Assembly (NCBI GenBank): GCA_945871905.1
Contig: CAMBXL010000018.1
Coordinates: forward strand, 1 to 32,784
Reading direction: 5' to 3'
DNA: 32,784 nt
Source of the DNA: Chitinophaga pinensis
GTDB lineage: Bacteria; Bacteroidota; Bacteroidia; NS11-12g; UBA955
Shown: piece after piece, positions 1-32,784 of the stretch
Layout of the letters: each line of letters opens with the position of its first letter
How positions within the stretch are numbered: the stretch's first letter is position 1
The notes under the pieces: model-generated
Seen by the model: only the letters and a program-made list of their open reading frames with translations
What the model was told of the DNA's origin: nothing
Database searches by the model: none
Made by a program: the position numbers and the translations under genes

Positions 1-36
1 CTCAGTATTTTTAACTTATTTCGCACCCTCAAAACC

Positions 37-651
37 ATGCTCGATAAAATTTGCCTTACCACTGAAAAATTATTCATGAAATATGGGATAAAGAGCATTA
101 CAATGGATGATGTTGCCAAAGAACTAAGTATCTCCAAAAAAACGCTTTACCAGTTTGTAAAAGATAAAAATGAATTGGTGCAACACACCATCATGTCGCA
201 TATCAATACCATTGATTGCCTTTCTGATAATTTAATAAACAAGGAAAATAATGCCATTCATCAAATATTAAACATTGCTGAAATGGTGATTCAAATTCAT
301 AAGGATGTAAACCCATCCCTGATTTATGATTTAAAAAAATTCCATGCCGAAACCTATGAATTGTTTAAACAACACCGTGAAAACAACATGTTTGAAAAAA
401 TATCGGATAACCTAAAATTAGGAATTGAACAAAACTTGTTTCGCAGTGACCTAAATATCCCTCTTACAACAGGTTTTTACATGGGACTTATTGACCTTTG
501 CCTGTCTGATGAAATTCAATCTTTATCCAAAACACCATTTACTCAAAAATACACTTACATGATAAGCTATCACCTCAATGCTATTTGTACCCCCGAAGGA
601 AAACAATTTATGTCCGAAAACGCCACTTTATTAAACCAAAACTCATATTAA
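37..651 (+). CDS. TetR/AcrR-family transcriptional regulator of the efflux operon
   Basis: This is a 204-residue one-domain DNA-binding regulator. The N-terminal helix-turn-helix is clear: residues 8-17 hold the TEKLFMKYG helix, and residues 20-45 carry SITMDDVAKELSISKKTLY, the canonical TetR recognition helix with its closing LY pair. The remaining ~150 residues form the variable helical ligand-binding and dimerisation half and show no recognisable specificity. The gene ends 9 bp before the TolC-like gene and leads the four-gene efflux operon, so by analogy with AcrR it probably represses that operon until a pump substrate binds; this is inference. The ATG at 37 gives a normal TetR N-terminus, but the frame is open to the window edge (12 codons), so a slightly earlier start cannot be excluded. 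The promoter lies outside the window. Confidence 0.92.
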   Translation: MLDKICLTTEKLFMKYGIKSITMDDVAKELSISKKTLYQFVKDKNELVQHTIMSHINTIDCLSDNLINKENNAIHQILNIAEMVIQIHKDVNPSLIYDLKKFHAETYELFKQHRENNMFEKISDNLKLGIEQNLFRSDLNIPLTTGFYMGLIDLCLSDEIQSLSKTPFTQKYTYMISYHLNAICTPEGKQFMSENATLLNQNSY

Positions 652-660
652 AACCATATT

Positions 661-2004
661 ATGATTCTCAAACCCTCATTATTTGTTGCTTCTGTTCTTT
701 TTGTCAGCGCTTTTAATAACCAAGCACTCGCCCAAAATAAAAACAACGACACTACTACTTTTACACTTGTACAAGCCCTTGATTTTGCGGTTGCCAACAA
801 CGCACAAGTTAAAAACGCCTATGCCGATTTGGCTATTGCCGACCAAACCGTTAAGGAAGTTAAATCCATAGGTATTCCCCAATTGCGTGGTCAGGTACAA
901 TACCAAGACAATATTGAAAAACCCGTTTTTGTATTCCCTATCAATGGTGTCTCTACACCTATTCGTGTTGGTAACAAGTACACCACACAAACGTCTTTAA
1001 ATTTAAGTTGGTTGATGCTAGATGGCACCTATTTCCTTGGTTTAAAAGCGGCCAAAGAATTTACGGAAATGTCTAGAAAAATTGCTTCTAAAACAGAATC
1101 GGATGTCAAAATTGATGTAGCTAAAACCTATTTCATGACGCTTATTGTGAAGGAAAACAGTAGTTTGCTAAATAGCACTTACCAAACGTTGCAAAAAACA
1201 TACAATGAAATTTCTGCTTTAAACAAAGAGGGTTTTGTTGAAGCCTTGGATGTGGACCGTTTGAAATTGCAATTGAATAATTTGCAAATCAATATCAATA
1301 AGTTAAACGATCAATACCAAATATCACTTGGTTTGCTTAAAGCAAAAATGGGCATTCCGCAGGAAAAACCAATTAAAATATCTGATGATTTGAATGCGTT
1401 AAACCAGCGTTTTATGATTTCGGATACAAGCTCAAGCGTTAGTCTTACAGGACGTACCGATTATCAAATTTTACAACAACAAAAACTTTTGAATGAATTT
1501 AATTTAAGAAGATTTAAATATGGTAAATATCCTAACTTAGTGGGTGCTTTAAACTATCAACAAAGTAACTTTGGCGAAACCATCGATTACAGTCGTAACA
1601 ATTGGTTTGGGAGTACTTTTATGGCGTTTCAAATAAATGTTCCTATCTTCTCGGGTTTTGGTAACGATGCTAAAATTCAAAAAGCAAGAATAGAACTTAT
1701 CAAAAGTGAAAACACAATCAATAATGCCACTAACTACATGAATTTGGAGGTGTTTCAGTCGAGAATGAAATACCTTAGAGCCATAGAATATGTAGAACAA
1801 CAAAAAGAAAATTTAGACTTAGCGAACAAAATTTTAAACATCACCACCATCAAATACAAAGAGGGTGTGGGAAGTAACTTGGAATTAACCACCGCCAATC
1901 AAGATTTAAAAAACAGTCAAACCAATTATTTAACCGCCCTATACGACTTATTAGTTGCCAAATTAGATTACCAAGTAGCTTTAGGACAAAACATAAAATT
2001 ATAA
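661..2004 (+). CDS. TolC-family outer membrane efflux channel
   Basis: The protein has 447 residues, the usual size of TolC/OprM channels. Residues 1-25 form a signal peptide (MILKPSLFVASVLFVSAF... ending ALAQ). The mature part has the two-fold repeat of long amphipathic helices expected of the family: a first half starting with TLVQALDFAVANNAQVKNAY and a second around LTGRTDYQILQQQKLLNEF, each followed by beta-strand stretches and then coiled-coil segments such as ENLDLANKILNITTIKYKEG. The Val-Gly-Ser-Asn-Leu-Glu-Leu-Thr motif near residue 410 is typical of the C-terminal half. It would form the trimeric outer membrane exit duct for the adaptor and RND pump encoded directly downstream (28 bp gap). 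The substrate cannot be told from sequence. Confidence 0.93.
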   Translation: MILKPSLFVASVLFVSAFNNQALAQNKNNDTTTFTLVQALDFAVANNAQVKNAYADLAIADQTVKEVKSIGIPQLRGQVQYQDNIEKPVFVFPINGVSTPIRVGNKYTTQTSLNLSWLMLDGTYFLGLKAAKEFTEMSRKIASKTESDVKIDVAKTYFMTLIVKENSSLLNSTYQTLQKTYNEISALNKEGFVEALDVDRLKLQLNNLQININKLNDQYQISLGLLKAKMGIPQEKPIKISDDLNALNQRFMISDTSSSVSLTGRTDYQILQQQKLLNEFNLRRFKYGKYPNLVGALNYQQSNFGETIDYSRNNWFGSTFMAFQINVPIFSGFGNDAKIQKARIELIKSENTINNATNYMNLEVFQSRMKYLRAIEYVEQQKENLDLANKILNITTIKYKEGVGSNLELTTANQDLKNSQTNYLTALYDLLVAKLDYQVALGQNIKL

Positions 2005-2032
2005 CATTCAACAAAAAACAACATTCCACCTC

Positions 2033-3160
2033 ATGAAACAACTATTGTATATCATCGCCTTTTCCGTTCTTGTAAGCTCATGTGCTAGTAACGAACTTGA
2101 AAACAAAAAGAAAGAGTTAACACAACTTAAAAAAGAGTCTAAAGAATTAGCTGAAAAAATCAAAAAGCTAGAATTAGACATTGTAAAATTAGACACTGCT
2201 GTTAAAATTGTAAAAAAGAAAGAAGTAAAAATTGAATCAGTTTCGCTTAGTTCTTTCAGTCATTATATCGACTTACAAGGTGATGTAATAAGCACAGACA
2301 ATGTAATGGTTAACCCTAAAATGGGTGGATTAGTGACAGCAGTTAATGTAGTGGAAGGACAATCTGTAAGCGCAGGTCAAGTATTGGTTCAATTGGACAA
2401 TTCTGTGGCAGCAACAAGTTTAGCAGAAATAGACAATCAATTGAGTTTGGCTACTTTGGTTTACGAAAAACAAAAACGCTTATGGAATCAAAACATTGGA
2501 ACAGAAATTCAATATTTACAAGCCAAAAACAACAAAGAAGCTTTGGAAAAACGCAAAGCAACTACTCAGTCGCAAATCGCAATGAGCAGAATTGTAGCGC
2601 CTTTTTCTGGGATAGTTGACGAAATTAGAGTGAAAGTAGGTGAAATAGCAATGCCCGGAATGGGTGGGGTGCGTGTGGTGAACATGAACAAACTTAAAAT
2701 TACTTCAAAAGTAGCCGATTCTTATGCTTCTCTTTTGAAAAAAGGAGACAAAGTAAAGGTGAATATTCCCGATTTAAACACTGAATTTGAATCAGTAATT
2801 ACCTATGTGGCGCTTAATGTTACAGCGAGTAGCAGAACTTTTGAAATTGAAATTAAAGTACCATCTACCATCAAAAATTTGAAGCCAAACTTGTTAGCCA
2901 GAATTTCTGTAAACGATGCCAATATCAAAGAAGCGATTGTCATTCCATTAAATGCGATTCAAAAATCAGCAAATGGTGACAATGTGGTAATGCTTGCGGT
3001 AAAACAAAATAACAAAACTGTGGCTGTAAATAGAATAATCAAATTGGGAATGTCTTATTTAGATAAAATTGTGGTAACAGAAGGATTAACTAAAGACGAC
3101 CAAATTATTATAGAAGGTAATGAAGATTTAATGGAAGGTCAAGAATTAAACATCAACTAA
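2033..3160 (+). CDS. RND efflux periplasmic adaptor (HlyD/AcrA family lipoprotein)
   Basis: This is a 375-residue membrane fusion protein. The N-terminus MKQLLYIIAFSVLVSSC is a lipoprotein signal with lipobox VSSC, so Cys17 should be lipidated. Residues 22-60 are a charged, Lys/Glu-rich predicted coiled coil (ELENKKKELTQLKKESKEL), longer than in AcrA. The biotinyl-lipoyl-like half motifs follow: GLVTAVNVVEGQSVSAGQVLVQLDN near residues 99-123, and IVAPFSGIVDEIRVKVGEI near 187-205, separated by a helical hairpin. Beta-barrel and membrane-proximal domains fill the C-terminus, ending EGQELNIN. It links the inner membrane pump (next gene, 20 bp away) to the TolC-like channel. The extra N-terminal coiled coil is a Bacteroidota-style feature; its role is unknown. 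Confidence 0.94.
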   Translation: MKQLLYIIAFSVLVSSCASNELENKKKELTQLKKESKELAEKIKKLELDIVKLDTAVKIVKKKEVKIESVSLSSFSHYIDLQGDVISTDNVMVNPKMGGLVTAVNVVEGQSVSAGQVLVQLDNSVAATSLAEIDNQLSLATLVYEKQKRLWNQNIGTEIQYLQAKNNKEALEKRKATTQSQIAMSRIVAPFSGIVDEIRVKVGEIAMPGMGGVRVVNMNKLKITSKVADSYASLLKKGDKVKVNIPDLNTEFESVITYVALNVTASSRTFEIEIKVPSTIKNLKPNLLARISVNDANIKEAIVIPLNAIQKSANGDNVVMLAVKQNNKTVAVNRIIKLGMSYLDKIVVTEGLTKDDQIIIEGNEDLMEGQELNIN

Positions 3161-3180
3161 TATAACAAACGACTGAAACC

Positions 3181-6100
3181 ATGTCACAAAAAATAAAACA
3201 ATTTGCTTTTACAAGTTGGTGTATAGAGAACAGAACCGCTGTTTACATCTTTACTATTATTATCTCATTGATGGGATATAGCATCTTCAATAGTTTGCCC
3301 AAAGAGCAATTTCCAGACATTGTAGTTCCTACCATTTTTATAAGCACAATTCACCCCGGTACTACGCCTTCTGATGTTGAGAATTTACTAACCAAACCTA
3401 TCGAAAAGCAAGTAAAAGCTATTTCGGGGGTTAAGAAAGTAACCAGTAATTCCATTCAGGATTTTAGTGCGGTTATTGTTGAATTTAATACCGATGTTGA
3501 CCCCGATGTTGCCAAACAAAAGGTGAGTGATGCGGTGGACAAAGCCAAAAGCGACTTGCCAAGCGATTTAAAAACAGATCCTGTGGTTCAAGAAATAGCT
3601 TTTTCGGAGTTTCCAATCATGCAAATAAACGTAGCAGGAAATTATGATTTGTTCAAACTGAAAGATTATGCCGATGATATTAAAGATGAGGTAGAATCAT
3701 TAAAAGAAATTACCAGAGTAGATATTATTGGTGCGCCTACCAAAGAAATTCACATCGATCTTGACTTGTATAAAATGCAAGCCGCCAATGTTACTTTTCA
3801 AGATGTTGAATCGGCTATAGCTCAAGAAAATATCAATGTATCGGGTGGTGAAATAAGAGTAGGTGATTTAAGAAGAGGGGTGCGTGTAGTAGGTGAGTTT
3901 GAAAATGTTGACCAATTGAAAAATATGGTTATTAAAAATGCATTTGGCAGTCACTTGTATTTGCGCGACTTGGCCGATGTATTGGTTTCACAAAAAGAAA
4001 AACAAGACTATGCAAGGTTAGACAACAAAGCAGTTATAACTCTTAGTGTAATTAAAAGAGCAGGTCAAAATTTGATTTCCGCATCGGAACAAATTGATGA
4101 GAAAATTACTGAATTGAAAAAAACAAAATTGCCTAGCAATTTGGATATTACTATTACGGGTGACCAAGCCGATTTTACAAAAAATCAATTGAATGATTTA
4201 ATCAACTCGGTAATTATCGGATTTATATTAGTGGTATTGGTATTGATGTTTTTTATGGGAGTACAACAGGCGGTATTTGTGGGTTTAGCAGTTCCTATAT
4301 CGTCATTATTAGCTATATTATTGATGCCTTCATTGGGCTTTACACTAAACATTGTTGTGCTATTCTCATTCCTTTTATCATTAGGAATTGTAGTAGATGA
4401 TGCCATTGTTGTCATAGAAAACACACACCGTATTTACCATCAAGGGCAGCATGACATTAAAACTGCCGCTAAAATTGCAGCAGGTGAAGTAATAGTGCCA
4501 GTATTTTCAGGCACATTAACCACTATTGCACCATTTTTTCCATTGTTGTTTTGGCCGGGTATTATAGGCGAGTTTATGAAGTTTATGCCTATTACATTGA
4601 TTTTAACATTGTTTGCTTCCTTGTTTGTTGCCTTTGTAATCAATCCAGTATTTGCGGTTGATTTTATGACCGATGACAACAAGTATGTGAAGAAAACATT
4701 CAAGCAAAATTATTTCAAAACCATTATTGTTATAGGAGTCATTGCTCTTTTGGGTTACATCACAGGAACCATAGGATTGGGTAATTTTGCAGTATTTACA
4801 ATACTTTTAATAATGCTTTATCATTACGGTATAGAACCATTAATCAAATGGTTTCAAGCCAAAATTATACCTGCCTTTATTGACAAATATAAAGCCATTA
4901 TTACATCAGTACTTTCTAAACGCAATCCTTATTATTTAATGGGTTCTTTGGTTGGTTTGTTCTTTTTAACGCTCTTTATCTTCTCGGTTAGAACACCTAA
5001 GGTAGATTTTTTCCCTAATGGCGACCCTAACTTTACATACATCTACATTAAATTACCAATAGGGACAGATGCTTCTGTTACAGACAGTATAACCCAAGTG
5101 GTAGAAAAAAAGGTTTACAGTACCTTAACACCATACCAAGGGATGGTAAAATCAGTGATTAGTAATGTGGGAATTGGTGCAGGAGATCCGCAAAATCCAG
5201 ACAGAACAACAACACCACACAAAGGAAAAATTACCGTGGCATACAAGCAGTTCAATTTGAGAGAAGGGATGTCATCAACGGCTGCTATGGATGCTCTTCG
5301 TGCCAAAATGCCTAAAATTCCTGGGGTTGAAATTACAGTTGATAAAGACCAAGGTGGTCCACCACAAGGGGCTCCTGTAAGTATAGAAATAGCAGGTGAG
5401 GAGTTTGACTCATTGACTGTTATAAGTCAAAGAATTACTAGAATGGTGAATACTTCGGGTATTGAAGGGATAGAAGGATTGAAATCGGATTTAGTATTAA
5501 ACAAACCCGAAATTACTGTAAATATAGACAGAGAAAAAGCCATGAGACAAGGTGTTAGCACCGTTCAGGCGGCATTAGCTATCAGAACCGCTATTTATGG
5601 CAAAGATATCTCTAAGTTCAGAGAATCTGACAAGGAATCGGATATTATTATCAAACTGAAAGATGAGTACAAACAAAAACCACAAGATTTAATGAATTTG
5701 ATTATTGCATTCAGAGACATGGCAAGTGGACAGTTTAAGCAAATCCCAATTTCATCTATAGCCAATGTTTCTTTTAGCAATACTTATTCGGGTATCAATA
5801 GAAAAAACCAAAAACGATTGGTTACTTTGTCGTCAAATGTATTGACAGATTACAATGCCAATGATGTAAATGAGGAGTTAAGAACCTTATTTTCAGGAAT
5901 GGAAATGCCTGAGGGATATTCAGTAAAATTGGGTGGTGCGCAAGAGGATCAAGCAGAAACAGCCGATTTCTTAGGATTTGCCATGCTTTCGGCCTTAGCA
6001 TTGGTATTTTTGATATTGGTAACTCAGTTTAATTCCGTTTCCAAACCAATCATAATTTTCATTACGATTTTCCTAAGTTTAATAGGCGTGTTACTTGGTT

Positions 6101-6555
6101 TTTCTATCAGTGGTCAATCCATGTCTATAGTAATGACAGGAGTTGGTATCATTGCCTTAGCAGGTATTGTGGTGAAAAATGGAATTATCTTAATTGAGTT
6201 TATGAACGAGTTAAAAGACCGTGGATTAAAAACAAGACAAGCTATTATTGAAGCAGCAAGTACCCGTTTAACGCCGGTATTATTAACAGCAGCAACGACG
6301 GTTTTAGGGTTGATTCCATTGGCAATTGGTTTAAATATAAATTTCGTAACCTTGTTCACTGAGCTCGACCCTCAATTCTTTTTGGGTGGAGACAGTGTTG
6401 CGTTTTGGGGACCTTTGGCTTGGACCATTATTTATGGTTTGACATTTTCATCTTTCTTAACATTGGTTGTAGTTCCCACTATGTACTTAATGTTTTACAA
6501 AACAGGATTGAGAATAGAAAGATACAGACACCATCAAAAAATCAAAAAAGATTAA
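3181..6555 (+). CDS. RND-family efflux permease (AcrB/HAE-like)
   Basis: The 1124-residue inner membrane pump has the duplicated RND layout: N-terminal TM1 (residues ~18-38), a periplasmic porter domain, TM2-6 (~335-500), a second TM7/periplasmic half and TM8-12 to the C-terminus. The proton-relay residues of the HAE group are present: Asp406-Asp407 in TM4 (GIVVDDAIVVIEN) and Lys999 in TM10 (GIVVKNGIILIEF). It is longer than AcrB (~1050) because of an insert after TM6, about residues 505-570, with two extra hydrophobic stretches (IIVIGVIALLGYITG; FAVFTILLIMLYHYG). It is the last gene of the regulator-channel-adaptor-pump operon and is followed by a strong terminator. It probably exports drugs, detergents or other amphiphiles by proton antiport; the Asp-Asp/Lys set argues against a metal-type CusA pump. 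Confidence 0.95.
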   Translation: MSQKIKQFAFTSWCIENRTAVYIFTIIISLMGYSIFNSLPKEQFPDIVVPTIFISTIHPGTTPSDVENLLTKPIEKQVKAISGVKKVTSNSIQDFSAVIVEFNTDVDPDVAKQKVSDAVDKAKSDLPSDLKTDPVVQEIAFSEFPIMQINVAGNYDLFKLKDYADDIKDEVESLKEITRVDIIGAPTKEIHIDLDLYKMQAANVTFQDVESAIAQENINVSGGEIRVGDLRRGVRVVGEFENVDQLKNMVIKNAFGSHLYLRDLADVLVSQKEKQDYARLDNKAVITLSVIKRAGQNLISASEQIDEKITELKKTKLPSNLDITITGDQADFTKNQLNDLINSVIIGFILVVLVLMFFMGVQQAVFVGLAVPISSLLAILLMPSLGFTLNIVVLFSFLLSLGIVVDDAIVVIENTHRIYHQGQHDIKTAAKIAAGEVIVPVFSGTLTTIAPFFPLLFWPGIIGEFMKFMPITLILTLFASLFVAFVINPVFAVDFMTDDNKYVKKTFKQNYFKTIIVIGVIALLGYITGTIGLGNFAVFTILLIMLYHYGIEPLIKWFQAKIIPAFIDKYKAIITSVLSKRNPYYLMGSLVGLFFLTLFIFSVRTPKVDFFPNGDPNFTYIYIKLPIGTDASVTDSITQVVEKKVYSTLTPYQGMVKSVISNVGIGAGDPQNPDRTTTPHKGKITVAYKQFNLREGMSSTAAMDALRAKMPKIPGVEITVDKDQGGPPQGAPVSIEIAGEEFDSLTVISQRITRMVNTSGIEGIEGLKSDLVLNKPEITVNIDREKAMRQGVSTVQAALAIRTAIYGKDISKFRESDKESDIIIKLKDEYKQKPQDLMNLIIAFRDMASGQFKQIPISSIANVSFSNTYSGINRKNQKRLVTLSSNVLTDYNANDVNEELRTLFSGMEMPEGYSVKLGGAQEDQAETADFLGFAMLSALALVFLILVTQFNSVSKPIIIFITIFLSLIGVLLGFSISGQSMSIVMTGVGIIALAGIVVKNGIILIEFMNELKDRGLKTRQAIIEAASTRLTPVLLTAATTVLGLIPLAIGLNINFVTLFTELDPQFFLGGDSVAFWGPLAWTIIYGLTFSSFLTLVVVPTMYLMFYKTGLRIERYRHHQKIKKD

Positions 6556-6574
6556 GGTTTTTAAAATATGATAG

Positions 6575-6604
6575 AAAGCCCCGAATTAATTCGGGGCTTT
6601 TTTA
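6575..6604 (+). terminator. Rho-independent terminator of the efflux operon
   Basis: The 26-bp sequence at 6575-6600 is a perfect inverted repeat (AAAGCCCCGAATT and its exact complement) running into a T tract to 6603. It lies 20 bp after the RND stop codon. The perfect symmetry means it could also act on the other strand, but no minus-strand gene ends here. Confidence 0.93.
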
Positions 6605-6643
6605 TTGCTTATAATTTTTGGAATGACGGTTTTGAGGGAATCA

Positions 6644-6680
6644 TACTTTTGAATTAAGTCAAAAAAAATCAGTAATTTTG
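6644..6680 (+). promoter_or_regulatory. Candidate tandem Bacteroidota promoters for tilS
   Basis: Two exact TAnnTTTG boxes lie between the efflux terminator and tilS: TACTTTTG at 6644-6651, with a TTTG 23 bp upstream (6617-6620), and TAATTTTG at 6673-6680, with a TTTG 21 bp upstream (6648-6651). The nearer box lies 14 bp before the ATG at 6695, so transcripts from it would have a very short leader. Which box is used cannot be decided from sequence. Confidence 0.55.
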
Positions 6681-6694
6681 TTCTTACTATTCCA

Positions 6695-8017
6695 ATGGAA
6701 CAAGCGTTTAAAGAATTTATAAAGCAACACCAATTGTTCAATAAAAAATCAAATTTATTGTTGGCAATCAGCGGTGGTATTGACAGCGTTTGCTTGTTTC
6801 ACTTATTATTGAATGGTAGTTATCAGTTTTCGGTGGCGCATTGCAATTATAACTTGCGTGGAGATGAAAGTAATAAAGACGCAGCTTTTGTTAAAAAACT
6901 AGCCCAAAAACATAAAATCCCCTTTTATACCAAGTCTTTTAAAACACAAGAAAAGATGGAAGAATATCAAATGGGAGTTCAGGAAACAGCGCGTAAACTG
7001 AGGTATGATTGGTTTAAACAATTGATAAAAAAACACGGGTTCGACAATCTCCTCACCGCCCATCATTTGTCGGACAATACAGAAACCTTTTTTATCAATA
7101 TTGTTCGACATACGGGCATCAGTGGTTTACATGGTATTCCGGTTAAAAACAAACACATTGTTCGCCCTCTTATGTTTGCTTCACGCGACTTAATTGAGCA
7201 ATATATCAAGCAAAACAATTACAAACATCGCGAAGACGCTAGCAATGCCAAAGATGATTATCTGAGAAATAAAATCAGACATCACCTGAGTCCACAGTTG
7301 GAAAAACACCTCCCTAATTTCCATGAACATTTAATGACGGTTTGTGCCCATGTCAAAGATTTTGAAGATTTGTCGGTTGAAATAATGCAAAAATTTTGGC
7401 AGCAAGTCACACATTACAAAAAAGGAAAACTAAGCATAGAAATAGAATCACTAAAAAAAATACAAAACGCGCCAAGTTTAATGTATTTTATGTCCCGACA
7501 ATACGGTTTTAATAAAGTACAAATTTTAGATTTATTGAGCAATGAAACTGAAACAATTGGCAAAAAAATAGTTTCTGATCGCTATGAAATCATCAGAGAA
7601 AGAGAACATTTTTTAATTCAAGAAATTAAAACAATCGAAGCCGTTTTTGAGGAAATAAAAAAGCTGAAAAAGACCAAAGTAACCGAAACTTCAGTTTGTG
7701 ATTTTACCATTATTGAACCACATTTGTGCGACTTTAAACAAGCTAATTTATTGCATGTAGATTTAAATAAAATCACTTTACCGTTAACCATTCAAACGTG
7801 GCAAGATGGAGATAAAATGAAACCTTTGGGAATGAAGGGGCAAAAAAATATTAGCGATATTCTGACCGATAAAAAAGTAGAAAATACCCTCAGAAAAAGT
7901 TTCAATGTACTTAAAAATGCAGATGGAAAAATCGTTGCCCTATTGCCTTTGAGTGTTGGGGAGGACTATAAAGTAGACAGTAAGACAAAACTTGTTTTGG
8001 CTATACTACTTAAATAA
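6695..8017 (+). CDS. tilS: tRNA(Ile)-lysidine synthetase TilS
   Basis: The 440-residue enzyme attaches lysine to C34 of the CAU-anticodon tRNA(Ile), using ATP, so that it reads AUA instead of AUG; it is essential in most bacteria. The N-type ATP pyrophosphatase PP-loop SGGIDS lies at residues 26-31, followed by the TilS signatures HCNYNLRGDES (~49-59), QETARKLRYDWF (~94-105) and LLTAHHLSDNTETFFINI (~118-135). The C-terminal tRNA-binding TilS_C domain is recognisable from DGDKMKPLGMKGQKNISDIL (~370-389). Length matches the family. The AT-rich genome uses AUA often, in keeping with a functional enzyme. It is a single gene with its own candidate promoters; the next gene starts 20 bp later and could be read through. 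Confidence 0.96.
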   Translation: MEQAFKEFIKQHQLFNKKSNLLLAISGGIDSVCLFHLLLNGSYQFSVAHCNYNLRGDESNKDAAFVKKLAQKHKIPFYTKSFKTQEKMEEYQMGVQETARKLRYDWFKQLIKKHGFDNLLTAHHLSDNTETFFINIVRHTGISGLHGIPVKNKHIVRPLMFASRDLIEQYIKQNNYKHREDASNAKDDYLRNKIRHHLSPQLEKHLPNFHEHLMTVCAHVKDFEDLSVEIMQKFWQQVTHYKKGKLSIEIESLKKIQNAPSLMYFMSRQYGFNKVQILDLLSNETETIGKKIVSDRYEIIREREHFLIQEIKTIEAVFEEIKKLKKTKVTETSVCDFTIIEPHLCDFKQANLLHVDLNKITLPLTIQTWQDGDKMKPLGMKGQKNISDILTDKKVENTLRKSFNVLKNADGKIVALLPLSVGEDYKVDSKTKLVLAILLK

Positions 8018-8037
8018 AATATATTTGACTTTTTAAT

Positions 8038-10746
8038 ATGAAAATAAGAATACAAAAATTAGCAGTTTTAGGTTTATTCCTGTGGATGCATTTTTCACTT
8101 GTTTCGCAGTGTGTATTAGTGCCATTAGATTTAAAGCAAAGAGTACAAGCCTCAGAGTTAATCATTGAGGGTATGGTAGTTGACAAACAAGCTTATTGGA
8201 ATGACGAAAAAACAATGATTTATACGGCCAATACCATTCAGTTATCTAGAGTGTACAAAGGGTCAGAATGGATTGGAAATACATCCCGTTTGGAGCTTGT
8301 TACTTTGGGAGGAACAGTTGGTTTAAATGCCTTAAAAGTAAGTCCCGAACTTTCTCTCGAAATTGGAGATATTGGCATTTTTATGTTAGTGCAAAAAGAC
8401 CAAAATTGGGTGAGTGAAAGTGGTCCGCAAGGATTCATTAAAATAGACAAACACAATGGAACCTCTGCAGACATGTACACACAGTACCCTCGTTTATCTA
8501 TTGAAAAAGAAATTACTTCAATAACCTCAATTCCTGTTGTAAATGTCAATGAGAATTTAACTAAAATTACTTTTTCATCTAAAAGGGCTGCACCTTCCTT
8601 AAGTTCAATTAATCCAACGACCCTTACTTCAGGAACATCAACAGTATTATCGATTAAAGGGAATAATTTTAAATCAACTAGAGACACAAGCAGTGTTCAG
8701 TTTAGAGATGCCGACAAGGGTGGTTTAAGTTTTATTAAAGCATTAAAAAGAGATTATATTTCGTGGACAGACACCCAAATTAGAGTGCTTGTAAGAACCA
8801 CAGCAGGGACAGGAAAAATTAGAGTTGTAGTAGGCGGTAACGGAACTATTGAATCCACAGATACTTTGAAAGTCACTTATGCCCATTCAAATGTGGTGTT
8901 AGGCGACACCATAGCTTATGAAAATCAATTAATAGGACTAAATCAATTTAATGGTATTACTTGGAAAATGAACCGTCGTTTCTTTGACTCAACCGGTGCC
9001 AGAGGGGCTTTTTTGAGAAGCATTGAAAGATGGCGATGTGGTACCCTGGTGAATTGGGATACGCTTGGCAGATTAAACCACAGTGCCATAAAAAGAGACA
9101 AAGTAAACATGAGCGGTTGGGATACCAGTAATGCCATGGCAAGTGGTGTATTAGCCCAATGTTTTAGTTGGTATGCCGGTTGTTTTACGCCTGGTTTGGT
9201 TTGGTACACAGAAGAAATGGATATTCGTTTTAGAGTAAAGCCCACTGCATCCACCAATTGGTTATACACCACAGGAAATGCCAATAGCAATCAGTTTCAT
9301 TTTGAATCAGTAGCTACCCATGAACTAGGACATGGACATCAGTTAGGGCATGTAATCAGTTCACCGGTTGTAATGCACTTTGCCATAGCAAATGGGCAAA
9401 CAAAACCAAACTTAACAGCGAATGATATCAATTGCGGTACATACGTCATTAATAAAAGTGGAACAGCCGTGTGTGGAAGGCAAAAACACAATAAAATAAC
9501 TCAATCAACGTGTACTTTGGTTGCGCCTCTGTCCAATTTTACTTATTCTAAAGTACAGCCTTGTAAAGATGAAACCATACAATTCACCGATTCCTCAGTT
9601 GGCAATGTGTCTGCTTATGTTTGGGATTTTGGTTCAGGTGCAACACCCGCCACAGCTAATACCAAAGGTCCGCATTCGGTAAAATACAGCAACGGAGGTA
9701 GCAAAACGGTTTCATTAAAAATTACAACAGGTTCGGGTGATTTAACTAGAAATAAGACGTTTAACGTAGCTGCTGATTCCAAAATCAGACCGTCTTTTAC
9801 TTACACAGTCGCAGAACAAGCAAAGGTAAGTTTTGTCAATACCAGTAACAATGCCTTGTCAAGTGAATGGGTGTTTGGTGATGGAGATTCAGCCTTTACC
9901 TTAAATGCCAATCATACTTATAACAGTGGTGGGGTGTATCAAGTCAAGTTAAAAACTCAAAATTTGTGTAACACTCATGATACCATTGTTTCCATTAAAA
10001 TAGCCGCTGTCAATTTTGTTCACAGTGAAGGAAGTTTTTGTATTGGCGAAAAATTAGTTTTTCAGGATGCGAGTGATAACAATGCTTCATCGTGGCAATG
10101 GAGTTTTACGGGCGGTATTCCTGCCACAGCAAGTGGCAAAGGGCCTCATGCAGTTCAATTTAGTTCAGCAGGTTCTGTTTCAGCGACTTTAACAGTGGGC
10201 GTTACCGGTTCACCTAATCATATTTATAACAAAACAGCTTTAGCAACCATAGGGAATGACACCTTTAGTAACGCCAATTTTACCTATGTTTATCAAGGGT
10301 CAAACGGGGTAGGGTTTGTTAATGTATCCAAAGGAAGTAACAATACTTATAAGTGGCGTTTTGGAGATGGAGACAGTAGTAATTTAAAAAATCCAAGTCA
10401 CAGGTACAGTAATGCCAATAATCAAATGGTAAGATTAACAGCTACAGGCGTTTGCAATACACACGATACCACAATAGCCCTTCGTAATTTTACCAATTTG
10501 GGTTCATTGGTAACGAACAATAAATTTAAAATTGTACCTAATCCAAGCAATGGAATAATGATGATAGCTGCACCTAATAATGAATTGGTAACGCTTGAAT
10601 TATATGATGCAATGGGACGAAGAATTGTGTTTAAAAAGGTGATTACCAATGTTGTTATTTCAGACTTGGGTCTTGCAAAAGGGATGTATGTTGTCAAAGT
10701 AAGTCAAGCAGATTACACAGAAACACTGAAATGTTTGGTTGATTAG
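8038..10746 (+). CDS. Secreted metzincin-like metalloprotease with IPT/TIG, four PKD-like domains and a T9SS sorting tail
   Basis: The 902-residue protein has a signal peptide (residues 1-23, up to LVSQC). Residues ~30-160 form an N-terminal domain common in Bacteroidota secreted proteins. An IPT/TIG-like Ig fold follows (~187-285, SLSSINPTTLTSGTS). The catalytic region holds HELGHGHQLGH at residues 428-438, with a Met-turn candidate Met446 (SPVVMH). This fits the metzincin pattern HExxHxxGxxH except that position 8 is Gln435 instead of Gly; the third zinc ligand would be His438. Four PKD-like domains occupy ~490-830. The C-terminal ~65 residues are a type A T9SS sorting domain (VPNPSNGIM ... 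AKGMYVVKV). It is probably exported across the outer membrane and anchored or released there to degrade proteins. The substrate is unknown, and activity is uncertain because of the Gly-to-Gln change. Confidence 0.85.
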   Translation: MKIRIQKLAVLGLFLWMHFSLVSQCVLVPLDLKQRVQASELIIEGMVVDKQAYWNDEKTMIYTANTIQLSRVYKGSEWIGNTSRLELVTLGGTVGLNALKVSPELSLEIGDIGIFMLVQKDQNWVSESGPQGFIKIDKHNGTSADMYTQYPRLSIEKEITSITSIPVVNVNENLTKITFSSKRAAPSLSSINPTTLTSGTSTVLSIKGNNFKSTRDTSSVQFRDADKGGLSFIKALKRDYISWTDTQIRVLVRTTAGTGKIRVVVGGNGTIESTDTLKVTYAHSNVVLGDTIAYENQLIGLNQFNGITWKMNRRFFDSTGARGAFLRSIERWRCGTLVNWDTLGRLNHSAIKRDKVNMSGWDTSNAMASGVLAQCFSWYAGCFTPGLVWYTEEMDIRFRVKPTASTNWLYTTGNANSNQFHFESVATHELGHGHQLGHVISSPVVMHFAIANGQTKPNLTANDINCGTYVINKSGTAVCGRQKHNKITQSTCTLVAPLSNFTYSKVQPCKDETIQFTDSSVGNVSAYVWDFGSGATPATANTKGPHSVKYSNGGSKTVSLKITTGSGDLTRNKTFNVAADSKIRPSFTYTVAEQAKVSFVNTSNNALSSEWVFGDGDSAFTLNANHTYNSGGVYQVKLKTQNLCNTHDTIVSIKIAAVNFVHSEGSFCIGEKLVFQDASDNNASSWQWSFTGGIPATASGKGPHAVQFSSAGSVSATLTVGVTGSPNHIYNKTALATIGNDTFSNANFTYVYQGSNGVGFVNVSKGSNNTYKWRFGDGDSSNLKNPSHRYSNANNQMVRLTATGVCNTHDTTIALRNFTNLGSLVTNNKFKIVPNPSNGIMMIAAPNNELVTLELYDAMGRRIVFKKVITNVVISDLGLAKGMYVVKVSQADYTETLKCLVD

Positions 10747-10771
10747 AGGTTAATTAATCGCAAAATGAGTC

Positions 10772-10804
10772 CAATAAAGGGAATTTTCTCACCTTTATTG
10801 TTTT
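10772..10804 (+). terminator. Probable terminator after the metalloprotease gene
   Basis: CAATAAAGG (10772-10780) pairs with CCTTTATTG (10792-10800) across an 11-nt loop and is followed by TTTT. The stem is 9 bp and A/U-rich, so it is weaker than the other terminators in the window. The rest of 10805-10970 is AT-rich and shows nothing else. Confidence 0.55.
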
Positions 10805-10970
10805 ACAAATTGTTATTTAAACAAATATTAAAAACTCAAAAAAACGCGCAGAATTTGACGATTTGAGGGTTTGATTTTGGGATTATAATGTCCTTACAAT
10901 TTCTTAAAATGCTGATAATCAGTTAATATTAAATTAATAAAAAAATAGTTTTTTAATTGCCCAAAAATCC

Positions 10971-10978
10971 TACTTTTG
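10971..10978 (+). promoter_or_regulatory. -7 promoter box for the DUF2795 gene
   Basis: TACTTTTG followed by C is an exact TAnnTTTG box, 17 bp before the ATG at 10996. Transcription should start near 10985, which leaves a leader of about ten bases and rules out the in-frame TTG at 10957 as the translation start. No good -33 TTG at the expected distance is obvious. Confidence 0.65.
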
Positions 10979-10995
10979 CAAAATATAGAATTAAT

Positions 10996-11217
10996 ATGTA
11001 TTGGACATTAGAATTAGTATCTTATTTAGATGACGCTCCTTGGCCTGCTACAAAAGACGAATTGATAGATTATGCTATTCGTTCAGGCGCACCTATGGAG
11101 GTTGTAGAAAATTTACAAGAGCTTGAAGATGATGGGGAACCGTACGAAAGTATCGAAGAAATATGGAGTGATTATCCTACGGATGATGACTATTTCTTCC
11201 ACGAGGATGAGCATTAA
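10996..11217 (+). CDS. DUF2795-family small acidic protein
   Basis: The 73-residue protein starts MYWTLELVSYLDDAPWPATK and ends with a strongly acidic tail (DDDYFFHEDEH). The core DAPWPATKDELIDYAIRSGA matches the DUF2795 pattern (hydrophobic-Pro-Ala-(S/T)-K-x-E-L-hydrophobic-x-x-A-x-x-x-G-A). Bacteroidota encode a nearly identical short form of this family, by recollection. Its function is unknown. The frame is open upstream to a TTG at 10957, but the promoter box at 10971-10978 and family length favour the ATG at 10996. It converges with the minus-strand gene ending at 11224, only 6 bp away, with no terminator between them. Confidence 0.85.
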   Translation: MYWTLELVSYLDDAPWPATKDELIDYAIRSGAPMEVVENLQELEDDGEPYESIEEIWSDYPTDDDYFFHEDEH

Positions 11218-11223
11218 TAACGC

Positions 11224-12423
11224 TTAGCCAAAAAACACTTTCTTACGTTCTTTCAATGTTTCTGGCTTGAGAGTTTCGCTGAGTGTTGTTGTTTCAATAA
11301 CACTGATTATAGGCTTATGCACTCCTTTTTCACTCACAGCTTGATTTAAAAAATGATTTAATTGCAGTTTTTCCTGCACATTAGGCATGTTGTTGTATTT
11401 GCTTAAGCGCGAAGTTTCGTTTGTATGGGTCGACAAACACAAACAAATACGATCATTCTCCTTTTTAAATTCAATGAAATTTTGTTCCAATAATTCCTCA
11501 ATCTGTGGACTTAGTTTTTCACGCTCTATTGGATTAGAAAAATCATCTACTTTAAGAAAACCACGTTTCAATAAGGTTTTGGTTAACGTAATATTTTGAA
11601 CAAATTTGCTAGGAAGATTGGTTTCAAAAACAGAGAAAAACAAATGATTAGAAGCAATTTTCTCAGAAGTACTCAATTCATCAAATCTGATATGTGTTCT
11701 GAAAACCTGCAACAATGTTGTTTTGCTGTCTTGCAATTCAACCTTAACAAACTCTATTAGCTCTTTTAAGGCACTTTCTGTTGACCGACTCTCCTTGTTG
11801 TAGTGGTGATAGAAATAACGCTCTAAATTGATGCTAAAGACTATTGAACCATATAATTTCCAAAGTCTGTAGTTCAACCACAAAATAATTTGACGTTGAT
11901 TACCAAAGCTGAAATGATTATGTGTATGCCACTGAATGAAAGTGTAGAGAACTTCTTCCAATTCATTGTAAGCTTCTGTTTCAAGTTCCCAAGCTTCAAA
12001 CTGTTGTTTTAACTCAGCAGGACATTCCATTGTTTTGTGAATATTAGAAGAAAACAAGTCGAATGATTGGGTATTTATTTGTGCCGAATTGTCTTTCAGC
12101 AAGACTTCGAAAAGGTTACTAGGTGACTTCGTATTTAAGTCGGCAAACTGTTCGAAAGACTGATGATATTGTTCGGTTTCTTTTTTTAATAAAATATTGC
12201 GACAGATTTTACTTTCCAAAAATTCAGGAAGTAACAACAAGTCGATATTTTGATTAACAAGACAAGCGTACCAAGCTGATTTTTCTTTAAGTGTTTGTTG
12301 TAAAAGTGGTTTTTTGAAACTGTCACCGATGGGCAGTTTATTGTATATTTTGGAGATTTCAAGAAATACACGCTCAAGTTTTGAGATGTCGCTTTCAAAC
12401 TTTTTATGTAATTCTTTAAACAT
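11224..12423 (-). CDS. Unrecognised cytoplasmic protein, largely alpha-helical
   Basis: I do not recognise this protein. From the ATG at 12423 it has 399 residues (MFKELHKKFESDISKLER); an in-frame upstream ATG at 12474 would add 17. It has no signal peptide and no membrane segment. It is rich in Leu, Glu, Lys and Phe, with long stretches that look helical. A central aromatic cluster (FIQWHTHNHFSFGNQRQIILWLNYRLWKLYG, near residues 185-215) is the most distinctive part. The C-terminus is basic (KERKKVFFG). It stands alone between the convergent DUF2795 gene and a repeat-filled gap, so context gives no clue. Both ATGs are preceded by the same GTAAC and by a TAnnTTTG box; the downstream start is preferred because the nearer box lies between the two ATGs. 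Confidence 0.75.
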   Translation of the reverse strand: MFKELHKKFESDISKLERVFLEISKIYNKLPIGDSFKKPLLQQTLKEKSAWYACLVNQNIDLLLLPEFLESKICRNILLKKETEQYHQSFEQFADLNTKSPSNLFEVLLKDNSAQINTQSFDLFSSNIHKTMECPAELKQQFEAWELETEAYNELEEVLYTFIQWHTHNHFSFGNQRQIILWLNYRLWKLYGSIVFSINLERYFYHHYNKESRSTESALKELIEFVKVELQDSKTTLLQVFRTHIRFDELSTSEKIASNHLFFSVFETNLPSKFVQNITLTKTLLKRGFLKVDDFSNPIEREKLSPQIEELLEQNFIEFKKENDRICLCLSTHTNETSRLSKYNNMPNVQEKLQLNHFLNQAVSEKGVHKPIISVIETTTLSETLKPETLKERKKVFFG

Positions 12424-12450
12424 GTTACTTTTCAACCGATTTTGTGTCAA

Positions 12451-12502
12451 CAAAGTTATTGATGTAAAGTGCATGTTACTAAATGTTTAATTCACAAAGT
12501 TA
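12451..12502 (-). promoter_or_regulatory. Two tandem -7 boxes upstream of the unrecognised gene
   Basis: On the minus strand TAACTTTG occurs at 12502-12495 and again at 12458-12451, 44 bp apart. The first lies 21 bp before the ATG at 12474, the second 28 bp before the ATG at 12423. Each could serve one start, giving a long and a short form of the protein; this pairing is inference. Confidence 0.45.
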
Positions 12503-12754
12503 TCAAACTGTCTTTTAAAATGGTGGGTATAGCCGTTTAAAAATGCTTAATCCCCAGTAAACACTCACTTTTTTGCTGTCTTGTTTTGTGTTCAATCACA
12601 AACAAGCTGTCGGGAAGAGATGTCTCCTTTGTGGAGCTTGGGAGGGCCTCACCCCCTGCCCCCTCTCCGAAGGAGAGGGGAGTTTTATTCCGTATATTTT
12701 CTAGTATTGTCATACCGACAAAGGAGGTATCTTGATTCACATTAATCCGAGACC

Positions 12755-12822
12755 AACAACGGCACAAATAATCCTCCAGAGGAGGTAAATATTAATAGCC
12801 TCGGGTTTTAACCCTTGGTTAT
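12755..12822. repeat. Hairpin repeat unit, copy 1
   Basis: This ~68-bp unit starts with ACAACGGCA, then CCTCCAGAGGAGG (self-complementary arms CCTCC/GGAGG), then TAAATATTAATAGCC, and ends with GGGTTTTAACCC followed by TTGGTTAT. The second hairpin is partly decayed relative to copy 2 (CCT...TTGG in place of CCA...GTGG). Confidence 0.8.
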
Positions 12823-12985
12823 AAGCGAACCCACACAAAAAGCACTCTTAGGTGCGCTTTTTAATGGAAACCTAACCACAGAGAACGCAGAGAAAGCACG
12901 GAGGTCACAGAGGGAGGCGGGAGAAGAGACCACAGAGATGCTCTTCGAGCATGGGAAAGTTTGGTGAGATGAAAACAGAGAGAAT

Positions 12986-13053
12986 ACAACAACGGCAAAA
13001 ATACCTCCAGAGGAGGTAAATATTAATAGCCACGGGTTTTAACCCGTGGTTAT
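12986..13053. repeat. Hairpin repeat unit, copy 2
   Basis: This is nearly identical to the unit at 12755-12822. The second hairpin is intact here: CCACGGGTTTTAACCCGTGG at 13030-13049 is a perfect palindrome. The unit lies ~110 bp past the hflX stop on the minus strand, so this hairpin might help end hflX transcription, although no T tract follows on that strand. Confidence 0.8.
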
Positions 13054-13164
13054 GATTAAACACACGCAATCCTTTTTGGCGACTTTTTTGCTTTTTTCTT
13101 GCAAAAAAGATGACAAAAAGAGTTTGGGGGAGGTCTTCACCCACTAAACTAAGCCATGTTACAA

Positions 13165-14340
13165 CTAAAGCAAATTCAAAATACCCATTTTTAGAGCATT
13201 GATATTGGTTTTTTCGGTAGCGGATATAAACACAATAGGTGCATGTTCCTTGCTCAACCAACTTTTTTCAAACTCCGTTAATGAGGTGTCAGGATTTTGT
13301 TTGATGTATTCATCAATTTTATTAAAAACCAATAAGGTGGGTTTCTCTTTGGCACCTATGTCAAACAAAGTTTGCTTTACCAATGTCATTTGATTCTCAA
13401 ACTCAGGATTTGAAATATCAACCACATGTAACAACACATCGGCTTCCACTACCTCTGCCAAAGTGCTTTTGAAACTCTCTATCAACAACGTAGGTAACTT
13501 GCGAATGAATCCTACTGTATCACTTAACAAAATCGGGATAAACTGTCCTTCATTGTGGGGGTCTTCAAACACCACTTTCCTAACCGTAGAATCCAAGGTG
13601 GCAAACAATTTATTTTCTGCCAACACATCGGCCCTACTCAGCAAATTCATTATGGTGCTTTTACCCACATTGGTATAACCAACCAAAGCCACTCTTTTTT
13701 TATCGGTCCTGCTTTGTCTTTGAACTTTGTTTTGTTTGTCTATAAGGGCCAATTTCTCTTTGAGGTCGCTGATATTGCTTCTTATTACCCTTCTATCGGT
13801 TTCTATCTCAGTTTCACCCGGACCTTTCATTCCTATACCCCCTTTTTGTTTGGACAAGTGAGTCCACATTTTGGTAAGTCGAGGTAATAAGTATTGGTTC
13901 AGCGCCAACTCCACTTGGGTTTTTGCTTGTGCTGTTTTGGCATTCTTCGAAAAAATATCCAAAATCAACAAACTACGGTCAATGATTTTAACTTCCTTAA
14001 AGTTTTTTTCTATGTTACGGATTTGTGACGGCGATAACTCATCATCAAAAATAACCACATCGGCTTTATGAAAACCCACCAAATTCATCAATTCTTGCAA
14101 TTTTCCTTCACCTATAAAAGTGCGAGGGTTGGGATAATCCAAATTTTGAGTTAGGCGAGCCGCAGTTCTTGCCCCCGCAGTGGCAGTAAGGGCTTCCAAT
14201 TCATCTAAATATTCAGTTAACTTATTTTCAGGATCACTTTTTTTGTGAACGCCGACTAAAATAGCAATCTCTTGTTTCTTGGAGGTATAGTAAAAATCAG
14301 GTTTCAATGTGGCATTAAATTCTGTTTGTAAAAATAACAC
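13165..14340 (-). CDS. hflX: Ribosome-associated GTPase HflX
   Basis: The 391-residue protein binds the 50S subunit and splits stalled or stress-arrested ribosomes, using GTP. The N-terminal HflX domain is clear from EYLDELEALTATAGA (~43-57) and the glycine-rich linker GGIGMKGPGETEIETDRR (167-184). The G domain follows: P-loop GYTNVGKST (221-229), switch II DTVGFI, and G4 NKID. A short C-terminal domain ends INALKMGILNLL. Family conservation begins near residue 22. The only plausible in-frame starts are GTG at 14340 and TTG at 14307; a TAA stop sits 5 codons above the GTG. No ATG is available in frame, which is odd for a housekeeping gene. An out-of-frame ATG at 14360 opens an 18-codon reading frame (MAKLQGLCYFYKQNLMPH) overlapping the hflX start. 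Confidence 0.93.
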   Translation of the reverse strand: MLFLQTEFNATLKPDFYYTSKKQEIAILVGVHKKSDPENKLTEYLDELEALTATAGARTAARLTQNLDYPNPRTFIGEGKLQELMNLVGFHKADVVIFDDELSPSQIRNIEKNFKEVKIIDRSLLILDIFSKNAKTAQAKTQVELALNQYLLPRLTKMWTHLSKQKGGIGMKGPGETEIETDRRVIRSNISDLKEKLALIDKQNKVQRQSRTDKKRVALVGYTNVGKSTIMNLLSRADVLAENKLFATLDSTVRKVVFEDPHNEGQFIPILLSDTVGFIRKLPTLLIESFKSTLAEVVEADVLLHVVDISNPEFENQMTLVKQTLFDIGAKEKPTLLVFNKIDEYIKQNPDTSLTEFEKSWLSKEHAPIVFISATEKTNINALKMGILNLL

Positions 14341-14376
14341 AAACCTTGTAATTTAGCCATTTAATTTACATAAATT

Positions 14377-15843
14377 TTGTTTGGCGCTTTTAACCCTTCC
14401 TTTTCCCGCTTTACACTGCTGATATTAGCCTTTGGTTTTTATCTTTCATTGGGTGCGCAACAGGTGGTTTGGGCCAACAAGAACAATCTCGATAAAAAAA
14501 CAAATTTTACCAAAGTTATTGGTCAAAATCAACACGGTGTTTATGTGCTCAAACACAAAAACAGTTCGTTCAAAAAGTATTTTATAGTGGAACATTTCGA
14601 CAAGAAAATGAATTTGTTGCGCAATAAAATGTACAAAATTAACAATGCACAACTCGAAAAAATCATTGTAAACAATGATGGTTTTGTGTTTTTTGTTAAA
14701 AATTTTGACAAAAACAATGTCAAGCGTTTGTCCATGCATTTTGTCGATTCTAGTTTGAATGAAATCAAAAAAATAGACATCCATCAAACAGGTATTAATG
14801 CCTTTACGCCGCTTTACAAAATATACTACAATACAGACAAAACCTTATACATGATTGCCTCTGTTTCCGATTCTGCTAACCAATCTATTCTCCAATACCA
14901 TTTGGTTAAAAATCAAGAAATACAGGTGCAAGGTCGTTATATTTTGCCATACGCTTTTGATGAAATGTATATTGGTGACGGTTGTATTGACAACAGTGGA
15001 CAATTGTTCTTTTTGATATCGCAGTCGCAAAAGTTTAAAAGTAAAAATGCCTCCGATTTTTTCCATTATGTCATGGCCTTTAATCCCCATTCGCTCAACT
15101 TCCAATCGCAACTTATCAATAACGAAAAAACCTATTTAAGCAATTACCAATTGGTGTACAATTACCAAACAAATAAGGTACAAGCCTGTGGTTTTTATGG
15201 TGAAAATTATGAGGATGAAAACTTGGGTTACTTTGTTATTTCAATGCTTCCTACCACATTAAAACCCGAACACATTGTTTTTAAGCAAATAGAACGGAGT
15301 ATAGTCGCTCAAATAATAGGGGTAAAAAGTGAGTCGAAAGGCGAGAATTTGAATAAATTTGACATCAAAAAAATTATTCCCAAAGCCAATGGGGGATTAG
15401 TGATGATAAGTGAACGTGCTTTTGTAACCACACAAAGTGATATTTTTTATATCAATGGCGTACCACAAAGCAGTTATGCCAAAATATTTAACAACGACGA
15501 AGTTTTGATACTCAGTTTAGACAGTGTTTTCGAACCGCAATGGACCGATGTGGTAAACAAAACCCAATCCTCTATCAACGACGGTGGTTTTTACAACGGA
15601 ATAATCACCATGGTGAATGACGATGAGTTTAATATTTTATACAACGACCGCATCAGCGCCAATGCAGACATTGTACAAATCAGTTATAACGAAAATGGCA
15701 GAATGACTAAAAAAATAATACTGAATAACGACCAATATTATGCCCTCATTATTCCGGCAGAAAGTCGGCAAGTGAATGCTAATAGCATCGTTATTCCGGT
15801 CAATCAAAACAGAGATTTCACCTATATTAAACTCATTTATTGA
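14377..15843 (+). CDS. Secreted protein of unknown function
   Basis: I do not recognise the family. The 488-residue protein starts with a hydrophobic signal sequence (FTLLILAFGFYLSLGAQQ, residues ~12-29) typical of Bacteroidota secretory proteins that end in Gly-Ala-Gln. The rest looks beta-rich with repeated Asp/Asn-Gly turns, compatible with a propeller-like fold (several FHYVMAF..., YIGDGCIDNSGQLFFLIS, IIPKANGGLVMISERAF strands), but this is only by eye. There is no T9SS tail. The start is forced to be TTG 14377, because TAA at 14371 closes the frame and no ATG precedes the signal sequence. The start lies only 36 bp from the divergent hflX start. It overlaps the next gene by TTGA, so the two are probably translated together. 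Confidence 0.72.
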   Translation: MFGAFNPSFSRFTLLILAFGFYLSLGAQQVVWANKNNLDKKTNFTKVIGQNQHGVYVLKHKNSSFKKYFIVEHFDKKMNLLRNKMYKINNAQLEKIIVNNDGFVFFVKNFDKNNVKRLSMHFVDSSLNEIKKIDIHQTGINAFTPLYKIYYNTDKTLYMIASVSDSANQSILQYHLVKNQEIQVQGRYILPYAFDEMYIGDGCIDNSGQLFFLISQSQKFKSKNASDFFHYVMAFNPHSLNFQSQLINNEKTYLSNYQLVYNYQTNKVQACGFYGENYEDENLGYFVISMLPTTLKPEHIVFKQIERSIVAQIIGVKSESKGENLNKFDIKKIIPKANGGLVMISERAFVTTQSDIFYINGVPQSSYAKIFNNDEVLILSLDSVFEPQWTDVVNKTQSSINDGGFYNGIITMVNDDEFNILYNDRISANADIVQISYNENGRMTKKIILNNDQYYALIIPAESRQVNANSIVIPVNQNRDFTYIKLIY

Positions 15844-16805
15844 TACGTTTATTTTCAAATAACTACAACCAAACTATTTTTTTTCTAATAGTATTTGCCT
15901 TTGGACTCAGAAGTGCAGGTTTTGTTACGCCCTATGTTAATACCAATGCGCCACTGGCATTGAATTATATACAGCAAATATTTAACTATATTAACTATTA
16001 TCCGCAGCTTGGTTTTTTTGTTTCCACGTTTTTGGTCATCATTGCTGCTTTGGTGTTTAACCGCATTTGCAATAAACATGGATTGGTCATTGTTACCTCC
16101 TATTTGCCCGCGTATTTTTACATAGTATTGAATTCGGTGTTTGTGGATCAGTTTTATGCCGGTCCGGTGTTGTTTGTTAACTTGTTAATGATTGTTTCAT
16201 TGGGTTCTATTTTGAATTTATACCATTCCGATTCGCCTTATTTCTCCTTGTTTTCGGCCTCTTTTTTGGCAGGATTAAGTGCTTTATTGAACACCACTTA
16301 CATGGCATTTTTTGTGATAGTGCTATTGGGAATCAATGTCTTTAGACCTTTTAATTTCAGGGAACATATTTCGGCCTTTGTGGGCTTTTTAATGCCTTTG
16401 TACATTGGCACTATGTTGAATTATTTATTGAATGGTAATTTTTTGCCTTTTTACATTTTCTTTCCCGATTACGGTAGTTTCAATAATCAGTTTTGGGCCT
16501 TAAAATCCATGTTACCATTTTTGGGATTCATTTTTGTTTTGGCGATATTGAGGATGAACAAAAACTATTTCAGAAACACCATTAAGCAGCGGCGCGCCAT
16601 ACAGTTGATGGTATTAACGATAGTCATGTGTGTGGTATTAATGACTACAGGCAAACAAAATCCTAAGCAAGAATTCTCATTTGTAGCATTTCCTTTGGCC
16701 TTTTATTTTTCCTATTACTTCACCAACAGTCGATTCAATTTCCTAAAGGAGCTCCTCAATATTTTACTCATCGTAGGCATTGTCTTTTTCCATTATTGGG
16801 GGTAA
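15840..16805 (+). CDS. DUF6427-like polytopic inner membrane protein
   Basis: The 321-residue protein has about eight to ten hydrophobic segments (for example IFFLIVFAFGL near 12-23, FFVSTFLVIIAALVF ~58-72, MLPFLGFIFVLAIL ~222-235, LLNILLIVGIVFF ~306-318). The pattern MIRLFSNN... then small aromatic-rich TM helices and the YIFFPDYGSFNNQFW loop resembles the DUF6427 membrane proteins of Bacteroidota; this assignment is by resemblance only and the function is unknown. Translation begins at TTG 15840, overlapping the TGA stop of the upstream secreted protein (TTGA), a coupling arrangement that supports both non-ATG starts and a shared role at the envelope. The HNH nuclease gene begins 3 bp after its stop codon. 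Confidence 0.75.
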   Translation: MIRLFSNNYNQTIFFLIVFAFGLRSAGFVTPYVNTNAPLALNYIQQIFNYINYYPQLGFFVSTFLVIIAALVFNRICNKHGLVIVTSYLPAYFYIVLNSVFVDQFYAGPVLFVNLLMIVSLGSILNLYHSDSPYFSLFSASFLAGLSALLNTTYMAFFVIVLLGINVFRPFNFREHISAFVGFLMPLYIGTMLNYLLNGNFLPFYIFFPDYGSFNNQFWALKSMLPFLGFIFVLAILRMNKNYFRNTIKQRRAIQLMVLTIVMCVVLMTTGKQNPKQEFSFVAFPLAFYFSYYFTNSRFNFLKELLNILLIVGIVFFHYWG

Positions 16806-16808
16806 AAT

Positions 16809-17852
16809 ATGACACTACCAATTAACAATAAACTAAATACAAATATACTTGCAGCGTGCTTTAAAAGTACAGTTGCAACCTATAAATTTTATTGGTTATT
16901 GGCAATAATTGAGTCTGTTGAAGAGGGAAAAGTTGAAATCAATAAAATTGAATTATTTTCAAAAATGGTTTCAAGTGCATGGTATACAGTTAACTATTTT
17001 AAATTGTCATTTGGTAAGCAAGATTTAATTCAAGAGGCTATTTCAAAAATAAAAATATTAGAAGAGTTAAATAAAAACGAAAGTAAAAACTTTTTAAATA
17101 AAAAAATATCAAATTCTAGCAACGATTTAACATTAAAGACTTTAAATCATTTTGATAACAATGTTCCTCATTGGTTTTTAAGTCCTTGGTTTATTCAATC
17201 TAGCAAAACTGAAATATATACAAGGTCTCAAAAATTTGAAAATAATTGTCTATATGCATTGTATAAAGATCAAATTATAATTAACCCACAATGGATAGTT
17301 TATTTGACTGAAAATGCTAAGATTATAAAAGATTTTTGTTACTGGAATCTTTCTATATTCTTGCAATCTAAAAATCCAAATGTACCAGATATACCCAATA
17401 AAATAATTAAACCAGCATTAAGAAATTCATTAACAAAACAAAGAAATGAATTTTGGAAAAATGTATTTGATAATGAAGGGAGTATTGATTGTATATTTTC
17501 TGGTAAATCTTTATCAATTGAAAATAATAATTTTGACATAGATCATTATGTACCATATGCTTTTATTTCACATGATTTAATTTGGAATTTAGCTCCTGTA
17601 GATAAAGAGTTTAACAATAAAAAAAGTGATAAACTACCAAACAAAGAACAGTATTTTGATAAGTTTTATCAATTGCAAGAAAAAGCCTTTTATATTAATA
17701 AAAACATAAATCCTTATAGTAAATATATGGAAGAATATTTAACCATTTTCTCAAGTTTGGATACCTTCAATAAAGAAAGATTCAAAGAAACAATTCAACC
17801 ATTGATTATTATTGCATCAAACAATGGATTTTCATACATGAAAGATGAATGA
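16809..17852 (+). CDS. HNH endonuclease
   Basis: The 347-residue protein has an unclassified N-terminal ~215 residues (ATYKFYWLLAIIESVEEG, then SAWYTVNYFKLSFGK) and a C-terminal HNH nuclease fold. Key residues are Cys228 (DCIFSGKSL), Asp245-His246 (DIDHYVP), Asn260 (WNLAPVD) and Asn269-Asn270 followed by KKSDK. This arrangement, with WNL and NNKKS, matches the HNH_4-like group that includes Cas9-type and defence-associated nucleases. His246 would be the general base. The N-terminal region likely selects the substrate but is not identifiable. The gene is visibly more AT-rich than its neighbours (roughly a quarter G+C by eye), which suggests recent acquisition. It overlaps the next gene by 8 bp (ATGAATGA), so the two work together. 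No promoter is evident; read-through from upstream is possible. Confidence 0.85.
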   Translation: MTLPINNKLNTNILAACFKSTVATYKFYWLLAIIESVEEGKVEINKIELFSKMVSSAWYTVNYFKLSFGKQDLIQEAISKIKILEELNKNESKNFLNKKISNSSNDLTLKTLNHFDNNVPHWFLSPWFIQSSKTEIYTRSQKFENNCLYALYKDQIIINPQWIVYLTENAKIIKDFCYWNLSIFLQSKNPNVPDIPNKIIKPALRNSLTKQRNEFWKNVFDNEGSIDCIFSGKSLSIENNNFDIDHYVPYAFISHDLIWNLAPVDKEFNNKKSDKLPNKEQYFDKFYQLQEKAFYINKNINPYSKYMEEYLTIFSSLDTFNKERFKETIQPLIIIASNNGFSYMKDE

Positions 17853-18708
17853 GCAGAACAACATATATAGCCATTTAACCGCAAAGGAGAGAGACTCAAT
17901 CTCTTTTCCAGCTAGGCATTTATTAAAAAATAATTTGCTCAAAGGGAAAGTCTTGGATTTTGGTTGTGGATTGGGTTCTGATGTTAATATTTTAAAGGAA
18001 AAAGGGGTTGATGTAGTTGGGTATGATAAATTTTATTTTCCTCAATTACCCAATGAAAAGTTTGACACTATTATCTGCTTGTATGTACTTAATGTTTTAC
18101 AGAAAGAAGAACAAACGGAGGTATTACTTAAAGTTTCTCAATTACTAAATCCAGCAGGCATTGCCTATTTTGCAGTAAGAAGAGATGTGAAGTTTGAAGG
18201 CTTTAGAACACATAAAATCCATCAGAAACAAACCTATCAGTGTAATGTAGTTTTGCCGTATAAAAGCATATTATTGAACGAGTATAGCGAAATTTATGAG
18301 TACAAACACATTAATCAGTCAGAGTTAAATTTATCCAGCGATTGTCCCTTTTGTAATCCAGATAAAGATAGAGAAATTATATTAGAATCGGCATCTGTTT
18401 ACGCTATTTACGACAAATTTCCAGTAAGCAATGGGCATGTATTAATAATTCCTAAAAAGCACGTTTCCAATTATTTTCAATTAAGTTTTAAAGAGCAAAG
18501 TGCTTGTTGGTTTGTATTAAATTCAGTTCAGAAAATAATTCAAGAAAAGTTTAATCCTGATGGTTTTAACGTAGGAATAAATATCAATGAAACGGCAGGT
18601 CAAACAGTGCCTCATGTCCATATTCACTTAATTCCAAGATATAATGGCGATGTCGAAATTCCCCGTGGAGGAGTAAGGGGAGTTATTCCAACTAAGAAAG
18701 AGTATTGA
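17845..18708 (+). CDS. Fusion of SAM-dependent methyltransferase and HIT hydrolase/transferase
   Basis: The 287-residue protein joins two enzymes. Residues 1-~160 form a class I methyltransferase: motif I VLDFGCGLGSD (36-46), acidic residue of motif II Asp61 (VVGYD), and FDTIICLYVLNVL (73-85) at the motif IV position. There is no NPPY or PC motif, so it is not a classic amino or C5 DNA methyltransferase. SFPARHLLKNN and GYDKFYFPQ recall the DNA phosphorothioation-associated putative methyltransferases (TIGR04096), by memory. Residues ~165-287 form a HIT domain: CPFC (167-170), PVSNGHVLIIPKKH (193-206), histidine triad HVHIH at 257-261, and GDVEIPRGGVRGVIP (268-282). HIT proteins hydrolyse or transfer nucleotidyl groups; aprataxin removes AMP from DNA ends. 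The pairing with an HNH nuclease suggests work on nucleic acid, but the substrate is unknown. Confidence 0.88.
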   Translation: MNEQNNIYSHLTAKERDSISFPARHLLKNNLLKGKVLDFGCGLGSDVNILKEKGVDVVGYDKFYFPQLPNEKFDTIICLYVLNVLQKEEQTEVLLKVSQLLNPAGIAYFAVRRDVKFEGFRTHKIHQKQTYQCNVVLPYKSILLNEYSEIYEYKHINQSELNLSSDCPFCNPDKDREIILESASVYAIYDKFPVSNGHVLIIPKKHVSNYFQLSFKEQSACWFVLNSVQKIIQEKFNPDGFNVGININETAGQTVPHVHIHLIPRYNGDVEIPRGGVRGVIPTKKEY

Positions 18709-18883
18709 TGATGAAAGAGAAAGGGATCTCTGTTTGTTTTTGATAAGTTATTAAATTTATTGATGTTTGATATCTAACAACAATATTTGAATTTTTAAAC
18801 CCAACAATTTCTCCTTCATATTTTAGTTTGTTTTCAAAATATGGAATCCCAAAATTTATTTTTTGACCAACTTTTATTTTCAT
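18692..18883 (-). CDS. Small protein of unknown function, convergent with the methyltransferase-HIT gene
   Basis: The 63-residue reading frame starts MKIKVGQKINFGIPYFENK and continues YEGEIVGFKNSNIVVRYQ. Alternating hydrophobic residues with Gly turns suggest a small beta-barrel (SH3- or KOW-like), though no family is recognised. It overlaps the 3' end of the methyltransferase-HIT gene by 17 bp on the opposite strand. A near-match -7 box (TATTTTCG on the minus strand, one mismatch) lies just upstream with a TTTG at a reasonable distance. It fills an otherwise empty gap, and its protein-like composition argues against chance, but it may still be spurious. Confidence 0.5.
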   Translation of the reverse strand: MKIKVGQKINFGIPYFENKLKYEGEIVGFKNSNIVVRYQTSINLITYQKQTEIPFSFIINTLS

Positions 18884-18924
18884 TTAACACGAAAATAGTA
18901 ATTAATATTAACTCAAAAAAATTA

Positions 18925-19356
18925 TTAATATAATTTTTCCTCCCCCCCATGTTTTTCCCAATAATCCTTACCGTAGCTGCAAAAAATTTCTTCACCAGCT
19001 TTAATGGTTTTAGTGGCCACCAAACAAACCTGTTGTTCGTCGTTTAAGGTGATAATGCAGTTGTTTTTGAAGGCCGTTTGGGTTCCTGTGGCGTCATTGG
19101 CATATTTGGCAAAACAGTCAGTGTGTTTGGAATCCATGGTTTTGCCATTGAGTAAACTGATAAAATAGTGGTCTTCCTTGAGCAAAGCCCATTTCTCTGC
19201 TTCATCATCACTCAGTAATTCACCCTCAAATACCGCAATTTGTTCTTCTTTAAAGAGCTTAATAGCAGTAAACAACCCTGATCCTGCATTTTGTATTTGC
19301 GAAGTGTCTATGTAAAGATAATCGCTTTCTTCGGCTTCTATTTTTTGAATAATCAT
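18925..19356 (-). CDS. SET-domain protein (putative lysine methyltransferase)
   Basis: From ATG 19356 the protein has 143 residues, close to a bare SET domain. GSGLFTAIKLFKEEQIAVFEGE (25-46) is the N-terminal SET strand set (G-x-G-L-F/hydrophobic-A), DCFAKYANDA...NNC (~80-100) corresponds to the NHxCxPN region in a diverged form, and AGEEIFCSYGKDYW (~121-134) is the C-terminal GEEhxxxYG motif with the active-site Tyr. Bacterial stand-alone SET proteins transfer methyl groups from SAM to lysine side chains; the target is unknown. The frame remains open to 19395, but those 13 codons come from a dispersed repeat in the leader, so ATG 19356 is chosen. The C-terminal codons run through seven consecutive G residues, a possible slippage site. 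Confidence 0.85.
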   Translation of the reverse strand: MIIQKIEAEESDYLYIDTSQIQNAGSGLFTAIKLFKEEQIAVFEGELLSDDEAEKWALLKEDHYFISLLNGKTMDSKHTDCFAKYANDATGTQTAFKNNCIITLNDEQQVCLVATKTIKAGEEIFCSYGKDYWEKHGGEEKLY

Positions 19357-19373
19357 GGGAGGGAGGGTTGAGG

Positions 19374-19420
19374 CCCTTCGAGAGCACTTCGACAAGCTCA
19401 GTACAAGCTCTCAGGGTGAC
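19374..19420. repeat. Palindromic repeat in the SET-gene leader
   Basis: The unit begins CCCTTCGAGAGC and ends CTCTCAGGGTGAC; inside it is CTTCGACAAGCTCAG, the core of a short palindrome scattered through many bacterial genomes. It lies between the likely promoter (19441-19448) and the start of the SET gene, so it is transcribed as part of the leader and can fold as GAGAGC...GCTCTC. Confidence 0.75.
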
Positions 19421-19440
19421 ATTGGGTTAGGATTTAGGGG

Positions 19441-19448
19441 CAAAGATA
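19441..19448 (-). promoter_or_regulatory. -7 promoter box for the SET-domain gene
   Basis: The minus strand reads TATCTTTGCCC, an exact TAnnTTTG box plus the commonly following C. Transcription would start near 19434, giving a ~78-nt leader that contains the palindromic repeat. The gene's ATG is at 19356. Confidence 0.55.
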
Positions 19449-19504
19449 TGAGACAAGTCCTAAATTAAGTTTACAGTTTAATTTATTTGATACTTCCGGA
19501 AACC

Positions 19505-19576
19505 CCCTTCGAGAGCCCCCCTCACGTGACTAGGCTCAGCCTAGTGGGTGACACCCTTCGAGAGCCTCAGGGTGAC
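19505..19576. repeat. Two adjacent nested palindromic repeats
   Basis: Unit 19505-19552 starts CCCTTCGAGAGC, carries CACGTGACTAGGCTCAGCCTAG (CTAGGCT/AGCCTAG inverted repeat), and ends GGGTGAC. Unit 19554-19576 is the minimal form, CCCTTCGAGAGC joined directly to CTCAGGGTGAC. The larger unit looks like the minimal one with a hairpin inserted inside it. The rest of the 19396-20054 gap holds the comM fragment and AT-rich sequence upstream of the phosphodiesterase gene. Confidence 0.75.
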
Positions 19577-19609
19577 AATTAAACCATTTAAACCCATTAA
19601 ACAATTCAA

Positions 19610-19918
19610 CAATCACGCTGCAAGGTATGAACCAATAACTACCCTGCCCAATTTTCCCTTTCCAAGCTACGCTATTGAATTGGCTTCGGCTAAATGTTCA
19701 ATCTTTATCTCTTCAGATTTTTCCAAATCGGCAATCGTTCTGCTCACTTTCAAAATTCTGTCGTAAGCCCTTGCACTCAAATTTAACCTTTGCATTGCCG
19801 TTTTTAATAATTGAGTGCCTGCTTCACTTATGGGACACAAATCCTTAATTTGATTGCTAGGCATTTGAGCATTGCAATACACGCCTATTGATTTTTCTTC
19901 ATATCTCAACGATTGAAT
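19610..19918. repeat. Direct repeat, left copy (comM 3' end and downstream flank)
   Basis: This copy matches 22491-22798 at about 95% identity, with one 1-bp indel. The match starts in CAATCACGCTGCAAGGT and ends in GATTGAAT, after which the two sequences diverge abruptly. The pair encloses the phosphodiesterase gene and lies in direct orientation. Confidence 0.92.
19639..19918 (-). pseudogene. Truncated duplicate of the comM 3' end
   Basis: The fragment encodes the last ~90 residues of the ComM/YifB ATPase (from [17 protein letters not shown] to the family C-terminus), copied from the intact gene at 22520-24070. It lacks everything upstream and shows two inactivating changes near its end: an inserted A after the HLAEA codons, which shifts the frame, and TAC changed to TAG in the original frame. 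In the aligned part before the frameshift, I count about eleven differences, of which only one (Gln to Lys) alters the protein. An open frame continues upstream to 20134, but that part has no similarity to ComM and overlaps the phosphodiesterase start. Confidence 0.92.
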
Positions 19919-20054
19919 CATTTCAGTGAGATAATTTATTTTAAAAATAGGTATTAAATTGATAAGCGATTTGATCATGAATTTAAACTTATAATAATTG
20001 TAAAATATTAATTCATTAACCGCTCGATAATGTATCAATTTTAATGTTGTTGAG

Positions 20055-22103
20055 ATGAAAAATTTTTTAAAAATACACCTTATGGTGTTCCTGTTACTTG
20101 TTACAGGAAAACTAACAGCACAATCAAAAATCATTGATTACAACAGAAATCTTGGTCAATCAGAAAAAATGGTTTTTAATCCAGAATTAAAACCATTTTA
20201 CCACGGTGTTGCTTCAGGTGATCCACTTACAGACAGAGTAATAATATGGACACGTATTACACCTGATTCAGGTGTTTCCGCTCTTAAAAACGTGAATTGG
20301 CAGGTTGCTACAGACTCATTGTTTAAGTCGGTTGTTAAGTCGGGTATATTTACGACCTATTCAAGTATAGATTATACAGTAAAGGTAGATGTTACAGGTC
20401 TTCAGCCAGGTACCACGTACTATTACGCTTTTAGCTATCAAGGAACTTATTCGTTAACAGGAAGAATGCGCACTGCATCAAACAATGCTAACCATTTGCG
20501 TTTTGCGGTTGTATCTTGTAATAATTATGAAGCAGGTTTTTTTAATGGATTTAAGAAAATAGGTCAACGTAATGACATTGATGCTGTGATACATCTAGGA
20601 GATTATATTTATGAATATCAGCCAAAAGGTTACGGAGATTCTTTGACAGGTCGATTTGTTGAGCCAGCAAAAGAAATTGTAACATTAGACGATTATCGTA
20701 CTAGGTATTCTGTTTATCGTTTAGATCAAGATTTGCGTTATGCGCATCAACAACAAACATTCATTTCTATATGGGATGACCATGAGTCTACAAACGATTC
20801 GTATAAAGATGGAGCAGAAAATCATCAATCAAATGAAGGTGATTGGCAAACAAGAAAAGAAATTTCAAAAAGGGTGTATTTTGAATGGATGCCAATAAGA
20901 GAAGAAAGTAGTAATAGTATTTACAGAAAAATTTCATATGGTTCAATGCTTGATTTAATTATGCTTGATACACGATTAGAAGGAAGAGTTAAACCACCAA
21001 CAAATTTTGATGATATAGACATACCTGCTAGAACAATGTTGGGTAAAACTCAATACAATTGGTTTATCAACAACCTCAAAACTTCTACAGCAAAATGGAA
21101 AGTGATCGGCAATCAAGTATTATTCAGTGATATGAACGTAGGATTTGGTGCGGTTAATTCTCAAGGTCAGCCAGCAATTACTGATATCAACGCGATCCGT
21201 GCCGTAGAGAATTTATTTGTTGACAATTGGGATTCATATCCAACTGAGCGAAACTCAATAATGGATACTATCAAAAATAGAAACATTAAAAACACAATTT
21301 TTCTAACAGGAGATTCGCATGCTAGTTGGAGTTTTGACTTAACTAAAAAACCAGCTAATTATCCCAATGCTGCAACAGCAAATTTGCCTACACCATCCTC
21401 AACTTATAATCCTACTAATGGCAATGGATCAGTGGGAGTTGAATTTGCGACACCAAGTATCACTTCTGCAAACTTTGACGAAGCAATAGGAAAAGCAACT
21501 ACAGCGCAGTTTGAGTATTTGATTAATAATCCAGTTCCTGTAGGTCCTCCATTTGGATCAGTGGTTTATAATCCGCATTTAAAATATGTAGACCTTGACC
21601 GTCATGGTTATTTTATCTTAGATTTAAAAGATGATTCTGCACAAGCTGATTATTTTTATGTAGATACATTGAGAATATCTTCAAATAAAGAAAAGTTTGG
21701 AAGAGGTGTAGTTACAGCAAACAATAGCAATAGAATAACACGTTTAAGTTCATTTGCATCTATTGGAAAATCTAAACAAGATGGTCAAGCACCAACTAAA
21801 CCTCAGTCCAAAGCAACAGGAGTTAAAGAACTTAATAGCATTGAAGCAATTATAATTGGAGCCTACCCAATACCTGCATTTAATGTATTGAATATTAATT
21901 ATGCCATAAACAAAAGCGGTGTAACTGAAATTGCAATTTTTGATGTTAATGGTAAAACTATTGGAACTGAAAGAATAGGTTTTCAGCCATCAGGAGTTTA
22001 CACTTATAGTTTTGATGTAAGTAAATTTCCAACGGGTGTTTACTTCTTTAATCTTATCCTCGATGGCCGTATTGTAAATAATGGAAAATACATAAAGTCA
22101 TAA
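20055..22103 (+). CDS. PhoD-like secreted alkaline phosphatase/phosphodiesterase with T9SS sorting tail
   Basis: The 682-residue protein has a signal peptide (MKNFLKIHLMVFLLLVTGKLTAQ), the PhoD N-terminal Ig-like domain (FYHGVASGDPLTDRVIIWTR, residues 48-67, to ~140) and the metallophosphatase domain. Metal-site candidates follow the PhoD pattern: Cys155 (VVSCNNYEAGFF), Asp183 (HLGDYIYEY), Asp241-Asp242-His243-Glu244 (WDDHESTND), GNQVL, and LTGDSHASW. PhoD enzymes use iron and calcium to hydrolyse phosphate mono- and diesters such as teichoic acid, nucleotides or phospholipids, and often serve phosphate scavenging. The last ~75 residues (AYPIPAFNVLNINY ... FPTGVYFFNL) are a T9SS type A sorting domain, so it probably reaches the cell surface. 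It lies alone between the two comM direct repeats and has its own terminator. No clear -7 box was found upstream. Confidence 0.92.
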   Translation: MKNFLKIHLMVFLLLVTGKLTAQSKIIDYNRNLGQSEKMVFNPELKPFYHGVASGDPLTDRVIIWTRITPDSGVSALKNVNWQVATDSLFKSVVKSGIFTTYSSIDYTVKVDVTGLQPGTTYYYAFSYQGTYSLTGRMRTASNNANHLRFAVVSCNNYEAGFFNGFKKIGQRNDIDAVIHLGDYIYEYQPKGYGDSLTGRFVEPAKEIVTLDDYRTRYSVYRLDQDLRYAHQQQTFISIWDDHESTNDSYKDGAENHQSNEGDWQTRKEISKRVYFEWMPIREESSNSIYRKISYGSMLDLIMLDTRLEGRVKPPTNFDDIDIPARTMLGKTQYNWFINNLKTSTAKWKVIGNQVLFSDMNVGFGAVNSQGQPAITDINAIRAVENLFVDNWDSYPTERNSIMDTIKNRNIKNTIFLTGDSHASWSFDLTKKPANYPNAATANLPTPSSTYNPTNGNGSVGVEFATPSITSANFDEAIGKATTAQFEYLINNPVPVGPPFGSVVYNPHLKYVDLDRHGYFILDLKDDSAQADYFYVDTLRISSNKEKFGRGVVTANNSNRITRLSSFASIGKSKQDGQAPTKPQSKATGVKELNSIEAIIIGAYPIPAFNVLNINYAINKSGVTEIAIFDVNGKTIGTERIGFQPSGVYTYSFDVSKFPTGVYFFNLILDGRIVNNGKYIKS

Positions 22104-22121
22104 TAACTTAACTTTATTAAT

Positions 22122-22154
22122 AAAAAAACCCAACCATTTAGGTTGGGTTTTTTT
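22122..22154 (+). terminator. Rho-independent terminator of the phosphodiesterase gene
   Basis: AAAAAAACCCAACC and GGTTGGGTTTTTTT form a perfect 14-bp stem around the loop ATTTA, 18 bp after the stop codon. The A and T tracts make it potentially active in both directions. Confidence 0.95.
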
Positions 22155-22280
22155 GTTTATGGGATAAAATTTCCCTTAGACCTATCCTTAACTTAATTCA
22201 GGATGACGAATAACTACTTCCCTTTACTTCCTTTTTACTTCCTTTTTACTTCCCTCCGACTCCGTTCAGGGTAAACTCGC

Positions 22281-22479
22281 ACACGTGACAAGGCTAGGCC
22301 TAGTGGGTGACACCCTTCGAAAGCCCACCTCACGTGACTAGGCTCAGCCTAGTGGGTCACAATTAAACAATCACGATGAACGGCGTGAAACCCTTCAACC
22401 ATTTCAACCCATTAAACACCCTTCGATACAGCCGCCAAAGGCGTCCATCCTCCATAGGCGGACACGCTCACAGGGTGAC
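22281..22479. repeat. Cluster of three nested palindromic repeats downstream of comM
   Basis: The 22155-22519 gap has no gene. It holds a unit at 22281-22311 (CACGTGACAAGGCTAGGCCTAG...GGGTGAC), one at 22313-22360 (CCCTTCGAAAGC ... CTAGGCTCAGCCTAG ... GGGTCAC) and one at 22429-22479 (CCCTTCGA ... CGCCTATGGAGG-type hairpin ... CAGGGTGAC). All share the borders CCCTTCGA and GGGTGAC with the units at 19374-19576. The preceding 22200-22260 stretch contains TTTACTTCC repeated three times. Confidence 0.75.
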
Positions 22480-22490
22480 AAACAAATAAA

Positions 22491-22798
22491 CAATCACGCT
22501 GCAAGGTGAAAACCTATAACTACCCTGCCCAATTTTCCCTGTCCAAGCTACGGTATTGAATGGCTTCGGCTAAATGTTCAATCTTTATTTCCTCTGATTG
22601 TTCCAAATCAGCAATCGTTCTGCTCACTTTCAAAATTCTGTCGTAAGCCCTTGCACTCAAATTTAACCTTTGCATTGCCGTTTTTAATAATTGAGTGCCT
22701 GCTTCACTTATTGGACACAAATCCTTAATTTGATTACTCGGCATTTGAGCATTGCAATACACGCCTATTGATTTTTCTTCATACCTTAAAGATTGAAT
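22491..22798. repeat. Direct repeat, right copy (3' end of intact comM and flank)
   Basis: This is the partner of 19610-19918. It covers the last ~93 codons of the functional comM gene plus ~30 bp downstream. The two copies are separated by about 2.57 kb holding the phosphodiesterase gene and repeat cluster. Confidence 0.92.
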
Positions 22799-24070
22799 GT
22801 CTCTCGCTTTCTGTACACGCTCTCTAACCAATTGACTGCTTTCATTGTTGCGTTTTCTGCTCGATAATTCTTCAAAACTTACAGGTGTAACCTCAATGTG
22901 AATGTCAATTCTATCCAAAAGAGGGCCACTTATTTTACTTAAATACCTTTGAACTATTCCCGGTCCGCAAACACAGTCTTTTTCGGGATGATTATAATAG
23001 CCACATGGACAAGGATTCATACTTGCTACTAACATAAAACTAGCAGGATAGTCGACCGAAAACCTCGCCCTTGATATGTTTACTTTTCTGTCTTCAAGGG
23101 GTTGACGCATCACCTCCAAAACAGTTCTTTTAAATTCGGGTAATTCATCCAAAAACAACACCCCGTTGTGTGCCAAGGAAATTTCGCCTGGTTGTGGTGT
23201 ATTTCCTCCCCCTACAAGCGCCACATCGCTAATGGTATGGTGCGGAGAACGAAATGGTCTGTGAGCAACCAAACTGGCATTGTCGCCCAACTTACCTGCT
23301 ACAGAATGAATTTTGGTAGTTTCCAAAGCTTCTTGTAGGGTCATGGGAGGCAATATAGTAGGCAATCGCTTGGCCAACATTGTTTTACCTGCTCCGGGAG
23401 GTCCTATCAATATGATATTATGACCCCCTGCCGCCGCTATTTCCATGGCTCTTTTGATATTTTCTTGACCTTGTACGTCGGCAAAATCTACGTCAAAATC
23501 ATTCACGCGGTCGGCAAAATCACTTCGTGGGTCGGCGGTTACTAAGTTCAACTGTTGAGTGCCATTAAAAAAATCAACCACATCGGTTAATTTTTCTACT
23601 CCATATACCTCCAAACCTTTAACAATTGCCGCCTCTTTAGCATTTTGAATTGGCAAAATAAATCCTTTAAAACCTTCCTTTTGCGCTTGAATAGCGATAG
23701 GTAAAGCCCCTTTAATTGGCAAAATACTTCCATCCAAAGACACCTCACCCATTATAATGTATTGGGTTAACTGTTCGGGTGATACAATTTGTTCACTCGC
23801 TGCTAATATGCCTGTGGCTATTGTTAAGTCATAAGCACTGCCTTCTTTTTTAATATCAGCAGGCGCCATATTGACTACGATTTTCTTCCGTGGCCACGAC
23901 AATTCGGTGTTTTTAAAGGCCGTTTCTATTCTAAGCGAACTTTCCTTTACGGCATTATCAGGCAATCCAACAAGTGCATAAAAAGCACCATCGCCACTCA
24001 CATTTACTTCTACAGTAATGGTATAGGCATTTACGCCATATACAGCTGAACCAAAGGTTTTAACAAACAT
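22520..24070 (-). CDS. comM: ComM/YifB-family Mg-chelatase-like AAA+ ATPase
   Basis: The 516-residue protein matches family length. It has an N-terminal Lon-protease-like domain (~1-170, including [19 protein letters not shown]), a Mg-chelatase-type AAA+ core with Walker A GPPGAGKT (223-230), LFLDELPEF as Walker B, and [17 protein letters not shown] Cys-rich insert [20 protein letters not shown] probably binds zinc. The C-terminal Mg_chelatase_C domain ends LDRENWAG. ComM is a hexameric helicase that drives branch migration while incoming single-stranded DNA is integrated during natural transformation. It is the last gene of an apparent dsbD-like > gmhA > comM run (39 bp after gmhA). Its 3' end is duplicated at 19639-19918; this copy is intact. 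Confidence 0.95.
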
Positions 24071-24109
24071 ACTATTATCAATTATAAAATAAACAAAAAA
24101 TTAAAAAAG

Positions 24110-24679
24110 TTAAGCAACAGATTGCTCAATGTAATCAATCAAACTATGAATACATTTGATATGAATCTCTTGAGCCCTGTCTGCATATTTGGAATAAGGT
24201 GCTCTTATTTCCACATCACACAAAGGTGCTATTTTACCACCATCTTTTCCAGTCAATCCCACCACTTTCATCCCTTTGGCTTTTGCTGCATTAATAGCAT
24301 TAATCACATTAACAGACTGACCGCTAGTGCTAATCGCTAATAATACGTCATTGCTATTTCCCAGTGCTTCTACATATCTTGAAAAAACAAACTCGTATCC
24401 ATAATCATTTCCAACGCATGACATGTGACTAACATCAGAAATAGAAATGGCAGGCAATGCTTTTCTATTCTCACGGTATCTGCCAGAAAGCTCTTCGGCA
24501 AAATGCATGGCATCGCATAAACTACCGCCATTTCCACAACTCAATATTTTTCCGCCAGACTGAATGGACTCAACCATTAACTGCGCAGCTTTTTCTAGAG
24601 CGACAAAATTGGCCTCATTGCTTATAAACTGCTGAAGTATAGTTTGTGCTTCATTAAAATGAGATTTGATATTTTCCAT
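24110..24679 (-). CDS. gmhA: Sedoheptulose-7-phosphate isomerase GmhA (SIS domain)
   Basis: The 189-residue enzyme converts sedoheptulose 7-phosphate to D-glycero-manno-heptose 7-phosphate, the first step to the ADP-heptose used in lipopolysaccharide or glycoconjugates. The SIS phosphosugar loop is [21 protein letters not shown] (47-67), and STSGQS (118-123) is the second sugar-phosphate site. Residues His59, Glu63, Gln170 and His178 align with the zinc ligands of E. coli GmhA (His61, Glu65, Gln172, His180). It starts 3 bp after the dsbD-like stop codon and is thus probably co-transcribed. No other heptose genes are in the window. Confidence 0.94.
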
Positions 24680-24682
24680 CGT

Positions 24683-26842
24683 TTATTTATTTCTTTTTTT
24701 AAACTCCTTAACACCTTCCTCTAAAAACTTTAAGAACTCTTCGGTATCAAATTGTTTCTTGTTAATTTCACTGCCTTCAGGCTTTCTAAGTAACTCTTCG
24801 TTGTTATCTAACAAGCAATACATAGGTTGTGAAGAAGAATTGAAATAACAAATTTGTATTTCAGCATTTTTCTTACCCAAAGTAGTGATTTTTTGTTGAC
24901 TGAACTTGCCGATAAAATAGTCAGATTCTGGCAGCTTAATTTTTTTGTCATCTACAAAAAGGGAAGCTATTACATAGTCTTCATTTAATAGTTTAAGGAC
25001 TCTAGGGTCGCTCCAAACCAATTCTTCCATCTTTCTGCAATTAACACAACCATGTCCTGTAAAATCGATGAACAAAGGTTTTTTAAGTTCTTTAGAACAA
25101 GCCACTGCTTCTTCATAATCAAAGTAGGCATTGAGCCCGTGAGGAATATGTAATTCGTTGGCATAACTTGGTTTTGAACACATGTTTCCCTTAATGCCAT
25201 TGACTTCTCTTAACGAACGATTAATATCAAAATCTTGGGTACTCATAGGAGGCAAATACCCTGCTAAAGCTTTAAGAGGTGCGCCCCACAAACCAGGAAT
25301 CATATACATTACAAAAGAGAAAGTTAAAACAGTAAACAACAATCGAGGTACTCCCAAGAATTTTAATTCACTGTCATGAGCAAATTTTATTTTACCCAAC
25401 AAGTAAACACCCATTAATCCAAAAATAATAATCCATAAACTCAAATAAACCTCTCTATCCAACAAATGCCAATGATACGTTTGGTCGATTATACTTAAAA
25501 ATTTGAGCGCCAATGCCAATTCCAAAAAACCAAAAACTACTTTAACAGAATTTAACCATCCACCGCTTTTAGGTAAACTTTTTAATAAATGAGGAAAAAT
25601 TGCAAAGATGGTAAACGGCAAAGCAAAGGCCAATCCGAAACCAAACATAGCAACAATAGGACGAACAGGGGATCCGCCTTTAGCACTTTCTACAATTACA
25701 TTTCCTACAATGGGGCCTGTGCATGAAAAAGAGACTATTGCTAAGGTAAGTGCCATAAAAAAGATGCCATAAAAACCTCCTTTATCGGCCTCACGGTCAA
25801 CCTTATTCGACAACCATGAAGGTAGCATGATTTCGAATGCACCGAAAAACGAAAAAGCAAATACCATAAACACAGTAAAGAAAATAATATTAGGCACCCA
25901 ATGGGTTGACAAAAAATTACCAGCATCTGGTCCTAAAAGTGCAGAAACGACGCTGCCCAACAACACGTAAATTAAGATGATAGAAATGCCAAAAAACAAG
26001 CCATTGATAATGGTTTTGTTTTTGCTTTTGTTGTCCTTCATAAAAAATGAAATGGTCATTGGAATCATTGGAAACACGCATGGGGTTAACAAACCAGCTA
26101 AACCAGAAAGGAAGGCAATTACAAAAAGTCCCCAGTTATTTTCATTTTGTGTTTCAGAAGACAAGCCATTAAAGGTTTTATTAAGACAGGGTTGTGAACT
26201 GTTTTCAGGTGTTAATCGGTAGGATGCACCTGACTTATTTGGAACAACTGGTGATTTTATAGTATCTTTTTTAGTGGTTGAATCAATGGCAGGAATTTCC
26301 TCGGGTACTAAGGGAGTAGGTGAAGTTTCTGTGGTTTTGTTGTCGCACGAAACAGTATTTCCTGTTGCTTTTAATTGGCCCGTCAAAGAAATAGGAATAA
26401 GAGAACCAAAATTAAAACAAGCCGTTTCGGTACACCACTGCCCTTCAACATTAAGGGCAACTTTAACATCATTGGAGAGTACTCTTATTTTTTGTCTGAA
26501 TTCAGCTTTTTTTACAAACTCACCCACTTCACAGTTAAAAACGTCATCCATTTTTACTTTATCACCCACACTTTTCAGGCCACCTTGAAGACAAAATGAC
26601 TTATTTTCTTTAAAAATAGCACTGAAAGGAATTGGCCCAATGTCGCATTTGCTATTGGTACTATACATATGCAAACCCTCCGGAATCTCACATTTAATAA
26701 TAAGTTCTATAACATCCCCTGTTTTAGGCGAATTATTGCTAAAAGAAAACTTAAAAACTGGCGGTTTAGGTTCATTTTGTGCGGATACAATTTGATTAAT
26801 AAACAGGACTAGTATACTTAATCCGACAATGATACGTTTCAT
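24683..26842 (-). CDS. dsbD: DsbD-family thiol:disulfide interchange protein
   Basis: The 719-residue protein has the three DsbD parts in order. A signal peptide (MKRIIVGLSILVLFINQIVSAQ) leads to a periplasmic alpha domain (~25-160) with the pair Cys-Thr-Glu-Thr-Ala-Cys (QWCTETACFNFG). About residues 235-520 form the CcdA-like membrane core, with Cys in LLTPCVFPMIPMTISF and VSFSCTGPIVGNV. A C-terminal thioredoxin-like domain has Cys599-Val-Asn-Cys602 (GHGCVNCRKMEE). It carries electrons from cytoplasmic thioredoxin to periplasmic targets such as disulfide isomerases or cytochrome c maturation proteins. Bacteroidota members are often longer than E. coli DsbD (~565) owing to linkers, here a Pro/Thr/Ser-rich one near 165-215. 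It is the first gene of the run with gmhA and comM and is divergent from the LysM gene. Confidence 0.92.
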   Translation of the reverse strand: MKRIIVGLSILVLFINQIVSAQNEPKPPVFKFSFSNNSPKTGDVIELIIKCEIPEGLHMYSTNSKCDIGPIPFSAIFKENKSFCLQGGLKSVGDKVKMDDVFNCEVGEFVKKAEFRQKIRVLSNDVKVALNVEGQWCTETACFNFGSLIPISLTGQLKATGNTVSCDNKTTETSPTPLVPEEIPAIDSTTKKDTIKSPVVPNKSGASYRLTPENSSQPCLNKTFNGLSSETQNENNWGLFVIAFLSGLAGLLTPCVFPMIPMTISFFMKDNKSKNKTIINGLFFGISIILIYVLLGSVVSALLGPDAGNFLSTHWVPNIIFFTVFMVFAFSFFGAFEIMLPSWLSNKVDREADKGGFYGIFFMALTLAIVSFSCTGPIVGNVIVESAKGGSPVRPIVAMFGFGLAFALPFTIFAIFPHLLKSLPKSGGWLNSVKVVFGFLELALALKFLSIIDQTYHWHLLDREVYLSLWIIIFGLMGVYLLGKIKFAHDSELKFLGVPRLLFTVLTFSFVMYMIPGLWGAPLKALAGYLPPMSTQDFDINRSLREVNGIKGNMCSKPSYANELHIPHGLNAYFDYEEAVACSKELKKPLFIDFTGHGCVNCRKMEELVWSDPRVLKLLNEDYVIASLFVDDKKIKLPESDYFIGKFSQQKITTLGKKNAEIQICYFNSSSQPMYCLLDNNEELLRKPEGSEINKKQFDTEEFLKFLEEGVKEFKKRNK

Positions 26843-26863
26843 TATTTATAGAATATATGTTGA

Positions 26864-26871
26864 CAAAAATA
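26864..26871 (-). promoter_or_regulatory. -7 promoter box for dsbD-gmhA-comM
   Basis: The minus strand reads TATTTTTG, an exact TAnnTTTG match, 21 bp upstream of the dsbD-like ATG at 26842. It lies within the 80-bp divergent gap and is 24 bp from the opposite-facing box for the LysM gene. Confidence 0.6.
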
Positions 26872-26895
26872 AGCACATATTTTTTTATATCCATA

Positions 26896-26903
26896 TATTT
26901 TTG
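26896..26903 (+). promoter_or_regulatory. -7 promoter box for the LysM glucosaminidase gene
   Basis: TATTTTTG matches TAnnTTTG exactly and lies 19 bp before the ATG at 26923. Its position downstream of an in-frame ATG at 26857 shows that the earlier ATG is not the start. Confidence 0.6.
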
Positions 26904-26922
26904 TTATTGTAAACATCATTAC

Positions 26923-28227
26923 ATGAAAAAAAGTAGGTTCATATTCTCTCTTTTTGTGATACTTACCAACTGTGGTATCTATGCGCAAACAATGACAGTG
27001 AAGCAATATATTGATTCATTTAAAAACATTGCTATGATAGAAATGATAGAACATAAAATTCCGGCAAGTATTACATTAGCACAAGGAATTTTGGAGAGTG
27101 GATCGGGAAATAGTCGCTTGGCAAAGCAAGGAAACAATCATTTTGGCATCAAGTGTAAAAAAGAATGGACAGGTTGCACCATTTTAGAAGATGACGATGC
27201 CTTACAAGAATGTTTCAGATGTTACACTAATCCAAAAGAATCATACAGAGACCATTCTATATTTCTGAAAAATAACAAAAGATATGCGGCTCTTTTTATG
27301 TTGTCAATATCCGACTATAAAGCCTGGGCCAGTGGTTTGTTATCAGCAGGGTATGCTACAAATATGAAATATGCCGATTTGCTTATTGGAAGTATAGAAA
27401 GAAACAAATTAGCACAATACGATTCATTGGTATTAAATGGTTACAATCCATATAATCATCAAATGCCTGCCAACATAGAGGTTGTAGACAATAAAGTTCC
27501 TTATACTGTTGTTCAGCACAATCAATCCATAGAAAAAATAGCGGTAGATTTAGACAAAACAGAGAAAAAAATCATCAAATACAATGATTTAAAAAACCAT
27601 CAAATTGTGCCCGGAGATGTTATATATTTGAGACCTAAAAAAAGAAAGGCTTCAGTAGAAAACCATACTGTTGTATTGGGAGACAATATGTGGTTAATAT
27701 CTCAAAAATATGCCATTAAATTGAATGTTTTGTATAAGAAAAACAAAATGGAGATGGGTACAGAGCCAAAACCAGGAAGTGTTTTAGAGTTGAGAGAAAA
27801 AGCAGAAGATACCCCTGATACAATAAAAAGGCAAAACACTGAATTCAATAAAGAGAACAAAACCCAGGATAACAAGATTGCAAATAATCAAAATCAGGAA
27901 AATGGAACAATCATACATGTTGTAGCAACGGGAGAAACATTGTACAGTATTTCTGTTAAGTACAAAATCTCAATAGAAGAATTAAAAACCAATAACCATT
28001 TAAAAAGTGAACAGTTGTATGTTGGACAAAAATTATCGATTGTAAAATCGAATAATTCAATCTTACCCGAGGTAACAGAAAAACAAATCAAACATACCGT
28101 CGTTCAAGGGGAAACATTGTTTGCAATATCAAGAAAATATGGTGTTACTGTTGAAGATATAAAAAAATGGAATAAATTACAGACCAATAGTTTGATTCTT
28201 GGACAAATTTTAACCATCAATAAATAA
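26923..28227 (+). CDS. Secreted glucosaminidase with four LysM domains (peptidoglycan hydrolase)
   Basis: The 434-residue protein begins with a signal peptide (MKKSRFIFSLFVILTNCGIYAQ). Residues ~25-165 form a FlgJ/mannosyl-glycoprotein endo-N-acetylglucosaminidase-like domain: ITLAQGILESGSGNSRLAK, with the catalytic Glu in ILESGSG, then NNHFGIKC, YRDHSIFL and AWASGLLSAGYATN. LysM-like domains follow: two diverged (YTVVQHNQSIEKIAV; HTVVLGDNMWLISQKY) and two good ones (HVVATGETLYSISVKY; HTVVQGETLFAISRKYG) at the C-terminus, with a charged linker between them. It cleaves GlcNAc-MurNAc bonds in the wall, probably during growth or division, with LysM holding it to peptidoglycan. ATG 26923 is chosen over 26857 because of the signal peptide and the promoter at 26896-26903. 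It is divergent from the dsbD-like operon. Confidence 0.93.
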   Translation: MKKSRFIFSLFVILTNCGIYAQTMTVKQYIDSFKNIAMIEMIEHKIPASITLAQGILESGSGNSRLAKQGNNHFGIKCKKEWTGCTILEDDDALQECFRCYTNPKESYRDHSIFLKNNKRYAALFMLSISDYKAWASGLLSAGYATNMKYADLLIGSIERNKLAQYDSLVLNGYNPYNHQMPANIEVVDNKVPYTVVQHNQSIEKIAVDLDKTEKKIIKYNDLKNHQIVPGDVIYLRPKKRKASVENHTVVLGDNMWLISQKYAIKLNVLYKKNKMEMGTEPKPGSVLELREKAEDTPDTIKRQNTEFNKENKTQDNKIANNQNQENGTIIHVVATGETLYSISVKYKISIEELKTNNHLKSEQLYVGQKLSIVKSNNSILPEVTEKQIKHTVVQGETLFAISRKYGVTVEDIKKWNKLQTNSLILGQILTINK

Positions 28228-28443
28228 TCTCCTCATTATTAGAATTGCGTTTTTTTAACCATCTGCATTCAGTCATTTATTTGAATTTTTTTCATCTCAA
28301 ATTTTAAAAACAAACACTACCTAATTAATACATTTTTTGATCATTTTATGTCGTTTATTTATTTTAACATAAAGCTCGCAAAGTAAGTATTCTCAATGGT
28401 TGTGTCATTATTTTGTCAAAAAAACAGACAATTTCCATTTTTT

Positions 28444-28474
28444 TTTGCTTTCAATAATATAATATATATATTTG
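28444..28474 (+). promoter_or_regulatory. Strong Bacteroidota promoter for the giant surface-protein gene
   Basis: TTTG at 28444-28447 (the end of a T tract) and TATATTTG at 28467-28474 match the -33 and -7 elements with a 19-bp spacer, the best promoter match in the window. Transcription should start near 28481, leaving a ~25-nt A/T-rich leader before ATG 28506. The preceding 28228-28443 stretch is AT-rich and shows no gene or clear terminator for the LysM gene. Confidence 0.75.
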
Positions 28475-28505
28475 AACCCTAAAGATTTTAAATAATAATA
28501 GATAT

Positions 28506-31500
28506 ATGAAAAAATTAATTACTCAATTTAACAAGAAAATTCTGATGTTTGCCTTCATGGCTGCGCTAGGTTTTTCTTCATCACTTAACGCGCAATCGCC
28601 TTGGTGCGAGGCCAACAATCCAGGTTCCTTGTACATGTCGTCAGGAGGGTATTACTATGCAGCGATTGAACAAACTCGTATTTCTGTAGGAAATACAGTT
28701 GTATACAATAAGCCTGCTGATGGATACAAGTCAACAGCTGGTTCTTGTGGTTCAGGTTGGTCTCTAATAAACCCAACTTCTAGAGCAATCGATTTAGTAG
28801 CAGGTAACACCTATACTATTGAGTTTTCAACCTCTACAACTTATGGCGGAACTTACACTGCCAATTTTGGTTTATACATTGACTTAAATAATGACAAAGA
28901 TTTTATTGATGCAGGTGAAATGTTTTCAACAGCTAGTTGGTCAGCTTCTGGTACTACAGCTTTAACACCAGGTTCACTTTCAAGATACACCTTCACTATT
29001 CCTTGTAACATCACTCCAGGTTCTACAAGAATGAGATTAAGATCTGACATGAACTGGTATGGAGCATTTACTTTAGCTAAAGGTTGTCAAACAGGATCTT
29101 GTAACAATTATCAAAACTACTACGGTGAAACTGATGATTACAGCATCAACTTAGTATTACCTTCAAGTATTAATGCCAATTTTAGCACACCAACAGATGC
29201 TTGGGTAAAAACAGTTGTTACTTTTATAAATAACAATCAAACTGGATACACTGAACATGCTTGGGACGTTAATAACGATGGTTCATTTGAACAACGTGGT
29301 GTTACTCCAAACTACAGAACCACTTCAGGTGCAACAGGTACTTGGACTACTCCAGGTACTAAATGTGTTAAATTAAGAAGCACTAACTGCTTAGGTAGAG
29401 ATAGTATCGTAAAATGTTTAACATTAAAAGCACCAACAGCTACTCCAATTATTGATTTCGTTGCAGAACGTACTACAATCGAACAATATGAATCAGTTAA
29501 AATATTTGATTTATCAGAAAACGGACCATACGAATGGACTTGGGATGTTTATGATTCTACAACATACGCAACTTCTGACTACTATCCAAACTTAGCGGAT
29601 GGAGATTTATATTCTGATCCTTGGGGAACAGGTGCTAATGAATTTGCACAAAATCCTGAGTTTGCATTTGATGTACCAGGAGTATACACTATCGTATTAA
29701 CAGCAAGAAATGACATTGGCAATTCAGCACCTACAAGAAAAGTTAAATACATCACAGTAACATTACCTACTCAATACAACTTAGGATTTGGAACTTACGG
29801 ACCAAACTTAGACAACGTTGTTGGTAGTCCAAGTGGAACTATTTTTGACAATGGTGGACCAAACTTAAACTATGGTAACAACCAAGGTTTAGGAACTCGT
29901 TCATTCTTACAAATTACGCCATGTAATGCACAACGTATCGATTTAACCATGACTCAATTGAAATTGAAAGATGCGAATGATAAATTGAGAGTTTGGGACG
30001 GTAAAACACCAGGTGGTCCTGGAACAACATTACTTGCTACATGGAGCAGTTCTTCACGTGCACCACAAAGCGTAAGAGCTACAAGTGGAAGTATGTATAT
30101 TTTATTTGAATCAGATGGAGCTGGTGTTGACTCAGGTTTTGCAGGTTTCTATACTTCACAGTTAGGTACTGCTACGGTTTCAAAACCAGATTTCAGCCCA
30201 ACAACAACTCCAAGTTACACTGGTACTCCAGTTAGATTTACAAACGCTACTCCAAATGTAGTGGGTGTTCCAACTTGGGAATGGACTATCGATGGTGTTC
30301 AACCAACTAACTTCAACAAAAAAGATTTAGATTACACATTCTTTACAGACGATAACTACGAAGTATGTTTAACGATTAAATCATGTGTAGGAACAGACAA
30401 AACTTGTAAAACCATCAGTGTGGTAACACCACAAGTACAAACACAATTGGATATGACAGCATCAACCCGTCGTCCTACAGTAGGAAAAGACAGAGTTGTG
30501 TTAAGCCCAATCAGTGATAATGCTAACCGTTTTGAGTGGACTATTTTCCCAACTACTTATACCTTATTAAACGCTCCAACAGGCGGATCAGGTTCATCAG
30601 GTGTTGGCTTTATCTACTATACAAACACTCCAGGTGATTCAATTCCAAAACCAAACATTCGTTTCACATCTTCAGGTTGTTATACTTTAACATTAAAAGC
30701 TTGGAACAGCAATAACCGTACTGCAACAGAAAAAACAGTTGTTAAAAACAAATTTATCTGTGCTTTAGAATATTGCACACCAGCTTCTTTAATCTTAAGT
30801 GCTGACGTAGGAATCAACAACGTAAAAGTAAAAGATGGTAGCATTGAATTAATCAATAACTTCAGTACCTCAGGTGATGTTGCTTACAGTGACTACACTT
30901 CAGAAAAACAAGCAAATTTAACTTTTGGTAAAACATATTCATTAGAAATGTCAAGAGTAAACAACGTTGACCCAGCAAACAGAAAAGGTTGGATTGACTG
31001 GAACATTGATGGAGATTTTGATGATGCAGGAGAACAAATTTTCTTCCAAGCTAGCAACTATGATAAAGTTTACACAACTACCTTTACAGTTCCAGCTTTA
31101 AGCCAATCATTTGAAGGTGTTACTCGTTTAAGAGTAGCTACAAACTATAATACTCAAAACACTACAGCTTGTGGTCCATTGACAGCAGGTGAGGTAGAAG
31201 ATTATGCATTAGTATTAGCAAATGACAACATGCCTCCAGTTATTACTTTAAACGGTAGCGATACAGTAAGAATTGAAGTAGGTTCAAGCTACACAGATGC
31301 AGGAGCAGTAGCAACTGACCCATCTGAAGGAAATATCACTAGCAGAATGGTTACAACTAATGACTTAGACATCGCTGTAACAGGTATCTACACTTACGAG
31401 TACAATGTAACTGACTTGTCAGGTAACAGAGCACAACCAAAAGTAAGAACGATTATTGTTGTTAATGACATGACTAACCCAAGATTAACTTTGAACCCAG

Positions 31501-32732
31501 GTTCTACAGGTTGTATCCAAGCTAGAAGAGACAATGCTCCTTACACAGATCCAGGTGCAACAGCAACAGATAACAAATCACCATTCAACTTAACATCTTC
31601 TATTGTAGTAAACGGTTCAGTTGATACACGTAAAGTTGGAACTTATACTTTAACATACTACGTTCAAGACGTTGCAGGTAACAATGTAACTTTAACAAGA
31701 AATGTATGTGTTGAAGATACAAAAGCACCAACTATTTTACCATTAGGTGAAGAGCAAATTCAAATCAACTCTGTTTGGATTGACCAAACTGATGTTGAAG
31801 ATGCTTATGATTTAAATCCAACTTTAACTAAAGATTGGGGATTCAATGGTCAAGTAAATACATTAGTGAGAGCAACTTACCCTGTAACTTACAATGCTGT
31901 TGATGATGAAGGTAACAATGCAACTCCAGTAGTAAGAAACTACAGAGTAGATGACTTTATCCCACCAACAATCGATTTGAATACATTCAATGTTATAAAA
32001 CATGAAGTAAGAACAGCTTACGCTTCAATTGAACCATCTGCATCTGATAACTACTATCCTGCAGGTCAAGTAAGTTTAGTTAGAATATCTGGTAATGTTA
32101 ATCCTAACGTATTAGGAACATACACTGAAGTATTCGAAGCAGTAGACGGATCAGGTAACACAACTAGAAAAACACGTACAGTTCAAGTAATTGATACTAA
32201 AGCGCCAAGAATTTGGGGTCCAATCATTACGGGTTGTGTTGGTGAAGATATTTGGCCAATGTGGGGTATCTCTACATCTGACAACTACTACAGCCCATCT
32301 GATTTGTTACCATTAGTTGAAATTGTTAACCAAAACGTTAACAAATTCGAAGAAGGTTTATACACTATCACTTACAGAGTAACTGACCCAAGTAACAATA
32401 CTTCAGGTGAATTCACTAGAATGGTAAACTACACTTACTGGCCTAAATGTGTAAACAACACAGTTGGTTTAGACGTAGCTAATATTCAAGAAAGTGTTGA
32501 TGTATATCCTAACCCAAGTAATGGTTTAGTAACTATCGACTTGAAAGGTGCTTTAGCACAAAATGCAAAAATTGAAGTATACAATAGCTTAGGTCAAAAC
32601 GTGATTAACCAAACTTACACACAAGCAAGTGGTAAATTTGAAATCAACTTGACAGACTACGCTAAAGGCGTTTACAGCATCAAATTGACTGTTGAAGGTC
32701 AAGTTGTAAACAAAAGAGTTGTATTACAGTAA
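28506..32732 (+). CDS. Giant modular surface protein: GEVED, PKD, CUB-like and five DUF5011-like repeats with T9SS tail
   Basis: The 1408-residue protein has a signal peptide (residues ~1-30, to SSLNAQ). The first GEVED-type domain (~85-210) includes FGLYIDLNNDKDF and ends GETDDYSINLV. PKD-like domains lie at ~222-308, ~315-420, ~560-640 and ~645-750. A CUB-like domain at ~425-555 has LRVWDGKTPGGPGTTLLATW and ILFESDGAGVDSGFAGF. A second GEVED domain at ~755-903 has GWIDWNIDGDFDDAGEQIFF and ends TAGEVEDYALVL. Five ~80-residue DUF5011/Ig-like repeats follow (~908-1325), each with a pattern like GTYTLTYYVQDVAGNN. The C-terminal ~75 residues are a T9SS type A sorting domain (VYPNPSNGLVTID ... AKGVYSIKL). 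No catalytic motif is seen, so an adhesive or structural role is likely. Codon use is strongly biased (TTA Leu, CCA Pro, GGT/GGA Gly), unlike neighbours, which suggests very high expression. Confidence 0.92.
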   Translation: MKKLITQFNKKILMFAFMAALGFSSSLNAQSPWCEANNPGSLYMSSGGYYYAAIEQTRISVGNTVVYNKPADGYKSTAGSCGSGWSLINPTSRAIDLVAGNTYTIEFSTSTTYGGTYTANFGLYIDLNNDKDFIDAGEMFSTASWSASGTTALTPGSLSRYTFTIPCNITPGSTRMRLRSDMNWYGAFTLAKGCQTGSCNNYQNYYGETDDYSINLVLPSSINANFSTPTDAWVKTVVTFINNNQTGYTEHAWDVNNDGSFEQRGVTPNYRTTSGATGTWTTPGTKCVKLRSTNCLGRDSIVKCLTLKAPTATPIIDFVAERTTIEQYESVKIFDLSENGPYEWTWDVYDSTTYATSDYYPNLADGDLYSDPWGTGANEFAQNPEFAFDVPGVYTIVLTARNDIGNSAPTRKVKYITVTLPTQYNLGFGTYGPNLDNVVGSPSGTIFDNGGPNLNYGNNQGLGTRSFLQITPCNAQRIDLTMTQLKLKDANDKLRVWDGKTPGGPGTTLLATWSSSSRAPQSVRATSGSMYILFESDGAGVDSGFAGFYTSQLGTATVSKPDFSPTTTPSYTGTPVRFTNATPNVVGVPTWEWTIDGVQPTNFNKKDLDYTFFTDDNYEVCLTIKSCVGTDKTCKTISVVTPQVQTQLDMTASTRRPTVGKDRVVLSPISDNANRFEWTIFPTTYTLLNAPTGGSGSSGVGFIYYTNTPGDSIPKPNIRFTSSGCYTLTLKAWNSNNRTATEKTVVKNKFICALEYCTPASLILSADVGINNVKVKDGSIELINNFSTSGDVAYSDYTSEKQANLTFGKTYSLEMSRVNNVDPANRKGWIDWNIDGDFDDAGEQIFFQASNYDKVYTTTFTVPALSQSFEGVTRLRVATNYNTQNTTACGPLTAGEVEDYALVLANDNMPPVITLNGSDTVRIEVGSSYTDAGAVATDPSEGNITSRMVTTNDLDIAVTGIYTYEYNVTDLSGNRAQPKVRTIIVVNDMTNPRLTLNPGSTGCIQARRDNAPYTDPGATATDNKSPFNLTSSIVVNGSVDTRKVGTYTLTYYVQDVAGNNVTLTRNVCVEDTKAPTILPLGEEQIQINSVWIDQTDVEDAYDLNPTLTKDWGFNGQVNTLVRATYPVTYNAVDDEGNNATPVVRNYRVDDFIPPTIDLNTFNVIKHEVRTAYASIEPSASDNYYPAGQVSLVRISGNVNPNVLGTYTEVFEAVDGSGNTTRKTRTVQVIDTKAPRIWGPIITGCVGEDIWPMWGISTSDNYYSPSDLLPLVEIVNQNVNKFEEGLYTITYRVTDPSNNTSGEFTRMVNYTYWPKCVNNTVGLDVANIQESVDVYPNPSNGLVTIDLKGALAQNAKIEVYNSLGQNVINQTYTQASGKFEINLTDYAKGVYSIKLTVEGQVVNKRVVLQ

Positions 32733-32753
32733 TTAATATTTAAAATCAATCTT

Positions 32754-32784
32754 AAAAAGGGCTACCATTTGGTAGCCCTTTTTT
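32754..32784 (+). terminator. Rho-independent terminator of the giant surface-protein gene
   Basis: AAAAAGGGCTACC pairs perfectly with GGTAGCCCTTTTT across the loop ATTT, followed by T residues to the end of the window. It begins 22 bp after the stop codon. Confidence 0.95.

Follow-up and report, generated by a model that had tools for sequence, protein, structure and literature searches.

The locus considered here raises the question of what is done by an HNH endonuclease gene and an overlapping gene in which a methyltransferase is fused to a histidine-triad (HIT) domain (MT-HIT). This cassette and a small convergent gene lie in a window of 32,784 nucleotides, the whole stretch of DNA that was analysed, and the features concerned are as follows.

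16809..17852, + strand: HNH endonuclease gene, 347 aa, type A (about 350 aa, 'ATYKFYW' N-terminus), with an HNH_4 domain, adjoining the MT-HIT gene
16824..17348, + strand: N-terminal helical region, residues 6–180, winged-helix-like in the predicted model
17490..17639, + strand: HNH_4 nuclease domain, residues 228–277, Cas9-HNH-like, with H246 (17544–17546), N260, N269 and K272 invariant
17845..17852, + strand: stop/start overlap of the HNH and MT-HIT genes, 8 bp, reading ATGAATGA
17845..18708, + strand: MT-HIT fusion gene, 287 aa, with Pfam matches to both domains
17920..18180, + strand: class I SAM methyltransferase domain, residues 26–112 by Pfam (fold about 5–158), kin to the N-terminus of TIGR04096
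18361..18645, + strand: HIT domain, residues 173–267, of the Fhit/HIT-hydrolase branch
18613..18627, + strand: HIT triad HVHIH (H257-V-H259-I-H261) as read from the DNA, H259 being at the nucleophile position
18692..18883, − strand: small convergent gene, 63 aa, with a weak RimP SH3-like Pfam match below the cut-off

The ATG of the HNH gene lies 3 bp past the stop of a 321-aa gene, and the HNH gene in turn overlaps the MT-HIT gene by 8 bp; both points of the original prediction agree with the DNA and the ORF positions, and the ATGAATGA overlap likely brings about translational coupling, to judge from the sequence. HNH_4 (PF13395) passes its gathering score with 42.2 bits (cut-off 22) and is the sole Pfam domain of the nuclease at E up to 1, with no DUF262 or DUF1524. 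H246, N260 and N269 are invariant across 33 aligned HNH sequences, and the closest solved sequences in a PDB sequence scan are Cas9 HNH domains (E 9.5e-9). Identity with Cas9 was rejected, as TIGR01865 gives 26.4 bits where 100 are required and aligns the HNH part alone. A CRISPR link was likewise rejected, the match to Cas9 models being confined to their HNH part and that to Csm3 being at chance level. When the N-terminus of the AlphaFold model (mean pLDDT 86) is compared by VIA-align, ORC winged-helix regions match it weakly (Z 6.0, rmsd 3.9, 98 residues); Foldseek gives no significant match, and Pfam and PDB sequence scans of the protein find no sulfur-binding domain (SBD), though one may still be present. 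The nuclease has, as its conserved residues indicate, an intact Cas9-like HNH site behind a region modelled as winged-helix-like.

In the MT-HIT protein, Methyltransf_23 matches residues 26–112 with 44.8 bits (cut-off 27) and HIT (PF01230) scores 84.4 bits (cut-off 21.5) with the H-x-H-x-H triad present. In structure comparisons, the methyltransferase part gives Z 12.7–12.9 to solved SAM methyltransferases, and the HIT domain Z 16.8 to 3imi and 16.2 to Fhit; the PADLOC model of ThsC also matches this HIT domain at 41 bits. The proposed likeness to TIGR04096 holds as homology over the first 98 of 478 positions, but not as membership of the family, since the score of 61.1 bits does not reach the cut-off of 150. 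A TIGR04096-kind protein of pSYSM is 27–45% identical to MT-HIT proteins over 76–160 residues. A pattern search of the 287 residues found neither the DNA-methylase motif IV ([DNS]PP[YFW]) nor the C5 PC motif. In the partner, a TIGR04096-kind SAM methyltransferase is joined to a HIT domain that belongs with the Fhit/HIT hydrolases. The small convergent gene predicted beside it is real, though optional: among the loci compared, relatives (31–38% identity) occupy the same position in L004 and L006 only, and none was found in L003, an 84% sister.

Conservation of the pair was followed in a set of homologous loci made up of the best 80 of 167 confirmed relatives, 37 non-cyanobacterial and 43 cyanobacterial. 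The HNH gene overlaps the MT-HIT gene, with ORFs as called, in 37/37 of the former, and an HNH neighbour was found in 0/43 of the latter. Among 395 Bacteroidota genomes, a full MT-HIT is present in 17, a match to the HNH profile in 29 and both in 16, in all of which (16/16) the two genes are neighbours; an HNH gene adjoins MT-HIT in all 17, recognised by the A1 profile in 16 and as HNH_2 in one. The hypergeometric value of this co-occurrence, 9e-20, is illustrative only: MT-HIT-linked genes were the source of the HNH profile, and a few of the genomes (G000, G223 and probably G052) were also in earlier sets. As the profile draws on linked genes only, unlinked nucleases are under-sampled. The pairing is far above chance, the two genes co-occurring with few exceptions and not rarely.

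Different nuclease families have been recruited to one MT-HIT partner. Two types, A and B, are found at MT-HIT with 16–19% identity to each other, and MT-HIT proteins 59–84% identical to that of the window pair with nucleases only 16–19% identical to the window's. On the MT-HIT tree, which was built without L072 (its start codon had been missed in ORF calling) and without 30 of the 43 cyanobacterial rows, the types change at least six times, four of these changes being forced by starred branches, and an HNH_2 gene has once substituted for either type. The methyltransferase is not always present. In 7 of the 13 top-scoring Bacteroidota HIT-only matches, a HIT protein lacking this domain forms a pair or a fusion with HNH, an HNH neighbour not being found in 4 of the 13 (the cut-off between HIT-only relatives and general HIT proteins, E about 3e-28, was set after the list had been seen), and such a protein adjoins HNH in 4 of 6 plasmids examined. 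Since the HIT-only and fusion variants lack the methyltransferase, the comparison suggests a core of HNH and HIT to which the methyltransferase was added. Intact HNH genes without HIT occur in G050 (followed there by a transposase gene), in G278 and on plasmids, and the nuclease therefore need not be lethal by itself.

The central histidine of the triad follows the nuclease. In the same best 80 of 167 relatives, it is kept in 37/37 loci with HNH and lost in 43/43 without, a correlation that is close to a single event, as all 13 cyanobacterial rows of the tree fall into one clade. In the Bacteroidota sample, it is kept in 16 of 17 MT-HIT proteins. G219 is an exception, where an intact HNH gene adjoins an MT-HIT with an HAALH triad, and in G296 the MT-HIT has lost the first histidine of the triad.

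Presence of the cassette in 17/395 Bacteroidota genomes (4%) is patchy, and its flanks differ from locus to locus. At the site that it occupies in the window, it is absent in 11 of 12 same-genus genomes, so that a fixed housekeeping position, named beforehand as a refuting condition, is not what is seen. Behind the same block, none of 12 relatives was found to have the SET and PhoD genes of the window; in one of them, G001, there is a comM copy about 6 kb farther on. The cassette looks scattered over many unrelated bacteria and horizontally mobile. Several carriers have culture-collection designations, among them Tangfeifania diversioriginum DSM 27063, Cecembia rubra DSM 28057 and Algoriphagus boritolerans DSM 17298. 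The AT-richness noted at the outset is real (GC 24.3% in the HNH gene, 33.0% in the MT-HIT gene and 35.6% in the remainder of the window), but it is a trait of the HNH gene family and not a mark of recent arrival, because in the best 80 of 167 relatives the HNH gene is below its own flanks in 35/37 non-cyanobacterial loci (the MT-HIT gene in 28/37); recent import read from base composition was ruled out on this ground. Phage origin was also rejected: scans of viral contigs with both proteins, covering close relatives, confirmed none, and 42 phage records match MT-HIT, none over 80% of its length.

The hint of phosphorothioation in the original prediction has turned out stronger than stated, as the cassette lies beside sspB, sspC, sspD or sspB remnants in several loci. 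Ssp genes or sspB remnants stand within 0.4 kb of it in L006, L010, L015, L020 and L048 (5 of the 37 loci from the best 80 of 167), with sspB or sspD at 5 bp or less in L006, L015 and L020; a rough estimate expects SspB within two genes of the cassette in about 0.001 loci. The gene names were confirmed by scans of hand-picked proteins. In G296 the order is sspB-sspC-HNH-MT-HIT, and scans confirm both neighbours, SspB at E 1e-104 and SspC at E 1e-225; SspC matches its model over positions 1–663 of 1039 only, and no sspD match is found within the 13.3-kb stretch, whose contig stops 2.8 kb past MT-HIT. This Ssp set may itself be incomplete. Searches found no Ssp gene near the cassette in 32 of the 37 loci, nor any SspB, that is, any PF13182 (DUF4007) match, anywhere in the window genome G000. 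At the genome level, DUF4007 co-occurs weakly with the cassette (3/17 cassette genomes vs 25/395, p 0.08). The Ssp link is one of adjacency, not of genome counts, in which co-occurrence is only a trend. Dependence on Dnd was ruled out for 18 cassette genomes (G000 included), none of which has a DndC above the TIGR03183 cut-off, the single weak match being in G140 (19.5 bits); none of 14 control genomes exceeds this cut-off either. Other defence genes are close to the cassette in L014, L056, L072, L073 and L076, as seen in scans of 20 proteins picked by hand in 12 of the 37 loci. A PADLOC run over 127 flanking proteins (2 of 129, very long, were left out) was read at the family level with no control set and gives no enrichment figure, member-level scans of the flanks being those of hand-picked proteins.

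The explanation favoured here, with moderate confidence, gives the cassette the candidate function of restriction-type defence: a module that moves horizontally and has an HNH nuclease and a HIT enzyme at its core. The modelled winged-helix-like part would recognise DNA, possibly by a mark on its backbone or bases; nicking or cutting would then fall to the HNH domain. The HIT domain would be catalytic, required only while the nuclease is present, and would take off a nucleotidyl or thio-nucleotidyl group. Its target would be either a nucleotide signal licensing the nuclease, so that the domain acts as an off-switch that spares the host, or the adenylated or thiolated DNA ends arising after cutting. 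The methyltransferase would have an accessory part, marking either DNA or that nucleotide. Probably the module started out in Ssp systems, as their nuclease arm, and later became self-sufficient.

It is unlikely that the genes are instead a restriction-modification pair, in which MT-HIT would mark host DNA (by methyl, or by a two-domain nucleotidyl or hypermodification) and HNH would cut unmarked DNA, the pair replacing SspD and SspE on an SspBC scaffold. The overlapping genes, never apart in the 37 non-cyanobacterial loci of the best 80 of 167, the kinship of the methyltransferase domain to TIGR04096 and the sspB and sspC of G296, with no sspD match in 13.3 kb, would fit such a pair, but MT-HIT has neither motif IV nor the C5 PC motif, the union of similar MT-HIT proteins (59–84%) with dissimilar nucleases (16–19%) is odd for a sequence-matched pair, and HIT-only and fusion variants do without the methyltransferase. 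An addiction module, with HNH as a toxin that MT-HIT disarms directly or by destroying an activator and with phage defence as a secondary effect, is quite improbable. Toxin-first order is less usual in toxin-antitoxin operons, and the cassette would have it; HNH-family genes also persist without any HIT partner, although the small overlapping bicistron with swapped partners, its retention beside a decayed sspB and the carriage of HIT-HNH pairs on plasmids are consistent with addiction. A DNA or RNA repair or processing unit with a housekeeping role is very improbable, since the cassette occurs in 4% of Bacteroidota genomes with varying flanks and repeated contact with defence genes, even though aprataxin and other HIT enzymes process the ends of nucleic acids (as outlined in PMC4530458) and MT-HIT has no HNH neighbour in the 43/43 cyanobacterial loci of the best 80 of 167.

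Within the reading as a mobile defence module, it may tentatively be proposed that HNH-HIT is a distinct defence class, in which an endonuclease works with a histidine-triad hydrolase that removes nucleotidyl or thiophosphate groups from DNA ends or a nucleotide alarm signal; it would have been assembled several times from unrelated HNH nucleases, one successful branch would have acquired a methyltransferase of the TIGR04096 type, and the class would have arisen from and outlived Ssp systems. If the module protects against phage, a role is offered for unexplained TIGR04096-type methyltransferases, whose name comes from phosphorothioation loci, and a HIT-controlled nuclease joins the known effectors. 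The cyanobacterial copies, without HNH and without the central histidine, are a natural pointer to the role of that residue.

Among known systems, SspABCD with SspE or SspFGH and type-4 BREX, which has SspB, SspC and SspD in common with Ssp systems (PMC12839542), are alike in that the cassette HNH stands beside sspB, sspC or sspD in several loci; in 32/37 loci and the window, however, the cassette has no Ssp gene found nearby. SspE and DndI are HNH nickases working with a modification module, and the portion of the source at hand describes no MT-HIT partner for them (PMC11662687); they are DUF262 and DUF1524 proteins, whereas the cassette HNH has such a partner and combines a winged-helix-like region with HNH_4. 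PT-dependent (phosphorothioation-dependent) SBD-HNH endonucleases (ScoMcrA, SprMcrA, EcoWI) join an N-terminal DNA-reading module to a C-terminal HNH, as the cassette HNH would, and they lie near dnd clusters in <3.6% of cases (PMC7461809). The cassette HNH differs in recurring beside Ssp genes, in its partner gene and in giving no SBD match. The defence locus of Thoeris type II likewise encodes a HIT protein, ThsC, which may act as an off-switch of a nucleotide signal according to a proposal in PMC8565338, but the cassette's partner is a DNA endonuclease, and a scan of 13 window ORFs, those of the cassette among them, shows no TIR or SIR2 partner. TIGR04096 proteins share an N-terminal homologous region of about 95 residues with MT-HIT, which is much shorter and HIT-fused. 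HIT hydrolases act in signalling and Ap4A breakdown. They also serve in DNA-end repair of the aprataxin type and in resisting peptide-nucleotide antibiotics (as abstracted in PMC4530458 and PMC7157772), and HINT1 converts dGMPS to dGMP with release of H2S (from the abstract of PMC8775712). Among the open-licence PMC matches listed, no title or abstract describes an HNH nuclease coupled with a HIT enzyme. The fold and triad are common to HINT/Fhit hydrolases and the HIT domain of MT-HIT, and the latter differs in being fused to a methyltransferase and encoded together with an HNH nuclease.

The HNH endonuclease gene and the gene for the methyltransferase–HIT fusion protein (MT-HIT) occur as a pair, as the original prediction had proposed. 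MT-HIT was searched for in a collection of 84,980 species genomes, where 167 relatives of it were confirmed, and the best 80 of the 167 were analyzed (43 cyanobacterial and 37 not, by record title; one of the 37, L007, is labelled only 'bacterium'). Among these 80, a window-like HNH gene is found by tblastn just upstream of MT-HIT in 37/37 non-cyanobacterial loci and in 0/43 cyanobacterial loci, and the HNH and MT-HIT ORFs, each taken from its earliest possible start, overlap in all 37. Another sample, of 395 Bacteroidota genomes and sharing some members with the first, has full-length MT-HIT in 17 (4%), with an internal stop in two, and an HNH-profile match adjoins it in 16 of the 17. The adjoining HNH of one genome (G224) is part of a 555-aa methyltransferase–HNH fusion, and in the 17th genome (G311) MT-HIT is preceded, at a distance of 3 bp, by an HNH_2-type gene. 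Strong HNH matches (at least 99 bits) are present in 20 genomes, adjoining MT-HIT in 15 and a HIT gene lacking the methyltransferase (HIT-only) in one (G295); neither neighbour accompanies HNH in the other four (G050, G109, G278 and G252), and in G050 a transposase gene lies downstream of it.

The window is a complete contig (C18) of 32,784 bases from a 2.5-Mb genome of 99.7% completeness, in which the cassette comprises two genes:

within 16809-18708, + strand, HNH endonuclease gene, 347 aa
within 16809-18708, 3' of HNH, + strand, MT-HIT gene, 287 aa

As predicted, the two ORFs share ATGAATGA, and HNH starts 3 bp past the stop codon of an upstream 321-aa gene, which has a sub-threshold Pfam match to DUF6427. 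Pfam recovered the proposed domains as HNH_4, class I methyltransferase and HIT, and for each the top-scoring model exceeds its cut-off. The suggested likeness to TIGR04096 holds for residues 7-100 of the methyltransferase part only, with a score far under the cut-off. The MT-HIT model (mean pLDDT 88) resembles HIT hydrolases (3imi, Z 16.8, rmsd 1.8 over 113; Fhit, Z 16.2) and SAM methyltransferases (Z up to 12.9). In the HNH model (pLDDT 86, pTM 0.61), residues 206-340 match Cas9 HNH domains (Z up to 6.0) and residues 6-180 weakly match winged-helix regions (Z 6.0), values insufficient alone to prove the folds; the predicted nuclease is assigned to HNH on the basis of its sequence. Of the other loci compared, only two carry a relative of the 63-aa convergent gene at the corresponding position. 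Directly past the cassette, a small SET-domain protein is encoded at 18925-19395 (39.8 bits, cut-off 22.4), and its gene was not found in the equivalent place in relatives. Further along, a direct repeat (19599-19918 and 22480-22798; 238 nt at 95% and 82 nt at 90%) is the duplicated 3' end, about 2.9 kb apart, of a comM-like Mg-chelatase gene, the intact copy of which lies at 22520-24070. This repeat brackets a PhoD-like phosphatase gene and may mark an insertion at comM.

The partner nucleases of MT-HIT are swapped. Those of the 37 non-cyanobacterial loci divide into one type of about 350 aa and another of about 370 aa; the latter shares 16–19% identity with the window HNH, and the aligned MT-HIT proteins share 59–84% with the window MT-HIT. 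On an MT-HIT tree of 51 rows (the window, 36 of the 37 non-cyanobacterial and 13 of the 43 cyanobacterial loci, and L161; a quick method with SH-aLRT support only), nuclease type changes at least six times, four of these being forced by starred branches. HIT-only proteins, which fall outside the MT-HIT branch, pair with further nucleases. Among the best 13 HIT-only matches in the 395 genomes, HNH adjoins or is fused in seven, two lie at contig ends, and no HNH neighbour was found in four. HNH adjoins HIT-only in a same-genus locus (L195) and a same-family one (L194), and is fused to HIT in another same-genus genome (L193). An HNH-annotated or HNH-profile gene lies next to HIT, in either order, in 4/6 inspected plasmids with HIT relatives. 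Two kinds of fusion protein are found:

L167:3428-4423, L190:3365-4375 and L193:3575-4372, single-protein HNH–HIT fusions, 265–336 aa long, whose HNH belongs to another family (Pfam on L167 and L190)
L182:2777-4549, L183-L186 and L175:4850-6517, proteins of 555–590 aa with a methyltransferase, a TYK-type N-terminal region and HNH (Pfam covered L175 and L182 only)

The TYK-type region and HNH of the latter are of the same kind as those of the cassette nuclease, and in L175 an MT-HIT gene adjoins the fusion gene. Because HIT without the methyltransferase pairs with or fuses to HNH, the core is probably HNH plus HIT, the methyltransferase being an addition. A HIT gene with 43% identity to the window HIT is also present in Streptomyces phage phiSASD1 (L135, 3042-4369), beside an AANH-like-annotated gene.

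The state of the HIT active site tracks the presence of HNH. In Fhit-type enzymes, the central histidine of the triad is the nucleophile. Among the best 80 of the 167 relatives, the triad H-x-H-x-H is present in 37/37 loci with HNH, and the central histidine is replaced by S, N, G or T in 43/43 loci without it. The cyanobacterial rows form one clade (support 99 in the 51-row tree), so this loss may be a single event. The central histidine is retained in 16/17 MT-HIT genomes of the Bacteroidota sample, the exception being G219, with a HAALH triad next to an intact HNH; the triad of G296 reads QAHIH.

The hint of phosphorothioation is borne out locally, in that Ssp sequence lies within 0.4 kb of the cassette in 5/37 loci, but DndC over the cut-off was found in 0/18 cassette genomes and SspB was not found in the window genome. 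Genome-level co-occurrence of SspB with the cassette is only 3/17 versus 25/395 (p 0.08). By chance, SspB would lie within two genes of the cassette in about 0.001 loci, a rough estimate that takes each genome to have 3,500 genes. A scan of 127 flanking proteins gave two matches each to SspB, SspD, DUF4007 and PAPS reductase. In L020, 5 bp separate SspB (E 6e-105) from the HNH that follows it. SspD comes 3 bp after MT-HIT in L015 (E 2e-90), and in L006 (E 2e-94) it precedes HNH, as called, by 3 bp. N-terminal SspB remnants precede HNH in three loci:

L010:6253-6591, about 104 residues, 355 bp before HNH (PADLOC-confirmed, E 8e-54)
L015:6720-6890, about 57 residues, 4 bp before HNH
L048:6821-6916, about 32 residues, 11 bp before HNH (the weakest, tblastn E 7e-8)

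These remnants are suggestive of decay of ssp genes around the cassette; their decreasing length may reflect either repeated decay of Ssp loci from which the cassette survived, or its insertion into sspB. G296 carries the series sspB-sspC-HNH-MT-HIT, in which adjacent genes overlap or are 4 bp apart, SspB (E 1e-104) and SspC (E 1e-225, first 663 of 1039 model positions) being confirmed by PADLOC. HNH relatives without HIT are near cysteine desulfurase, DUF4007 or both in 3/8 distinct plasmids inspected and in G278, and the set near one of them on pSYSM matches SspA/DndA, SspB and SspC. This stretch of Synechocystis pSYSM (L141, 7783-20071) encodes SspB, SspC, an SspA/DndA-type cysteine desulfurase, a TIGR04096-annotated methyltransferase and the cassette HNH family, together with a nucleotidyltransferase/DUF86 pair and an AAA/DUF4276 pair. 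We read the cassette as having originated as the nuclease arm of Ssp-type loci and as functioning in their absence.

The cassette is scattered and accessory. The upstream block ending in the 321-aa gene is kept by twelve same-genus genomes, and the cassette follows it in only one (G001), which argues against a fixed position. Its neighbours differ between loci, as anticipated. A serine recombinase gene (Resolvase and Recombinase domains) lies 1.5 kb from the cassette in L004. Individual scans of 20 hand-picked flanking proteins, drawn from 12 of the 37 loci, gave strong defence matches that include a TIR-PNTD protein with prokaryotic Argonaute (L076:3766-6626, both genes directly after MT-HIT at spacings of 1 and 11 bp), AbiEii (L072), a type II methylase with a restriction-enzyme match (L014), a Mokosh-like helicase (L056) and PDC-S60 (L073); none was found among those from L033, L077 and L016.

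In PADLOC-DB 2023, HNH is matched by Cas9 and Csm3 models and MT-HIT by ThsC and mad2, and no model covers the pair. No title or abstract among the matches listed in the open-licence full-text literature describes an HNH–HIT or MT-HIT system. In the portions available of three comparative papers, the whole word 'HIT' is absent (PMC10853773), occurs only as CD-HIT or 'top hit' (PMC12839542), or appears only as ThsC (PMC8565338). Beyond the observed anatomy, pairing, partner exchange, patchy distribution and contact with Ssp genes, the proposed mechanism is that the winged-helix-like region would read DNA and HNH would cut it, and the HIT hydrolase may take off a nucleotidyl or thio-nucleotidyl group and so control or complete the cleavage. 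HINT1 releases H2S from a thiophosphate nucleotide, leaving the nucleotide (PMC8775712), and an off-switch is one role proposed by PADLOC's authors for the HIT protein of type II Thoeris (PMC8565338). Phosphorothioation-dependent SBD-HNH enzymes are seldom near dnd loci (PMC7461809), whereas DndI, with SspE-like domains, is encoded next to its own modification genes and does harm when the mark is absent (PMC11662687). The adjacency of the cassette to ssp genes, where it occurs, is nearer to the DndI pattern than to that of the SBD-HNH enzymes.
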